64,000 nt of DNA from Bacteroidales bacterium (GTDB lineage: Bacteria > Bacteroidota > Bacteroidia > Bacteroidales > WCHB1-69): NCBI GenBank assembly GCA_016288655.1, contig JAEEKX010000039.1, positions 42,553 through 106,552 of the forward strand, given 5' to 3'. The position numbers and the translations under genes were made by a program. Below, piece by piece: positions 1 to 64,000 of this stretch (its first letter is position 1; each line of letters opens with the position of its first letter). The notes beneath the pieces are model-generated. The model saw nothing but the letters and a program-made list of their open reading frames with translations. It ran no database searches and had not been told where the DNA came from.

Positions 1-727
1 GCGTGAGAAAGATGATGTTGTTCTCTTCGCAATAGGGGGCGAGGTCGTTGATGACATCGAACCAGGTGTCGGGCAGGTTCTCCGTAGTGGTGTAAAGCAC
101 CGCCAACTGGTATTCGGGACCTTCGGAGAGCGTCATGGGACTGCACTCGAAAAGGCCGGAGGTGCCCACGAGGTATCGGTCAACGGCATAGATGTCACAC
201 TGGCGCTGGGTAGTGTCGCGGAAGTCGGGGCGTTTTTCATAATGCTTATATACAAGGAACGCGCCGGAGGCGTCGCGGGTCCAACTCCACTTTTCGGATT
301 CGATGATGGCGCCGGTAGAGGCGAGGTCAACGGCTACGGGCACGACGTCGCGCACATGTTCCCCAACCGCAATGACCAAGTAGGTCCAGTCACCGTCATC
401 GGAACGCACCATCCACAACTCTTGGTTGGAGGTCAGCGGTTCGCGGTAGAGCAAGCTCCACTCTTGCGGCAGCTGGCTGGCCAAATGCACATGCACCCCC
501 TCATACTGTTGTGCCCGCTTGAGAAATTCCGTCAGAAAACCGGAAGGAAGCGGATAGGTCTGCACATCCGAAGGGACCAGACTGAGTGAATCAGGTATGG
601 TGCTTATCGGGCAGGTGTCCGGTTTCTCCATAACCACCAGGGCCTCCTTTTCCTCCCGCTTACAAGCAGTTGCCAGCAGAAGGAACGCCACTCCGAGAAG
701 GGTCAATACCTGTATTGTTTTTCTCAT
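1..727 (-). CDS. putative lipoprotein, 3' end outside window
   Basis: This frame is absent from the ORF track because its stop codon lies beyond the left edge. Translation from the ATG at 725-727 gives a signal peptide (MRKTIQVLTLLGVAFLLLAT) followed by Cys at residue 22, a lipobox-like arrangement, and then about 220 residues of soluble protein ending in the open frame NNIIFLT. I do not recognise the family. A Bacteroidota promoter box lies 23 bases upstream and dxs ends just before it, so the gene has its own promoter. It is expected at the outer or inner membrane as a lipid-anchored protein; the function is unknown. Confidence 0.75.
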   Translation of the reverse strand, partial: MRKTIQVLTLLGVAFLLLATACKREEKEALVVMEKPDTCPISTIPDSLSLVPSDVQTYPLPSGFLTEFLKRAQQYEGVHVHLASQLPQEWSLLYREPLTSNQELWMVRSDDGDWTYLVIAVGEHVRDVVPVAVDLASTGAIIESEKWSWTRDASGAFLVYKHYEKRPDFRDTTQRQCDIYAVDRYLVGTSGLFECSPMTLSEGPEYQLAVLYTTTENLPDTWFDVINDLAPYCEENNIIFLT

Positions 728-750
728 TCGAATCATTTTCTATCAGGGGG

Positions 751-758
751 CAAAGATA
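751..758 (-). promoter_or_regulatory. promoter -7 box of the left-edge lipoprotein
   Basis: The minus strand reads TATCTTTG, an exact match to the Bacteroidota -7 consensus TAnnTTTG, 23 bases before the ATG at 727. It sits in the gap after the dxs stop codon. Confidence 0.6.
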
Positions 759-766
759 CACAATTT

Positions 767-2692
767 TTATTTATTCTGAGTGGCTGTGAAAAAATCGGCA
801 TGGGCGGCCTTCGCGATGCGGTCAGCCATCTGTTCGGGGGTGAAACCAGATTCGGCATACAAAGAAGGAATATCGCCATGTTCCACAAAACGTCGGTCGA
901 TGGCAATGGGCACGACAGGAATGGAACCGCGGATAGAGACGAACTCGGAGACAGCCGAGAAGAGGCCACCCTGTTCGATTCCATCTTCAATAGTTACGAT
1001 AACTTTGTGTTTTTCAATAATTTGAGAAAGCATTTCCGTATCCAACGGCGCCAAAAAGCGCATATCCACATGGGTGGCGTCGATGCCCTGTTCGTGGAGC
1101 AGGTCGAGGGCACGTGCGGCATTGTTGCCGAGCGGACCGAGGGAGAGCACGGCCACCTGACTGCCTTCACGCAGCAGCTGAGCACTTCCTATCGGAATCT
1201 CCTCCATCGGCAGGCGCCACTCGGCGTGCACTCCCCTCCCCCGCGGATAACGGATGGCGAAGGGCAGCTCGCGATGGCGGTAGGCGGTGAACATGAGATT
1301 GCGCAAAGAGATCTCATCCATAGGCGATGCAATGACGAGGTTGGGGACAGCGCGCAGAAAGGCGAGGTCGAAAAGCCCGTGGTGCGTGGCGCCGTCCTCC
1401 CCTACCAACCCGGCGCGGTCGAGGCAAAAGACGACGGGCAGTTTCTGCAGGGCCACGTCGTGAATAACCTGATCATAAGCACGTTGGAAGAAGGAGGAGT
1501 AAATATTGCAAAAAGGGATCATGCCCTGGGCGGCGAGACCGGCAGCGAAGGTGACGGCATGTTGCTCGGCAATGCCGACGTCGAAAACGCGGTCGGGCAG
1601 TTCCTTGGCCATGATGGTGAGGGAGCAGCCGGTGGCCATGGCTGGCGTGATGCCGACAACGCGCTCGTCTTGGCGGGCCAATTCGAGGATGGTTTCCCCG
1701 AAAACGTCCTGATATTTTGGAGGTTGCCCAGCGACAGGAGTTTCGATGCGCTCACCCGTGTCGGGGTCGAACTTGCCGGGGGCGTGATAGACGGTCTGGT
1801 TCTTCTCCGCCAGGTGGAGACCCTTGCCTTTCACGGTGATGGCGTGCAGGAGGCGGGCACCCGGAATGGTGCGCAGGTCGCGCAGCACCTTGACAAGGTA
1901 CTCGACATTGTGTCCATCCACGGGACCGAAGTAGCGGAACCCCATGGATTGGAAGAGGTTGCTGCCACGCAACAACGTACCCTTGATGGCGTTTCCGAGT
2001 TTGCTGAAAGCTCTCAGAATCTTATTATGGATGGGGCGGCGGGAGGAGAAGAAGTTCCAGATTCGGTTCTTCGCGCGATTGTAGCCAGGAGAAGAGGTGA
2101 TGTTGAGCAGTTGACGGCTGACAGCCCCGACGTTCTTGTCGATGGCTATCTTATTGTCGTTGAGGATGACCAGGATATTGGCCTGGGTTTCGGCGGCGTG
2201 GTTGAGGGCCTCGAAGGCCATGCCCCCGCCGATGGAGCCGTCGCCGATGACGGCAATGTAGTTGCGCTTTTCGTCGCCGGAGAGTTTGCCGGCCACCGCC
2301 ATGCCGAGAACGGCGGAGATGGAGGTGGAGGAGTGCCCCGTGCCGAAAGCGTCGTACTCGCTCTCCGACATTTTCGGAAAACCGCTGATACCTTGATACT
2401 TGCGGTTGGTATGAAATTGTTCTTTCCGGCCGGTGAGGATCTTGTGGGCATACGCTTGGTGCCCGACGTCCCAGACCAATTTGTCGTTGGGGGTATCGAA
2501 GACGTAGTGGATGGCTACGGCGAGTTCAACGGCGCCGAGGGAAGAGCCGAGGTGCCCCGGGTTTTCAGCGGTTTCGGAGATGATATAGTCGCGGATTTCC
2601 GCACACAGCATGGGCAGTTCCGAAACTTTGAGTTTGCGGAGGTCTTCGGGGGTATTGATGCGTGACAAGAAGGTGTATTTACTCGTTCGCAT
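767..2692 (-). CDS. dxs: 1-deoxy-D-xylulose-5-phosphate synthase
   Basis: Condenses pyruvate with glyceraldehyde 3-phosphate to DXP, the first step of the methylerythritol phosphate route to isoprenoids and a supplier of thiamine and pyridoxal precursors. The 641-residue product has the usual family length. The thiamine diphosphate site is visible as GDGSIGGGMAFEAL followed by NDNKIAID, and the middle domain carries the DRAGLVGEDGATHHG segment typical of DXS. The ORF track starts 28 codons further up, but those residues look like antisense noise; the ATG at 2692 gives MRTSKYTFLSRINTPEDL, the expected N-terminus, and overlaps the upstream glycosyltransferase stop by 14 bases, suggesting translational coupling. 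Confidence 0.97.
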   Translation of the reverse strand: MRTSKYTFLSRINTPEDLRKLKVSELPMLCAEIRDYIISETAENPGHLGSSLGAVELAVAIHYVFDTPNDKLVWDVGHQAYAHKILTGRKEQFHTNRKYQGISGFPKMSESEYDAFGTGHSSTSISAVLGMAVAGKLSGDEKRNYIAVIGDGSIGGGMAFEALNHAAETQANILVILNDNKIAIDKNVGAVSRQLLNITSSPGYNRAKNRIWNFFSSRRPIHNKILRAFSKLGNAIKGTLLRGSNLFQSMGFRYFGPVDGHNVEYLVKVLRDLRTIPGARLLHAITVKGKGLHLAEKNQTVYHAPGKFDPDTGERIETPVAGQPPKYQDVFGETILELARQDERVVGITPAMATGCSLTIMAKELPDRVFDVGIAEQHAVTFAAGLAAQGMIPFCNIYSSFFQRAYDQVIHDVALQKLPVVFCLDRAGLVGEDGATHHGLFDLAFLRAVPNLVIASPMDEISLRNLMFTAYRHRELPFAIRYPRGRGVHAEWRLPMEEIPIGSAQLLREGSQVAVLSLGPLGNNAARALDLLHEQGIDATHVDMRFLAPLDTEMLSQIIEKHKVIVTIEDGIEQGGLFSAVSEFVSIRGSIPVVPIAIDRRFVEHGDIPSLYAESGFTPEQMADRIAKAAHADFFTATQNK

Positions 2693-3896
2693 GGTTGAGC
2701 AGGGAGTTGTAGAATTGGATGAGATCTTGCGTGATGACCTCGTTGTTATGGTCGAGCGCGATGAGGTTGCGGGCATTTTCTCCGATGAAAGAACAGATGT
2801 CAGGAGCGTGGACGCACTTGGCGATGGCCTCTACAAACTGCTCGGGCGTGTTGGCGATGAGGATGTTCTTGCCATCCTCCACGGCGATGCCTTCCGCGCC
2901 GATCGTAGTGGTGATGACGGTCTTGCCTAACGCCATCCCTTCGATGATCTTCACGCGGATGCCACTGCCCGACAGGAGCGGCACCACCATGACATCCTTG
3001 GAGAGCATGAAGTCGTTGGCGGACTCCACCTCGCCGACGACGATGACATTCTTGTCGTGGCGGGAGGTGAGGGTGGCGGGGGTTCCGCGGCCTGCAATGG
3101 TGAAGGTGAGGTCGGGAAAACGCTCCAGAACCAACGGCCACACTTCATCGAGGAAGAACTCCAGCCCTTCGATGTTGGGGCGCCAGTTCATGCTGCCCAC
3201 ATAGAAGAGTTCGGGAGTCGCCGACGGCATGTAGTTCTCATCTTCGGGGTAGTCGTCGGGATCGACGCCGAAGGGAAGAATGGTGCCGGGGACATCGCCA
3301 TAGCAATCCGCAAAGAACTGATAATCAGGTTCGGAGATGGCGGCAAAGGCATCTATTTGAGAACCCAATCCGCACTCGAAACGCTCCAATTGGTTGGCAA
3401 GGCATTTGATAGCCCACTTCCTCGGCCAAAATCTCTCGTGACGGGCCATCCTCTGCCAGATCTGGTGCTCGATGTTGTGGGTGCGCAAGACTATTTTCGC
3501 CTTGGAATACTGACGGATGACGGGGATGTATGAGGCGGTGAAAACGGATTCGAGTTGTACGATGTCAAAAGTCTCCTGCTGGAGGATGGCGGCCAATTTT
3601 TTGGCGAAGGCCTTGGAGTAAAAACGGGAGATTTGGTAGGAGCGGCGGGTGAAAAGACTTTTGAAGGCGGCGAAAAACGAGGGGGTGGTATCCACATAAA
3701 CCGACTCGAAGTTCACGGCGGAGCGATAGCCGGTGGTATTCACGGCCGCGCTGACGGCATGTTTCGGAGTCTCCATGGCCAAGACACGCACACTGTGGCC
3801 CGCCTTGAGCAGCCCCTGCGTCACGTTGTTCATGGCAATCGCCCCGCCATCGGAGGGCGGAAACGGCGGTTTATGACAGAGTTGGAGTATTTTCAT
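2679..3896 (-). CDS. glycosyltransferase, GT4-like (GT-B fold)
   Basis: A 405-residue cytoplasmic glycosyltransferase. The N-terminus MKILQLCHKPPFPPSDGGA is the glycine-rich acceptor-domain start seen in GT-B enzymes. The C-terminal half has the donor-binding domain, with LFYVGSMNWRPNIEGLEFF and, near the end, SGSGIRVKIIEGMALGKTVI followed by TTTIGAEGI, which is the nucleotide-sugar E-x7-E region. Substrate and product cannot be read from sequence; envelope polysaccharide or LPS decoration is an inference from the neighbouring LptF/G-like permease, whose stop codon it overlaps by 26 bases. It also overlaps dxs downstream, so the three are probably co-transcribed. Confidence 0.9.
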   Translation of the reverse strand: MKILQLCHKPPFPPSDGGAIAMNNVTQGLLKAGHSVRVLAMETPKHAVSAAVNTTGYRSAVNFESVYVDTTPSFFAAFKSLFTRRSYQISRFYSKAFAKKLAAILQQETFDIVQLESVFTASYIPVIRQYSKAKIVLRTHNIEHQIWQRMARHERFWPRKWAIKCLANQLERFECGLGSQIDAFAAISEPDYQFFADCYGDVPGTILPFGVDPDDYPEDENYMPSATPELFYVGSMNWRPNIEGLEFFLDEVWPLVLERFPDLTFTIAGRGTPATLTSRHDKNVIVVGEVESANDFMLSKDVMVVPLLSGSGIRVKIIEGMALGKTVITTTIGAEGIAVEDGKNILIANTPEQFVEAIAKCVHAPDICSFIGENARNLIALDHNNEVITQDLIQFYNSLLNHANE

Positions 3897-5382
3897 TTTT
3901 GTTTTTTAGGAATATTTTTTTGAAAAAAAGTCTGACCTTCGCAAAAAAATGAGTGTAGGTGTCGGGGGAAAGAATAGCGGAATCATTTGTCGCCTTGTAA
4001 GTTAGGAAGATACAGATGGGAATAGTGATGAAAGTGGAGAACCACATGCCCGCCCAGACAGGCCACTCGCCCGACTTAGCGACTTTTTCCCCGAAAATGG
4101 AGATGACGAAGTAGAATGCGAAGAATACCACGGTGATAACCAGGGGAATACCAATACCTCCCTTGCGGATAATCGTGCCTAGCGGCGCGCCGATGAAGAA
4201 GAAAAGCAGGCAAGCGAAGGGCAGCACCATCCGCTGGTGATACTCCATCATGCTCTCCCGAATCTCCCGCGCCCGGAGGTCGGACAGGATGTCAACGTGA
4301 GGCAGGCAGCCGATGGTGTTGGAGGCCTTGTTGACAGCACGAAAGGCCACCTGATCTTTCCACTCCGGCGGAAGATTCTTCCACTGGTACGAAATCCCAG
4401 AAGAGGAGGGAAGATCAAAAGAGAGGTCGCGAGCCATGGCCTCCTTGAAAAAATTGGACTCATATTTCATATAAACCCCCTCCGATATATCCTTCATCTC
4501 CTGCTCCTTCTCTCGAACTAAATCCATTATCTTATTCATTTTCAAAGATTTACTATTATCCTTGAAAAAACTCTCATCCGCATCCTGCATCTGGAAAGAG
4601 GAGATGTCCATCTTCATATATTGCTGATCAAAATGGGCAAAGAAATAGGGATAGGAGGCATTACGACTGTTCTGACTTCGTCCTTCATCCCATAAAAAAC
4701 CATCATAGAGGTTGAAAATGAAGTACTTCTTATCGGGGGAAATCGTCATCTTTCCGCGATGGGCATAAGTGCCGGAGAGGTTGCCGAAATGACGGGTGTG
4801 GTCATAGATAAGCACATCCTCGATGTTTTCGTTGTCGCGATGCTTCTTGCCGATACGGATAACGTAACCGTCAATGCCATCGTAAAATACGCCTTCGTCG
4901 ATACTGAGCGTGGGCTTTTGTTGAACGATCTCATACATCATCGATCGCCACTTCACGTATGCGGCGGGCACCACGTTGTCGGAAAACCAGAAGGAGAAAA
5001 GTCCTACGAACAAAGCGATGAATGCCAGCGGTTTCATCAAACTGAGCACTGAAATTCCCGCCGACTTGAGCGCCACAATCTCGTACTTTTCACCCAAATT
5101 TCCGAATGCCATCAACGAGGAGAGCAACACGGCGAGAGCCAAGGCGAGGGAAACGAAGGTGGCGGAAACATAGAAAAGCAACTGAAGAATCAGATACCAT
5201 TCCAACCCTTTTCCCACCAGATCGTCAACGTATTTCCAGAGGAACTGCATGTCGATGATCAACAGGGCAAGAAAAAAGGTCAAGGCAAACGGACCCACGA
5301 ATTTCTTGACCAAGTATCGGTAGATGATCTTGGAGAAAGAGAACTCTAACAGATGATGATTGGCCTTGGGTCGAGGTTTCAC
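3871..5382 (-). CDS. LptF/LptG-family permease (YjgP/YjgQ)
   Basis: Inner-membrane permease of the family that, with LptB, extracts lipopolysaccharide for transport to the outer membrane. The 503-residue product has a membrane segment near residues 33-50, two more around 60-125, a long periplasmic part (about residues 150-370) and three C-terminal membrane segments including MVLPFACLLFFFIGAPLG, a family hallmark. The start is GTG at 5382, nine bases after the transketolase stop; no ATG lies nearby in frame. Its length is larger than E. coli LptF or LptG (about 360) because of an expanded periplasmic region. Whether it acts as LptF or LptG cannot be told. Confidence 0.9.
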   Translation of the reverse strand: MKPRPKANHHLLEFSFSKIIYRYLVKKFVGPFALTFFLALLIIDMQFLWKYVDDLVGKGLEWYLILQLLFYVSATFVSLALALAVLLSSLMAFGNLGEKYEIVALKSAGISVLSLMKPLAFIALFVGLFSFWFSDNVVPAAYVKWRSMMYEIVQQKPTLSIDEGVFYDGIDGYVIRIGKKHRDNENIEDVLIYDHTRHFGNLSGTYAHRGKMTISPDKKYFIFNLYDGFLWDEGRSQNSRNASYPYFFAHFDQQYMKMDISSFQMQDADESFFKDNSKSLKMNKIMDLVREKEQEMKDISEGVYMKYESNFFKEAMARDLSFDLPSSSGISYQWKNLPPEWKDQVAFRAVNKASNTIGCLPHVDILSDLRAREIRESMMEYHQRMVLPFACLLFFFIGAPLGTIIRKGGIGIPLVITVVFFAFYFVISIFGEKVAKSGEWPVWAGMWFSTFITIPICIFLTYKATNDSAILSPDTYTHFFAKVRLFFKKIFLKNKNENTPTLS

Positions 5383-5391
5383 GGCTGGAAA

Positions 5392-6240
5392 TTAGAAATC
5401 GCCTAAGGAGGTGACGGGCAGTTGTTCGAGTGCGCTGGCGGCTTGTTCCGCATTGGGGGGCGTGCCGTGCCATTTGTGGGTGCCCATCATGAAATCGACG
5501 CCCATGCCCATTTCGCTCTTCATGACGATGGCGACGGGCTTGCCCTGTCCTGTCTTTGATTTTGCAACTTCAAGAGTATCAACAACTTGTTGCATGTCAT
5601 TACCATCCATTTCAAGAACGGTCCACTGGAAAGACTCCAATTTGTCGCGGAGAGAGCCGAGCGGCATGACGTCGTCGGTGGAGCCGTCAATCTGCTTTTT
5701 GTTATGGTCGATGATGGCGATGAGGTTGTCGGTATGTTTGCCGCCGGCGAACATGAAGGCCTCCCAGACCTGACCCTCTTCAAGTTCGCCGTCGCCGGTG
5801 AGCACGAAGACACGGTGATCGTCGTGGTTGGCTTTCTTGGCGATGGCTGCGCCGATGGCGACGGAGAGGCCCTGTCCGAGGGAGCCGGAAGCGATACGCA
5901 GGCCCGGCAGATGCTCCACCGGGGTAGGATGTCCCTGCAGGCGGGTGCCGAGTTTGCGGAAGGTGGCCAGTTCGCTCACGGGAAAGTAACCGCGGCGGGC
6001 CATGATGCTGTAAAGCATGGGGGAGATATGTCCGTTGGAGAGGAAGAACATGTCCTCTCCCCTACCCTCGCGGGTAAAGTTGGCGGGATCGATATCCATA
6101 ACGTTGAAATAGAGCGCGGTGACCAGGTCCGTGCAGCCCAGCGAGCCGCCAGGATGCCCCGACTTGGCGTTGAAGACCATGCGAATAATGTCGCGGCGCA
6201 CTTGCGCTGCAATCTCTTTTAACTGTTCTACCGTTTTCAT
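5392..6240 (-). CDS. transketolase, N-terminal (TPP-binding) subunit
   Basis: A 282-residue protein matching the N-terminal half of transketolase, which moves two-carbon units in the non-oxidative pentose phosphate pathway. The segment GHPGGSLGCTDLV and the thiamine diphosphate motif GDGELEEGQVWEA followed by IIDHNKKQIDG are clear. The ORF track begins 63 codons early; the ATG at 6240 gives MKTVEQLKEIAAQVRRDIIR, the normal subunit start. In split transketolases the C-terminal subunit usually follows directly, but here the next gene is the LptF/G-like permease and no C-terminal half is present in the window, so the partner must be elsewhere. Confidence 0.93.
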   Translation of the reverse strand: MKTVEQLKEIAAQVRRDIIRMVFNAKSGHPGGSLGCTDLVTALYFNVMDIDPANFTREGRGEDMFFLSNGHISPMLYSIMARRGYFPVSELATFRKLGTRLQGHPTPVEHLPGLRIASGSLGQGLSVAIGAAIAKKANHDDHRVFVLTGDGELEEGQVWEAFMFAGGKHTDNLIAIIDHNKKQIDGSTDDVMPLGSLRDKLESFQWTVLEMDGNDMQQVVDTLEVAKSKTGQGKPVAIVMKSEMGMGVDFMMGTHKWHGTPPNAEQAASALEQLPVTSLGDF

Positions 6241-6263
6241 TTTCAGGTAATTATGGATAAAAA

Positions 6264-6785
6264 TTACTTTGTTTGTGCCAAAGAGGCCAATTCGTCTTCC
6301 AATTGGAGCAGGAAGTATGCGCCGGATGCGGCCACCAGTTCGAGGTGGGGAAGATAGTAGAAGTCTTTGGAAATCTCCACGTCGCCGCGGACGAGACCGG
6401 CGTTGGTCAACATGAAGCGCATCACGCACTTGTTCTTCTCATTCACCCAGCCCCATTGGTTTTTCCAGAGGGCCAACTGTTTGAAAGAGATGAGGACGCC
6501 ATCGAGGGCGAAACTCATCTGGCCGTGGAGGTCGAGTAGCACGGTGGCCACGTCGCTCTGGTCGGACTCCCGACGGAGCGTGACGTAGGGGAAGAAGAAG
6601 CCCTGACGCTTGATGGTGTAGGAGCCGTCGATGGTCTCGAGGCGGGCAAGCGAACCCTGACCGTGAATCAGGTCGATGGTGGCAAAAATGCCGTCATCCG
6701 AGACGATTTGATAGAACTTCTTGGTGACATCCGGCTTGACCAACTGCAAACCCGAAGTTTGACTTTCTGTAATCTTTTGGAACAT
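6264..6785 (-). CDS. hypothetical protein (173 aa)
   Basis: A soluble 173-residue protein without signal peptide or membrane segment. It alternates hydrophobic strands and turns (for example GIFATIDLIHGQGSLARLE and GFFFPYVTLRR), suggesting an all-beta fold; the pattern faintly recalls tubby-like/LURP-one scaffolds, but this is only an impression. It lies three bases after the HIT gene and 23 bases before the transketolase subunit in the same direction, so it is probably part of the same operon. I do not recognise the family. Confidence 0.75.
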   Translation of the reverse strand: MFQKITESQTSGLQLVKPDVTKKFYQIVSDDGIFATIDLIHGQGSLARLETIDGSYTIKRQGFFFPYVTLRRESDQSDVATVLLDLHGQMSFALDGVLISFKQLALWKNQWGWVNEKNKCVMRFMLTNAGLVRGDVEISKDFYYLPHLELVAASGAYFLLQLEDELASLAQTK

Positions 6786-6788
6786 GGT

Positions 6789-7187
6789 TTAATACTGTAC
6801 GGATTTGGAAATACGTTCAGCGATATCCTTCATTTCATCATCGCTCAATTTACACTTGGGATTGGCGAAGTTGAGGTCGCCGACGCGGTTGATCGGGACG
6901 AGGTGGATGTGGGTATGAGGCACTTCGATGCCGATGACGGCGATGCCGATGCGGAGGCACTCCACATTCTTCTCGATGGCTTTCGCCACCTTTTTGGCGA
7001 ACACCATCATATCGGCCAACATCTTGTCGTCGAGGTCGAAGATATAGTCATTCTGCAACTTAGGGACAACGAGGGTGTGGCCCTTGGCGAGGGGGTTGAT
7101 GTCAAGGAAGGCGAAGAACTGGTCGTCTTCTGCGATTTTGTAGCAGGGAATTTCGCCCTTGATGATCTTGGTGAAGATGGTATCCAT
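6789..7187 (-). CDS. HIT family hydrolase
   Basis: A 132-residue histidine-triad protein of the Hint/protein-kinase-C-interacting type, which hydrolyse purine nucleoside phosphoramidates and related compounds. The start MDTIFTKIIKGEIPCYKIAEDDQ is classic, and the catalytic triad is present as HTHIHLVP near residues 92-99. The initiating ATG overlaps the greA stop codon by one base (TAATG), a strong sign of coupled translation. Confidence 0.95.
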   Translation of the reverse strand: MDTIFTKIIKGEIPCYKIAEDDQFFAFLDINPLAKGHTLVVPKLQNDYIFDLDDKMLADMMVFAKKVAKAIEKNVECLRIGIAVIGIEVPHTHIHLVPINRVGDLNFANPKCKLSDDEMKDIAERISKSVQY

Positions 7188-7660
7188 TATCGGGAGATTT
7201 TAAGGATTTCGAATTTGAGGATGCCGACGGGGGCGTTCACCTCCGCGATTTCGCCCACTTTTTTGCCCAATAAGCCCTTCGCGATAGGTGAGGTAACACT
7301 TATCTTGCCCGACTTGAAATCGGCCTCGGATTCAGGCACAAGGGTGTAAACAATTTCTTTATTACGCTTCATGTCCTTGACAGTAACGATAGAATAGAGC
7401 AGAACCTTGGAGATGTCGAGTTTGGATTCATCCAGAATGCGGGCGTTAGCAATGAGGGTCTGGAGGTTGGCGATCTTCATCTCTAAAAGTCCCTGGGCCT
7501 CCTTGGCGGAGTCGTACTCCGCATTTTCGGAGAGGTCTCCTTTGTCGCGGGCCTCGGCGATCATGGCGGAGATGCGGGGACGTTCCACGGATTCAAGATG
7601 TGCTAGTTCGGCTTTCAGTGCGGCCAAGCTTTCGGCAGAATAATATTTGATTTCACTCAT
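7187..7660 (-). CDS. greA: transcription elongation factor GreA
   Basis: Rescues backtracked RNA polymerase by stimulating transcript cleavage. The 157-residue protein has the expected N-terminal coiled coil (about residues 8-75, including the tip region ARDKGDLSENAEYDSAKE with the conserved acidic residues) and the C-terminal FKBP-like domain with PIAKGLLGKKVGEIAEV. It is the first gene after the strong hairpin at 7695-7725 and its stop overlaps the HIT start, so it probably heads the greA-HIT-hypothetical-tkt-lptF/G-GT-dxs run. Confidence 0.97.
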   Translation of the reverse strand: MSEIKYYSAESLAALKAELAHLESVERPRISAMIAEARDKGDLSENAEYDSAKEAQGLLEMKIANLQTLIANARILDESKLDISKVLLYSIVTVKDMKRNKEIVYTLVPESEADFKSGKISVTSPIAKGLLGKKVGEIAEVNAPVGILKFEILKISR

Positions 7661-7694
7661 GATTGATATGCTATGGGTTATGATATAAAATAAT

Positions 7695-7725
7695 ACTAAA
7701 GAGACCCGAAACAGGTCTCTTTAGT
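7695..7725 (-). terminator. hairpin terminator after the TonB/T9SS/PorV-like operon
   Basis: A perfect 12-bp stem, ACTAAAGAGACC and GGTCTCTTTAGT, closes a seven-base loop between the PorV-like stop and greA. On the minus strand it is followed by a T-rich but not pure run (ATTATTTTAT), so termination may be partial. Confidence 0.7.
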
Positions 7726-7749
7726 GTATGAGAAAATGTTGCACAAAAA

Positions 7750-8931
7750 TTAGAGGGCGAGCTTCAAGCCAACGCAATGGTTGCCGCCCCACTTGTTTGT
7801 GAAACGATAGGAATAGTCGAGATAGAGTCTGGTTGCCTGCTTGCCAGGTTCGAGTTTGGACTTCTTCTGCAACGGAATACCAAGGGTAGCGCCGAGGGCG
7901 GGACCCGTGTACCAAGTGGTGCACTTGTCAACGCTGAACATGCCCGTCTCGAAGTTGTAGCCGGCGCGGACCATGAAGATCTGACCGAGGCCGTATTCAA
8001 CACCAAGGGTGAAGATGTCGCGGGAGAAGGAGTTCGCGGTGAAGGAGCCGGCGAGGGTGATCCTGTGAGCGGCATCGTCGCGGGTGAGTTCCATATCCGT
8101 TCTGTCTCGCTTGGACATGTTTGCATACTCTTTACCCCAAATGAGGAAGTCGTAGGAAAGACCCAACACCAACATGGTGGGAATTTCGTAAGTGGCGGAA
8201 CGGCTTTCAAGCGTTTGTTCCCAAGCGAGGTCGTTGGCGTTGGCACGCACGGCCAGACCGTCACCCTTGTAATGCATCGGCAGGCCGATGTTCTTCAGGG
8301 TGATACCGATTTTGAAATTCTTGTAAGGACCGGTCAGATACTGCACGCCTGCGTCAATGGCAAAACCTGTGGCCTTGGCATCGTCGGCGCCGGTTTCAGT
8401 GACCACCTTCAAGGAAACACCACCATGAATGAAGTCGTTGAAACTCTTCGCATAGTGCAAGCACAAGTAGGAGAGTTTAGGCGAGAAAGTACCTTGGTTG
8501 CCTTCCGGCAAGGTTTCCGAGGTGATTTCAATGTCGCCAAATCCCATTGTGAAGAAAGAGAAGCCGATGACGCCTAAGTCGCGGACTTGTCCGGTTTGCT
8601 TGTTGGTGGAACGAAGGTGTTGTGCCAACGCGAAGGAACTGATGCCGATGCCAGCACCGGAGCCCACCAAATAGCGGGTGTGGGAAAATCCTATTTCGGT
8701 TCTGTTGACGAAGGCCATGCCACCGATGTTGGAGTGCATGGCTTCCAGTCCGCGGATCTCGGCCACACCGGCGGTTCCCCAACCGGTGGAACGAGCCCAC
8801 GGGTCAATCAGCAAGTGCTGCGCACCCGCCTGACCGGAACGGTCTCTGTTGCCGGCGAACACATTGCCCGTCATCGCACAGCAAAGCCCGATCAGCATAC
8901 AAATGACTAACGATTTCTGTAATTTATTCAT
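7750..8931 (-). CDS. PorV/PorQ-family outer-membrane beta-barrel
   Basis: A 393-residue protein with a signal peptide (MNKLQKSLVICMLIGLCCAM, cut near AFAG-type residues 'NVFAG') and a start of the mature part, AGAQHLLIDPWARSTGWGTA, that is typical of PorV/PorQ (UPF0164) proteins. The remainder is alternating amphipathic strands, ending GGNHCVGLKLAL. PorV binds T9SS sorting domains after translocation and carries cargo to the attachment machinery. Here the gene directly follows a giant T9SS cargo and a TonB receptor, so it may be a dedicated paralogue rather than the core PorV; I infer this from position only. Confidence 0.85.
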   Translation of the reverse strand: MNKLQKSLVICMLIGLCCAMTGNVFAGNRDRSGQAGAQHLLIDPWARSTGWGTAGVAEIRGLEAMHSNIGGMAFVNRTEIGFSHTRYLVGSGAGIGISSFALAQHLRSTNKQTGQVRDLGVIGFSFFTMGFGDIEITSETLPEGNQGTFSPKLSYLCLHYAKSFNDFIHGGVSLKVVTETGADDAKATGFAIDAGVQYLTGPYKNFKIGITLKNIGLPMHYKGDGLAVRANANDLAWEQTLESRSATYEIPTMLVLGLSYDFLIWGKEYANMSKRDRTDMELTRDDAAHRITLAGSFTANSFSRDIFTLGVEYGLGQIFMVRAGYNFETGMFSVDKCTTWYTGPALGATLGIPLQKKSKLEPGKQATRLYLDYSYRFTNKWGGNHCVGLKLAL

Positions 8932-8962
8932 AATCTTATATTTTTTTCAGTTATACCATTTG

Positions 8963-11900
8963 TTAGAATGCATTCAAGTCGGTAGGACGCATAGCAGCGA
9001 AGAACTTAAGCGTACGTTCACCAATGCCAGGTGCGTTGACATGAATAATGTAGATGCCGCTGGCGATCGGGATGTTGGCGGAGTTCTTCATATCCCAATC
9101 CACATAGGTAGTTGCGTCACCCTTGGTCAATCTGCGTACCAAGATGCCGCTGACCGTATAGATGGAGATGGTGACAGACTTGGCACCGTCTTCGTACGAA
9201 GGCAGGTTGACGATCTTCACATAGTTCTCCAACGCGGAACCTTCGTAGGTGGAGTAACCGTAGTACGGGTTCGGGACAATGTTGATCTTGTCGAGGATGC
9301 TCTCGTGGGTGCTCTCCTGAGCAGTCTGCACTGCGATGTTCTTCGTGGTGAAGCTGTACATCGGGTAGTTGTCGTTCTCCAAGGAGGCAGGGCCTTGACC
9401 CTGACCGGCGGAGTAACGCATGTACGGACGGCTGACACGCAACTTGATGGTCACGTCGTTGGACAGCCACTCACTTTCATGCATTTCGGCAGGCATCGGG
9501 ATGCTGGTCCACATCACATTGCTGAAGAGTTGCATCTTTCTGTTCATACGGGTCTGGTTGGACAGATCGGTTTCGTTCACGAAAGTGCTGAACTTGTTCA
9601 TCAGCCATTGACCTTCGTCGTACGCACCGCAGTCCTTGTCACTTTCGAACGAACGATTGATGTTGCTGACGTTCGGTCTCATGACCACAGAGTTGGTGTT
9701 ACCGGTGCTACCCACGATATAGATGTAGTGCTTGCCGCCCCAGCACGGGTTGGTGTAATAAGTGCCGTAGGAATCCGGGTAGTTGGCATAGAGATAATCG
9801 TAGGTGGGCTGGTCGATAGGATCGCCATTTTCGTCCACTGCGAAAATATTGGTGGGGTTGAAGAGCATGTCGTTACCGTTGTTGTCCGGGTCGGAGGAGT
9901 TCTCAGCGAACATGATGTTCAGGCGCTGACCGGTTTCAACGTTGATGGCATAGCCCGGGAACCAACCCATGCCATAACCCGTACCATCGGGATTACCGTT
10001 CTTGTCAACGGATTCGTGTTTTCTGGGCTCATGAGCGATGGCACCACCTTCCGATTTGGTGCGGTCATCGCAGGATTCGAGAACCACGCAACGGGTCCAC
10101 TTGTCTTTATCGGGAGTGAGCACGATATCGACGGAGTAGAGGTTGGTCATGGTCTGGTTGAAACCAGGCGAACAGTTGGTGGTACCCATCGTAGTAACAA
10201 GCCAATAAGCCGGGTCCGGAACCGGAGCGTCAGCGGCGCGGTTGTTATCGGGGACAATGAACTTAGCCATCGGGCCACCAGCGTACGGAGAACTCAATAC
10301 ATAAGGTGCCCAAGTTCCACCGAGAACACCTTCAAACTGAGCCAGCGGGTCTTTCCATGCACGAGCCGACCAGGTGCTGGTTGTGAGCGTACCAGGAGCC
10401 ATCAACATGAAGAAGTCTTCTGTTTTCCATTTGGCATATTCATCTTCAACACCATCCTGGACACCAGGAGCATCGTCCCACGGACCGGCTTCTTGGATAC
10501 CTGCACGGATCCAGTTGTCGGGATAGTCACCATCGACATCCACAACACCACCCAACCACGGTTTGGTTTCATCAGCATAGGTGATTTCCGCACCTAAGAA
10601 GTCAACCTGAGCATAACGGCTGAGATTTTTATAATTATTGCCACCATTCTTGGCCACATATTCGGCTAAGTTATCCTGATGGATGGCAAACTGGTAGTTG
10701 AGGATATTGACGGAAATACCAAATTCAGGAAGGAGTTGTTCATTGTTGACGGAGATGGAGGTCTGGGATTCGATTTCCATCGGGAATCCTTTATCATCAA
10801 TCATCACGTCGCCGTTTTCGTCAACCACCTGAAGAATCCAAGTGGCTTCTTCGGAAAGTTGGTCAAGTGTGTCAACGAATTTCAACACATAGTCGTTGGG
10901 CTGAATCTTCAACGGGTTGACAACCTTGACAGCGATAGGACCGTGGTCGTTCTTGTAGGTGACATGATCGACGGAGCCATTGGCAAGAATCTGATCGCGG
11001 GTCTCGTCGGTGATGTCGAGGAAGAAGCCGCCATTGCCCTGACCTTCAATACGGGTGATCATCGGCTGGGTACCATATTCGCAGTTGGCGACGGTACCAC
11101 CGTTTTCAGGAGTCGGATCATGCGGGATGCCCACATAAGGAGCGCCGCTGTTTTCTTTGTCACCGATGTTTCTACGACCAGCAAGGAAAGGAGTCTTCTG
11201 ACCTTCCAGACCATGGTCGGAGTTGGCTGCAATAGAGAAGGGCCAATAGTTGTTGTAAGCGTAAGCCAGAACCAGGAAGTAGTACTTCTTGTGGTTGATC
11301 AACTGGGTGGAGGTGGTAGCGAACTTATCTTCGGTGACCACGAAGGAGTGACGGATACCGAGGTTCTCGCCATCGACCATCAGATGCGGGGCAGAGGTGC
11401 CTATTGCATCGTCGTGGGTCCAGTTGACCAACTGGCTGGCTTCGTTCTGGATATCGCACTGGGCGATCAGACGAACCTTGTTCAAGTCTCCAATATCGGT
11501 GACGCTAACGTCAGCGGCAGCGCACTGATAAATCAAATAACCCTCGAAACGGTAGTGGTTGTCGAATTCGATAGTGTCGAAAGTGGAGACGTCGTGAGAC
11601 TGAAGAACGAAGGTGTCGATGCCGGAGATCGTGCACCAAATAGTGTCATAGACAGTGGTGTAGGTTTCGTCAACTCTATCAACCGGAATGGCCGGGTCTT
11701 CTTCTTCGTATTGTTCAGCGTAGTTGTTGCTGGTCTCAAGGTTGGTGAGGTAAAGGATCAATTGGTTGTTCAATTCTTCGATGGTGACGGTAGGAGCATC
11801 CGGACCGTCAAGGACCTTGAAGCAGTTCTCGAAAAGGGACTGACACTTGTCGTCGGCCACTTTCAAAGCATCGACGGATGCCTGGGCGCCACCGCTCGTA

Positions 11901-13636
11901 GCGCGAGCCCACGGAATACCGACGGTGATGTAGTTGACGGCACCGGCTTTCAAGGTGAAGGGGCCTGCGGACTGCATGAAACGGCGGTCGGCGGGAGCGT
12001 TGCCCACGGCACTTTCAGTCCAGCCTTCAGCGGAGAAGTTATAAGAGCTCGGATCGGGAACCACGCCCATCGTACCCCAGTTACAGGGGTCGGAAAGGCC
12101 GGGGAACATGAAGTCGCAGTCGAGGTCGCTGGCACCGTTCTGCGGGTGAGCGTTGGCACCATACTTCATCTTCAAGTTGTCAGCCCAGATACCGCGCAAC
12201 ATATTATAATAGCCGTATGCGACTTCGGGGTCGCCGACTACGGAATTGTCGTTGTTGTGATAGACGAAACGTCTCATACCGAAACGCTCGTTATCTTTAA
12301 TACCATCACCAAAGTTCACACCGTTGATGGCTTCTGCACGGATCATGACAAGAGAGTCAACAATCATTTCGTGGGCTTCAGTGGCATTCGGAGCAGGATC
12401 CCAAGAGAAGAGACCCAGGGTACCGTTGTTCGTCACGATGTCGCAATTTCCATTCATGGTCGGACCATATTCTGCACGGCCGTTGAAGGAGGGGTTGTCA
12501 TATCCATCGGGATCGAGATAGGGTCCTTGGAAGAAGTCAACACCGACCGCAGGCGGTTGGTTGCCGTAGTGCTGGGCCAGACCTTGACCATCAACGTTAC
12601 GGCCATTGTAGCAGTAACCCAAACCACGTGCGACGTCACAACCCACATAGTCGTCATCGGCCCAACCCAAGTCGGGGTCAACCCACTGTGAGAAGTAGGT
12701 CTTAGTCAAGTCGTAAGTGGAACGGTTGATGATCTCGTAGGAGTAGAAGGTCATGTTGTTCAACTCGTCGTTGGTGGAGAAACCGAATGCCTGGGCACGG
12801 ATTTCAAGACCGATAGGCTCACCCTGGGATTCGGTGTGCGGGCCGCCCTTATCGTTGAATATCCAGTAGAGGGTGGCGTCGCCTTTCAAGACGTGGTCGG
12901 CATAGACCATACCTTTGGAGATACCCATTCTCTCTTCGGGAGTCTTCGGCAGTTGGTCGGCAGCAGCCAATGCACGGTTCTTTTCAGTCCACGGACAGAG
13001 GTCGTTGTCGATGTCGTAGTAAGGATAGTCACCGTTTTCGGGATTGTAGTCACCGTCGCCGTCATTGTCGTAGAACGGAGCCAAGTAGTAGGACTGTCCG
13101 GCGGAGAGATCCATCGGGTGGGCAGGCCAGTTACGGATGGAGTTCGGCATGACATAGTCGGCGTTCATCCAGTTGGCGATGTGGTTTTCGACCTCAGCAC
13201 GGGTGATGGGGAAGTGCTTGTCGTATGCGGCGCAGGTCTCCTGGGTGACGGAAGCACCGTTCAGGGTCAGAGGACCCGTCCAGAAGTCATCACCTCTTTG
13301 ACGGAATCTCACGGCGGCCAACTTCAGCACGTCGTTGATATCCATACCACCGATCCAAAGAGCGGCGGCGAACATGGAAGTCTTGCCGGAGCCGTAAGGC
13401 ACCTCGTACTGTGCGATTTCATTGAACCACATGGTACCGTTCGTCTCCAGGTAAGCTCTGACATTGTTGACCGTAAGTTCGTTGGAGTTGGTAGCCGGCA
13501 AGCAGGTGGAAGCCGCACGAGGAGTCATGCTCCGCGGAGTGGCCGTACCGCCTTTGTACTTTTCAGCATGCAACGAACTGACGGCAAGCATCAATCCTGC
13601 TAAAAATAAAATCTTAAAGGTGTTTTTCATATTCAT
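8963..13636 (-). CDS. giant T9SS-sorted surface protein (1557 aa)
   Basis: A signal peptide (MNMKNTFKILFLAGLMLAVS) is followed by about 1430 residues without a domain I can name and a C-terminal type A-like T9SS sorting region starting at NIVPNPYYGYS and ending TLKFFAAMRPTDLNAF. The early part contains MFAAALWIGGMDINDVLKLA and an Asp-rich loop DNDGDGDYNPENGDYPYYD that looks like a calcium-binding repeat; the middle contains an ERFGMRRFVYHNND segment, which I recall from other uncharacterised Bacteroidota surface proteins. It should be exported by Sec, cross the outer membrane through T9SS and remain on the surface or be released. It sits 22 bases after the TonB receptor and 31 before the PorV-like gene. 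Function unknown. Confidence 0.88.
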   Translation of the reverse strand: MNMKNTFKILFLAGLMLAVSSLHAEKYKGGTATPRSMTPRAASTCLPATNSNELTVNNVRAYLETNGTMWFNEIAQYEVPYGSGKTSMFAAALWIGGMDINDVLKLAAVRFRQRGDDFWTGPLTLNGASVTQETCAAYDKHFPITRAEVENHIANWMNADYVMPNSIRNWPAHPMDLSAGQSYYLAPFYDNDGDGDYNPENGDYPYYDIDNDLCPWTEKNRALAAADQLPKTPEERMGISKGMVYADHVLKGDATLYWIFNDKGGPHTESQGEPIGLEIRAQAFGFSTNDELNNMTFYSYEIINRSTYDLTKTYFSQWVDPDLGWADDDYVGCDVARGLGYCYNGRNVDGQGLAQHYGNQPPAVGVDFFQGPYLDPDGYDNPSFNGRAEYGPTMNGNCDIVTNNGTLGLFSWDPAPNATEAHEMIVDSLVMIRAEAINGVNFGDGIKDNERFGMRRFVYHNNDNSVVGDPEVAYGYYNMLRGIWADNLKMKYGANAHPQNGASDLDCDFMFPGLSDPCNWGTMGVVPDPSSYNFSAEGWTESAVGNAPADRRFMQSAGPFTLKAGAVNYITVGIPWARATSGGAQASVDALKVADDKCQSLFENCFKVLDGPDAPTVTIEELNNQLILYLTNLETSNNYAEQYEEEDPAIPVDRVDETYTTVYDTIWCTISGIDTFVLQSHDVSTFDTIEFDNHYRFEGYLIYQCAAADVSVTDIGDLNKVRLIAQCDIQNEASQLVNWTHDDAIGTSAPHLMVDGENLGIRHSFVVTEDKFATTSTQLINHKKYYFLVLAYAYNNYWPFSIAANSDHGLEGQKTPFLAGRRNIGDKENSGAPYVGIPHDPTPENGGTVANCEYGTQPMITRIEGQGNGGFFLDITDETRDQILANGSVDHVTYKNDHGPIAVKVVNPLKIQPNDYVLKFVDTLDQLSEEATWILQVVDENGDVMIDDKGFPMEIESQTSISVNNEQLLPEFGISVNILNYQFAIHQDNLAEYVAKNGGNNYKNLSRYAQVDFLGAEITYADETKPWLGGVVDVDGDYPDNWIRAGIQEAGPWDDAPGVQDGVEDEYAKWKTEDFFMLMAPGTLTTSTWSARAWKDPLAQFEGVLGGTWAPYVLSSPYAGGPMAKFIVPDNNRAADAPVPDPAYWLVTTMGTTNCSPGFNQTMTNLYSVDIVLTPDKDKWTRCVVLESCDDRTKSEGGAIAHEPRKHESVDKNGNPDGTGYGMGWFPGYAINVETGQRLNIMFAENSSDPDNNGNDMLFNPTNIFAVDENGDPIDQPTYDYLYANYPDSYGTYYTNPCWGGKHYIYIVGSTGNTNSVVMRPNVSNINRSFESDKDCGAYDEGQWLMNKFSTFVNETDLSNQTRMNRKMQLFSNVMWTSIPMPAEMHESEWLSNDVTIKLRVSRPYMRYSAGQGQGPASLENDNYPMYSFTTKNIAVQTAQESTHESILDKINIVPNPYYGYSTYEGSALENYVKIVNLPSYEDGAKSVTISIYTVSGILVRRLTKGDATTYVDWDMKNSANIPIASGIYIIHVNAPGIGERTLKFFAAMRPTDLNAF

Positions 13637-13658
13637 AATATTTTATTTCAACGGTGAA

Positions 13659-16600
13659 TTAAAATGAGAAATTGACACCCAGGCGGACACGGGTCGGCAT
13701 GGTGTAGTTGTACGGATCAGCAACTCTCATTCTGTAGTACCCAATGTAGGCGGCCACATCGACCTGAGAGTTGATCTGTTGTTGGTATTCGTTGGCGGTG
13801 AGGTAACCATCGTCATCGGCATTACCGGTGTATTGATAAACATAGATGACGTTCTTGAAGTTGAACAGGTTCATCACATCGAGATAGACATTGAGGAAGG
13901 CCTGCTTGGTGGGCTTGCCAGTCTCTTCGTCTTTCTTGAGGTTGAGGACGAAGGTCTTGTCAACGCGGATATCGCACTGGAAGATCCACGGCATGTTGGA
14001 ACCGTTGATGGTACCGGTAAGTTGGCTCTTACCAACGCCGAGGATGGAGGAGTAGGGCTTGCTGGAACGGCTGTAGGGCAGACCTGAACCGGCGGAGAAG
14101 TTGATGTTGACACCGAAGTTCTCCAACCATCTGATCTCTCTGGAGGTGGTGCCATCCTTAGAAACCTTTGTGGATGTGGGTCCTTTGTAATCAGTACCCA
14201 TGCCAAAGCGGTAGTCGATGTTGGCGCTCAGTTTGTGACGCTGGTCGAAACTGAGGTTGGTAAGGGTTCTGAGGTTCGGCTGACCGGAGGCGATGATGGC
14301 CAAACTGGAGGTCTCGCTGGAACCGGTACCCTTGGCGAACTGGAGGGTGTAACTGGCACGCAGGGTCACGTTTCTGGTACGGCGAAGGTCGTAGCCGACG
14401 GTGAAGCCTTGAACGGTACCGAAGTCGATGTTGTCGTAAGAATAGTAGGTGGAGGGATAAGCACCGGTGTAACGGTAGCACTGCACCTGATCACGTTTTT
14501 CGGAATAGTAAGCGGAGAGGCTGATGGCGGAGTTCTCGCCGATTGCCTGACGGAAACCGATTTCGTAGTCGATGCTCTTGGAAGGTTTCAGACTCGGGTT
14601 GTTGATGACGTTGTTCTGGTTGGAACCGAGTTTTTCAACCCAGAGGTAGCTGATAGGATCGAGACGGAGGTCGGAGGGACGCACGGTGATAATGTTGTAG
14701 TGTGCGTAGAAGAGGGATTTGCTGGAGACGTTGAAGGAGAAGGAGAGACGAGGCATCACGGACCATTGGGGTTCGTATTTGGAGAAGGCGGAACCTTCAA
14801 CTTTGGATACTGCCGTCTCGTTGAGTTCGTTCTTCAGGATCGGGCCGCCGGTGGCACCCAACACGGTGGAGGGGTCGGTGACGACGGCACCTTCAGAGTC
14901 GTACCAGTTGTGACCCTTACGGTAGGCAACGATGCTGGCGTTGTCGGGGTCGAGGGTCTTGTCGAGTTGGTTGACATAGACTACCCAATCGTCTTCGGCG
15001 TTGGAGGCGACATCATAGACATCGCGAACTTCGCCGACCTTGTATGCCTCACGGAAGAGGTAGGGGTCATTCAACACATACTGGTTAGCGTCGAAACGGT
15101 CAACACGCAAGCCGATGTTGAACATCATCGTGTTGATGGAGAACTTATCCTGGATGTACATGGCCATGTAGATAGGTTCGTAGGCACCGACGTTGTAAAG
15201 TTTGTCACCGTATTTGTCGGTCTTGTTGAAGAAGTCGTTGATGTCGGTCTTCTTGGTGTATTTCTTGGTGCCGGTGTAGTCATATCCATAATAAGATATA
15301 TAGGTAGAACCACCATTGAAGAGTTCTTCGGGGGAGAACATGCTCAGGGAGAACTGGTCGGGCGACATATTGTCGATGTCGATCCAGTCTTTACCATCGG
15401 GGTCAAGGCCGAGGGACTTACGGAGATTGCGGTCGAAAGTCGTCTGGGCTTCGGCGTCGAAATATCTGTCGTACATGACAGTGTCATCACCGACGATGTA
15501 GGGATGATCCGTATCAAGTTCGCTGATGTGGTAGTTGGCGCTGCTTCTCATCAAGGTCCAGAGCCCGTAAGGAGAGACGCCGAAGGAACGGTTGGTACGT
15601 TTCTCAAAGATGTAACCCAACTTAAAGTCGTGGTTCTTGATGGTCAGGGACAAACTGGCGTTGGCGCCGATCTGGTCCTCAGCGGATTTGCTGTAGGAAC
15701 CACGCACAGTACCGGGAGCCTGGAAGAGGCTATAGACTGCGTCCGGAGAGTCGCCGTTGAGCAGAGCACCGAACTGCTGGTAGAGGGTCTTGTTGTAAGG
15801 AATCACACCGAAGTATTCGTAGATGGTCTCGGGAGAGTAGGTGTCAGTGAATGTGGTGACGTAAGGAGTAAGGTCAGGGTTGGTGTTGAGCGACTGGTCA
15901 TTGCTGCCGAACGGGATGGGGCTGAACTCCACGATGGAGTCGTAGATGTTGGCAAGAATGTTCATGTCGTAGTACCTGATGGAGTCAATGGTGATGTCGC
16001 CGCGTTGGAAAGCCATGGCCTTAGTGCTCTTGAAGTAGCCAATGTGGCCATAGTTGAATAAGTTGTCCTTATGGTTGACGTCACGGGTCCAGGTATCGTA
16101 GTGGGTGTAGTTGACGTTGATGTTATACATTATATTTTTAATAGCACTCGAATCGGACTTGAGGGGGATTCTGTGCTGGAGTCTCGCATTGACACGCCAG
16201 GTGTTGATTTGGCTTTGGCTGTTGTTGTGGGCGTTGAAGAGGGCGTAGTAGCTGTCTGACCAGTTTTTGTATCTGGTGAATTCGTACATGCCGCCAATGG
16301 AGAGACTGATGTTGTTGGTTTCACCGAAGAGGAAGTCGAGTTTACCTTGAAGGAGGTAGTTGAAGTTGCCGGCGTTGTCTCTTACACGCTGTTTGTGGAA
16401 GTTCTCTTCGTGGAGATATTCCGCGTTGGAGTAGTGGGCACCGAACTCGGTAGCGCTGTAGCGGTAGGGGTGTTGGATGAGGTAGTCGATGGTTTCGTCG
16501 TTGGCGCGCCAGGTGCCTCCGCGGGCGGGAGAACCGTCCTTGTCGTAACTGACATCTCCAGTGAGGAGGAAGCCGACGCGGGCGGGCTGGCCTTGTGCTT

Positions 16601-17372
16601 TGGGTTTGGCGAGCGGGCCGGTGAGGGAGACAGAACCGAGGAAGTTGTTGTAGCCATCAAGCGAACCCATCAACTCGACAGAGCCGTGGAGGTCTTTCGA
16701 GATGCCCTTGGTGGTGATGATGGTGAAGGAGTTACCGTCACCATACTCAGCGGGGATACCGCCCTGGATCAACTCGACCTGTTCGATGGATGCCATGGAG
16801 ACGCCGCCGGTACCACGAACGATCACACCGTCGATCATAGTTTTCTGACCGTCACCACGGTTACCACGCACGGACTGCATCTTACCGTCGATGGCGGTTA
16901 CACCAGCGGCAGTGGAGATGGCACCCGTAACATCGTGACCCGGCTGCTGACGCACCGCGCTAGCGTCAAGAATTGTCGTCGTCTTCGTGTTGTCCTGGTC
17001 AATCAGCGGGCGGACATAGATGATTTCGATACCGAGGTCAAGATCTTCTGCGCCGCAGGTGATCTGTGCATCCATGATCAAGGTAGAACCCGTGTACTGA
17101 ACATCTCTGATTGTTTTCTTTTTGCCGCATTGGCCCATCTCTGCGTCGAACACCAAGTCGTAGGTGCCGATGGACACACCATGCAGTTGGTAATTGCCTT
17201 CCGCATCGGTCATCGTGTAGTTTACATCATTACCCTCCTTTTGAAGTTGGACGTTGATGTATGGAAGCGCGACTCCGGTTTGGTCGGTGACCTTACCTTT
17301 AATGCCTTGAGCAGATGCAAAACTGCCGAGAAGGAAGACTGCCACAAGCGTCAAGAGTAACTTTTTTACCAT
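13659..17372 (-). CDS. TonB-dependent receptor with carboxypeptidase-like N-terminal domain
   Basis: Outer-membrane active transporter, 1237 residues. A signal peptide (MVKKLLLTLVAVFLLGSFAS) precedes a CarboxypepD_reg-like domain (GIKGKVTDQTGVALPYINVQ), a plug domain (about residues 130-230, with GVTAIDGKMQSVRGNRGDGQ and VELIQGGIPAEYGDGNSF) and a long barrel ending in the aromatic C-terminus RVRLGVNFSF. The track starts at a TTG two codons earlier; the ATG at 17372 is preferred. No SusD-like partner follows; instead the next genes are the giant T9SS protein and the PorV-like barrel, so the surface partner, if any, is T9SS-exported. Substrate unknown. Confidence 0.95.
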   Translation of the reverse strand: MVKKLLLTLVAVFLLGSFASAQGIKGKVTDQTGVALPYINVQLQKEGNDVNYTMTDAEGNYQLHGVSIGTYDLVFDAEMGQCGKKKTIRDVQYTGSTLIMDAQITCGAEDLDLGIEIIYVRPLIDQDNTKTTTILDASAVRQQPGHDVTGAISTAAGVTAIDGKMQSVRGNRGDGQKTMIDGVIVRGTGGVSMASIEQVELIQGGIPAEYGDGNSFTIITTKGISKDLHGSVELMGSLDGYNNFLGSVSLTGPLAKPKAQGQPARVGFLLTGDVSYDKDGSPARGGTWRANDETIDYLIQHPYRYSATEFGAHYSNAEYLHEENFHKQRVRDNAGNFNYLLQGKLDFLFGETNNISLSIGGMYEFTRYKNWSDSYYALFNAHNNSQSQINTWRVNARLQHRIPLKSDSSAIKNIMYNINVNYTHYDTWTRDVNHKDNLFNYGHIGYFKSTKAMAFQRGDITIDSIRYYDMNILANIYDSIVEFSPIPFGSNDQSLNTNPDLTPYVTTFTDTYSPETIYEYFGVIPYNKTLYQQFGALLNGDSPDAVYSLFQAPGTVRGSYSKSAEDQIGANASLSLTIKNHDFKLGYIFEKRTNRSFGVSPYGLWTLMRSSANYHISELDTDHPYIVGDDTVMYDRYFDAEAQTTFDRNLRKSLGLDPDGKDWIDIDNMSPDQFSLSMFSPEELFNGGSTYISYYGYDYTGTKKYTKKTDINDFFNKTDKYGDKLYNVGAYEPIYMAMYIQDKFSINTMMFNIGLRVDRFDANQYVLNDPYLFREAYKVGEVRDVYDVASNAEDDWVVYVNQLDKTLDPDNASIVAYRKGHNWYDSEGAVVTDPSTVLGATGGPILKNELNETAVSKVEGSAFSKYEPQWSVMPRLSFSFNVSSKSLFYAHYNIITVRPSDLRLDPISYLWVEKLGSNQNNVINNPSLKPSKSIDYEIGFRQAIGENSAISLSAYYSEKRDQVQCYRYTGAYPSTYYSYDNIDFGTVQGFTVGYDLRRTRNVTLRASYTLQFAKGTGSSETSSLAIIASGQPNLRTLTNLSFDQRHKLSANIDYRFGMGTDYKGPTSTKVSKDGTTSREIRWLENFGVNINFSAGSGLPYSRSSKPYSSILGVGKSQLTGTINGSNMPWIFQCDIRVDKTFVLNLKKDEETGKPTKQAFLNVYLDVMNLFNFKNVIYVYQYTGNADDDGYLTANEYQQQINSQVDVAAYIGYYRMRVADPYNYTMPTRVRLGVNFSF

Positions 17373-17429
17373 AATCAAACTAATTTATATTAAACAATTA
17401 TTTTATTCTAAAATTAGCCCGCTAATTTA

Positions 17430-17437
17430 CAAAAATA
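17430..17437 (-). promoter_or_regulatory. candidate promoter -7 box for the TonB/T9SS/PorV-like operon
   Basis: Minus strand TATTTTTG matches TAnnTTTG, 57 bases before the receptor ATG, in the AT-rich gap after the small membrane protein gene. No convincing -33 element is visible at the ideal spacing. Confidence 0.5.
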
Positions 17438-17489
17438 TTACAAGCCGTACATTAGTATGGCTTCAATTTTTTCTTTTTTTTATAATCGC

Positions 17490-17882
17490 CTAAAAATCAG
17501 GTCTTTTTAAAATTATTGAATAAATGATTCCCTTTTTGATTTCATCTTCGTCGAATCGCAAATCGGTAATTTTTTCTTTCTCATTTTCAGTAGTTTGCGA
17601 GTAAACGTCTGAAGAAAAAGCATCGTTTTTCGGGGATTCCGCAAAAGAGGGCTTGCCGTTGGCATCCAACGTTTCATAGGTGAAAATTTCGCCGTTTTTC
17701 GGATAATTTTCCGCTTTTGACCGCAAATCCGATGGCGGAATCTCCTCTTCCTGCACAAATTCGTTCTCGGGTTCCTCCCCTATCGGATAGGGTTGGGGCT
17801 TGGGTTGCGGCGGGGGCGACTTCTTGGCTAAAACGAACGACGCCACCACGGACAAGATGATAAATATCAGTAATCCACTCAC
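17490..17882 (-). CDS. hypothetical single-pass membrane protein
   Basis: The track frame starts inside antisense mutS; I place the start at the GTG at 17882, 24 bases after a -7 box, giving 130 residues. It opens with one membrane helix ([18 protein letters not shown]), then a proline-rich stretch ([15 protein letters not shown]) and an acidic, polar tail with no recognisable domain. The short cytoplasmic N-terminus and positive residues after the helix leave topology uncertain. It is divergent from mutS and runs toward the TonB receptor operon. The start is inferred from promoter position, not from homology. Confidence 0.55.
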
Positions 17883-17906
17883 GGTGATGTATTTTTGTTC
17901 AGGTTG

Positions 17907-17914
17907 CAAAAATA
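17907..17914 (-). promoter_or_regulatory. promoter -7 box of the small membrane protein
   Basis: Minus strand TATTTTTG, 24 bases before the proposed GTG start at 17882, with a TTG about 15 bases further upstream. It lies back-to-back with the mutS promoter. Confidence 0.5.
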
Positions 17915-17946
17915 CACTTTTTTTCCCAATCAGCGCGGCGGCGATT

Positions 17947-17968
17947 TTGCAAAAAGTCCGTATCTTTG
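17947..17968 (+). promoter_or_regulatory. mutS promoter
   Basis: TTGC at 17947 and TATCTTTG at 17961-17968, followed by the mutS ATG 20 bases later. The -7 box is an exact match to the Bacteroidota consensus; the -33 spacing is shorter than ideal. Confidence 0.6.
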
Positions 17969-17988
17969 CGCCCGAAAAATCTACTACC

Positions 17989-20607
17989 ATGGCCAAGCAA
18001 GCGGAAACTCCCCTGATGAAGCAGTACAACCAGTTCAAGTCGCAGTACCCGGACGCCATCCTGCTGTTTCGGGTGGGCGATTTTTACGAAACCTTCGGGG
18101 AGGATGCCGTGAAAGCCTCGCAAATTTTGGGCATTGTACTCACCAAACGTTCCAACGGCGCGGCGGCCGACATGGATCTGGCCGGTTTTCCGCACCATGC
18201 CATCGACACCTATCTGCCCAAACTGGTGCGGGCGGGCCTGCGCGTCGCCATCTGCGACCAACTCGAGGACCCGAAACTGACCAAAACGCTCGTCAAACGC
18301 GGCATCACCGAATTGGTCACCCCGGGTATTGCCACCAACGACAAGATCTTGGAACAGAAGGAGAACAACTTCCTTGCCGCCATTCATTTCAACGAGAAAA
18401 ACAGTGGCATCGCCTTCATTGACGCCTCCACCGGTGAATTTTACATAGCCGAAGGAAACCTCGAATACATCGACAAACTGCTCCAGAACTTCAAACCCGC
18501 CGAAATGGTCATCCAGAAAGGGAAAACCGTCGATTTCCGCGAGCATTTCGGTGAAAAGATACTTCTCACCAGCTTCGATGACTGGGTCTTCACATCCGAC
18601 TACGCCTTGCCCCTGCTGACCAAGCATTTCCAGACCAACTCTCTGAAAGGATTTGGCATAGACAACCTCACTAATGGCATCATCGCAGCCGGCGCCGCAC
18701 TCCATTACCTGAGCGAAACGCAGAACCATAAAATCCAACATATCAACAAGATAAATCGGATTGAAGAGGAATTGTACGTCTGGCTCGACCGTTTCACCAT
18801 CCGCAACCTGGAACTCATCCACTCCTCCAACGAGAATGCCGTGACGCTGCTCCAGATCCTCGACCAGACACTGACTCCCATGGGTGGGAGACTGCTCAAG
18901 AAGTGGATTTTGATGCCCCTGAAGGAGAAGACGTTGATTGACGAACGGCTTTCAGCGGTTTCATATCTCATTGATAATGATGAGTTCAAGCAGGATGTCG
19001 AAGCCGACATCCGCAACATTGGAGATTTGGAGCGCCTCGGTTCCAAAATCGCCACCGGAAAGATCAACCCGCGGGAGATGCTGCAACTCGCCCGCGCCCT
19101 CCGCGCCATTGAAAAAATTCAGCAACTCTGCCAAAAACAGGATCTTCCCGCCTTCCAGAAAACCGCCGAACAACTCAACCCCTGCCTGTCGATCTGCCAG
19201 CGTATCGAACACGAAATCAGTGAGGATGCCCCCGTGCAACTCAACAAGGGAAGGGTTTTCAACCGCGGCGTGAACGAAGAACTCGACGAACTCAATGCCC
19301 TCGCCACCAACAGCAAGAACATCTTAGCCGACATCCAACGTCGGGAGGCCGCCAACACAGGCATCTCCTCGTTGAAGATCGGTTTCAACAACGTTTTCGG
19401 CTACTACATCGAGGTCAGCAACGCGCACAAGAACAAAGTGCCCGCCGATTGGATCCGCAAACAGACCCTCACCAACGGCGAACGTTATATCACTGAAGAA
19501 CTTAAAGAATTGGAAAGCAAGATTTTAGGAGCGGAAGACAAAATCCTCTCCATCGAATCGCGGCTCTACAACGAACTCGTGTTGGCCCTCATGGACTACA
19601 TTCCGATGATCCAACTCGACGCCCGGTTGGTGGCCCGCATCGACGTGCTCTCTTGCTTCGCAAGCATCGCTGTTTCAAATCATTACACCAAACCCATCAT
19701 CGACGAAGGGACGGCCATCTCCATCCAGTCGGGGCGGCACCCCGTGATTGAGACTCAACTGCCGCCGGGCGAACCCTACATCGCCAACGACATTTACCTT
19801 GACAATGAACAGCAGCAGATCATCATCATCACCGGTCCCAACATGTCGGGTAAGTCCGCGTTGCTACGGCAAACGGCACTGATCGTGCTCATGGCGCAGA
19901 TCGGCTGTTTCGTGCCGGCCAAGCACGCCAACATCGGCATCATCGACAAGATCTTCACCCGCGTCGGGGCCTCGGACAACATCTCCACCGGCGAATCCAC
20001 CTTCATGGTCGAGATGAACGAGACCGCCAGCATCCTGAACAACATCTCCGATCGCAGTCTGGTATTATTGGATGAAATCGGCAGAGGAACAAGCACTTAC
20101 GACGGTGTTTCCATCGCGTGGTCCATTGCGGAATACCTGCATGAACATCCGCGGCACCGCGCCAAAGTGCTCTTCGCCACCCATTACCACGAACTCAACG
20201 ACATGGCTTCAATGTTCCCGCGCATCAAGAACTTCCACGTCTCCGTGAAAGAAATCAACAACAAGATCCTGTTTTTGAGGAAGTTGGAACCCGGAGGAAG
20301 CGAGCACAGTTTCGGTATTCACGTGGCCCGAATGGCCGGTATGCCTTCCAGCGTGTTGCGCCGAGCCGAAGAAGTGCTCAAACAACTTGAAAGTCACCAC
20401 GATAACAAAGTGGAGAAACATATCGAAAAGAGGGCCGACCCGGGTTATCAACTCAGTTTCATCGCCCTCGACGACCCGCTTCTCTTGGATATCAAAGACC
20501 AGATTGTCGATTTGGACATCAACTCGCTCACGCCCGTGGAGGCGTTGATGAAACTCAACGACATCAAGAGCATGTTGACCAAGGACAAAAAAGGGAAAAA
20601 GAACTAA
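17989..20607 (+). CDS. mutS: DNA mismatch repair protein MutS
   Basis: Recognises mismatches and small loops and starts repair with MutL. The ATG at 17989, just after a good promoter, gives an 872-residue protein of normal length; the upstream extension in the track is noise. The mismatch-reading Phe-x-Glu is present in [11 protein letters not shown] near residue 35. The C-terminal ATPase shows Walker [14 protein letters not shown], the [14 protein letters not shown] signature and Walker [17 protein letters not shown], followed by ATHYHEL. It is one of the few rightward genes in the left half of the window, and its stop overlaps the convergent MbnP-like gene by four bases. Confidence 0.98.
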
Positions 20608-21380
20608 GGAAACATGCGGGTGGAAAAGACCGTCGCCCCATTTTCTCGAAGGAGTTCCTGTGCTTCTTGATTTTGCATGATACTTCCTCCAAATTCTTCA
20701 AAATCAAATCGATGTGGATGCTGGAACCATTCATTTACATCCATCACTATGCCAATATTTTGCACAGTTTCTTCCTCTACATAACAATCTGAAAGAGGGA
20801 GTGTCACTCGGAAATAATTCTGCACAAACTCAACGATTTCGCCGTTTTCCCATCGCTGTCCGATGCCGGTATGGAGATTGAAAGGTTTTAGGGAATCGTT
20901 GGTACTCAACCACTTGCCATTGATCTGCATGTAATGATAACCGCCCCCGAGGGCATCCGGCCAAGCCATGTTGTTCTCCGGCGGATTGACAAAATACCCG
21001 GTCAAATTTTGGTCAGGTAATAGGCCGAAAACGAAGGAGACGCTGTCGTATTTCCCCTCCCCCACTTTCGACAACAACCAATCTTGTGTTTCTGCCAAAT
21101 TGTTATCAACATAGTGAATTCCAGCGTTTTCTGGAACTTTATATCGACTACCACTATGCGAAATCAAGGTAAAGTCAGACACGAAAAAGCGCACTTCATC
21201 CATCTGGTAATGGTTGCCCGCTGCATTTTGGTAGGTCAGTGCGTGATACGTCACCTCTTGTCCATCCACCTGTATGTCAAAATGGATTCTCACATCGCCG
21301 ACATGCTCTTTTTTATGCCTGCAACCCCACAATGAAAATGCCAATAACAAGCAGAGCAATAGCCCTTTTCGACTCACCAT
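20604..21380 (-). CDS. MbnP-like lipoprotein
   Basis: A 258-residue lipoprotein: signal peptide [20 protein letters not shown] with the lipid-modified Cys at about residue 20. The mature part opens with [14 protein letters not shown], then [21 protein letters not shown], which matches the MbnP family found beside methanobactin and copper loci and in many Bacteroidota. MbnP proteins are periplasmic or surface copper-related proteins whose partner is usually the dihaem enzyme MbnH; none is adjacent here. The assignment is by recalled motif, so the copper role is an inference. It overlaps the DUF4468 gene by seven bases and is probably the last gene of the long bamD-led run. Confidence 0.7.
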
Positions 21381-21925
21381 TCGTCCTCTTTTTCAACCGC
21401 GGGCTGCATGCCATCCACCAAGGAAGAGATCAGAGCTTGAATCTGCTCATCCACCTCTTGCAAGTTGATATAACATTCGGGGTCCCACTTTGGATTTTCG
21501 GTGTCGAGCCACTTCTCGATAGGGCTGGCCGCAGTCGCCTTTTCGTTGAAATCGGTGATGGTATAACGGTAGCGACCCTCCCGGCACTGGATAGTAAAGT
21601 TGTAATAGACAACGTTTTTGGTTATCTTGCTACCATCTTTCAAATGGGAGTAGATGCGAACGGAACCCCGCATAGTGAGCACAAAATTTTTGGTGTCCTG
21701 CGAACGAATCACCTCGGTAGGATTGTGGTAGAAAGACTTGGCCCACTTGACGGCACGATCGTACAACTCTTTCTGAGTGCCGTTTTCTTGTATAACTTCT
21801 TGATAAGTAATTAGTTGCGTATCGTCATCGATAGGCATGTCCGGTGCTTCCGGGGTTGTTTTTTTCTGCGCGTAGCCCATCACGGCAACGGCAAGCAACA
21901 AGAGGAAAAGGATTGAACGTTTCAT
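21374..21925 (-). CDS. DUF4468 domain protein, exported
   Basis: A 183-residue secreted protein with signal peptide MKRSILFLLLLAVAVMGYAQ. The body matches the DUF4468 pattern (a TBP-like fold): AVKWAKSFYHNPTEVIRSQD followed by a strand-rich stretch and FTIQCREGRYRYTITDF. Members are usually periplasmic proteins of unknown role in Bacteroidota. It lies 65 bases after the barrel protein gene and overlaps the MbnP-like gene. Confidence 0.8.
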   Translation of the reverse strand: MKRSILFLLLLAVAVMGYAQKKTTPEAPDMPIDDDTQLITYQEVIQENGTQKELYDRAVKWAKSFYHNPTEVIRSQDTKNFVLTMRGSVRIYSHLKDGSKITKNVVYYNFTIQCREGRYRYTITDFNEKATAASPIEKWLDTENPKWDPECYINLQEVDEQIQALISSLVDGMQPAVEKEDEW

Positions 21926-21990
21926 AATATCAAGGTTTTACGGTTAATCTTCGGGTTATAAAAGATAAGACAAAAAATCGTGCAAAAAGT

Positions 21991-22632
21991 TTACCAATAG
22001 TGAACGGCGATCTTGACGCCCACGAAATGGTAGAAGTGGTTTTTGATGCGGTTGGTGGTAACAGAAGAATAGTCGAAGTCTGTATTGTGCTCATCCTCAT
22101 AGTATTGGAGCGATGAGTATTGCATTTTGTAGTCGGCGGCAAAGGAGAGATATACTTGGTCACGGACCTGAACTTTCACGCCGATGCCGGAGTTGATGTA
22201 CCAGCCAGGCTTGGCACCATAGATGACGTGCGTCATCTTCTCGGGTTTGGAACTGACATACCACTTGAAAGAGTAGCCACCGTTGAGGTACCACATCGGG
22301 GTGACGTTGGTTTTCATGAAATCAACAGCCATGTGGAGTCCCACAGGGATGAAAGCCGTTCTTTTCCAGATATTCAATCCTAAATCAACACCCAAATCAA
22401 AATGTGGATTGAACTGATATGCAATTACTTGGTCAACGCCGAAGGAGAAAAGTTTGTTCTTCAGGTGGCGTCCGGCGAAGTTGATCTCCCCTACCCCGGT
22501 ATTGACTGAAATGCCTGTTTGATAGAGGAAATGCGAACGGTAGTGCTTGGTGTTCTGCATAGATTGCGCCTGCAAGGAACCCATTGCAGTGAACCAAAAA
22601 AGAAGACCCAAGATAAAAATTCGATTTTTCAT
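21991..22632 (-). CDS. small outer-membrane beta-barrel protein
   Basis: A 213-residue protein with signal peptide MKNRIFILGLLFWFTAMGSL and about eight to ten predicted amphipathic strands, ending FYHFVGVKIAVHYW with aromatic and hydrophobic C-terminal residues typical of barrels. No specific family is recognised; it resembles the general outer-membrane protein beta-barrel class. It begins three bases after the recN stop in the same direction, so it is probably transcribed with recN. Confidence 0.75.
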   Translation of the reverse strand: MKNRIFILGLLFWFTAMGSLQAQSMQNTKHYRSHFLYQTGISVNTGVGEINFAGRHLKNKLFSFGVDQVIAYQFNPHFDLGVDLGLNIWKRTAFIPVGLHMAVDFMKTNVTPMWYLNGGYSFKWYVSSKPEKMTHVIYGAKPGWYINSGIGVKVQVRDQVYLSFAADYKMQYSSLQYYEDEHNTDFDYSSVTTNRIKNHFYHFVGVKIAVHYW

Positions 22633-22635
22633 AAC

Positions 22636-24291
22636 TTAATGATCTATAAGTTCTTGTGCTGCCATTAAGGTTGCGTTGCCCCATTTCTCGCCGCTCATCA
22701 TCTTGGCGATTTCGACCGTGCGCTCCTGGTTGGACAGCAATTTGACTTGCGTATGTACTTGATTGTCGGCTGTTTCTTTGAAAACCTGATAGTGCGAGGT
22801 GCCAGCAGCTGCGATTTGTGGAAGGTGTGTAATGACGATAAGTTGGTGTTTATCAGACATTTGTCGCATAAGAGAAGCGACTTTGCCTGCCATTTCCCCA
22901 GAGATTCCGACGTCAATTTCATCAAAAACAACCGTCGGGAGGACGGATCGGTCGGAAAGAGACGCTTTCAGAGCCAACATCAAGCGAGAAATTTCGCCGC
23001 CGGAAGCCACTTTTTCAAGCGGGGCTGGGGCGACGCCCGGGTTGGCGGAAAAGAGAAAACGGAGAGAGTCTATGCCAAAAACATTCATCTCCTCATGCGT
23101 CTGAATATCAATAACAAACTGAGCATCAGGCATTCCCAGTTGTGTAATGTTGGAAAGAATCAACTTTTGCAGGGCAGGTATGGCCTTCTGGCGATGCTGA
23201 TGCAGTTTTTGTGCCAACTGCTGTGCTTCTTTTTTAAGTTGCTGACATCCCTTATCTAACGCAGACATTTTCTCCTCTCCGACGGTCAGTGAATCCAACT
23301 CCTCCCCTATGGCGTTTTTCTTTTCCAAAAGTTGTTCAAACGTCGTTACATGATGCTTTTGCTCAAGATTGTAGATCAGGTCCAAGCGTTCCCGCATACG
23401 TTCCAATTCCTCCGGCTCGAAATCCACCCGATCATACAGGGAGGAGACCTCAGAAGAGATGTCCTTCAGGTCGATGAAACTGGATTCCAAACGGTTGTGA
23501 AGTTCTTGTATATCAGAACGATAAGAAGAAATTGCAGCACTGAGCGACTGGGCATTGCGGAGGGAGTCAAGCGCAGAGTTTTCCGACTCGGAAATCAGTT
23601 GTTGGATTTGGAAGAGATTGGCTTTGATGGTTTCCGTATGTGTCAGAAAGTCAACCTGTTGTTCCAAATCTTCCTGTTCGTTTTCCTGCAAATTAGCACT
23701 TTCCAGTTCCTGATAGACGAATTGGAGAAAATCCTGTCGTTCCAGGCGGGTACGTTGGGCTTCTCGAAGTTCTTCAAGGTCCCTTTCTGTTTTCCGAAGT
23801 TTATTTATGACATTCTGATATTCTGCAACTTGCAGTTTTATACCTGCAAAAGTATCCACGACATCTGTCCGAAATTTGGCATCTTGAAAGAGAAGATTTT
23901 GATGTTGGGAGTGGATATTGAGCAGACGGGAGGAGAACTCTTTCTGTAAAGGAAGGGTAACGGGAGTATCGTTAATGAAAGCGCGACTTTTTCCGGCAGG
24001 CGTGATTTCCCGTCGGATGACCGTAGTATTCTGATAGTCAAGATTATTCGCCTCAAAAAAGGGAAGAAGATCCAAAGTGGAAATATCAAAAGAGGCCTCA
24101 ACTATGCACTTTTTTGACTTATCGAAAAGAATGTTGGTGTCTGCACGATTGCCCAAGACCAAAGAGAGTGCACCCATAATGATGGATTTGCCCGCGCCAG
24201 TTTCGCCCGTAATCACCGTCATACCCTTGTCGAAATGGACCTGAAGGGAAGCGATGAGCGCATAGTTTTGAATGCACAACGAACTGAGCAT
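22636..24291 (-). CDS. recN: DNA repair protein RecN
   Basis: SMC-like ATPase acting early in double-strand break repair. The 551-residue protein starts with MLSSLCIQNYALIASLQVHF and Walker A GETGAGKSIIMGAL; long coiled coils occupy roughly residues 150-370; the C-terminal half holds the ABC signature-like SGGEISRLMLALK and Walker B VVFDEIDVGISGEMA. It lies four bases after porD, in the coaBC-porD-recN order common in Bacteroidota. Confidence 0.97.
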   Translation of the reverse strand: MLSSLCIQNYALIASLQVHFDKGMTVITGETGAGKSIIMGALSLVLGNRADTNILFDKSKKCIVEASFDISTLDLLPFFEANNLDYQNTTVIRREITPAGKSRAFINDTPVTLPLQKEFSSRLLNIHSQHQNLLFQDAKFRTDVVDTFAGIKLQVAEYQNVINKLRKTERDLEELREAQRTRLERQDFLQFVYQELESANLQENEQEDLEQQVDFLTHTETIKANLFQIQQLISESENSALDSLRNAQSLSAAISSYRSDIQELHNRLESSFIDLKDISSEVSSLYDRVDFEPEELERMRERLDLIYNLEQKHHVTTFEQLLEKKNAIGEELDSLTVGEEKMSALDKGCQQLKKEAQQLAQKLHQHRQKAIPALQKLILSNITQLGMPDAQFVIDIQTHEEMNVFGIDSLRFLFSANPGVAPAPLEKVASGGEISRLMLALKASLSDRSVLPTVVFDEIDVGISGEMAGKVASLMRQMSDKHQLIVITHLPQIAAAGTSHYQVFKETADNQVHTQVKLLSNQERTVEIAKMMSGEKWGNATLMAAQELIDH

Positions 24292-24294
24292 GAA

Positions 24295-25194
24295 TTAATT
24301 GGCTTGGTTGATGGCGTTATATTTGGCTGAATTGGCTGGATCGATTTGTTTCATCAGTCGGACGACTTCCGTCTTTTCCACAGGTGTGGCCTCCTTAAAG
24401 ATGTTGACAATCTCGTCGGACTTGGCCTGCACCAAGATTTGTACAATGAAAATGTTTGATTTCTGGGAATTTACCTTCTGCAAATCGCGAATGGCATCCA
24501 AAATGGATGCGCGGCCGACATCAACGGATTCCGACATCATGTCCAGTCCCAAACGGTGGTATTTGTACAAGAAGTCGTGGATCTTGCTGTAGGCCGGATT
24601 AGTGAGGTTCTCAATAATCCAGTAGCGGTTGCGCTGTCCCGTTTCATACGACTTCCAGCCAGGTTCTGAAGCATTTTGGCAGGCATTAACGACGCCCTGT
24701 GCCAAATTATAGTAGGGTGAGCCCCCGTTCAAGGAAAAAGTGTCGAAGTCGAGAGCCATGAAAAGATTGAGGTAAAATGCTATCAATGAGGTTAATTGAG
24801 ACAAATTGCTGTTCTCTGTATATTCCAGTGGAGCCCCCTCTTCGTAAGTAAATTTGACACTCTTGTCTTGAAAGTTCAGCACGGGCGATTTGTAATTCGT
24901 GTTATAGATAGGGCGTTGCAGTTGGATGGTCATAGTGGCGGTGTAGGTATCACCCATGGCTTCAGAGATATTGAACATGATGGCACATTCGATACGCTCG
25001 TTGGTTTTCAGGGTGTATTGGCACCATTTGCGGTCGTTCACAAATTTATACAATTCTTGTTGTAATGTATTGAATTTATTTCTGTTAGAACCGGCAATCT
25101 GAGCAGCGTTGATGGAGAGCTGGCACTGGAAATCCTGTGCAAAAAGCGCGGTTGACAATGCAAAAAGCAGGAAGAATATTCCAATTTTTTTCAT
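24295..25194 (-). CDS. porD: PorD/DUF4835 family T9SS-associated protein
   Basis: A 299-residue exported protein with signal peptide MKKIGIFFLLFALSTALFAQ. The mature start FQCQLSINAAQIAGSNRNKF and the segment DFDTFSLNGGSPYYNLAQ are typical of DUF4835, the family annotated as PorD, a protein needed for T9SS function in Porphyromonas. It is predicted to be periplasmic or outer-membrane associated. Its position between coaBC and recN is the widespread arrangement for this family and supports the call. Its mechanistic role is not well defined. Confidence 0.85.
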   Translation of the reverse strand: MKKIGIFFLLFALSTALFAQDFQCQLSINAAQIAGSNRNKFNTLQQELYKFVNDRKWCQYTLKTNERIECAIMFNISEAMGDTYTATMTIQLQRPIYNTNYKSPVLNFQDKSVKFTYEEGAPLEYTENSNLSQLTSLIAFYLNLFMALDFDTFSLNGGSPYYNLAQGVVNACQNASEPGWKSYETGQRNRYWIIENLTNPAYSKIHDFLYKYHRLGLDMMSESVDVGRASILDAIRDLQKVNSQKSNIFIVQILVQAKSDEIVNIFKEATPVEKTEVVRLMKQIDPANSAKYNAINQAN

Positions 25195-25221
25195 AGTGCA
25201 ACTTGTCCTATAGCGTTTTAT

Positions 25222-26433
25222 TTATTTTGTATCACTCATATAATCAACAAGATATGAAACAATATCTTCAGCGACTTCCCTTTTATCTTTGAGGTTTCCG
25301 TTGGTAACATGTCCCTTCTTGTCGATGATGGTCACTTGGTTGGTAGGGGTTTTGAAGCCCGCACCACTATGGTTCAATGAATTAAGAACGATGATATCGG
25401 CGTTTTTATTTTGGAGTTTGAGGCGGGCGTTTTCGAGTTCGTTCTCCGTTTCGAGGGCGAAGCCGACCACGCACTGCCGATCGGTTTTACGATGGCCGAG
25501 AGTGGAGAGGATATCAGGGTTCTTTTTTAATGTAAGTGTCAGTGTATCAGATTGTTTCTTAATCTTTTGGGAAGCCACTTCCTGGGGGGTATAGTCGGCG
25601 ACAGCAGCGGACATGATGGCGATATCACACTGGGGGAAATGATCCTCGCAGGCGGCCAGCATCTGCTGTGCGGCCATAACATCAATACGTTGAATATCAG
25701 TGTTTTGCAACTCTAAATGAGTAGGACCTGTCACCAAGACGACTTGGGCACCGTGGCGGGCTAAGGACTCAGCGAGACAGAATCCCATCAGTCCGGAGGA
25801 GTGATTCCCGATGAAACGGACCGGATCGAGGGGCTCGTAGGTCGGGCCGGCGGTGACGAGGGCGCGGCGACCGGAAAGATCCTGCGACAGTGCCAAAATC
25901 CGGAAGAGAGTGTCACAAATTTGCTCCGGTTCGAGCATTCGACCGCTGCCGTTGGTGCCACAGGCAAGATAGCCCTCACCGGTTCCCAACACATGGCAGC
26001 CGCGCGCGGACAGCGTTTGCAAGTTTTCTACGACGGCGGGATGTTGAAGCATCTTATGGTTCATTGCCGGCGCAAGCACGACGGGCTTGTTGAAAGCCAA
26101 AAAGAGAGTGGTCAGCGCATCGTCGGCGATACCGTTGGCGAATTTGCCCACGACATCAGCCGTGGCGGGCGCAACAACAAGCGCATCGCCCCAATCTGCA
26201 AGTGCAACATGTTCTACTTCAACATGTTCCAGAATTTTGAACGGATCGGTATAGACGGCATTGCAGGAGAGGGTCTGCAAAGAGAGCGGCGTGACGAACT
26301 GCAGTGCATTGGGAGTTGCAACCACGCGGACCTCAGCGCCGTTTTTTTGCAATAACCTAATGAGCGACAACGACTTGTATGCCGCAATGCCGCCGGAAAT
26401 GCCGAGTATGATGTGACGCGGTTTGTTAGGCAT
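25222..26433 (-). CDS. coaBC: bifunctional phosphopantothenoylcysteine decarboxylase/synthase
   Basis: Two successive coenzyme A steps: CoaB joins cysteine to phosphopantothenate and CoaC decarboxylates the product. The N-terminal flavoprotein domain shows LGISGGIAAYKSLSLIRLL and the PAMNHKML motif with the catalytic Asn region; the C-terminal CoaB domain shows VTAGPTYEPLDPVRFIGNHS and KIKK. The track starts at ATG 26451; I prefer ATG 26433 (MPNKPRHIILGISGG, 403 residues) because it overlaps the rpoZ stop by only eight bases and fits family starts. Confidence 0.97.
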   Translation of the reverse strand: MPNKPRHIILGISGGIAAYKSLSLIRLLQKNGAEVRVVATPNALQFVTPLSLQTLSCNAVYTDPFKILEHVEVEHVALADWGDALVVAPATADVVGKFANGIADDALTTLFLAFNKPVVLAPAMNHKMLQHPAVVENLQTLSARGCHVLGTGEGYLACGTNGSGRMLEPEQICDTLFRILALSQDLSGRRALVTAGPTYEPLDPVRFIGNHSSGLMGFCLAESLARHGAQVVLVTGPTHLELQNTDIQRIDVMAAQQMLAACEDHFPQCDIAIMSAAVADYTPQEVASQKIKKQSDTLTLTLKKNPDILSTLGHRKTDRQCVVGFALETENELENARLKLQNKNADIIVLNSLNHSGAGFKTPTNQVTIIDKKGHVTNGNLKDKREVAEDIVSYLVDYMSDTK

Positions 26434-26767
26434 CCTCACCCTCTGCTTCATCGTGAAGCTTGTAATAGATCTTGTGGTCTTCGAACTCCTTGATAGCCAT
26501 CAAGGTAGGTTTCGGAAGACGCTCGTACGAGCGGGCCAACTCAATCTGGTCATGATTCTCATAGACCTCATCCAGCGAATCCTGCGCAGGGGCGAATTCC
26601 TGCATCTCTTTTTGCATTTCATCCTTGATTTCCAGGGAGATCTGGTCGGCGCGCTTGGCCATAATGACTACGGATTCGTAGATGTTGTTGGTGTCTTTGT
26701 CGAACTCGCGGATGTTGCGGGTGATTGCCATGGTTTCGGCATTGCTTTTTTTGAAATCAGTCTTCAT
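26426..26767 (-). CDS. rpoZ: RNA polymerase omega subunit, Bacteroidota type
   Basis: A 113-residue omega-like protein that stabilises the beta' subunit. It contains NNIYESVVIMAKRADQISLE, aligned with the conserved omega helix, followed by a phylum-specific tail (KPTLMAIKEFEDHKIYYKLH). The gene overlaps bamD by 11 bases and coaBC by eight, the usual Bacteroidota order bamD-rpoZ-coaBC. Confidence 0.93.
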   Translation of the reverse strand: MKTDFKKSNAETMAITRNIREFDKDTNNIYESVVIMAKRADQISLEIKDEMQKEMQEFAPAQDSLDEVYENHDQIELARSYERLPKPTLMAIKEFEDHKIYYKLHDEAEGEDA

Positions 26768-27749
26768 TCTCTTTTCCTTTTCTTTTTTGATTTTTGGATT
26801 CTTTTTTATCGATTTTGGCTTGGGCGTCGTTGGCCCATTTTTCGGCCTCCCGAAGCAGGGGAGAGTATGGGTGGTTGATCTTCATATTTTGGAAGGCCTC
26901 TATGCAAGCGTTGTAACGTTCCACTTTTTTGCTTTCGACGCTGTGGGAAGCGTATTCGTAGTTGTTCTTCACCAAAATGAGATAGGCATCATCGGCATAC
27001 TGGGAGTAACTGTACTCCTTGAAAAAACTCTCGGCGGAGATTTGCGCGGATTTGTAGTTTTCTGTGTAATAGTACAATTTGAAGATTTCGAATGCTTTTC
27101 TCGCCAACTTTTCACGCATTTTATCGAGCAGCGAGTTGCACTCATCCATGTAACGGCTGTTGGGGTATTTGCGGATAAAAACCTGAATTTCCTCGATGGC
27201 GTAAAGGGTTTCCGTTTGATCGAGACTATATTCGGGAGAGATGTTGGCGATCGCCATAATTGCCTTGTAGTAAGCCTCTTCGGCGCGAGGGTTGGCGGAA
27301 TATTTGTTGGCATACTCCTTGAAATGGAAGGCCGCCATCTCATAGTCGCGATTGTTGTAGTAGCAATCGGCGAACAGGTAGAGGATCGTGTCGGCGCGTG
27401 GCGTTCCCAAGGAGAGGGGATAAAGTTGTTCGAAGATGGTTGCAGCGCTGATAAAGAGTTGACGGTCATAGTATTCCATCGCCTTCTGGTAATTCTCCTC
27501 AAAGGTCTCAAAAGTCACTTTTTTGCTGCTCTTTCTGCCATTTTTGGGATTTGTTTTGCCCTTTTTGCCCGGGGTAGTATCTGGAGGTGCCAGGGGAGTA
27601 TCAGGGCAGGGGAGAAGTTCCTCTGCAACGGGCACGGTGAGGGCATAACGGAAACTTTCGGCGTCGGAAGCCGCGCTCCGAGAGATCGAAAATACCAGTA
27701 ATACACTGATTGCCAGGATGATATAATAATTCAGTTTACACTTTTCCAT
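26757..27749 (-). CDS. bamD: outer-membrane assembly factor BamD
   Basis: Tetratricopeptide protein of the BAM complex that inserts beta-barrels. The 330-residue product has TPR units from about residue 85 on: FEENYQKAMEYYDRQLFISA, then YLFADCYYNNRDYEMAAFHF and IFKLYYYTENYKSAQISAES. The N-terminus has a hydrophobic export segment (YYIILAISVLLVFSISRSA) but no cysteine at its end, whereas BamD is normally a lipoprotein. A 50-residue Pro/Lys-rich linker precedes the TPRs. The -7 box ends only four bases before the ATG, so the message may be leaderless. Gene order with rpoZ and coaBC is standard. Confidence 0.92.
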   Translation of the reverse strand: MEKCKLNYYIILAISVLLVFSISRSAASDAESFRYALTVPVAEELLPCPDTPLAPPDTTPGKKGKTNPKNGRKSSKKVTFETFEENYQKAMEYYDRQLFISAATIFEQLYPLSLGTPRADTILYLFADCYYNNRDYEMAAFHFKEYANKYSANPRAEEAYYKAIMAIANISPEYSLDQTETLYAIEEIQVFIRKYPNSRYMDECNSLLDKMREKLARKAFEIFKLYYYTENYKSAQISAESFFKEYSYSQYADDAYLILVKNNYEYASHSVESKKVERYNACIEAFQNMKINHPYSPLLREAEKWANDAQAKIDKKESKNQKRKGKENED

Positions 27750-27753
27750 CTTG

Positions 27754-27761
27754 CAAAGATA
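27754..27761 (-). promoter_or_regulatory. bamD promoter -7 box, start-proximal
   Basis: Minus strand TATCTTTG lies four bases from the bamD ATG. With the usual Bacteroidota spacing transcription would begin at or next to the start codon. Confidence 0.55.
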
Positions 27762-27770
27762 AACATTTTT

Positions 27771-29864
27771 TCAAAACTTCTCCGACAAGGAAAAATAGCC
27801 CATATCACAAGTGATATGGCAGGGAATTTGATAGGCGGCACAAGAGTCTATCCAGCGTCGGGACTGATAGTTGCTATTGGTGCCGTCGAGAACGATTTGC
27901 TTGCAGTTAAAGCATTGCAAAAGTTTGTGCATGGGGATACGCGGATTGTCACGGAGAAGAATGACATCGACTTGCTTTGGGGGAGTGGAGGGATAGAGTC
28001 TTTGCCGACCAGAAAGCACGTACAGTTTGCGGTTCCCCAACTGGATGAAGTCGCCCATTTTGATGACGGCACCGCGGGCATAGGCCAAGGTGTCAAGTGG
28101 AATGAATGTGTGTGCTATCTTTTTCATTCTCAAGTGATTCTTGATATTGAAATCAAAGGATATCGGATCTTTTTCGGCCAAAGAATCGAGTAGGAGCGTT
28201 CCTTGTCCGCCATCGTTGAGCGTAACGGCGGTCATTTTGTTCATCGAATAGATGGTGATTTCACGAGAAGAAGTGGCCATAATTTTGCCGTAGCACAGGG
28301 TTATGGAAAATGCAAATAAAAGGCAGAGTGACAGGTATTTCAGCCATTTCTTTTTGTTGAAAAAAGTGAAAAAAATGGCGATGACTATGCCATAAATTAG
28401 CATCATCTGTAGGGAGGTGAGCGCGATATTTTCCGTCACGGAGCCCGGCAGGGACTCAATACCGTTGACAATGTTGTTCATCAGTCGGACCTCAAGGGTG
28501 AGCAACCCAGAAATCAATTTGGAAAATATTGGGATCCAAGATGTTATAAGCAAAACAACCCCTGTAACGACAATTCCAAACGACAAGGCGATAACGGAAA
28601 GGTTGGAGAGAAGGAAATAGTTGGGGAATTGTCCGAAGTAGTAGATGGATAGGGGAGAGGTGGCGAGTTGTGCGGCGATAGAGACGCAGGCCAACTCCCA
28701 GAAGTAGTTGATTATTTTGGACTTAGGTTGGAAGAGTGCAGAGATTTTGGGTTGAAAAACGACGATTCCGAAAACGGCGAGGTAACTCATTTGAAAGCCG
28801 ATTTCAAACAGTAGTAACGGATTAAATAACAATAAGATGAACATTGAGGCAAAGAGACTGTGAAAGACATTGGTAGAGCGATGCAGGAGTCCGCCCAAGA
28901 TAACGAAAGAGAACATGGTGGCCGCACGTTTGACCGAGGGCGCCAAGCCGGTGATGTGCGCATAGAACCAGATGGCCAAAAGGAGTATGACTGACTTGAG
29001 GATGCGAAGTTTGGGAGAAAGGTCCAGTGGTTTTAGTAAAAAGTTGATAATCATGAAGATGATGCCGAGGTGCATACCAGAAACGCAGAGAATGTGACTG
29101 ACACCGGCGGAGGCGTAGTGGGCCTTGAGTTCCGGTTCCATGGTTTCGTCGTCGCCGAGTAGTATGGCTGTAATTATAGAATACTCCGTTCCTTGCATTC
29201 CACCTTCTGCGAACAGTCGGGAGAATTTCTGTTGCAGTTGAGCCGCAAAAGTCCGTATGGGATTGGAAGGATAATGGTGAAGGAAGCGCCAATCTTCTGT
29301 AGGGGCGTATGCCGTAAAGAAGATGGACTTCCTCATCATATATTTTTGATTGTCAAAAGAGTATGGATTTTGAGGCGGGGTGATGGAAGAAAACTTCGTA
29401 TGCACGAGGAGCGCGTCGCCAGCACGCAGGGAGAGCGCGGCTTTTGATTTTTTCAAGTAAAGAAGTGATTGTATTTGGATGGGTCGTCCCTGTAAATCAG
29501 ATTCTATTTTTACCATTAATCGCACAGATTTCTCCCTTTCCGACGGTTTTTCGAGGATGCGCACTGTCCAGAAAGCATCATTTTTCAACCTATTTTGAAG
29601 TGTACACACACGTTCCGGAAAACAAAAAAAGTGCGTGGTTGAAACTCCCAAGAAAAAGGCAGAAATGAAGAGTCCCATGGTGGGCAAAATCCGGTTTCGG
29701 GATGCGACAACAAGTGCGAAGAGAGTGGAAAGGAGCAGCAATACAACCGCGATAACCCACGAAAACAAAGGGGTTGAAAAGGAAACGATTCCCTCGTAAG
29801 TGAGAAAAATACCCCATAGGAATGGGATGAGCAAACGGAGAATAGGGTAGTTGGATAGTTTCAT
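27771..29864 (-). CDS. comEC: ComEC/Rec2-family DNA-uptake channel
   Basis: Polytopic inner-membrane protein related to the channel carrying single-stranded DNA during transformation. The ATG at 29864 (MKLSNYPILRLLIPFLWGIF) is chosen over the track start because the -7 box at 29885-29892 lies between them; this gives 697 residues. The N-terminal DUF4131-like soluble part is followed by the competence domain with ILLGDDETMEPELKAHYASA and GVSHILCVSGMHLGIIFMII, then many membrane helices. The C-terminal beta-lactamase-like region (from about residue 545) lacks an HxHxDH metal motif. Whether the cell is competent cannot be judged. Confidence 0.93.
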   Translation of the reverse strand: MKLSNYPILRLLIPFLWGIFLTYEGIVSFSTPLFSWVIAVVLLLLSTLFALVVASRNRILPTMGLFISAFFLGVSTTHFFCFPERVCTLQNRLKNDAFWTVRILEKPSEREKSVRLMVKIESDLQGRPIQIQSLLYLKKSKAALSLRAGDALLVHTKFSSITPPQNPYSFDNQKYMMRKSIFFTAYAPTEDWRFLHHYPSNPIRTFAAQLQQKFSRLFAEGGMQGTEYSIITAILLGDDETMEPELKAHYASAGVSHILCVSGMHLGIIFMIINFLLKPLDLSPKLRILKSVILLLAIWFYAHITGLAPSVKRAATMFSFVILGGLLHRSTNVFHSLFASMFILLLFNPLLLFEIGFQMSYLAVFGIVVFQPKISALFQPKSKIINYFWELACVSIAAQLATSPLSIYYFGQFPNYFLLSNLSVIALSFGIVVTGVVLLITSWIPIFSKLISGLLTLEVRLMNNIVNGIESLPGSVTENIALTSLQMMLIYGIVIAIFFTFFNKKKWLKYLSLCLLFAFSITLCYGKIMATSSREITIYSMNKMTAVTLNDGGQGTLLLDSLAEKDPISFDFNIKNHLRMKKIAHTFIPLDTLAYARGAVIKMGDFIQLGNRKLYVLSGRQRLYPSTPPKQVDVILLRDNPRIPMHKLLQCFNCKQIVLDGTNSNYQSRRWIDSCAAYQIPCHITCDMGYFSLSEKF

Positions 29865-29884
29865 AAGTCTCTTTTTTCTTAGTA

Positions 29885-29892
29885 CAAAGATA
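29885..29892 (-). promoter_or_regulatory. comEC promoter -7 box
   Basis: Minus strand TATCTTTG, 20 bases before the ATG at 29864. It rules out the longer ORF-track start. Confidence 0.6.
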
Positions 29893-30091
29893 ATACACGA
29901 AAACAAGAAATGAAGAGGTGGAAGGAATGAAAAATAGGGGGTAAAAATGATAAAAAATGGTCATTTTAATGAATAAAATGGCTTTTTTTGCGTACAAAAA
30001 CACGAATATCAAGAATTTGCATGATTTTCACGTGAAAAAAGCAACTTTTGAGATTTTTAAATTTTTTGCTTAATTCAGTTAGAAAAAAATT

Positions 30092-30099
30092 TATTTTTG
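30092..30099 (+). promoter_or_regulatory. promoter -7 box of the LytTR regulator
   Basis: TATTTTTG, 27 bases before the ATG at 30127, with a TTG at 30066-30068 as possible -33 element. The surrounding 230-base gap to comEC is very AT-rich and holds no other feature I can support. Confidence 0.55.
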
Positions 30100-30126
30100 C
30101 ATACAATCTCATTAAAAATCAATTAT

Positions 30127-30930
30127 ATGAAAAAATTATCGTGCTCCATCTTTGTAGGCAGTAAAGGACTACAAGACGAATTAACCCAACGTATCAATCT
30201 TTTTGACGGCATAGACATCGTCAAAATCTTCAACAACAAAATCGAGATGATTGAGGAGATGAACCACAAGAAAACGGATATTTTCTTCATTAACATCGAT
30301 CAAGACAACATCAACGCCTTGGAGGTGATGAAGGTGATCCAACGCCCTGCCTTCACATTCGCCATCACAGCCAACAGACTCAGGATTTCGGAATTGCTCG
30401 ATAACGGATACTTCGACTATCTCACGCCTAAACTGGATCTTGAAGTCTTCTGTAAAAAAATTAGTAAGTTACTGAATATCAAGAATTCTTTGGATTCAGA
30501 AGTAACACTCTCGGTCAATGAGGCAGAAGCGACTTACCGCAAATCCAAAAAATCTTCCGTTCAACCCAACACCATTTTTCTCAAACATAAAAAAACACGT
30601 TGCAGAATGGCTTTGGAGGATATCGCACTGATTGTGAAAGCCGAGAAAGGAATCAAGGTTGAAACGGCGAAAGGTAGAACCGCCTACCATGACGCCACGC
30701 TGAAACAAATGTCTCAGGCATTGCCCAAGGAGATGTTCATCCGAATCAACAAATCCGCCATCGTGAATTTCAATAAAATCGAACGTGTCGAACAGAATGT
30801 GGTCCATATCTGTCGCCAAACACTTAACGTTTCCAGAATTTTCGCACCCGCTTTACGCAACATGATCCGAAAGTACTCCGTTGAACAAGGCAGCAGAAAA
30901 GCCAAGAAACTTTTAGCAGACCAGGGATAG
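30127..30930 (+). CDS. LytTR-family transcription regulator with degenerate receiver
   Basis: A 267-residue protein: a response-regulator-like N-terminal domain (about residues 1-118) and a C-terminal LytTR DNA-binding domain (about 160-258, with FIRINKSAIVNFNKIERVEQ, the family hallmark). In the receiver the expected phospho-acceptor Asp after DIFFI is Asn (DIFFINID, residue 56), and the first-strand acidic pair is missing, so it probably does not work by ordinary phosphorylation. No histidine kinase is adjacent. The start at 30127 fits the promoter; the ORF-track start lies upstream. Targets are unknown. Confidence 0.88.
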   Translation: MKKLSCSIFVGSKGLQDELTQRINLFDGIDIVKIFNNKIEMIEEMNHKKTDIFFINIDQDNINALEVMKVIQRPAFTFAITANRLRISELLDNGYFDYLTPKLDLEVFCKKISKLLNIKNSLDSEVTLSVNEAEATYRKSKKSSVQPNTIFLKHKKTRCRMALEDIALIVKAEKGIKVETAKGRTAYHDATLKQMSQALPKEMFIRINKSAIVNFNKIERVEQNVVHICRQTLNVSRIFAPALRNMIRKYSVEQGSRKAKKLLADQG

Positions 30931-31002
30931 AAATCCCTTAATCTGTTGGAAATCAGTGCGCATTTCAAAAACGTCGATTTTAGCGGCCTTCTAGAATTTT
31001 TT

Positions 31003-31024
31003 GGATTAGAAATCCGTTTTTTTC
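31003..31024 (+). terminator. terminator of the LytTR regulator gene
   Basis: Stem GGATT-AGA-AATCC followed by GTTTTTTTC on the plus strand, in the 147-base gap between the convergent regulator and mnmG. Confidence 0.6.
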
Positions 31025-31077
31025 ATTAGAACGTCTAAAAACGGATGCATTAAATTTCCTATTTGAAAATCAATCAG

Positions 31078-32964
31078 TTACGTCAGACTGGGGCGTTTTA
31101 GATAAACGAGAAGGGCTGAGATGTCCGCGGGGCTGACTCCACTGATCCTGGAGGCCTGTCCCAAACTCAGCGGGCGTATCTTTGTCATTTTTTCTCGTGC
31201 CTCTTTCGACAAAAAATTAAGCGCCGTATAATCAATGTCGGCTGGAATTTTCACGCCTTCTAAATTCTGCATGCGCTGTGCCAACTCTTTCTCTTTCTCA
31301 ATATAGGCGGCGTACTTGATTTCCGTCTCCGCATCCGTGATGTGAAGTTCCTGTGCACCATAACCGGAAAAGGTCTTTTGAAGCACCGGCAGATGTTGCA
31401 TCAAAGGTTTCAAGGCCACTTCGGGGCGACGTAAAAGGTTGTCGTACTTGACTTTCTGAGATATTTCGGGAGAGTTGATTGATCGAAGGAAATCGTTGAT
31501 TTCCGTAGGAGTGACTCCCGTTTGGGTGAGATAATGCACGATTTTGTCTTGGATGGCATATTTTTCCTGCATTTCTTCGTATCGCTGGTCGGAGATAAGT
31601 CCCAGTTGGTGAGCGATAGGGGAGAGGCGGCGGTCGGCATTGTCCTGGCGCAGCAGGATGCGATATTCCGCGCGTGAGGTAAACATTCTGTAAGGATCGC
31701 GGACTCCCTTGTTGATGAGGTCGTCAATGAGGACGCCGATGTAGGCCTGACTGCGCGACAGCACCAAAGGATCCTTCCCTTGGATGGAAAGTGCGGCGTT
31801 GATGCCAGCCATCAGTCCTTGGCAGGCGGCCTCCTCGTAGCCGGTTGTCCCGTTGACCTGCCCGGCGAGGTAGAGGTTGGCAATCACTTTCGACTCCAGG
31901 GTATAATGCAGCTGCGTGGGATCGAAATAGTCGTATTCGATGGCGTAGCCGGGTTTAAGCACCTCCGCATCCTCCAAGCCAGGGATATGATGGAGCGCAT
32001 CGACTTGGGCCTGCTCGGGAAGGGAGGAGGAGAAGCCGTTGAGATAATATTCGTGGGTGTTTCTGCCCTCGGGTTCCAGAAAGAGTTGGTGCCGTTCCTT
32101 GTCGGCGAAGCGGTCGAGTTTGTCTTCGATGGATGGGCAATAGCGGGGGCCGACGCCCTGGATCCTTCCCTGGAACATTGGAGAATACTGGAAGTGGGCA
32201 CGGAGGATTTCATGCACCTGGGGATTGGTGTAGGTGATGAAGCAGGGAAGTTGTTCTGTGAGGGGCGGGGTGGTGGAGAAGGAGAAGCGTCCGGGGATGT
32301 CGTCTCCAGGTTGCGGGGTCATGCGGTCGAAATGGACGGAGCGTCCATCGATGCGGACTGGGGTGCCGGTTTTGAGTTTATCGGTGCGGATGCCGAGGTC
32401 GCGGAGTTGGTCGGAGAGCAGGGGGGCGGCGGGTTCGCCGAGGCGACCTCCGGAGAAGTTGACCTCTCCGATGTGTATTCTGCCGTTGAGGTAGGTGCCG
32501 GCGGTGAGGATGACTTTACGGGCGCGAAGGGTCTTGCCCTCCTGGGTGACGACGCCAGCCGCATGGTTATCTTCCATGAAGACGGAGGTGACGAGGTCTT
32601 GTCGGAGGTGGAGGTTAGGTTGGTTTTCGAGCAGTTGTTTCCAGAAGAGGGAGAATTGTTGTTTGTCGCACTGGGCTCGGGGGCTCCACATGGCGGGTCC
32701 TTTGGAACTGTTGAGCATACGGAACTGGATCATGGTGTGGTCGGTGACGATGCCGGTCATTCCGCCCAGGGCGTCGATCTCGCGGACGATCTGTCCTTTG
32801 GCGATGCCGCCGATAGCGGGATTGCACGACATCTGCGCGACGAGGTATAGGTTGGAAGTGACGAGCATGGTGAGGGCGCCCATCTTGGCGGCTGCCATCG
32901 CCGCTTCGCATCCCGCGTGGCCCGCCCCGATCACCAAAACATCATAAATCTGCTCAGTTTTCAC
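31078..32964 (-). CDS. mnmG: tRNA uridine-5-carboxymethylaminomethyl modification enzyme MnmG
   Basis: FAD-dependent partner of MnmE that modifies U34 of several tRNAs. The 628-residue protein has normal length, the FAD motif [20 protein letters not shown], the adjacent [20 protein letters not shown] and later [12 protein letters not shown] and [17 protein letters not shown]. It lies 16 bases after ybeY in the same direction. mnmG (gidA) is a frequent neighbour of replication origins in other phyla, which has some bearing on the AT-rich spacer at 38.8-39.2 kb. Confidence 0.98.
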
Positions 32965-32980
32965 GTGAAAAATTTATAAC

Positions 32981-33421
32981 TTACTGATTTTTAATATTTT
33001 GTAACTTCATTTTTTGATAAAGTCCGATGGCAAATTCCTCTTTGGAACGCATCACCTTGGACTCTTTCTCGCTCTTATCGCCATACCCGCAAAGGTGTAA
33101 CAACCCGTGGGCCAGTACCCGCACCAACTCCTGCTCAAAGGGAACCTGAAAAATGCCGGCGTTCTCCCGCACCCGCTCCACGCTAATATAGATGTCTCCA
33201 TTCAAGACATTCCCCTCCACATAATCGAAGGTGATGATGTCGGTGAGCGTGTCGTGCTGCAGGTATTGCCGATTGATCTCCAAAAGATAGCAGTCGTCGC
33301 AAAATATGTAACTGATGTCGCCGAGTTTTTTCCCTTCGGAAAGGGCCAGGGCGCGCAGCCAAGACTTGTAGAACAGCCGATGCTGAAAATTGAATTTCGT
33401 CTCCAAGTGAAATAGAACCAT
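32981..33421 (-). CDS. ybeY: endoribonuclease YbeY (rRNA maturation factor)
   Basis: Zinc-dependent endoribonuclease for 16S rRNA 3'-end maturation and ribosome quality control. The 146-residue protein has DIITFDYVEGNVLNGDIYIS and the metal site HGLLHLCGYGDKS. The first two histidines (105 and 109) are present, but the position normally occupied by the third His is Asp115; I recall this substitution from other Bacteroidota YbeY proteins, so it is probably still a ligand. It has its own promoter and is followed closely by mnmG. Confidence 0.93.
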   Translation of the reverse strand: MVLFHLETKFNFQHRLFYKSWLRALALSEGKKLGDISYIFCDDCYLLEINRQYLQHDTLTDIITFDYVEGNVLNGDIYISVERVRENAGIFQVPFEQELVRVLAHGLLHLCGYGDKSEKESKVMRSKEEFAIGLYQKMKLQNIKNQ

Positions 33422-33441
33422 CGTTTTACAAAATTTGGGTG

Positions 33442-33449
33442 CAAAAGTA
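33442..33449 (-). promoter_or_regulatory. ybeY-mnmG promoter -7 box
   Basis: Minus strand TACTTTTG, 20 bases before the ybeY ATG. Confidence 0.55.
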
Positions 33450-33491
33450 CGGAAAAAAAGAAAAAACAGACCGCAAACCGAAAATTTGATG

Positions 33492-33499
33492 TATTTTTG
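33492..33499 (+). promoter_or_regulatory. tRNA-Arg promoter -7 box
   Basis: TATTTTTG, 10 bases before the first base of tRNA-Arg; TTTG at about 33485 is too close to be a regular -33 element. Confidence 0.55.
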
Positions 33500-33509
33500 C
33501 CGCCGGTTT

Positions 33510-33581
33510 GGCCTTGTAGTTCAATGGATAGAACGGAAGTTTCCTAAACTTTAGATTCGGGTTCGATTCCCGGCGGGGCTA
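33510..33581 (+). tRNA. tRNA-Arg (anticodon CCT)
   Basis: A complete 72-base cloverleaf folded by eye. The acceptor GGCCTTG pairs with CGGGGCT (three G-T wobbles, discriminator A), the D stem is GTTC/GAAC, the anticodon stem GAAGT/ACTTT encloses TTCCTAA with anticodon CCT at positions 34-36, and the T arm is TCGGG-TTCGATT-CCCGG. It reads the AGG codon. CCA is not encoded (the next bases are CAA). Confidence 0.93.
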
Positions 33582-33588
33582 CAATCCT

Positions 33589-34122
33589 TTACCTTGGTTG
33601 GTTTTCCTGTAACTGTCCGCACTCCCGCAAAGCATCAAGGAGCGAGTCAACCGTCAGGTTTTCTCCCTTGACTGTTAGATGCGCCTTGGAATAATATCGC
33701 TCCCTAACCTTCAAATTATTAAAAACATAATCGGTTAGTTGCTCGGGTGTCATGCCATCGGTGAGCGGTCGGGGCTGCCGAGCACATGCCAATCTGTTGC
33801 AGAGTGAAACTGGGGAGAGTTGGATATAAACAGAGAATGCGGCCTGGTTGATCCTCTCCATCGCGCCGGCACGACAAGGGGTGCCTCCACCCGTGGCAAT
33901 TACGACGCCTTCCTGCTTCAACACTTCCTCTAGAACCACATTTTCGCATATCCTGAAGGCATTTTCCCCATATTTTTTAAAAAAATCGGGGATGGAGAGA
34001 TGGAATTTCTGTTCAAAAAGTCGGTCGGTATCGTAAAATTCGCAGCCCAATCGTGCCGACAGGCGCTTTCCCATTCTGCTCTTTCCAGCACCAGAAAATC
34101 CGACCAAAACGATTGTTTTCAT
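33589..34122 (-). CDS. aroK: shikimate kinase
   Basis: Phosphorylates shikimate at the 3-hydroxyl in the chorismate pathway. The ATG at 34122 gives a 177-residue protein beginning MKTIVLVGFSGAGKSRMGKR, containing Walker A; the track start adds 11 residues from the terminator of the neighbouring tRNA. The substrate-binding and lid regions are visible as FYDTDRLFEQKFHLSI, ATGGGTPCRAG and RQPRPLTDG. It lies downstream of tRNA-Cys on the minus strand, separated by a terminator hairpin; no clear promoter of its own is seen. Confidence 0.94.
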   Translation of the reverse strand: MKTIVLVGFSGAGKSRMGKRLSARLGCEFYDTDRLFEQKFHLSIPDFFKKYGENAFRICENVVLEEVLKQEGVVIATGGGTPCRAGAMERINQAAFSVYIQLSPVSLCNRLACARQPRPLTDGMTPEQLTDYVFNNLKVRERYYSKAHLTVKGENLTVDSLLDALRECGQLQENQPR

Positions 34123-34126
34123 ACCT

Positions 34127-34161
34127 ACAAAAAAACCTATTGCATTCACATACAATAGGTT
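34127..34161 (-). terminator. terminator after tRNA-Cys
   Basis: Minus strand AACCTATTG, ten-base loop, CAATAGGTT, then a T run (TTTTTTTG). It lies between tRNA-Cys and aroK, so aroK transcription would need read-through or an unseen promoter. Confidence 0.7.
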
Positions 34162-34168
34162 ACTTTAG

Positions 34169-34239
34169 AGGTCACGAGCAGAGTCGCACTGCTTTAACTG
34201 GTTTTGCAGACCAGCGCCTGACTGTTCGGCCACATGACC
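34169..34239 (-). tRNA. tRNA-Cys (anticodon GCA)
   Basis: A 71-base cloverleaf on the minus strand. The acceptor GGTCATG pairs with CGTGACC and the discriminator is T, as expected for tRNA-Cys. The anticodon arm is CTGGT-CTGCAAA-ACCAG, giving GCA. CCA is not encoded. Confidence 0.93.
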
Positions 34240-34249
34240 TTTCACGCTG

Positions 34250-34257
34250 CAAAAATA
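34250..34257 (-). promoter_or_regulatory. tRNA-Cys promoter -7 box
   Basis: Minus strand TATTTTTG, 10 bases before the tRNA, the same spacing as at tRNA-Arg. Confidence 0.55.
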
Positions 34258-34328
34258 CGAAAATTTTTGATATAAAACCATTTGTCTAAAAAAATTTTTC
34301 ACAACCCAAGAAAAAACAAAAAAAATTG

Positions 34329-34336
34329 TATTTTTG
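34329..34336 (+). promoter_or_regulatory. promoter -7 box of the Cys-rich lipoprotein
   Basis: TATTTTTG, 35 bases before the ATG at 34372. It shows that the longer ORF-track start (34282) is wrong. Confidence 0.6.
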
Positions 34337-34371
34337 CACCTCGAAATTTGTTTCACAAAAAAATAAAAAAA

Positions 34372-34770
34372 ATGAAAAAATTAATGATGCTTTTGATTGC
34401 TTGCTGTCTGGTTTTCAGCGCTTGCAACAACGAACAGAACACTGAAAACAAAGATCAGCAAAACGCTCAAGAGCCGCAGAAGACTGAACAAACCTGCAAT
34501 AAACAAGCCGATGAGGGTTGCTGCCAAGGCGAAAAGAAATGCGAATGCCCCGACGCCGCCTGCAAAGAAAACTGCTGCAAGGATTGCAAATGTGAAAAAT
34601 GTCCTTGCCAGTGCAAAGAAGGCGAGAAGTGCTGCAAGAACGCATGCGACAGCCAAAAGTGCGACGGTAAGGATTGCCAGTGCAAAGAGGGTAAGGATTG
34701 CACCTGCGAGAACTGCAAAGGCAAGACCTGCAAAAATGCTTGCGAAAAATCTTGCGAAAAGACGAAATAG
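34372..34770 (+). CDS. Cys-rich, metallothionein-like lipoprotein
   Basis: A 132-residue protein with a lipoprotein signal peptide (MKKLMMLLIACCLVFSAC). After the lipidated Cys a 24-residue Asn/Gln/Glu-rich spacer leads into about 90 residues carrying 25 further cysteines in CC, CxC and CxxC patterns, spaced by Lys, Asp and Glu (for example CKCEKCPCQCKEGEKCC). No aromatic residue occurs in the mature part. Such composition suggests metal-thiolate binding, as in metallothioneins, but tethered to a membrane; this is inference. The gene sits alone between tRNA-Cys (divergent) and tRNA-Thr, with its own promoter and a hairpin after it. No family is recognised. Confidence 0.85.
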   Translation: MKKLMMLLIACCLVFSACNNEQNTENKDQQNAQEPQKTEQTCNKQADEGCCQGEKKCECPDAACKENCCKDCKCEKCPCQCKEGEKCCKNACDSQKCDGKDCQCKEGKDCTCENCKGKTCKNACEKSCEKTK

Positions 34771-34791
34771 TTCTTTCACTTACTATCATCT

Positions 34792-34815
34792 AAAGGTTGC
34801 TTAGTCAACCTTTTT
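34792..34815 (+). terminator. hairpin with U-run between the Cys-rich lipoprotein and tRNA-Thr
   Basis: AAAGGTTG-CTTAGT-CAACCTTT followed by TT, ending one base before tRNA-Thr. It could terminate the lipoprotein message or be a 5' leader of the tRNA transcript. Confidence 0.55.
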
Positions 34816-34816
34816 A

Positions 34817-34889
<73 letters not shown>

Positions 34890-34911
34890 CTTTTTTTTTA
34901 TCTTTTTTTTA

Positions 34912-35703
34912 ATGGAAGATCCTCGTACAGAAGCATTTAAGCGCCTATTGGACATCATGGACGAACTTCGCGTGAAGTGTCCGTGGGATAGCAAACAAAC
35001 CTTCGAAACCCTCCGCTGCCTCACCATCGAAGAGACTTACGAACTGACCGACGCCATCATCGAGCATAAACCGGACGAGATGCGCGGGGAATTAGGAGAC
35101 CTGATGCTGCACTTGGTCTTCTATGCCAAGATTGCCGACGAAAAAGGACTTTTCAACATTACCGACGTACTGAACGGCATCTGCGAAAAACTGATTCGCC
35201 GCCATCCTCACATTTTCGGCACAGAACACGTGAACGATGCGGAAGACGTGAAGATAAACTGGGAAAAGATCAAGTTGAAAGAGGGAAACCGCTCCGTGCT
35301 GGGTGGAGTTCCCAATTCGTTACCTGCCATGGTCAAGGCCTACCGAATCCAAGACAAAGCCCATGGTGTCGGATTCGACTGGGACAACGGCGAACAAGTT
35401 TGGGAAAAAGTGGAAGAGGAAATGGCCGAGTTCAAAGCCGAGATGAATCACGACACACCAAATCGGGAGGAGGAGTTCGGCGACCTACTTTTCGCACTCA
35501 TCAACTACGCTAGACACAACAACATACACCCCGAGGATGCTCTCGAAAAGACCAACAAAAAGTTCATCGCCCGCTTCAAATTCATGGAGGAGAAGGCCAA
35601 ACAACAAGGCAAAAGTATTGCCGCATTGAATTTGGATGAAATGGAAGTTTTATGGCAGAGTGCAAAGCAGGAATTGGCTCACCAACACACTAAGGAATCC
35701 TAA
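34912..35703 (+). CDS. mazG: nucleoside triphosphate pyrophosphohydrolase MazG
   Basis: Hydrolyses nucleoside triphosphates to monophosphates and pyrophosphate, a house-cleaning role. The 263-residue protein has two MazG repeats; the first carries CPWDSKQTFETLRCLTIEET and GELGDLMLHLVFY with the acidic metal-binding residues, the second EEMAEFKAEM and EEEFGDLLFALINYAR. It starts 22 bases after tRNA-Thr across a T-rich tract. Confidence 0.96.
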   Translation: MEDPRTEAFKRLLDIMDELRVKCPWDSKQTFETLRCLTIEETYELTDAIIEHKPDEMRGELGDLMLHLVFYAKIADEKGLFNITDVLNGICEKLIRRHPHIFGTEHVNDAEDVKINWEKIKLKEGNRSVLGGVPNSLPAMVKAYRIQDKAHGVGFDWDNGEQVWEKVEEEMAEFKAEMNHDTPNREEEFGDLLFALINYARHNNIHPEDALEKTNKKFIARFKFMEEKAKQQGKSIAALNLDEMEVLWQSAKQELAHQHTKES

Positions 35704-35776
35704 TCTTCCATCTTTTCTATACTTTGAAGACGAAAGCGACGTTTAAAAAGAGTGATTTCTTTGGAATTTATTGATT

Positions 35777-37738
35777 ATGAATAAAATAAAAAAATCATTC
35801 AGGAAAAAAATTGGCATGACATTGTCGTTTTTTTCCATCTTTTTCTTTATAGGAAACTCTTTTGTCCATGCCCAGGACGTGGTCAATCCCAAGGTTGTGG
35901 ATCTTTGCAAAAAGGCCAAGCATGAGTTGAACCAGCAGAACTTCGACAAAGCGGAAAGTTACCTCAACAAAGCGAAAAAAATCGACTCCACCTTTGCAGA
36001 TATCTATGTGATAGAGGGAGATATGTATAACTTTTCGCTTAAAAGCGACCTCTCCGTAAAAAGTTACAACAAAGCCATCCGGTTGGCGAAGGACCCCAAG
36101 CCAATCCTCTTTTTCGTGACGGCGGAAGAGGAGGTACGGGCGGGTTTATATTCTCAAGCACTGGATCATTACGAAGAATATTTGAAACGAAACACAGACA
36201 ATTTATTATTGAAAGAGACCGACAGGGGTATCAAGACCTGTGAATTTGCCATAGAAGCAATTGCTAATCCAGTGAAATTCAAGGATATAAACATGGGTCC
36301 GAATATCAATAAGGAGACAGACGAGTACTTGCCGGCCATCACGGCCGATGAGGAGGAGATCATCTTCACTGTAAAGCGGCCTCGCGATAAGAATACGGAA
36401 TGCGCCTTTTGTCTGACGGAGGAGGATTTTTACGGAAGCAAGAAGGAAAATGGGGAATGGCAACCACGCTATAAACTTGATTATCCGATCAATACAGGAT
36501 ATAATGAGGGTGCGCAGTGCGTTTCGCCCGATGGAAAATATCTTTTCTATACCCTCTGTAATGTTGAAGAAACGGGAAAGGGAAGTTGCGACCTTTATTG
36601 GTCGAAAAGGATTGGCAACCGTTGGTCCAGACCGAGAAATTTCGAGCAGCCGGTAAACACAATATCCTGGGAATCACAACCTTCCATTGCACCCGACGGA
36701 AAAACCATCTATTTCGTGTCCAACCGTCCGGGTGGATTCGGCAAGAAGGACATTTGGAAAACAGAGATGATCGAAGAGGGTGTTTTCACCGTTCCTGTCA
36801 ACCTCGGGCCAACCATCAATACGGATGAGGACGAGGCGGCTCCGTTTATCCATCCGGATGGCAGGACGCTTTACTTTGCCTCAAACGGTCACATCGGCAT
36901 GGGCGGATACGACTGCTATTACTCCACGTTGGCCGACACGGGATGGATGCAGCCGGTCAACCTCGGTTATCCCATCAACACCTCTGCCGACGAAATCAAC
37001 CTGCTCATCAACGCTATGGGCACCACGGCCTATTACTCTTCCGACAAAGACGGCGGTTACGGCGGCGTCGATATCTACTATTTCGACCTCGACGAAAGAC
37101 TCCGTCCGACTCCCGTTACTTACATCAAGGGAAAAATTTACGACGAAAAAACCCATCAACCGCTGACAGCAAGTATAGAATTGATAGATCTATCTAATAA
37201 TCAAGTTATTACATCCACTTCTTCGGATCCTGTCAGCGGGGAGTTCCTCGCGTGCATCAAGACTGGTATCAACGTGATGATGAACGTTTCCCATCCCTAC
37301 TACCCATTTTATTCTGAAAATTTCCAGATAGAAAAAAATTACACCGAACTTGAACCCTACCACAAGGACATTGTTTTGCGACGCGCAGAGGTGGGAGAAA
37401 CATTCATTTTAAGGAATATTTTCTTCGATTTTGACAACGCTCGCCTGTTTGAGGAATCTTATCCCGAATTGAATAAATTAGTCCAATATATGAAAGAAAA
37501 TGGCAGTGTGAAGATAGAGATAGGAGGACACACTGACTCCATGGGAAGTGCTGATTACAATGAAGCACTTTCAAAAACACGTGCGCGTAATGTATATGAT
37601 TATCTGATTAGTAAAGGGATAGACAAAAACAGGTTATCCTATAAGGGCTATGGTGAAAGTCAACCCATTGCCACAAACGAGACTGAAGAGGGTCGCGCTC
37701 TCAACCGCCGGACGGAATTCAAAATTATAGGATATTAA
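35777..37738 (+). CDS. PorE-like protein: TPR, beta-propeller, CRD and OmpA domains
   Basis: A 653-residue exported protein with signal peptide ending NSFVHAQ. Domains in order: TPR region (about 30-140), a PD40/WD40-like propeller (about 180-420, with repeated phrases such as SPDGKYLFYTL and APDGKTIYFVSNRPGG), a carboxypeptidase-like regulatory domain (about 440-530) and a C-terminal OmpA peptidoglycan-binding domain (IEIGGHTDSMGSADYNEALS). This order matches PorE of Porphyromonas, which anchors the T9SS to the cell wall. Other Bacteroidota OmpA paralogues share it, so PorE is likely but not certain. The ATG at 35777 is preferred over the TTG used in the track. Confidence 0.82.
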   Translation: MNKIKKSFRKKIGMTLSFFSIFFFIGNSFVHAQDVVNPKVVDLCKKAKHELNQQNFDKAESYLNKAKKIDSTFADIYVIEGDMYNFSLKSDLSVKSYNKAIRLAKDPKPILFFVTAEEEVRAGLYSQALDHYEEYLKRNTDNLLLKETDRGIKTCEFAIEAIANPVKFKDINMGPNINKETDEYLPAITADEEEIIFTVKRPRDKNTECAFCLTEEDFYGSKKENGEWQPRYKLDYPINTGYNEGAQCVSPDGKYLFYTLCNVEETGKGSCDLYWSKRIGNRWSRPRNFEQPVNTISWESQPSIAPDGKTIYFVSNRPGGFGKKDIWKTEMIEEGVFTVPVNLGPTINTDEDEAAPFIHPDGRTLYFASNGHIGMGGYDCYYSTLADTGWMQPVNLGYPINTSADEINLLINAMGTTAYYSSDKDGGYGGVDIYYFDLDERLRPTPVTYIKGKIYDEKTHQPLTASIELIDLSNNQVITSTSSDPVSGEFLACIKTGINVMMNVSHPYYPFYSENFQIEKNYTELEPYHKDIVLRRAEVGETFILRNIFFDFDNARLFEESYPELNKLVQYMKENGSVKIEIGGHTDSMGSADYNEALSKTRARNVYDYLISKGIDKNRLSYKGYGESQPIATNETEEGRALNRRTEFKIIGY

Positions 37739-37740
37739 AT

Positions 37741-37953
37741 TTAGTCCTTATGACGGGCGTGGCTGATGAAATCGCCTAGGATCCAGCCGACTAAAAGTCC
37801 CCACAAGATGACCAACACCAATTTGTTCTTATAGAAAACCTCTGAAAATTGTCCGGCTTTCCACCAATAAATAGCCGCAATTATGCCAAAAATTAGCATA
37901 GAGCCGATGTGAAAACCGTTGAAGTTGTTTTTGAAAAAATCCTTATTGATCAT
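37741..37953 (-). CDS. small membrane protein (70 aa)
   Basis: The ATG at 37953 gives 70 residues with two membrane helices (HIGSMLIFGIIAAIYWW and LVLVILWGLLVGWILGDF) and a His/Lys-rich end. The track start lies inside the upstream gene. It overlaps the upstream CRD-protein stop by 11 bases, so it is probably translated from the same message. It ends two bases after the convergent PorE-like stop. Family not recognised. Confidence 0.65.
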   Translation of the reverse strand: MINKDFFKNNFNGFHIGSMLIFGIIAAIYWWKAGQFSEVFYKNKLVLVILWGLLVGWILGDFISHARHKD

Positions 37954-38728
37954 CCTCTTCAAGTGCTTTATAGTACTGATATTCATAGAATTTCGTCTTG
38001 ATGTTGTCAATAATTTTCTCCCTTGACCATCGGACGAGATCATAATATCCAAAACGGCAATACATCATAAAATCCATCAATTCAGGTTCCTCCAAACCTG
38101 TGATTTCCGCGACCAGTTCTTTATTATATTTTTGTGGAACCTGCTGGATTTCATCACCATAACTTTCCATTTCATAATAGAGACGCTTGGTCTTCTCGTG
38201 CTTGTTGAATGCGCTGTAAAGCCAGGTGATCGGACTTCCCACCTTCGTGCCTTTCAGCACATTAGGTGCTTCCTCCGTATAGGTTGCGTTTCTCCTCTCC
38301 TCTTTCGTAAGATGCACATCCTCAAGATTTTTATATGAATCGGGCAACTTGACGTTGGCCACATCACGTTGGAAACCCTTGTAAGTCGGATTCAATCCGT
38401 AGATCGTGACATTGGGCAACATGAATGCCTTGTGATACAGAATGATATCTTTTTTCCCGCGGGAAAAATCGCGATTATCGATCACTACCAGCGCCTGTCG
38501 ATAACCGGCATGGGAAATCAACAGGGAATCGCGGAGAGAGACCCGAATGGAGAAATTTCCACTGTTGTCACCGAAGACATACTGTCCCGTGTTCATGTTT
38601 TGTACCTGCACACCGACAATCGGATATACCGCCGATGCATCGTAAACCGTTCCCGTGAGCATCTTCGACTGCCCCAAGGCCATGACAACCCATGTCAGAA
38701 ACGCTACGATGACAAAAATTTTTTTCAC
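37943..38728 (-). CDS. exported protein with carboxypeptidase-like regulatory domain
   Basis: A 261-residue protein starting at GTG 38728 with signal peptide MKKIFVIVAFLTWVVMALGQ, then a CarboxypepD_reg-like beta domain (TGTVYDASAVYPIVGVQVQN) up to about residue 95. The rest is helical and charged, with no known domain. Proteins of this layout are common in the Bacteroidota periplasm, with unknown roles. The start codon lies four bases after a -7 box, so the message may be leaderless. Confidence 0.82.
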   Translation of the reverse strand: MKKIFVIVAFLTWVVMALGQSKMLTGTVYDASAVYPIVGVQVQNMNTGQYVFGDNSGNFSIRVSLRDSLLISHAGYRQALVVIDNRDFSRGKKDIILYHKAFMLPNVTIYGLNPTYKGFQRDVANVKLPDSYKNLEDVHLTKEERRNATYTEEAPNVLKGTKVGSPITWLYSAFNKHEKTKRLYYEMESYGDEIQQVPQKYNKELVAEITGLEEPELMDFMMYCRFGYYDLVRWSREKIIDNIKTKFYEYQYYKALEEDDQ

Positions 38729-38732
38729 GCTG

Positions 38733-38740
38733 CAAAAGTA
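38733..38740 (-). promoter_or_regulatory. start-proximal promoter -7 box of the CRD protein
   Basis: Minus strand TACTTTTG, four bases before the GTG start. Confidence 0.5.
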
Positions 38741-39183
38741 CGTTTTTCACGGTTATAAAACATAATAAAACTTTTTAAAATGAAAGATTTATTTTAATGA
38801 TATATGCCTGTTGATAATGCTGAAAAGTTTTCCGAAATAAATTTGTTTATTATGTTATCAGCATTTACTAACTCGATTTCAACCGCATTTATTGTTGTAA
38901 AAAGTTGATTTTGAAGAGTGGCACAGTTTCCAAAAAAATGAGTGAAAATGTGCTTTGTTGAAAAAAAGTTAGGGTGAAAAAAATTTTTTCTGTTGAAAAT
39001 CCACGACAGAAATGGTGGTTATTTTTGGATAAAAAATGATAACTTTTCCGATCTGAAATCGGCCAAAAATGGAATGTTGAAAAGAGGTGATTTATCAATA
39101 ATTTTCAACAAATCCACGTTGAAAAATTATCCCTCTCATTCTTAGAAAGATAAAGAATTCAAGGGATTTTCGTGTTGGAAATA
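38741..39183. other. AT-rich intergenic region with DnaA-box-like 9-mers
   Basis: This 443-base spacer has no credible gene. It holds TTATCAACA (minus, 38809-38817), TTATCAGCA (38855-38863) and TTATCAATA (39092-39100), and four exact TTTTCAACA motifs (minus at 38956-38964, 38991-38999, 39075-39083; plus at 39102-39110) with a one-mismatch copy at 39117-39125. An inverted repeat AATGCTGA/TCAGCATT brackets about 35 AT-rich bases near 38816-38864. These resemble the DnaA box TTATCCACA, so a replication origin is possible. Gene directions are broadly consistent but no dnaA or parAB is in the window. Confidence 0.35.
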
Positions 39184-40185
39184 TCAATATTTTTTCTTTG
39201 AAAGAAGGAGGAAGATAAAGTAGGGCGCACCCACGAGGGCGGTGATGCTGCCCACGGGTAGTTCCGCGGGGGCTGCGATGGTCCGCGCAATGGTATCGGC
39301 CAACAGGCAGAAGAAGGCGCCGAAGAAGAGGGAGAAGGTAAAGACGGTGCGGTTGTTGTTGCCGAAAATGAGGCGGACGATGTGCGGGATGATGAGTCCG
39401 ACGAAGCCGACCACGCCGCAACAGGCCACTGCGGAAGCAATCAGTAAAGACGCCGCAATGAGCACTGTGAGCGTGGTGCGTTGCACGTTGACTCCGGATG
39501 TTTGTGCCGTGTCGGTGCCCAACTGCAGAATGTTCAGACTTTTCGCGTTGAAAAAGAGCGTAAAACCGCAGATCAGGAGCATAGCCAACAGGCCGCCGAC
39601 CTCCAACCACGATGAGGAGGTGAAACTTCCCATGGTCCAGAAAATGATCTGTTCGAGGGATTTCTGGTTGAGCACCATCAGCAGGGTGATGACGGCGGAG
39701 ATGAGGAAGTTGAGGGCGATGCCGGCGAGGAGGATCGTCTCCACGGCTTTCCGGTTGCCGACGAAGGCGATGCCGATGACGAGCAGTAAGGTGAGCAGGG
39801 CGCCTACGAGCGCGGCGGCAGGAATGCCGAACATGAGTGCGTCGAGTCCGGTGATGATAGCCACGGCGGCGCCCAACGAAGCGCCTGATGAAATGCCAAG
39901 GATGTAGGGGTCGCAGATGGGGTTGCGGAAAATGGACTGGAAGGCGGCGCCGCAGACCGCCAATGCGCTTCCCGCCAGCAAACTCATCAAGATACGCGGC
40001 AACCGCAGGTTCCAGATGGTCATTTCGTACATGGCCCACTGTTCCGGCACTGCCACGCCGCTCAATTTTGCCTGGATGATCGGCCATACCGCCGCCGCCG
40101 GCACGGATACCGCTCCCACCATGATGGTGACGACGGCAGCAACCAGCAGTACGATTGGCGATAGGATGAGCGCAACTTTCTTCAT
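39184..40185 (-). CDS. FecCD-family ABC transporter permease
   Basis: Inner-membrane permease of the BtuC/FecCD type, which imports iron-siderophore, haem or cobalamin complexes. The 333-residue protein has about ten membrane helices and the family signatures RLPRILMSLLAGSALAVCGA, QSIFRNPICDPYILGISSGA and VACCGVVGFVGLIIPHIVRL. No ATPase or substrate-binding protein is adjacent, so its partners must be elsewhere. Its ATG overlaps the thpR stop by four bases, so it is expressed from an upstream promoter. Confidence 0.94.
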   Translation of the reverse strand: MKKVALILSPIVLLVAAVVTIMVGAVSVPAAAVWPIIQAKLSGVAVPEQWAMYEMTIWNLRLPRILMSLLAGSALAVCGAAFQSIFRNPICDPYILGISSGASLGAAVAIITGLDALMFGIPAAALVGALLTLLLVIGIAFVGNRKAVETILLAGIALNFLISAVITLLMVLNQKSLEQIIFWTMGSFTSSSWLEVGGLLAMLLICGFTLFFNAKSLNILQLGTDTAQTSGVNVQRTTLTVLIAASLLIASAVACCGVVGFVGLIIPHIVRLIFGNNNRTVFTFSLFFGAFFCLLADTIARTIAAPAELPVGSITALVGAPYFIFLLLSKKKY

Positions 40186-40760
40186 ATTTTTTCTTTCAGG
40201 TGCGAGGTGTGCAGCGTACTGTAACTGACCTCGTAGTTATGGAAGTGACTCTGCATTAAATTGACAGAGTCGATATGGAATTCTTGTTTGAAATCGGGTT
40301 GTAGTTCCTCGATCAAGGCAGAAAAACGCTTCTTGTTGTCAACCTCCTTGATTCTGCCTAAAGTGATGTGCGGCACAAAGTTCTCCTGTGCTACAGGCAG
40401 CCCTATCTGTGCCAAAAATTGGGCTGTTTTTTCGTGTAATTGAATTAATTCCGGACTTGGCGTGAGTCCGAGCCAAACGATTCTCGGGGCGTAGTGGCTG
40501 CCGAAGAGTCCGAGTTTTGTGATGGCCAATGGAAACTGTGGTGTCTCTGCCGAAATTTGGTCTAATGAGGCCTTGATTTGTGGCAAAAGGGCCACGGGTG
40601 TCTTCCCGATGAACTGCACCGTAAGGTGGATGAGATCGTCGTTGCACCAGTGGATTTGGTCGTATGCCGTGCGTTGGCGCAGGGCAGTGCGCAGCCCGTT
40701 GTATTCCGGCGACAGGGCCAACTTGATGGCGACGAAGGTGCGGATATGTGTGGAAGACAT
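40182..40760 (-). CDS. thpR: RNA 2',3'-cyclic phosphodiesterase
   Basis: 2H-phosphoesterase family enzyme of 192 residues. Both catalytic HxTx motifs are present: HLTV near residue 45 and HITL near residue 130. The ATG at 40760 gives MSSTHIRTFVAIKLALSPEY, a standard start; the track extends upstream into a terminator. It overlaps the FecCD permease by four bases (ATGA), although no functional link is known. Confidence 0.93.
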   Translation of the reverse strand: MSSTHIRTFVAIKLALSPEYNGLRTALRQRTAYDQIHWCNDDLIHLTVQFIGKTPVALLPQIKASLDQISAETPQFPLAITKLGLFGSHYAPRIVWLGLTPSPELIQLHEKTAQFLAQIGLPVAQENFVPHITLGRIKEVDNKKRFSALIEELQPDFKQEFHIDSVNLMQSHFHNYEVSYSTLHTSHLKEKI

Positions 40761-40776
40761 GTGGATGATGTTTTGA

Positions 40777-40808
40777 ATAAAAAAGCCCCCCGATGGACGA
40801 GGGGCTCT
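40777..40808 (-). terminator. terminator of the 455-aa T9SS cargo gene
   Basis: On the minus strand AGCCCC, a loop, GGGGCT and then TTTTTTATT. It lies 31-62 bases after the cargo stop and before thpR. Confidence 0.75.
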
Positions 40809-40838
40809 TATGGTTGGATTCAAAGTCCTGATTCCAAG

Positions 40839-42206
40839 TTAGCGAGCGATGGTAACTTTGGAGGTGAAGACTTCGTTGCCGTTGACGACGCGCACAACGT
40901 AGATGCCCTCGGTGAGGTTGGAGACGTTGATTTGCTCGTTGGCATTGGCGGATTCGATGTTCATGACTTCCTGACCAGCGATGTTGTAGATGCTGATCTG
41001 AGCGCCGGCGGCGTTGTCAACAGTGATCTGGTTGCCAGCGGGGTTCGGGAAGACATTCAGCGTGTTGGTGTTCTCATTGATACCGTTGTCATAGTGGACG
41101 GTAACGCAGTAGGTGTTGTTTTCGGTGTTGGGGTCAACGCCGTTGTAAGCATCGGTGCTCTGGTACTCAAGGTTCATGCAGAGCTGCAGGTCTTCGTTGG
41201 GCCAGTTGAAACCGTTGTCATTGATATCCTGAACGTCGGCGTTCATATCGAACAGACCGAAATCCCAACGCCAACCGTAGTACAAGTCAACGGTATCTTC
41301 TACGGTGTTGAGTTGTTCGTGATCAATGAAATAGAACGGAGTGGCACCATCGAGGTAGATGCTGAGGGTGTAAAAACCGATAGACTGGTCAACGCCATAG
41401 TTGAAAGCGCCACCATAGAAATAGACGGAGTCGGTGTAGGAGTCAACGGTGAAGCCGGTGACTTCATCAGGATAGGTCTGTTGGTCTTCAGGATCGTAGA
41501 TTTCGCAGATGAAATCGCTCTTCGGCTGGTAGGGAAGACCATCATCGTAGTAAACGCTCAAGAGGAAGGGCTTGTGGGAAGCGATGAGTTCACCATATGG
41601 GTCGTATTCGCTACCGAATACCCAGTGATGGTAACCGTTTTCGGCATTGTCGGCGAAGAGGGCGAAGTTGTTGTCGGCGCAGGTGCTGTCGGTGGGGCAG
41701 AGGCAGACAGCAGCGGCCTCAGCGGCATAGATACCGATGACGACGTCACCAGTAGCGGGGACAGTGAAGGGGGTGTTGAGGGTGGCAACGTTGATGCCTA
41801 AGCCCTCATCGCCTTCCGGAACAGTGTAGTTCTGGGTATAGACGGGGGTACCGAGGATAACGTTGTTGTGTTCTGCATCGTAAGTCACATCAGTGTAGAT
41901 ACGGATGACATAGGTCTCGTTGTTGAAAGTACCAGTATAACCAGTGACGTGGTCGCTGGTGGTATGGTAGAAGCGGACTTGCGTGAGGGTTGCACCAGCG
42001 GGAATGTCACCTTGGGGAATGCGGAGCACATACTCACTTTCAGCAGCCATGACATAGACGGAACCGGAGGTGGAGTTGAAGCCATACCAATCGGAACGCT
42101 CGCTGGCAGGAAGTTGGACCTGGGTAGTGGTGTTCACCAACAGACCCTGCGCAAAAGACATCGTTACAAATGCCATTGCAATGCAAAGAGTAAAGAATTT
42201 TTTCAT
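40839..42206 (-). CDS. T9SS-sorted secreted protein (455 aa)
   Basis: Signal peptide MKKFFTLCIAMAFVTMSFAQ, a beta-rich body without recognised catalytic domain, and a type A T9SS sorting domain over the last 75 residues (NVFPNPAGNQITVDNAAGAQ to VFTSKVTIAR). The body contains a Cys-rich loop (CLCPTDSTC) and repeated phrases typical of adhesion-like domains. It has its own promoter and terminator and is probably a surface or released protein of unknown role. Confidence 0.9.
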   Translation of the reverse strand: MKKFFTLCIAMAFVTMSFAQGLLVNTTTQVQLPASERSDWYGFNSTSGSVYVMAAESEYVLRIPQGDIPAGATLTQVRFYHTTSDHVTGYTGTFNNETYVIRIYTDVTYDAEHNNVILGTPVYTQNYTVPEGDEGLGINVATLNTPFTVPATGDVVIGIYAAEAAAVCLCPTDSTCADNNFALFADNAENGYHHWVFGSEYDPYGELIASHKPFLLSVYYDDGLPYQPKSDFICEIYDPEDQQTYPDEVTGFTVDSYTDSVYFYGGAFNYGVDQSIGFYTLSIYLDGATPFYFIDHEQLNTVEDTVDLYYGWRWDFGLFDMNADVQDINDNGFNWPNEDLQLCMNLEYQSTDAYNGVDPNTENNTYCVTVHYDNGINENTNTLNVFPNPAGNQITVDNAAGAQISIYNIAGQEVMNIESANANEQINVSNLTEGIYVVRVVNGNEVFTSKVTIAR

Positions 42207-42243
42207 AATACTTTTATTTTGGTTGATAATGAATTTTCGGGCG

Positions 42244-42251
42244 CAAAAATA
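42244..42251 (-). promoter_or_regulatory. promoter -7 box of the 455-aa T9SS cargo
   Basis: Minus strand TATTTTTG, 37 bases before the ATG at 42206. Confidence 0.55.
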
Positions 42252-42354
42252 CTACATTTTTCTGAAATAACGTTGGAATACCCCTATTTTTAATTTTTTT
42301 TGTGAAAAAAAGCCCCGTGCACACTCTTTCGTGCGCAAATTGCCGATTATGTTG

Positions 42355-42362
42355 TACTTTTG
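42355..42362 (+). promoter_or_regulatory. promoter -7 box of the aminotransferase gene
   Basis: TACTTTTG, 19 bases before the ATG at 42382; it is divergent from the T9SS cargo promoter. Confidence 0.55.
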
Positions 42363-42381
42363 CATCCTCAAATAGAAGTCC

Positions 42382-43518
42382 ATGAGCGAAAAAATCCCCA
42401 TGTTAGAGCTGCACGCGCAGTATTTGAAGATCAAAGCGGAGGTGGATGCCGCCCTGTCCGAGGTCATCGACGGAAGTGCTTTCGTGAACGGCGCGGTCGT
42501 GCGGCGCTTCGAGGAGGCGCTGGCGCGGTACTTGGGCTGCAAGCATGTGGTGGCCTGCGGCAACGGCACCGACGCGCTGCAGATTTCCTTTCTCTCGTTG
42601 GGGTTGCAGCCGGGCGACGAGGTCATCACCACGCCGTTCACCTTCATCGCCACGGCGGAGGCCGCCGCGCTCTTCGGCATCCGGCCGGTTTTCGTGGACG
42701 TGGATGCCGACACTTTCAACATGGACGTTTCGCAGGTGGAGCGGGCGATGACCGACCGCACACGCGCCATCTTACCCGTACACCTGTTCGGACAGTGCGC
42801 GGAGATGGAGCCGTTGCTGGAGATAGCGCGCCGCCGCCACTTACGTATTATAGAGGACGCCTGCCAGGCCATCGGCGCGGAGTATGAGTTCAGTGACGGG
42901 AAAAGGCGGCGCGCGGGCACGATGGGCGACCTCGGCTGCACCTCCTTCTTCCCCTCTAAAAACCTCGGCTGCTTCGGCGACGGCGGCGCGCTCTTCACCA
43001 ACGACGATGAATTGGCGGCACGGGCGCGGCAGATCGCCAACCACGGCACTTCCGTGAAGTACCACCACGAGCAGCTCGGCATGAACTCCCGCCTCGACAG
43101 TCTGCAGGCGGCCGTGCTGGAGGTGAAACTCCGGCATTTGGACGAATATACCAAGGCCCGTCAGACCGCGGCGGCCTGCTACGACCGGCTGTTAGCCGAC
43201 TGTCCGGGCATCGTCACCCCGAAGCGGTCGGCGAACAGCACGCATGTATATCACCAATATACTATGAAAGTACCTGCGGGTGCCCGCGACCAACTGCGGA
43301 CACATCTGCAAGAAACCGGCATAGCCACCGCCATCTATTACCCTGTGCCGCTACACCTGCAACCCGCTTTCGCCTATCTCGGCTACCACCGCGGGGATTT
43401 TCCTGTGGCGGAAAAATTGGCCGACAGCGTCCTGTCGCTGCCGATGCACACCGAACTGATGGAGGAACAACAAAAGAAAATATGCCAGATTTTGGCAGAA
43501 TGTAGCCCAATTTTGTAA
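42382..43518 (+). CDS. DegT/DnrJ/EryC1/StrS-family aminotransferase
   Basis: PLP-dependent sugar aminotransferase type, 378 residues. The N-terminus IPMLELHAQYLKIKAEVDAAL, the GNGTDALQISFLSLGLQPGD segment and the PLP region TSFFPSKNLGCFGDGGALFT, with the internal-aldimine Lys, are standard. It probably aminates a nucleotide-linked keto-sugar for surface polysaccharide; the substrate cannot be read. rfbC lies 1.5 kb downstream in the same direction, which suits a sugar-nucleotide context, but two unrelated genes intervene. Third-position GC is higher than in the flanking lipoprotein genes. Confidence 0.95.
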   Translation: MSEKIPMLELHAQYLKIKAEVDAALSEVIDGSAFVNGAVVRRFEEALARYLGCKHVVACGNGTDALQISFLSLGLQPGDEVITTPFTFIATAEAAALFGIRPVFVDVDADTFNMDVSQVERAMTDRTRAILPVHLFGQCAEMEPLLEIARRRHLRIIEDACQAIGAEYEFSDGKRRRAGTMGDLGCTSFFPSKNLGCFGDGGALFTNDDELAARARQIANHGTSVKYHHEQLGMNSRLDSLQAAVLEVKLRHLDEYTKARQTAAACYDRLLADCPGIVTPKRSANSTHVYHQYTMKVPAGARDQLRTHLQETGIATAIYYPVPLHLQPAFAYLGYHRGDFPVAEKLADSVLSLPMHTELMEEQQKKICQILAECSPIL

Positions 43519-43568
43519 ACAAAGAAAGAAAAAAAATCAAGCAAATATCGTAAAAAAACGCAGTCACT

Positions 43569-44135
43569 ATGCTGATAATTGGAATAACGGGAACGTTGGG
43601 TGCAGGCAAGGGCACCGTGGTGGATTACCTCAAGGAGAGGTATGGTTTCGAGCACTTTTCGGTGCGCGAGTTTTTGAAAGGCGAGGTGTTGAAGCGCGGG
43701 TTGGAGCCGAACCGTGACACCTTCACCTCTGTGGCGAACGACTTGCGGGCGCACCACACTCCGTCGTACATTGTGGATCAACTTTACGAGCAGGCGGCCC
43801 GCTGCGGGAAAAGTGCCATCATAGAGAGCATCCGCACGCCTGGCGAGATCGACTCGCTGCAAGGCAAGTCCGACTTCCGCCTCTGGGCTGTTGATGCCGA
43901 CCCGCAGGTGCGTTACCAGCGCGTGGTGTTGCGCAAGTCGGAGACGGATTCCGTCAGTTACGAAACCTTCCTCGCCAACGAGCGTCGCGAGATGACTTCG
44001 AGCGACCCCAACAAGCAGAACCTGTCGGAGTGCATCCGCCGTGCCGACGCCGTTCTGCTCAATAATGGCACGATGGAGGAGTTATATCAACAAGTGGAAA
44101 GTGCCATCCATCGGCATCAACAAACAACCAAATAA
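43569..44135 (+). CDS. P-loop nucleotide kinase-like protein
   Basis: A 188-residue protein with Walker A GITGTLGAGKGTVVDYL and an arrangement like dephospho-CoA kinase or the kinase-like domain fused to some dCMP deaminases: SVREFLKGEVLKRGLEPNRD, then the aspartate-bearing strand AIIESIRTPGEIDSL. The true substrate is unknown. The stop lies ten bases before the radical SAM gene start, suggesting co-transcription. Confidence 0.8.
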   Translation: MLIIGITGTLGAGKGTVVDYLKERYGFEHFSVREFLKGEVLKRGLEPNRDTFTSVANDLRAHHTPSYIVDQLYEQAARCGKSAIIESIRTPGEIDSLQGKSDFRLWAVDADPQVRYQRVVLRKSETDSVSYETFLANERREMTSSDPNKQNLSECIRRADAVLLNNGTMEELYQQVESAIHRHQQTTK

Positions 44136-44145
44136 CCTTACTGTC

Positions 44146-44919
44146 ATGTTTCTCTGGGATCACATTGCTTTCGGACCCATCCACAGCCGCCGCCTCGGGC
44201 AGTCGCTGGGGATCAACATTTCACCGACCGACGTGAAGGTCTGTTCGTTCGACTGTGTCTATTGCGAATGCGGATGGACGTTGAGGAAGGAGATCGACCC
44301 GAGCCGGTTCGCGTCGGCCGACCTCGTGATGCAGGCCATCGAAAAGAAGTTGCGCGAGTGCAGCGAAGCGAAAGTGCCGGTGGATAGCATCACTTTTTCC
44401 GGCAACGGCGAATCGACGCTGCATCCGCAGTTCGCCGAAATCATCGAGCGGCTGTTGGTTTTGCGCGACCGTTACTATCCCGACTCCGTCATCACCTGCT
44501 TGTCGAATGCCACGCAGTTGCAAAAGGAGACTGTGCGGGCGGCGTTGTTGAAAATCGACAACCCGATGCTGAAGTTGGATGCGGGGCTGCCGGACCTATA
44601 CCAAACCATCAATCGTCCGACGATACCGATCACGATGGAGGAGACAGTGGCCGGAATGCGCGAGTTTCACGGCAACTTCATCATGCAGTCGTTGTTTCTG
44701 CGTGGCGAGGTCAATGGGGTGAAGTTCGACAACACCACCGAGGAGAATCTGGTGGCATGGCTCCAGATTTTGGCAGAGTTGACGCCGCGCCATGTGGAGT
44801 TGTATTCGTTAGACCGCGAGACGCCGGCGAAACAGTTGGTGAAGATTGACGGCGCCGGATTGGAGGCGATTGCCGAGCGCGTGCGTGCCTTGGGCATAGA
44901 AGCGCGCGTGTTTGTGTAG
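44146..44919 (+). CDS. radical SAM protein
   Basis: A 257-residue radical SAM enzyme. The ATG at 44146 gives MFLWDHIAFGPIHSRRLGQS; the track's earlier start lies in the upstream gene. The cluster motif is CSFDCVYCEC (CxxxCxxC), followed by the glycine-rich SAM segment TFSGNGESTLHPQF. It resembles the short, single-domain family of COG0731-like wybutosine-type enzymes, but without the extra domains needed to assign a reaction. Confidence 0.88.
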   Translation: MFLWDHIAFGPIHSRRLGQSLGINISPTDVKVCSFDCVYCECGWTLRKEIDPSRFASADLVMQAIEKKLRECSEAKVPVDSITFSGNGESTLHPQFAEIIERLLVLRDRYYPDSVITCLSNATQLQKETVRAALLKIDNPMLKLDAGLPDLYQTINRPTIPITMEETVAGMREFHGNFIMQSLFLRGEVNGVKFDNTTEENLVAWLQILAELTPRHVELYSLDRETPAKQLVKIDGAGLEAIAERVRALGIEARVFV

Positions 44920-44971
44920 TGGAAATTGCGCGGCGGGGAACGAAAGACCGCGCTCATTAAATAGCAAAAAA

Positions 44972-45514
44972 ATGGAAGTCATCCCATTGCCCATCGAGGG
45001 CGTCTTATTGGTGAAACCCCAGATTTTTGGAGATGCAAGGGGTTGGTTTTATGAAACTTACAATGAGGAACGCTATCGTGCGGCAGGCATCGGCGTGAAG
45101 TTTGTGCAGGACAACCAGTCGTTCTCGCAGAAGAATGTGGTCCGCGGGTTGCATTTTCAGCGTCCGCCTTTCACGCAGGCCAAGTTGGTGAGCGTGATCC
45201 AAGGGGCGGTGCTCGATGTGGCGGTGGATTTGCGCGCGGACAGTCCCACCTACGGCAAGTACGTGTCGGCGGTGCTGACGGGTGAAAATCATCATCAACT
45301 ATTTGTGCCAGAGGGATTTGCGCACGGTTTTTCCGTATTGGAAGACAATACCATCTTCGCCTACAAATGTTCCAACTTCTACCATAAGGAGTCAGAAGGG
45401 AACATCGTCTATAACGACCCCGACATCCATGTGGAGTGGGGGGTGGAAAATCCGATCTTGTCGGATAAGGACAAGGTTGGCCCCACGTTGCGGGAGTTCG
45501 TCACGCCCTTCTAA
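44972..45514 (+). CDS. rfbC: dTDP-4-dehydrorhamnose 3,5-epimerase
   Basis: Epimerises dTDP-4-keto-6-deoxyglucose on the way to dTDP-rhamnose. The ATG at 44972 gives 180 residues, the normal length. The catalytic region VVRGLHFQRPPFTQAKLVSV (with His) and VPEGFAHGFSVLE are conserved. The other rhamnose genes (rfbA, B, D) are not in the window. Its end overlaps the convergent folA by 14 bases. Confidence 0.97.
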   Translation: MEVIPLPIEGVLLVKPQIFGDARGWFYETYNEERYRAAGIGVKFVQDNQSFSQKNVVRGLHFQRPPFTQAKLVSVIQGAVLDVAVDLRADSPTYGKYVSAVLTGENHHQLFVPEGFAHGFSVLEDNTIFAYKCSNFYHKESEGNIVYNDPDIHVEWGVENPILSDKDKVGPTLREFVTPF

Positions 45515-45995
45515 TCCATTTTTGAAAATGTAGGTCATAGGGATTTTCCTCGTCTTGGGGGCGGAAAGTGTCCGACTCCAACTGCCATTTTTTTTCATCT
45601 ATTTCTGGAAAAAAAGCATCAGCCAGAAACTTTCCCATGATGCGGGTCAGGTAAATGGTTGTCGTCTTTTCGAATAGAAGTCTGTAGATGCTTTCGCCTC
45701 CGATAATGAAGGTTTCTTTTTCATTATCAATTACATGAAACAGTTCTTCTACAGAATGTACGACAGTAGCACCAGGCAGAGATAACGCCATATTTTTGCT
45801 TAGTACGATATTTTTTCGGTGGGGGAGGGGACGGGTGGGCAGGGAGTCCCAGGTACGATGTCCCACGACGATGTCGTGTTCCCGGGTTATCGTTTTAAAA
45901 AACGTTAAATCTGCCGGTAAATGGCAGAGCAAATGGTGATGAAAGCCGATTTCGTTATGCATGCCCGCAGCGGCAATGATGCTAAGATTTGGCAT
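45501..45995 (-). CDS. folA: dihydrofolate reductase
   Basis: NADPH-dependent reduction of dihydrofolate to tetrahydrofolate. The 164-residue protein begins MPNLSIIAAAGMHNEIGFHH and contains GHRTWDSLPTRPLPHRKNIV and FIIGGESIYRLLFE, the cofactor-binding signature; the substrate-binding acid is in HLPADLTFF. No thymidylate synthase gene is adjacent. The gene follows the DUF4296 lipoprotein by one base on the same strand. Confidence 0.95.
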   Translation of the reverse strand: MPNLSIIAAAGMHNEIGFHHHLLCHLPADLTFFKTITREHDIVVGHRTWDSLPTRPLPHRKNIVLSKNMALSLPGATVVHSVEELFHVIDNEKETFIIGGESIYRLLFEKTTTIYLTRIMGKFLADAFFPEIDEKKWQLESDTFRPQDEENPYDLHFQKWIRRA

Positions 45996-45996
45996 A

Positions 45997-46485
45997 CTAA
46001 TAGGGATAGGATTGATCCGCGTATTTGACTGGTTCCGGCGGTGTTTTGGGAGCGATGACAGTGAGTTTGTTCTTCACTTTCTTCATCACCTTCTCTGTGC
46101 TTTCCGCTCTGGAAAAGTAGTATCTGAGAGAACGTTCGTATCGTTTAGGATCTAATTTTTTCTCCTTGAACCAGGTGGTGTAATGATTGCGACACAATTT
46201 CAGCATGGCGCACATGGATCCTTGTGACAAGGTATCCGGATTGACGGGTTCATTGCTAACCACTTGATTGATTTGTGAATACAAGGTGATGTCATCGCGT
46301 TCAACACCTTGTTTGGCAAAATCAAACGCTGATTCCACCAGCAGTTGTTCAGCCATAAGATCCACGATGGAGTCTTCCGGGATGAGGTCTTTCGGAGGCG
46401 GATTATCTACCGTCTCGTGATGTCCACACCCCAATATGCCGAATGACAGCAGAATGCAAAGCCAACTTATCATGCACTTTTTCAT
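45997..46485 (-). CDS. DUF4296 lipoprotein
   Basis: A 162-residue lipoprotein: MISWLCILLSFGILGC ends in the lipobox Cys, and LIPEDSIVDLMAEQLLVESA and a C-terminal helical part are typical of DUF4296 in Bacteroidota. Role unknown. Either ATG 46485 or 46473 could start translation: the first lies five bases after a -7 box and would make a nearly leaderless message, whereas the second keeps the same signal peptide with about 17 bases of leader. Confidence 0.85.
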   Translation of the reverse strand: MKKCMISWLCILLSFGILGCGHHETVDNPPPKDLIPEDSIVDLMAEQLLVESAFDFAKQGVERDDITLYSQINQVVSNEPVNPDTLSQGSMCAMLKLCRNHYTTWFKEKKLDPKRYERSLRYYFSRAESTEKVMKKVKNKLTVIAPKTPPEPVKYADQSYPY

Positions 46486-46490
46486 GGCCG

Positions 46491-46498
46491 CAAAATTA
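46491..46498 (-). promoter_or_regulatory. start-proximal promoter -7 box of the DUF4296-folA pair
   Basis: Minus strand TAATTTTG, five bases before the first ATG. Confidence 0.5.
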
Positions 46499-46544
46499 CA
46501 AGAATATTTTTGAAAAAAAAGGTTTCTACTTCGGAAAAAAACTT

Positions 46545-46552
46545 TATTTTTG
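46545..46552 (+). promoter_or_regulatory. prs promoter -7 box
   Basis: TATTTTTG, 44 bases before the prs ATG at 46597, divergent from the DUF4296 promoter. Confidence 0.6.
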
Positions 46553-46596
46553 CGTGCTGGATGTAGGAATTCTTAACCAATCAAAATCAATAAATT

Positions 46597-47541
46597 ATGA
46601 ATACAAGCGACATCGCATTAGTGACCGGGCGCGCGAATCGCGATTTGGCGGAAAAAATCGCCTCCTATCTGGGTACCTCTTTGTTGGACGAGGAGATCGT
46701 CCAGTTCAAGGATGGGGAGATACAGGCATATTACAACGAAACCATCCGTGGAAAGCATGTCTTCATCATTCAACCCACCTTTTCTCCGGCGGAGAACATC
46801 CTGGAACTGCTCATTCTGATCGACGCGGCCAAGCGTGCCTCGGCGGCGGAAATCGTGGCGGTGGTTCCTTACTATGGCTACTCCCGTCAGGACAGAAAGG
46901 ATAAACCGAGAACTTCCATCGGAGCGAAACTGATGGCCAACCTGTTCACCGCAGCGGGTATCAACCGTCTGATTACCATGGATTTGCATGCAGACCAGAT
47001 CCAGGGGTTCTTTGAAGTTCCCGTGGATCACCTCTATGCCTCCACGGTCTTCCTTCCCTACATCCGCTCCCTCAACTGGGACAACCTCTGCATCGTCTCC
47101 CCCGACACCGGCGGCACCAAACGCGCTTCCACCTACGCGAAGGCCCTCGATTGCGACTTCGCCATCGGCTTCAAGCAGCGCGTGAAGGCCAACGAGGTCT
47201 CGAATCTGCAAATTATTGGCAATGTCGAAGGCAAAAACGTCATTTTGTTGGATGATATCATGGACACTGGCGGCACCATCTGTAAGGCAGCCGAAAGGGT
47301 GAAAGCACTTGGCGCACAGAAGGTTTATGCCATGTGCACCCATGCACTGCTTTCGGGCAACGCGTTGGATAGAATCGAGGCCTCCGCGCTCGACAAGATC
47401 GTGGTCACCGACACGATTCCGCTGAAGCGCTCTTCCGACAAAGTCGAGGTGCTCTCCATCGCCGAGCTGGTCTCCAGCGTCATCCGCAGTGTCGTCGATC
47501 ACACCTCCATCGCCACACACTTTGAGGTGGGCAATATCTAA
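46597..47541 (+). CDS. prs: ribose-phosphate pyrophosphokinase (PRPP synthetase)
   Basis: Makes PRPP from ribose 5-phosphate and ATP for purine, pyrimidine, histidine and NAD synthesis. The 314-residue protein has the usual length, the flexible loop YYGYSRQDRKDKPRTSIGAK, the ATP/ribose region MDLHADQIQGFFEVPVDHLY and the PRPP loop LLDDIMDTGGTICKA. It has its own promoter and terminator, and is probably monocistronic. Confidence 0.98.
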   Translation: MNTSDIALVTGRANRDLAEKIASYLGTSLLDEEIVQFKDGEIQAYYNETIRGKHVFIIQPTFSPAENILELLILIDAAKRASAAEIVAVVPYYGYSRQDRKDKPRTSIGAKLMANLFTAAGINRLITMDLHADQIQGFFEVPVDHLYASTVFLPYIRSLNWDNLCIVSPDTGGTKRASTYAKALDCDFAIGFKQRVKANEVSNLQIIGNVEGKNVILLDDIMDTGGTICKAAERVKALGAQKVYAMCTHALLSGNALDRIEASALDKIVVTDTIPLKRSSDKVEVLSIAELVSSVIRSVVDHTSIATHFEVGNI

Positions 47542-47548
47542 TCCCAAC

Positions 47549-47570
47549 GGCAGGGAGTCTGCCATTTTTT
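47549..47570 (+). terminator. prs terminator
   Basis: GGCAG-GGAGT-CTGCC followed by ATTTTTT, seven bases after the prs stop. A second, uridine-poor hairpin (AACGGGC/GCCCGTT, 47580-47608) follows and touches the end of the convergent RNase H gene. Confidence 0.7.
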
Positions 47571-47608
47571 AGTAACATCAACGGGCTGTCCATTTCGGGC
47601 GGCCCGTT

Positions 47609-48244
47609 CTATTTTCTACCGAAATCGGCGGGAATTTCCCCCCACGAGGAGGTGTTCCATTTCAGGATTGGATTTTTGAAAGTGTTGGTTTTCAACCAGT
47701 TCTCGGCACGTGTGAGCAATTCGAAAAGTTTGGCGTTTTCGGGTACGGGCTTCACGGTCGATTTGTGTTTCTTCTGTCGCACCCACGCGATGGCGGTGAT
47801 GCTGTCGGAGTAGATGGGAATGTCGCTGTGACGCTGTTTCAAGTAAGCCAGCCCGTGGACAAGTGCGAGGAACTCGCCCATGTTGTTGGTGGCGTTTTGG
47901 AAGGGGCCGACGTGGAAGAGTTCGGCGCCGGATTGGGTATCGACGCCGCGGTACTCCATTACGCGCGTGGCCATGTTGCAGGCGGCATCGACGGAAAGAC
48001 TATCGGGAATCGGGCGGTCTTTTTCATCGGAGAAGAGCGTGGGCGGTGTCTTCGGGATGATGGGGTGGGTCTGCCGGAAAGTTTCATAGCCCGCTTTGAA
48101 TTGCTGGTGCGCTTCCGCCAAACTCTCGAAACTCTTGTACTTCGCGCCCTCAAATCCATCGACCTGAGCTTTGCATTCGTTCCAAGTGTCATATACGCCC
48201 GGGATCCTACCCTGCCACACTACGTAATATTTTTTCACTTTCAT
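47609..48244 (-). CDS. rnhA: ribonuclease H with N-terminal viroplasmin-type domain
   Basis: Degrades RNA in RNA-DNA hybrids. The 211-residue protein combines the short hybrid-binding domain (YYVVWQGRIPGVYDTWNECK, about residues 5-50) with a type 1 RNase H domain whose acidic residues are visible in SVDAACN, NNMGEFLALVHGL and IYSDSITAIAWV, and the last Asp in PADFGRK. It converges on prs. Confidence 0.94.
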   Translation of the reverse strand: MKVKKYYVVWQGRIPGVYDTWNECKAQVDGFEGAKYKSFESLAEAHQQFKAGYETFRQTHPIIPKTPPTLFSDEKDRPIPDSLSVDAACNMATRVMEYRGVDTQSGAELFHVGPFQNATNNMGEFLALVHGLAYLKQRHSDIPIYSDSITAIAWVRQKKHKSTVKPVPENAKLFELLTRAENWLKTNTFKNPILKWNTSSWGEIPADFGRK

Positions 48245-48317
48245 AATAGGTTGGATTTAGATAATAATTAGTATTGCAGTCAGTTATGTTTTTTTGTTCA
48301 TCTCAAAGAACGACAAG

Positions 48318-48346
48318 TTGCCATGTTGAAAATTCATGTAACTTTG
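48318..48346 (+). promoter_or_regulatory. promoter of the lipoprotein/Rieske-like pair
   Basis: TTG at 48318-48320 and TAACTTTG at 48339-48346, 18 bases apart, which is close to the ideal Bacteroidota spacing. Confidence 0.6.
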
Positions 48347-48393
48347 CCGCGTATTTCGACTGCGAAAGTATTAAAAAAAACAGATTCAAAAAG

Positions 48394-48999
48394 ATGAAAA
48401 TGAAAAATTGCGCAAACTTTTTTAGACTCGCTACCATTCTGCTGATTTTTAGCACTTTACTCATTTCTTGCAAAAACAAGGATAAAAACGGCGACACCAC
48501 CCCGACACCCGAACAGGAGTTGCAGGTCGCGTCTGCCGACGGCTTCTCCGCCACCCATGAATTTCCGAACGACCAGTTCGTGCCCACCAAGGAATTTCTT
48601 CCCAATGATGACATCCTCCTGCACAAGGAAATACTCCTGAAAGGAAACGTACCGGATGCCAACTCCTTATACGACATCACTTTATATGTTGATTATTACA
48701 CCAACATCGACATTGACAACTTGCCGTTGGTCATCACGGCGATCTCACCCGACTCGACCAGCAAGCGCACGCAGACCTACCGCGTGAGTTTCCGCGAGAA
48801 CACGGGAGATAAGAGCATCGCGAAGGAAGAGGGGCGGGAATTGATGCGCCACAGCAAGATGTGTTTCCCCTCCATGAGTTTTCCGACCGCCGGCACGGCC
48901 ACGTTCAAGGTGGAGTTGAATGCGCCGGGCGGAAAGTTCTACATCAACGGCATCAAGGCCATTTCGGTGAAGGCGGAGAAGGCCAAACCGGAGGCGTAA
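48394..48999 (+). CDS. lipoprotein of unknown function
   Basis: The ATG at 48394 gives 201 residues with a lipoprotein signal (FRLATILLIFSTLLISC) and a beta-rich mature part (NSLYDITLYVDYYTNIDIDN, AGTATFKVELNAPGGKFYI). The layout loosely recalls GldH-type gliding/T9SS lipoproteins, but I cannot support that by motif. The stop is 12 bases before the Rieske-like gene, so both are probably one transcript. Confidence 0.8.
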   Translation: MKMKNCANFFRLATILLIFSTLLISCKNKDKNGDTTPTPEQELQVASADGFSATHEFPNDQFVPTKEFLPNDDILLHKEILLKGNVPDANSLYDITLYVDYYTNIDIDNLPLVITAISPDSTSKRTQTYRVSFRENTGDKSIAKEEGRELMRHSKMCFPSMSFPTAGTATFKVELNAPGGKFYINGIKAISVKAEKAKPEA

Positions 49000-49011
49000 A
49001 ATCCCATAAAA

Positions 49012-49449
49012 ATGAGATCCATGAAGCACGCACTGAAATTTTGCACTACGATGGCGGCGTTGGTTCTGCTGTTGGTGGCCTGCAATGGATATGAGCACGA
49101 AACCATTCCGAACGTCCGGGTGAATTTCACCATCTATCCCGACAACGTGAACTATTACAACCTGAACTATATCGGTGGTCATGAGTACTTCACCGGAGGT
49201 GTGGCGGGCATCATTGTCTATCGCATCGATGGGAATACCTTCGTGGCATACGACCGTGCCTGTCCGCACGACTGGGAGGACCCCGCGGCGTGGTTGGAGG
49301 TGGACGAGAGCGGCATCATGATTGTGGACAACCACTGCGGCTCGCGGTTCAACATCTTGGACGGGTCGGTGATACAGGGTCCGTCGCGGTATAACCTGCG
49401 GATGTACCACACCAGTTACGACGGGCGGGCGCTGCGGATTTACAGTTGA
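49012..49449 (+). CDS. Rieske-like lipoprotein with altered cluster box 2
   Basis: A 145-residue lipoprotein (signal MRSMKHALKFCTTMAALVLL ending LLVAC). The fold and box 1 (ACPHDW, Cys84 and His86) fit a Rieske domain, and box 2 region CGSRFNILDGSVIQGPS keeps the GSRF tail. However, the two ligand positions of box 2, normally Cys and His in C-x-x-H, are Asp106 and Cys109 with His108 between (DNHCGSRF). A [2Fe-2S] cluster could still be held by Cys109 and His108, or be lost. Its stop overlaps the purine nucleoside phosphorylase gene by ten bases. Confidence 0.82.
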   Translation: MRSMKHALKFCTTMAALVLLLVACNGYEHETIPNVRVNFTIYPDNVNYYNLNYIGGHEYFTGGVAGIIVYRIDGNTFVAYDRACPHDWEDPAAWLEVDESGIMIVDNHCGSRFNILDGSVIQGPSRYNLRMYHTSYDGRALRIYS

Positions 49450-50258
49450 GGCACCAGTTCTGAGACGAGTTTCACCATGTTGGGGCCGGCTTTGGCGGCG
49501 GCGTTGAGCACCTCCTCGTGGGAGGCCTTCTCGATTTGTCCGAGTACGCCGAGGTCGGTGATGACGGAGAGGGCGAACACCTCCATGCCGAGGTGGTGGG
49601 CGACGATGGTTTCGGGCACGGTGGACATGCCGACGGCATCGGCGCCGAGGATATGGAACATGTTGTACTCGTGGGGTGTCTCGTAACTGGGACCGGTGAC
49701 GCCGATATAGACGCCGTGCTGTAGTTTGATGTGGTGTTCCTCACCCACTTTCTTGGCCAATTTGATGAGACGATGGGAGTAGGCCTCGCTCATGTCGGGG
49801 AAGCGGGGGCCGAGGGAGTCGTCGTTGGGGCCGATGAGCGGGTTGGTGCCCATGAAGTTGATGTGGTCGGTGATGATCATGATGTCGGCGATTTCGAAGG
49901 AGGGGTTGAGTCCGCCGGCGGCGTTGGAGAGGATGAGTTTTTTGATGCCCATCTGGTTCATCACCTGGATGGGGAAGGTGACGCTTTCCATGGAAAGACC
50001 TTCGTAAAAGTGGAAGCGGCCGTTCATGACCAGGACGGGGCGGTGGTTGAGGGTGCCGCAGATGAGGGTGCCCTTGTGGCCCTGGACGGTAGAGACAGGG
50101 AAGTTGGGAATCTCTTTGTAAGGGATTTCGCGTTGGATGTCGATCTGGTCCACGAGGCCGCCGAGGCCGGAGCCGAGCACGATGGCGACTTCGGGCTGTA
50201 TGGGGCATTGTTGTTGGAGGAAGCGGGCGGCTTCCATGATTTTGGCAAGATTAGGCAT
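49440..50258 (-). CDS. purine nucleoside phosphorylase (trimeric type)
   Basis: Phosphorolytic cleavage of purine nucleosides in salvage. The 272-residue protein shows LGSGLGGLVDQI, the phosphate-site segment VMNGRFHFYEGLSMESV, and SNAAGGLNPSFEIADIMIIT followed by DHINFMGTNPLIGPND, signatures of the PNP/MTAP family. The purine preference cannot be predicted. It has its own promoter. Confidence 0.95.
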   Translation of the reverse strand: MPNLAKIMEAARFLQQQCPIQPEVAIVLGSGLGGLVDQIDIQREIPYKEIPNFPVSTVQGHKGTLICGTLNHRPVLVMNGRFHFYEGLSMESVTFPIQVMNQMGIKKLILSNAAGGLNPSFEIADIMIITDHINFMGTNPLIGPNDDSLGPRFPDMSEAYSHRLIKLAKKVGEEHHIKLQHGVYIGVTGPSYETPHEYNMFHILGADAVGMSTVPETIVAHHLGMEVFALSVITDLGVLGQIEKASHEEVLNAAAKAGPNMVKLVSELVPQL

Positions 50259-50303
50259 ATTATATAATATTGTATGAAAAAATCATTTTGAAAAATGAAG
50301 ATG

Positions 50304-50311
50304 CAAAGGTA
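50304..50311 (-). promoter_or_regulatory. PNP promoter -7 box
   Basis: Minus strand TACCTTTG, 45 bases before the ATG, with TTTG about 16 bases further upstream. The rest of the 362-base PNP-secE gap is AT-rich and holds the secE promoter and leader described separately. Confidence 0.6.
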
Positions 50312-50428
50312 CATGAAAATATCGAAACAAATCGTGCCAAAAAAAGCCCCCTTTGCAAAAAAAATTGAGAAATAAAAAAATTTTTTTCATTTTTTTTCAA
50401 CAACTCATGTAGGGATAATAAAAAAGCG

Positions 50429-50436
50429 TATATTTG
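50429..50436 (+). promoter_or_regulatory. promoter -7 box of the secE-nusG-rplKAJL-rpoBC cluster
   Basis: TATATTTG in the AT-rich gap, about 185 bases before the secE ATG. No other good -7 box lies closer, which implies a long leader. Confidence 0.5.
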
Positions 50437-50553
50437 CCAACTTATTGCAGTGAAGTGTGCGGTGGAATTTATTGATACGCAGTGTCCTTTATAATAAATT
50501 GATTATAAAGTGATTGTGTATCGCAAAAAGATGAACGGAATGCAATTAGATTG

Positions 50554-50601
50554 ATGATGAAGATGACAAAAAAAACTCAGAAAACTTCCAAAAAGCGTTA
50601 A
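50554..50601 (+). CDS. possible 15-residue Lys-rich micro-ORF in the secE leader
   Basis: ATG ATG AAG ATG ... TAA encodes MMKMTKKTQKTSKKR, 19 bases before secE. It has Lys at seven of 15 positions. It may be a leader peptide or chance; there is no homologue I can name. Low confidence. Confidence 0.2.
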   Translation: MMKMTKKTQKTSKKR

Positions 50602-50620
50602 ACAGAAAAAATTATTCAAC

Positions 50621-50812
50621 ATGAGAAGACTCGGTAGATATTTAAAAGAGACATTTGACGAACTGGTGAACAAAGTAACCTGGCCGTCGGCCGATGACTT
50701 GCAGAGCAGTGTCATCGTGGTATCCATTGCTTCCCTAATCATTGCGTTAATCGTATGGTTGATGGATGTCTTTTTCTCATGGGGCATGGGCCTCATGTTC
50801 CCGACCATTTAA
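50621..50812 (+). CDS. secE: protein translocase subunit SecE
   Basis: Essential subunit of the SecYEG channel. The 63-residue single-helix form has the conserved amphipathic start YLKETFDELVNKVTWPSADD and one membrane helix (VIVVSIASLIIALIVWLMDV). It is the first annotated gene of the cluster; no tuf or tRNA-Trp gene precedes it within the window. Confidence 0.96.
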   Translation: MRRLGRYLKETFDELVNKVTWPSADDLQSSVIVVSIASLIIALIVWLMDVFFSWGMGLMFPTI

Positions 50813-50857
50813 GGGTTGAATAATTAGTTGGCAAATACCGTTAAACACTTTGGCTGT

Positions 50858-51409
50858 ATGGCAGAAATCGAAAGAAAGTGGTATGTGATCAGGGTCGTGA
50901 CGGGCACTGAGAAGAAGGTGAAGCAGAACATCGAGAATGAGATCACTTCGTCGCATTTGAAGGACTTTGTCACCAACATCCTGATTCCGACCGAGAAAGT
51001 TTACCAGATCCGCAACGGGAAGAAGGTCAGCAAAGAGACGACGTATTTTCCTGGGTACATCTTCGTGGAAGTATTGCACTTGGGAGAGGTGTTGCACATC
51101 TTGTTGAACATTCCCGGGGTATTGGGCTTTGTAGGTTGCAAGCACAAGACCGACGTTCCGACGCCTTTACGCCCTGCAGAAGTCACCCGCATGCTTGGGA
51201 AGGTTGACGAATTGCTTGAGCAAGACGAGACCTTTGCTCCCCCCTTCATTGTTGGTGAGGAAATCAGAGTGATCGACGGGCCTTTCAACACCTTCACCGG
51301 AGTGATCGAAGAGATCAACACGGAGAAGAAGAAGCTGAAGGTCATGGTGAAGATCTTTGGCCGTAAGACTCCTCTCGAACTTGGTTTTATGCAAGTTGAA
51401 AAGGTGTAA
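50858..51409 (+). CDS. nusG: transcription termination/antitermination factor NusG
   Basis: Binds RNA polymerase and couples it to ribosomes or Rho. The ATG at 50858 (MAEIERKWYVIRVVTGTEKK) is preferred over the TTG in the track, giving 183 residues. The NGN domain covers residues 5-100, and the KOW domain is FIVGEEIRVIDGPFNTFTGV. Some Bacteroidota NusG proteins carry insertions; this one is near the typical length. Confidence 0.97.
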   Translation: MAEIERKWYVIRVVTGTEKKVKQNIENEITSSHLKDFVTNILIPTEKVYQIRNGKKVSKETTYFPGYIFVEVLHLGEVLHILLNIPGVLGFVGCKHKTDVPTPLRPAEVTRMLGKVDELLEQDETFAPPFIVGEEIRVIDGPFNTFTGVIEEINTEKKKLKVMVKIFGRKTPLELGFMQVEKV

Positions 51410-51449
51410 TTGCCGGCGCAAATTGTTACATTAATTAAAAAATCAAAAA

Positions 51450-51899
51450 ATGGCAAAAGAAGTTGTTGGACTTATTAAGTTGCAAATCAAGGGAGGTGCC
51501 GCCAATCCGTCACCGCCAGTAGGCCCTGCATTGGGTTCTAAGGGTGTGAACATCATGGAGTTCTGTAAGCAGTTCAATGCTCGTACGCAGGACAAGGCCG
51601 GAAAGGTCATTCCTGTGATCATCACTGTTTACAAGGACAAGTCGTTCGACTTTGTCATCAAGACTCCCCCGGTCGCAGTGCAATTGAAGGAAGCGGCCAA
51701 GTTGCAGAGTGGTTCCGCGGAACCGAACCGCAACAAGGTGGCTACCATCACCTGGGATCAGGTGAAGGCGATTGCCGACGACAAGATGCCCGACCTCAAC
51801 TGCTTCACCAGCGAATCGGCCATGTCGATGGTAGCTGGCACGGCACGCAGCATGGGTATCGTGGTCAAAGGTGGCACGAATCCTTTTGAGAAAAATTAA
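51450..51899 (+). CDS. rplK: 50S ribosomal protein L11
   Basis: 149 residues; binds 23S rRNA at the GTPase-associated centre. The conserved start [20 protein letters not shown] and [18 protein letters not shown] are present, and the C-terminal rRNA-binding helix ends [13 protein letters not shown]. It is 40 bases after nusG. Confidence 0.99.
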
Positions 51900-51920
51900 T
51901 AACAAGTTAAAGAAAGAAAA

Positions 51921-52616
51921 ATGGCTAAAATATCAAAAAAACGCAAAGAAGCTTTTGCAAAATTTGATAGGACCCAAGCTTATCCGCTGGCAGAAGCCGT
52001 AAATATCGTAAAGAACATCACCTACACGAAGTTCGACGCGTCTTTCGATATTGACGTCCGTCTGGGTGTTGACCCCCGTAAGGCCAACCAGATGGTGAGA
52101 GGCATTGTGACCCTCCCGCACGGCACTGGCAAGGTGGTGAGAGTCTTGGTTCTCTGCACTCCCGAAAAGGAGGAGGAAGCAAAAGCTGCCGGCGCGGACT
52201 ATGTTGGCTTGGAAGAGTACGTCGATAAGATCAAGAAAGGTTGGACCGACGTGGATGTGATCATCACCATGCCGAGCGTGATGCCGAAGATTGGTGCCTT
52301 GGGTAAGATCCTCGGTCCTCGTGGCTTGATGCCGAACCCGAAAGCGGGTACGGTGACCATGGAGATCGGCAAGGCCGTCGCGGATGTGAAGGCCGGTAAG
52401 ATCGACTTCAAGGTCGATAAGTACGGTATCATCCACACGGGTATCGGCAAGATGAACTTCAGCGCCGATAAGTTGGTGGAGAACGCCCGCGAGATGATGG
52501 CCACCATCATCAAGCTGAAACCCACCGCCGCGAAGGGTACCTATATCAAGAGCATCTACCTCTCCTCGACCATGAGTCCTGGCGTGCAAGTCGATGTCAA
52601 GTCGGTTACTGTTTAA
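51921..52616 (+). CDS. rplA: 50S ribosomal protein L1
   Basis: 231 residues of the L1 stalk protein; also an autorepressor of its operon in other bacteria. Signatures [39 protein letters not shown] and [19 protein letters not shown] are intact. Confidence 0.99.
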
Positions 52617-52635
52617 TCCAAAAAGCTAAATTAGT

Positions 52636-53154
52636 ATGAAACAAGAACAGAAAAGTCAAATCATTGACGCGATTGCCGAAGATTTAGCTAATTATCCGAA
52701 CGTTTATGTAACGGATATTTCCGGATTCACGGTGGACACGGTCAACCAGCTGAGAAGACAGTGCTTCAAGCGCGAGATCAAGCTGAAGGTCGTGAAGAAC
52801 ACCCTGTTGAAACGCGCTATGGACCAATCCGCAGCCGACTACTCGGAAATCTATCCGGTATTGGAAGGCAGCACCGCGATCATGCTCTCCACAGTGGGGA
52901 ACGCGCCGGCCAGACTCATCAAGGAGTTCCGCGCGAAGAACAAGAAACCCATTGTGAAGGCCGCATTCATCGAGAGTGCCTCCTATATTGGCGACGAACA
53001 ATTAGAAAACCTTTGCAACATCAAGTCGAGAGAAGAACTCATCGGTGACATCATCGGTCTGTTGCAGTCTCCCGCAAAGAACGTCATCTCCGCTTTGCAG
53101 TCGGGTGGTGGCAAACTGGCAGGCATTGTCAAGACCCTGTCGGAAAGAGAATAA
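52636..53154 (+). CDS. rplJ: 50S ribosomal protein L10
   Basis: 172 residues; scaffold of the L7/L12 stalk. It contains YVTDISGFTVDTVNQLRRQC, EIKLKVVKNTLLKRAM and the C-terminal helix AKNVISALQSGGGKLAGIVK that binds L12 dimers. It begins 19 bases after rplA, so there is no room for a long L10 leader there. Confidence 0.98.
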   Translation: MKQEQKSQIIDAIAEDLANYPNVYVTDISGFTVDTVNQLRRQCFKREIKLKVVKNTLLKRAMDQSAADYSEIYPVLEGSTAIMLSTVGNAPARLIKEFRAKNKKPIVKAAFIESASYIGDEQLENLCNIKSREELIGDIIGLLQSPAKNVISALQSGGGKLAGIVKTLSERE

Positions 53155-53192
53155 AAAAAACAAAATTAGAAACCATTTAAAAAGATAGAATC

Positions 53193-53573
53193 ATGGCAGA
53201 TTTGAAAGCATTTGCAGAACAATTAGTGAATTTGACCGTCAAGGAAGTCAACGAGTTGGCTCAGATCCTGAAAGACGAGTACGGTATTGAACCCGCCGCC
53301 GCCGCCGTGGCCGTGGCCGCTCCTGGTGCCGCTGGTGCCGCTGGTGCCGCTGCAGAAGAGAAGACCGAGTTCGACGTCATCCTGAAGAGCGCTGGCGCTC
53401 AGAAGCTCGCCGTCGTGAAACTGGTGAAGGAACTCACCGGCCTCGGCCTCAAGGAAGCCAAGGAATTGGTTGACGGTGCCCCCAAGGCCGTCAAGGAAGG
53501 TGTCTCCAAAGACGAGGCCGAAGGCCTGAAGAAGTCTCTGGAAGAGGCCGGCGCCGAAATCGAAGTAAAATAA
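53193..53573 (+). CDS. rplL: 50S ribosomal protein L7/L12
   Basis: 126 residues: N-terminal dimerisation domain, Ala-rich hinge ([13 protein letters not shown]) and C-terminal factor-binding domain with [20 protein letters not shown] and [20 protein letters not shown]. It is followed by a long hairpin before rpoB. Confidence 0.99.
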
Positions 53574-53594
53574 TTGTTTTTACCTCAACCAACA

Positions 53595-53642
53595 AAGTAC
53601 AAGATCCCTCCGTGGGGTCTTGTACTTGTTGTGTTTCTTTTT
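53595..53642 (+). terminator. rplL-rpoB attenuator hairpin
   Basis: AAGTACAAGATCCC, loop TCCGT, GGGGTCTTGTACTT: a 14-bp stem with one G-T pair, 21 bases after rplL, followed by GTTGTGTTTCTTTTT. Its place fits partial termination that lowers rpoBC output relative to ribosomal proteins. Confidence 0.75.
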
Positions 53643-53659
53643 ACGCCGCCACGGCGTAA
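53641..53659 (+). promoter_or_regulatory. perfect palindrome between rplL and rpoB
   Basis: TTACGCCG-CCA-CGGCGTAA, an eight-bp stem with a three-base loop immediately after the attenuator. It could pair in RNA or be a protein site; neither is shown. Confidence 0.4.
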
Positions 53660-53730
53660 TGTTCCGCGCCCCGGCCCATATTGCCGATACCACCGACCTC
53701 ATCACCATTTTTACAAAAATTCAAAAGTAA
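53659..53730 (+). CDS. possible 23-residue leader ORF before rpoB
   Basis: ATG to TAA encodes MFRAPAHIADTTDLITIFTK plus three residues and ends six bases before the rpoB TTG start. The length and position allow a leader-peptide role, but it may be chance. Confidence 0.2.
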   Translation: MFRAPAHIADTTDLITIFTKIQK

Positions 53731-53736
53731 ATCACA

Positions 53737-57540
<3,804 letters not shown>

Positions 57541-57563
57541 TAACACACAAACCTGTAAAGAAA

Positions 57564-60500
57564 ATGGCTTTTAGAAAAGATACTAATACAAGGAAAGAGT
57601 TCTCCACCATCACGGTGAGCTTGGCGTCGCCCGAGATGATTCTCGAGCAATCGCACGGCGAGGTGATCAAGCCGGAAACCATCAACTATCGGACTTACAA
57701 GCCCGAGCGCGACGGCCTGTTCTGTGAGAAGATCTTCGGTCCCACCAAGGACTGGGAGTGCCACTGCGGTAAGTACAAACGCATCCGTTACAAGGGCGTG
57801 GTGTGCGACCGTTGCGGTGTGGAAGTCACCGAGCGTAAAGTGCGCCGCGAGCGCATGGGCCACATCCAGTTGGTGGTGCCCGTGGCTCACATCTGGTTCT
57901 TCAAGAAGATCGCAGCCCTGCTTGGTATTCCCTCCAAACAGGTGGATGCCATCATCTACTACGAAAAGTACGTGGTGATCCAGCCCGGCGTCGCCCAGGA
58001 GATCAAACTCAATGAGAAGGACAAAGAGGGCATCCAGCCCCTGACGCTGCTCACGGAAGAGGAGTACTTCGAGGTTGTCGATCAACTCCCGCAGGAGAAC
58101 CGTCTGCTCGACGACAACGACCCCAACAAGTTCATCGCCAAGATGGGTGCCGAGGCGCTTTACGACCTCCTCCAGAAGGTCGATCTTGACAAGGAGTCGT
58201 ACGAGTTGCGCGACCGCGCCAACGTGGAGACCTCCCAGCAGAGAAAACAGGACATCCTCAAACGCCTCCAGGTGTTCGAGGCATTCCGCGATTCCCGCAA
58301 ACGCGCGGAGAACAAGCCGGAGTGGATGATTGTGAAGATCATCCCCGTCACTCCGCCGGAACTCCGCCCGCTCGTTCCCCTCGATGGCGGCCGCTTCGCC
58401 ACCTCCGACCTGAACGACCTCTACCGTCGCGTCATCATCCGCAACAACCGTCTGAAGAGACTCATCGAGATCAAGGCCCCCGACGTCATCATGCGTAACG
58501 AAAAACGTATGCTCCAAGAGGCCGTTGATTCCCTCTTCGACAACTCCAAGAAGACCAACTCCGTGAAGACCGAAACCAACCGCGCTCTCAAGTCGTTGTC
58601 CGACAGTTTGAAGGGCAAGCAGGGTCGTTTCCGTCAGAACTTGTTGGGTAAACGTGTGGACTACTCTGGCCGTTCGGTCATCGTGGTCGGTCCCGAACTG
58701 CACATGAACGAGTGCGGTCTGCCGAAAGACATGGCCGCCGAGTTGTTCAAGCCGTTCATCATCCGCAAGATCTTGGAGCGCGGCATCGTGAAGACCGTCA
58801 AATCGGCCAAGAAGATTGTCGATCGCAAGGATCCCCTCATTTGGGACATTCTGGAGAACATCCTGAAGGGTCACCCAGTGCTTTTGAACCGTGCGCCTAC
58901 CTTGCACCGTTTGGGTATCCAGGCCTTCCAGCCCCGTCTGGTCGAAGGCAAGGCCCTCCGTCTGCACCCCCTCGTCTGTACGGCTTTCAACGCCGACTTC
59001 GACGGTGACCAGATGGCTGTGCACGTACCGCTGGGCAATGCCGCCGTGATGGAGGCGCAGATTCTGATGCTCTCTTCGCACAACATCCTCAACCCCGCCA
59101 ACGGCTCCCCGATCACCGTTCCTTCGCAGGACATGGTGTTGGGCCTCTATTACATCACCAAGCCCCTCAAATCGACGGAAGATATGAAGGTGCCCGGCGA
59201 AGGCATGTGCTTCTACTCTCCCGAAGAGGTCATCATCGCCTATAACGAAGGCAAGATCCACCTCAACGCCACCATCAAGTGCCGTGTCAACCTCGAAGGT
59301 GACGGCAAGATGGTGCTCACCGAGACCACCGTGGGCCGCGTGTTGTTCAACCAGGTTGTTCCCGAGAACTACGGCTACATCAACAAATTGCTCACCAAGA
59401 AGGCCCTGCGCGACATCATCGGCAGTGTCTTGCACAAGTGCGGCAACGCAGCCACCACCAAGTTCCTCGACGACGTGATGGGCATGGGATTCCGCATGGC
59501 ATTCGTGGGCGGCCTCTCCTTCAACTTGGGCGACGTGCTCATCCCCGAAGAGAAGGCCGAACTCATCGCCAAGTCCAATGAATTGGTCGATGAGATCCAG
59601 ATGCAGTATGAATACGGTAACATCACCAACACCGAACGTTCCAACCAGATCATCGACGTTTGGACGCACACCAACGCCAACTTGAGTAAGGTGCTGATCA
59701 AGAAGATCGCCGCCGACCGTCAGGGCTTCAACCCGGTGTATATGATGTTGGATTCCGGCGCTCGTGGATCTGAGACCCAGATCCGTCAGTTGGCCGGTAT
59801 GCGTGGTCTGATGGCGAAACCGACGAAGGCGGGTGCCTCCGGCGGCGAAATCATCGAGAACCCGATTCTTTCGAACTTCAAGGAGGGCCTCTCCGTGTTG
59901 GAGTACTTCATCTCCACCCACGGTGCCCGTAAGGGTCTGGCCGATACCGCTCTGAAGACCGCTGACGCAGGTTACCTGACCCGTCGTTTGGTCGATGTCT
60001 CCCACGATGTCATCATCACCGAGGAGGACTGCGGCACCCTGAGAGGTTTGACCATCACCGCATTGAAGAAAAACGAGGAGATCATCGAGACCCTTGGCAA
60101 CCGTCTGCTGGGCCGCGTGACCCTGCACGACGTCTATAACCCGAAGACCAACGAAATCATCGTAAAGGCCGGCGAGGAGTTGACAGAGGACATCTGCCAG
60201 GCCATCGAGGAGTCCGGCATCGAGGAGGTGGAAATCCGTTCGGTGCCCACCTGCGAGTCGAAGCACGGCATCTGCCAGAAGTGCTACGGTCGCAACTTGG
60301 CCACCGGCAAGATGGTGCAGATCGGCGAGGCCGTCGGCGTCATCGCTGCACAGTCCATCGGCGAGCCGGGTACACAGTTGACCCTGCGTACCTTCCACGT
60401 TGGTGGTGTGGCAGGCAACGTTGTCGCCAACAGCCGTATCCAGGCCAACAACGACGGTCTGCTCAGCATCGACGAACTCCGTGCGTTGGAGAAGGTTGAT

Positions 60501-61847
60501 GAGAATGGCAAGACCTACTACATTGTCATCGGTCGTTCCGCCGAGATGAAGATCATCGACGTGAACACCTCCGTGGCTCTCTTCTCCGCCAACATCCCTT
60601 ACGGCGCCAAGTTGTACTTCAAGCACGGCGACAGCGTCAAGAAGGGCGACATCATCGCCGACTGGGATCCGTTCAACGCCGTCATCCTCTCCGAAGTCGC
60701 CGGTAAGATCGACTTCAAGGACATCATCGAGGGCGTCACCTACCGTGTGGAGACCGACGAACAGGCCGGCACGCACGACCGCGTCATTGTGGAGAGCCGT
60801 CTCAAGACCAAGACCCCGACGATTTTGGTCAACGATGCCGAGGGTAACACCATCAAGACGTTCGACATCCCGGTGGGTGCCCGTCTGTCGGTGGAGCCTG
60901 GCGACACCATCGAGTCCGGCGCCATCTTGGTTAAGATTCCGCGTTCCTTCGGCAAGTCGGGCGATATCACCGGCGGTCTGCCGCGTGTCACCGAGTTGTT
61001 CGAGGCCCGTAACCCCTCCGATCCCGCCATCGTCTCCGAAATTGACGGCGTCGTCTCCTTCGAGAAGAAACTCAAACGCGGTAACCGCTGCGTCAGCATC
61101 ACCTCGAAGACCGGCGAAGTAAAACAGTATCTTATCCCCGCCTCCAAGCAGATCCTGGCTCAGGAGAACGACTACGTGAAGGCAGGCACCCCGCTTTCCG
61201 AAGGTGCCCTCACGCCGTCCGACATCTTGAACATCAAAGGTGCCATGAAGGTGCAGGAGTACATCGTCAACGAAATCCAGGAGGTCTATCGTCTGCAAGG
61301 TGTGAAGATCAACGACAAACACTTCGAAGTCATCGTGCGTCAGATGATGCGCAAGATGGAGATCGAAGACCCGGGCGATACCAAGTTCTTGCAGGGTGAG
61401 TTGATCAACAAGGTCGATTTTCAGGAGGAGAACGACAACATCTGGGAGATGAAGGTCGTAACCGACGCCGGCGACAGCACAGAGTTCGTCAAGGGTCAGA
61501 TTGTGACTCCCAAGCAGTTGCGTGATGAGAACTCGCTGTTGAAGCGCCGTGACCAGAAGACTGTGGAGGTGCGCGATGCCAAGCCCGCCACCGGCAAGCC
61601 GATTCTGCAGGGTATCACCCGCGCATCCTTGCAAATCCGTAGTTTCATCTCCGCGGCATCCTTCCAGGAGACCACCAAGGTGCTCACCAACGCCGCCATC
61701 AACGCCCAAGCCGACCATCTGCTGGGTTTGAAGGAGAACGTCATCGTGGGACACCTCATCCCCGCCGGAACGGGCCTGAAGAGATATCAGAACCTTGAGG
61801 TCAGTTCCATGGAGGAATACGAAAGTCTCATGGCTTCCAAAGAGTAA
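57564..61847 (+). CDS. rpoC: RNA polymerase beta' subunit
   Basis: 1427 residues. The N-terminal zinc site [20 protein letters not shown], the catalytic [20 protein letters not shown] holding Mg, the bridge-helix and trigger-loop region [20 protein letters not shown] and the second zinc site [15 protein letters not shown] are all intact. It starts 23 bases after rpoB. A complete antisense open frame (57537-61850) covers the gene but is a codon-usage shadow. Confidence 0.99.
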
Positions 61848-61856
61848 CAAATTTTC

Positions 61857-61894
61857 AAGGGGTTGAACAATTCTTTCAACCCCTTGTTTATTTT
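61857..61894 (+). terminator. rpoC terminator
   Basis: AAGGGGTTGAA-CAATTCT-TTCAACCCCTT, an 11-bp stem beginning nine bases after rpoC, followed by GTTTATTTT. DUF3467 lies 24 bases downstream, so termination may be partial. Confidence 0.75.
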
Positions 61895-61918
61895 AAAAAC
61901 TTGAAAAAATAGAAGTTT

Positions 61919-62221
61919 ATGAATCCTCAGGAACAGAAAATCGACATCAACCTCAGTGAAGAGGTGGCGAAAGGCACCTACTCCAACCTGACCATTATCA
62001 CCCACTCCGACAACGAGTTCATCATGGATTTTGTCAACATGATGCCCGGTATGCCGAAAGGCAGCGTCGTATCACGTATCATCATGACGCCCTTGAATGC
62101 CAAGCGGTTGCTCAACGCACTGGCGGACAATGTCCGTAAATTCGAGGAGAAAAACGGCCGCATCGACGAGCGTTCGCAGGGAGTCATTCCCATGGTTGGC
62201 GGCGACGGCGGTTTGGCGTAA
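61919..62221 (+). CDS. DUF3467 domain protein
   Basis: A 100-residue protein with no signal peptide, showing EEVAKGTYSNLTIITHSDNE and FIMDFVNMMPGMPKGSVVSR, which is the DUF3467 pattern. It commonly follows rpoC in Bacteroidota, so a link to transcription or translation is suspected but unproven. Confidence 0.85.
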   Translation: MNPQEQKIDINLSEEVAKGTYSNLTIITHSDNEFIMDFVNMMPGMPKGSVVSRIIMTPLNAKRLLNALADNVRKFEEKNGRIDERSQGVIPMVGGDGGLA

Positions 62222-62478
62222 GGAAGGAAAAAACAGTATAGTAAAAGACAGCACGGCAGATCGGAAACGACCTGCCGTTTTTGTCCTGTGGGGGGGGGCG
62301 CATGCACCGTCTCTACGGAAACAACATATACACCCCTGTCCCAATTCCCACCTTCAACAAATCAACGCATCAACAAATCAATAAAAAATCCCACCCTCTT
62401 CTTGTCATTTTCAATTTTTTTGTATTTTTTGCAGCCAAGAAATGTAAATGAATATTTATATAAATATCTGTTTATATT
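62222..62478. other. AT-rich gap with no gene
   Basis: The 257 bases between DUF3467 and the T9SS fragment contain a nine-G run (62290-62298) followed by GCGCATGCACC, which resembles half of the palindromic repeats downstream, then AT-rich sequence. I see no promoter box in good position and no frame with coding character. Confidence 0.5.
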
Positions 62479-62727
62479 ATGAAATTCTACGACAGGGAAT
62501 GGGAGATGGACTTGCTGGCTGAAAATACCATTCAGAACAATTACCATGTGTTTGCTGTCCTACAGGATTCTCATGTAACTTTAAAGGCAGGCGATGAAAT
62601 CATTCTGACGGATGGATTTCGTGTGGGTAACGGAGGGGTTTTTGTCGCCAAAATTGAGGCATGTGAACCTGATGATGGAGATGGAATGCCAAATCTGACT
62701 GGCATCGGGGAACGCGCCCTGTTGGGT

Positions 62728-62761
62728 GGACGCACGCAGGACGGACGCACGCGGTGCGTCC
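62728..62761 (+). repeat. palindromic repeat inside the T9SS fragment
   Basis: GGACGCAC-GCG-GTGCGTCC (62743-62761), preceded by a direct half-copy GGACGCACGCA (62728-62738). It translates as GGRTQDGRTRCVPT in the linker before the sorting domain. Confidence 0.6.
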
Positions 62762-63009
62762 CTACAGACAACGGTTTGACCATTTACCCGAACCCCACCG
62801 GCGGTACCCTGACGGTGGAATCGGCCAGCCCCATCCGCGAAATCACCGTGTACGACCTGTCGGGCCGGGTGGTTGTTGTGGCGCAAAATTTTGCGCCTCA
62901 ACAATACGCCATCAACGTGTCATCCCTGCAAAACGGCCTCTACCTCCTGAAGGCCGTGACCGACAGCGGCGTGCAGACGGCACGGTTCGTGAAAAAACTG
63001 AAAGGTAAA

Positions 63010-63027
63010 GACAACGCATGCGTTGTC
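63010..63027 (+). repeat. perfect 18-bp palindrome GACAACGCATGCGTTGTC
   Basis: It overlaps the 3' end of the T9SS fragment and is nearly identical to the copy at 63119-63136. Confidence 0.65.
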
Positions 63028-63086
63028 TCAAGGGGTTGGATTATTCTTTGAAATTGTCGTACATTTGCAGGCGCAAAAAATTGTAA

Positions 63087-63106
63087 GGACGAATGATGAT
63101 TCGCCC
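63087..63106 (+). repeat. imperfect palindrome GGACGAAT/ATTCGCCC
   Basis: GGACGAAT-GATG-ATTCGCCC, with one mismatch in the stem, in the gap before the next lipoprotein. It has the same plan as the other two repeats. Confidence 0.55.
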
Positions 63107-63118
63107 CTCCAACGTACA

Positions 63119-63136
63119 GACAACGCATGTGTTGTC
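63119..63136 (+). repeat. second copy of the 18-bp palindrome
   Basis: GACAACGCATGTGTTGTC, one base different from the copy at 63010-63027 and 109 bases downstream of it. Confidence 0.65.
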
Positions 63137-63176
63137 TCTGCCCAACAATTCAACAAACCAACAAAAACCAAACATC

Positions 63177-63716
63177 ATGAAAACACCACCCCTTTTCAAA
63201 AACCTATTTCTCCTCGTGCTGCTGGTAGCGGCGGGGATGTTGGTGTCGTGCGAAAAGCTGGAACAGGCGGAGGAACAGCAGCAGCAAGGCCCGCCCTCTT
63301 ATGCTTCTTCTGATGTGGATTTGCAAGGCACATGGGATTGTATCTCTCTTGTGCCATCGAGTGACACCTGTTACCTTCGGGTTACTTTTTTCGAGCATTA
63401 TTTTTCCACAGACATCAAAGGTTGGTATTATCTGAAACGTTATGAGATGAATCCGCAGTGGCCATCGGGTGGTTATTTTAATGATTGGACGAGATGCAAT
63501 TATTTGATTTACAATGGGGAATTCTATATGTGGAATCGCGAGTTGAGTCCCGTTCAATGGGTGGAAATGCCTTTTTATGCTAATATTCCACCCACCTTTG
63601 ATGCATCTCTTCATGGTGACACATTGGATCTGCAATGTCTGTTCACTCGTGAGAATTGTCCCGATGTGGATTTGCCGGATGAGAGTCATTATACCTTTGT
63701 CAAACTCAACAGATAA
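63177..63716 (+). CDS. lipoprotein, tandem paralogue 1
   Basis: The ATG at 63177 gives 179 residues; the track start lies in the repeat-bearing spacer. The signal peptide NLFLLVLLVAAGMLVSC ends in the lipobox Cys; a Gln/Glu-rich spacer follows. The core LQGTWDCISLVPSSDTCYLR then VTFFEHYFSTD resembles the next gene (GTWEWQA... YLRITFSEHSY), so the two are paralogues. The GTW opening recalls lipocalin-like or META-type beta proteins, but no family is certain. Confidence 0.8.
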   Translation: MKTPPLFKNLFLLVLLVAAGMLVSCEKLEQAEEQQQQGPPSYASSDVDLQGTWDCISLVPSSDTCYLRVTFFEHYFSTDIKGWYYLKRYEMNPQWPSGGYFNDWTRCNYLIYNGEFYMWNRELSPVQWVEMPFYANIPPTFDASLHGDTLDLQCLFTRENCPDVDLPDESHYTFVKLNR

Positions 63717-63719
63717 GCC

Positions 63720-64000
63720 ATGAAAACATTGAGACTTTTTTTCATATTGATGCTGTTGGGTGTTTCTCTTTTCTCTTGTACAAAAGAAGAACCTATTGAC
63801 GAGCCAGATACTCCGACAGAACCTTGTGCAATATGCGGCACATGGGAGTGGCAGGCAGAGCATTCACTGTCTGTACAACCCGGAGAGGGAGACTATCTCA
63901 GGATTACATTCAGTGAGCATAGCTACAGAGTGGAGAGCAACTATTTATATTGCAATGGAGATACGTGTGTTCAACATCCTTGCCAGTTTTACAACCATGA
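63720..64000 (+). CDS. lipoprotein, tandem paralogue 2, cut at right edge
   Basis: Absent from the track because it runs off the window. The ATG at 63720 lies three bases after the previous stop. The signal MKTLRLFFILMLLGVSLFSC is followed by an acidic spacer and CAICGTWEWQAEHSLSVQPG. It shares the GTW and YLR-TF-EH pattern with the preceding gene. The 3' part is not visible. Confidence 0.75.
   Translation, partial: MKTLRLFFILMLLGVSLFSCTKEEPIDEPDTPTEPCAICGTWEWQAEHSLSVQPGEGDYLRITFSEHSYRVESNYLYCNGDTCVQHPCQFYNH

Follow-up and report, generated by a model that had tools for sequence, protein, structure and literature searches.

The window analysed here is a stretch of 64,000 nucleotides from a Bacteroidales bacterium with a genome size of 2.26 Mb. 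It contains three genes on the minus strand that are separated by gaps of 22 and 31 bases, and the coordinates agree with a first-pass annotation of the same DNA. The upstream gene (13659..17372, with an ATG at 17372) encodes a TonB-dependent receptor of 1237 amino acids. It is followed by a gene (8963..13636) for a giant surface protein of 1557 amino acids, which has a Sec signal peptide without a lipobox and is predicted to be of the type IX secretion system (T9SS) type. The last gene (7750..8931) encodes a PorV-family outer-membrane barrel of 393 amino acids, which we propose to be a dedicated carrier or anchor. The giant protein ends in a C-terminal sorting domain (CTD; 8966..9289, minus strand, approximately residues 1450-1557) with a predicted type-A-like beta-sandwich, and its last nine residues (8966..8992, minus strand) form an extension past the usual type A CTD end that terminates in Phe.

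An intrinsic terminator on the minus strand (7725-7695) closes the operon. A hairpin with a stem of 12 bp had been annotated at this site; the hairpin is indeed present, but its perfect stem measures 14 bp. It has a loop of 3 bases, a T-rich tail and a folding energy of -20.3 kcal/mol, and it folds far more strongly than shuffled sequence (z = -6.2). An imperfect hairpin between the receptor gene and a small upstream gene (17442..17463, minus strand; AAGCCATACTAATGTACGGCTT, then a T-rich stretch) is a candidate for the upstream boundary; the hairpin scan listed it on the plus strand. A full Bacteroidetes-type promoter consensus was not found in the region before the receptor gene. Judged from the spacing and the terminator, the three genes, called the module below, look like one transcription unit.

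The small flanking gene (17490..17882, minus strand, GTG start) encodes a membrane-anchored protein of 130 amino acids, whose membership in the system is uncertain. It belongs to no Pfam family. Its N-terminal hydrophobic segment and a C-terminal tail like F-LRKAVIYSEILNRPY are common to the genes at this position in most loci of the order (L038-L076). Downstream of the module, behind the terminator, lie greA (7187..7660, minus strand; 172 bits with the NCBIfam model GreA) and a gene of the HIT family (6789..7187, minus strand), the order homologs of which contain the motif HNHIHLVP. Both genes hold their position behind the module throughout the class, and not in other classes. In other classes, the flanks of the triad (L126-L144) repeatedly contain genes for PIG-L, NHL and GWxTD proteins and for a multihaem cytochrome with TPR repeats, but these neighbours are variable and no shared function emerged from them.

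Ordinary type A sorting-domain proteins are encoded elsewhere in the window at 40839-42206 (minus strand) and 62479-63051 (plus strand), and frames of more than 1400 codons are present on both strands of the stretch 57537-61850. Elsewhere in the genome, open frames that match T9SS sorting domains lie on contigs C6 (around 16051; about 7900 codons), C31 (around 25851; about 7700 codons, a weak match) and C1 (around 49548; about 6700 codons).

Gene order, co-inheritance and co-occurrence with SprA

The first-pass annotation had suggested a search for the same gene order across Bacteroidota and had named its loss in related genomes as a ground for rejection; the proposal withstood this check. The order receptor, giant protein, PorV-like barrel was retained in 36 of 39 loci from the same order, with greA and mostly the HIT gene next to it. 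Elsewhere in the phylum it was kept in 32 of 40 loci, a figure counted by eye on gene maps, the remainder of which includes contig ends and gene-calling gaps. Most of 80 loci from a separate scan, which overlaps the other sets in that some contigs come from the same assemblies, show this order as well, with the receptor gene upstream in 76 (median gap 29) and the PorV-like gene downstream in 74 (median gap 32.5). Exceptions to the full module are the loci L061, L074 and L056, which have a missing gene or an intruder. In L056 the PorV-like gene and greA are separated by an inserted second copy of the giant gene, and L061 contains, at 7491-11579, a giant-protein paralog behind a gene for 1212 amino acids and without a PorV-like gene.

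The order was sampled with 149 genomes from about 120 families, i.e., roughly one genome per family. Homologs of the giant protein were found in 66 of them, and in the phylum 119 of 248 genomes had matches, some of which are weak or partial. Giant protein and receptor occurred together in 63 genomes of the order and were both absent from 82. Thus, the two were found together in 63 of the 66 genomes with the giant protein, which bears out the co-occurrence that the earlier annotation had proposed to check. The giant protein occurred without the receptor in three genomes (one with a weak match, one only 82% complete), and the receptor occurred without the giant protein once, as a weak match that is probably a paralog. 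All 59 matches to the PorV-like protein fell within the 63 genomes that have both other proteins. Fisher tests of co-occurrence yielded values of about 4e-37 and 4e-34, uncorrected for the relatedness between genomes. Because the sampling comprised about one genome per family, the co-inheritance exceeds what shared descent of a few clades would explain.

The presence of the giant protein also coincides with that of SprA, the translocon of the T9SS. SprA is encoded in the source genome (2521 bits), in 65 of the 66 giant-bearing genomes of the order, and in every genome of the phylum sample that has a giant-protein match at E<1e-4. The phylum sample includes 57 genomes without SprA, and most of those listed belong to one family, so that the p-value of the association suggests more independent events than there are; two weaker matches to the giant protein (E 2e-4 and 7e-4) fall in this family.

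The sorting domain and the PorV-like barrel

Full-length homologs of the giant protein are present throughout the order, with about 35-60% identity, and the CTD is a strongly conserved part of the family. As read from the sequence, the N-terminus is a hydrophobic Sec signal that ends in ...SSLHA-E and has no lipobox Cys. No Pfam domain scored above its cut-off. The CTD reached 16.9 and 21.6 bits with the type A model TIGR04183, and thus stayed under the curated cut-off of 23. A profile search of the PDB retrieved only weak matches to PorZ (E 0.05) and PorU (E 0.23), which are strengthened by a fold search: the predicted structure of the CTD (mean pLDDT 78) is a beta-sandwich, its best Foldseek match in the PDB is PorZ (5m11, E 1.3e-5), and it aligns with the CTD of RemZ (8gl8_D) with a TM-score of 0.65 by target length. 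Since the predicted fold finds both PorZ and the RemZ CTD, the giant protein is, by its predicted fold, a T9SS-type protein, and the co-occurrence with SprA backs this assignment. The view that this protein is exported by the T9SS had already been put forward and gains support from both lines of evidence; we infer its export and anchoring with good support. The N-terminal half of the protein has no clear relative among solved structures (TM 0.17-0.26). A reading of this half as a glycoside hydrolase was rejected, as its likeness to super-sandwich domains of the GH15/GH94 type is weak, and a predicted similarity to sugar enzymes of this size is too slight to name a ligand.

The end of the CTD sets the module proteins apart. 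The distance from the GxY motif to the C-terminus is 30-32 residues in 69 of 79 module giant proteins (31 in the protein described here), and the last residue is F or Y in 68 of the 79. By comparison, 20 CTDs of the ordinary type A from the same genome always have a distance of 21-22 residues and end in K, R, Q, L or N. The giant protein therefore departs from the usual type A end, which lies 21-22 residues past GxY and is mostly basic or polar. Because the CTD tails of other triads (see below) have an ordinary length, the terminal Phe or Tyr marks the module ortholog and one close paralog (L309).

The third protein of the module had been annotated as a shuttle like PorV or PorQ. It scores 115.7 bits with the NCBIfam model PorV_fam (NF033709, cut-off 90), and is thus a member of the PorV family, and it matches the solved structure of PorV (6h3i_F, E 2.1e-4). 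However, it lies outside the equivalogs for PorV, PorQ and PorV2, with 45.4, 46.8 and 41.5 bits against cut-offs of 250, 220 and 325, respectively. A canonical PorV (next to PorU), PorQ and PorV2 are encoded elsewhere in the same genome, and therefore the module barrel is a further member of the family. The PorV2 equivalog (468.7 bits) is located on contig C49 at 43787-44893 (L228, 8787-9893). A phylogenetic tree was built from 50 module proteins together with 19 PorV and 19 PorQ sequences, most of which come from the genomes that supplied the module proteins; further PorV paralogs from expanded genomes are not part of it. In this tree the module proteins form one clade (99/98) apart from PorV (100/99) and PorQ (100/99), and the branching inside this clade broadly tracks the host groups. 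The uniform extra tail of the CTD, together with a separate and always adjacent clade of carriers, is the best evidence that the two fit each other.

The receptor, paralogous triads and SusD

The receptor has a signal peptide ahead of a CarboxypepD_reg domain (PF13620, 43.9 bits), a Plug domain (PF07715, 29.7 bits) and a barrel (PF00593, 50.2 bits). All three are above the Pfam cut-offs, and the presence of plug and barrel makes it a TonB-dependent receptor, as annotated before. A putative TonB-box-like stretch and the plug motif are kept across the receptor homologs (alignment of 71 sequences), and SusC/RagA models are absent from its NCBIfam matches. The annotated absence of a SusD gene from the operon can be extended to the whole source genome.

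In some lineages a single genome yields 9-25 matches to the PorV family. Forty-seven genes from these expanded lineages, picked as PorV-like regardless of their neighbours, were inspected, and 32 of them are the third gene of a triad of receptor, CTD protein and PorV-family protein; three of the loci (L126-L128) were module loci. Another four of the 47 directly follow a receptor gene. With the sorting domain cut off from the profile, 21 of 36 CTD proteins in the expanded lineages still matched the module protein. The number of SusD proteins was 0-3 in 18 of 19 genomes with the module and 5-39 in eight genomes without it, a comparison that is suggestive only, as the genomes were hand-picked (p about 2e-4). 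The remaining module genome (G310) has 59 SusD, and thus the module and SusD systems are not mutually exclusive.

Proposed function, rival explanations and known systems

Each part of the module belongs to a known family. No published description of the triad or of a Phe-ended sorting domain was found in a search that did not extend to subscription journals and preprints. The trio seems to be a counterpart, not yet described, of the SusCD nutrient importers. We propose, with a probability of about 0.6, that the module is a TonB transporter with an extracellular partner that is delivered via the T9SS and kept in place by a PorV-like barrel of its own. Gene order, co-inheritance, T9SS co-occurrence, the predicted CTD fold, the carrier clade and the paralogous triads were computed directly; export, stable anchoring, a complex of receptor and cargo, and import would be the steps built on them. 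The giant protein would cross the inner membrane by the Sec pathway and the outer membrane through SprA, and its CTD would be received by the PorV-like barrel of the adjacent gene. This barrel probably retains the protein on the surface with its CTD uncleaved, as in the pairs PorQ-PorZ and PorV-PorU, and the Phe-ended tail may be part of a specific grip. The surface-held protein would then pair with the TonB barrel in place of a SusD-type surface lipoprotein and bind or cap an extracellular ligand, which the receptor would import with TonB energy. An accessory surface protein delivered by the T9SS with its own shuttle was the idea of the first-pass annotation, and it fits the predicted CTD fold, the co-occurrence with SprA and the separate PorV-like clade. 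Points against the importer model are the CTD score below the cut-off, the incomplete or interrupted loci, the 59 SusD of G310, the linkage to greA, and the N-terminal half without a clear solved relative.

The main rival to the importer account is a fixed complex for surface assembly or envelope maintenance, in which the three proteins would form a scaffold or a platform for adhesins that serves housekeeping and imports nothing; we regard it as unlikely. The constant position next to greA speaks for it: throughout the order the module is usually a single copy next to the greA and HIT genes, and such a linkage, seen in a single class, suggests housekeeping more than nutrition. Full-length conservation is high for a surface protein, and FadL-type barrels can be structural, as shown by the BAM complex of the phylum (PMC12611786). 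However, the receptor has an intact plug and a putative TonB-box-like stretch, other lineages carry numerous paralogous triads in each genome, as is common for importers, and SusD counts are low where triads occur.

It seems improbable that the giant protein follows the route of ordinary type A substrates, with transport by the main PorV carrier, cleavage by PorU and attachment to LPS, while the PorV-like gene has another role. The type A-like fold of the CTD and a genome with PorV, PorU and about 85 type A CTDs would agree with such a route, whereas the C-terminal extension and the Phe end are missing from the 20 ordinary CTDs, the giant protein is strictly paired with a separate PorV clade, and its nearest fold is PorZ, which is anchored by PorQ (PMC5562754). 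The TonB barrel might also aid the export or release of the giant protein rather than import a ligand, by analogy to Myxococcus xanthus, in which the secretion of PopC requires Oar (PMC6434023). This precedent of a TonB barrel acting in secretion and a receptor without a SusD partner speak for such a role. We nevertheless consider this role highly improbable, since the CTD together with the co-occurring SprA already provides a sufficient export route.

If the importer model is true, TonB import and type IX secretion, two hallmarks of the phylum, would be joined in one machine. The many PorV-family paralogs that are so far unexplained would gain a function, a variant of the CTD would be recognized together with the carrier specific to it, and one could see how complexes of receptor and partner may be built in lineages that lack SusD. 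The carrier and the Phe-ended CTD would be a simple testable pair for how the T9SS chooses whether to release a protein, link it to LPS or anchor it permanently. A wider generalization, which we offer tentatively and to which we give slightly less than an even chance, is that the triads form a second major class of TonB importers in Bacteroidota, ancestral to the phylum, with a T9SS-delivered and PorV-anchored partner, and that SusCD-rich lineages have largely lost it.

Several known systems resemble the module in part. In SusCD systems, too, a TonB barrel works with a large partner outside the cell, as is proposed here, and paralogs have multiplied in some lineages. The module is not a SusCD system, because it has no SusD partner and its receptor lies outside the SusC/RagA models; in addition, its partner would arrive via the T9SS and not as a lipoprotein. 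The BAM complex of Bacteroidota with BamG and BamH (PMC12611786, PMC12578637) likewise consists of a FadL-type barrel with large extracellular partners. However, the BamG barrel and its partners, which are lipoproteins, belong to other families, a TonB receptor is not part of the complex, and the BAM core is universal in the phylum, unlike the module, which was therefore not assigned to BAM.

Other parallels are found within the T9SS. In P. gingivalis PorQ holds PorZ and PorV holds PorU at the cell surface (PMC5562754). As in these pairs, a PorV-family barrel would hold a CTD-bearing surface protein, and the predicted fold of the module CTD is closest to that of PorZ. In contrast, the module barrel is a separate clade, its partner is no sortase, the CTD has a Phe-ended extension, and the operon includes a TonB receptor. 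Type B substrates of F. johnsoniae use carriers that are encoded next door (PMC12618676), and the system of type B CTDs with PorP/SprF shuttles (PMC12618676, PMC9143113) shares with the module the shuttle gene directly downstream and a dedicated carrier that sets the final location. The module differs from it by the type A-like CTD fold and the upstream TonB receptor, and it is not a type B system, since its carrier is a member of the PorV family and not of the PorP/SprF type. The module unites the carrier family of PorQ and PorV with the gene arrangement of the type B systems.
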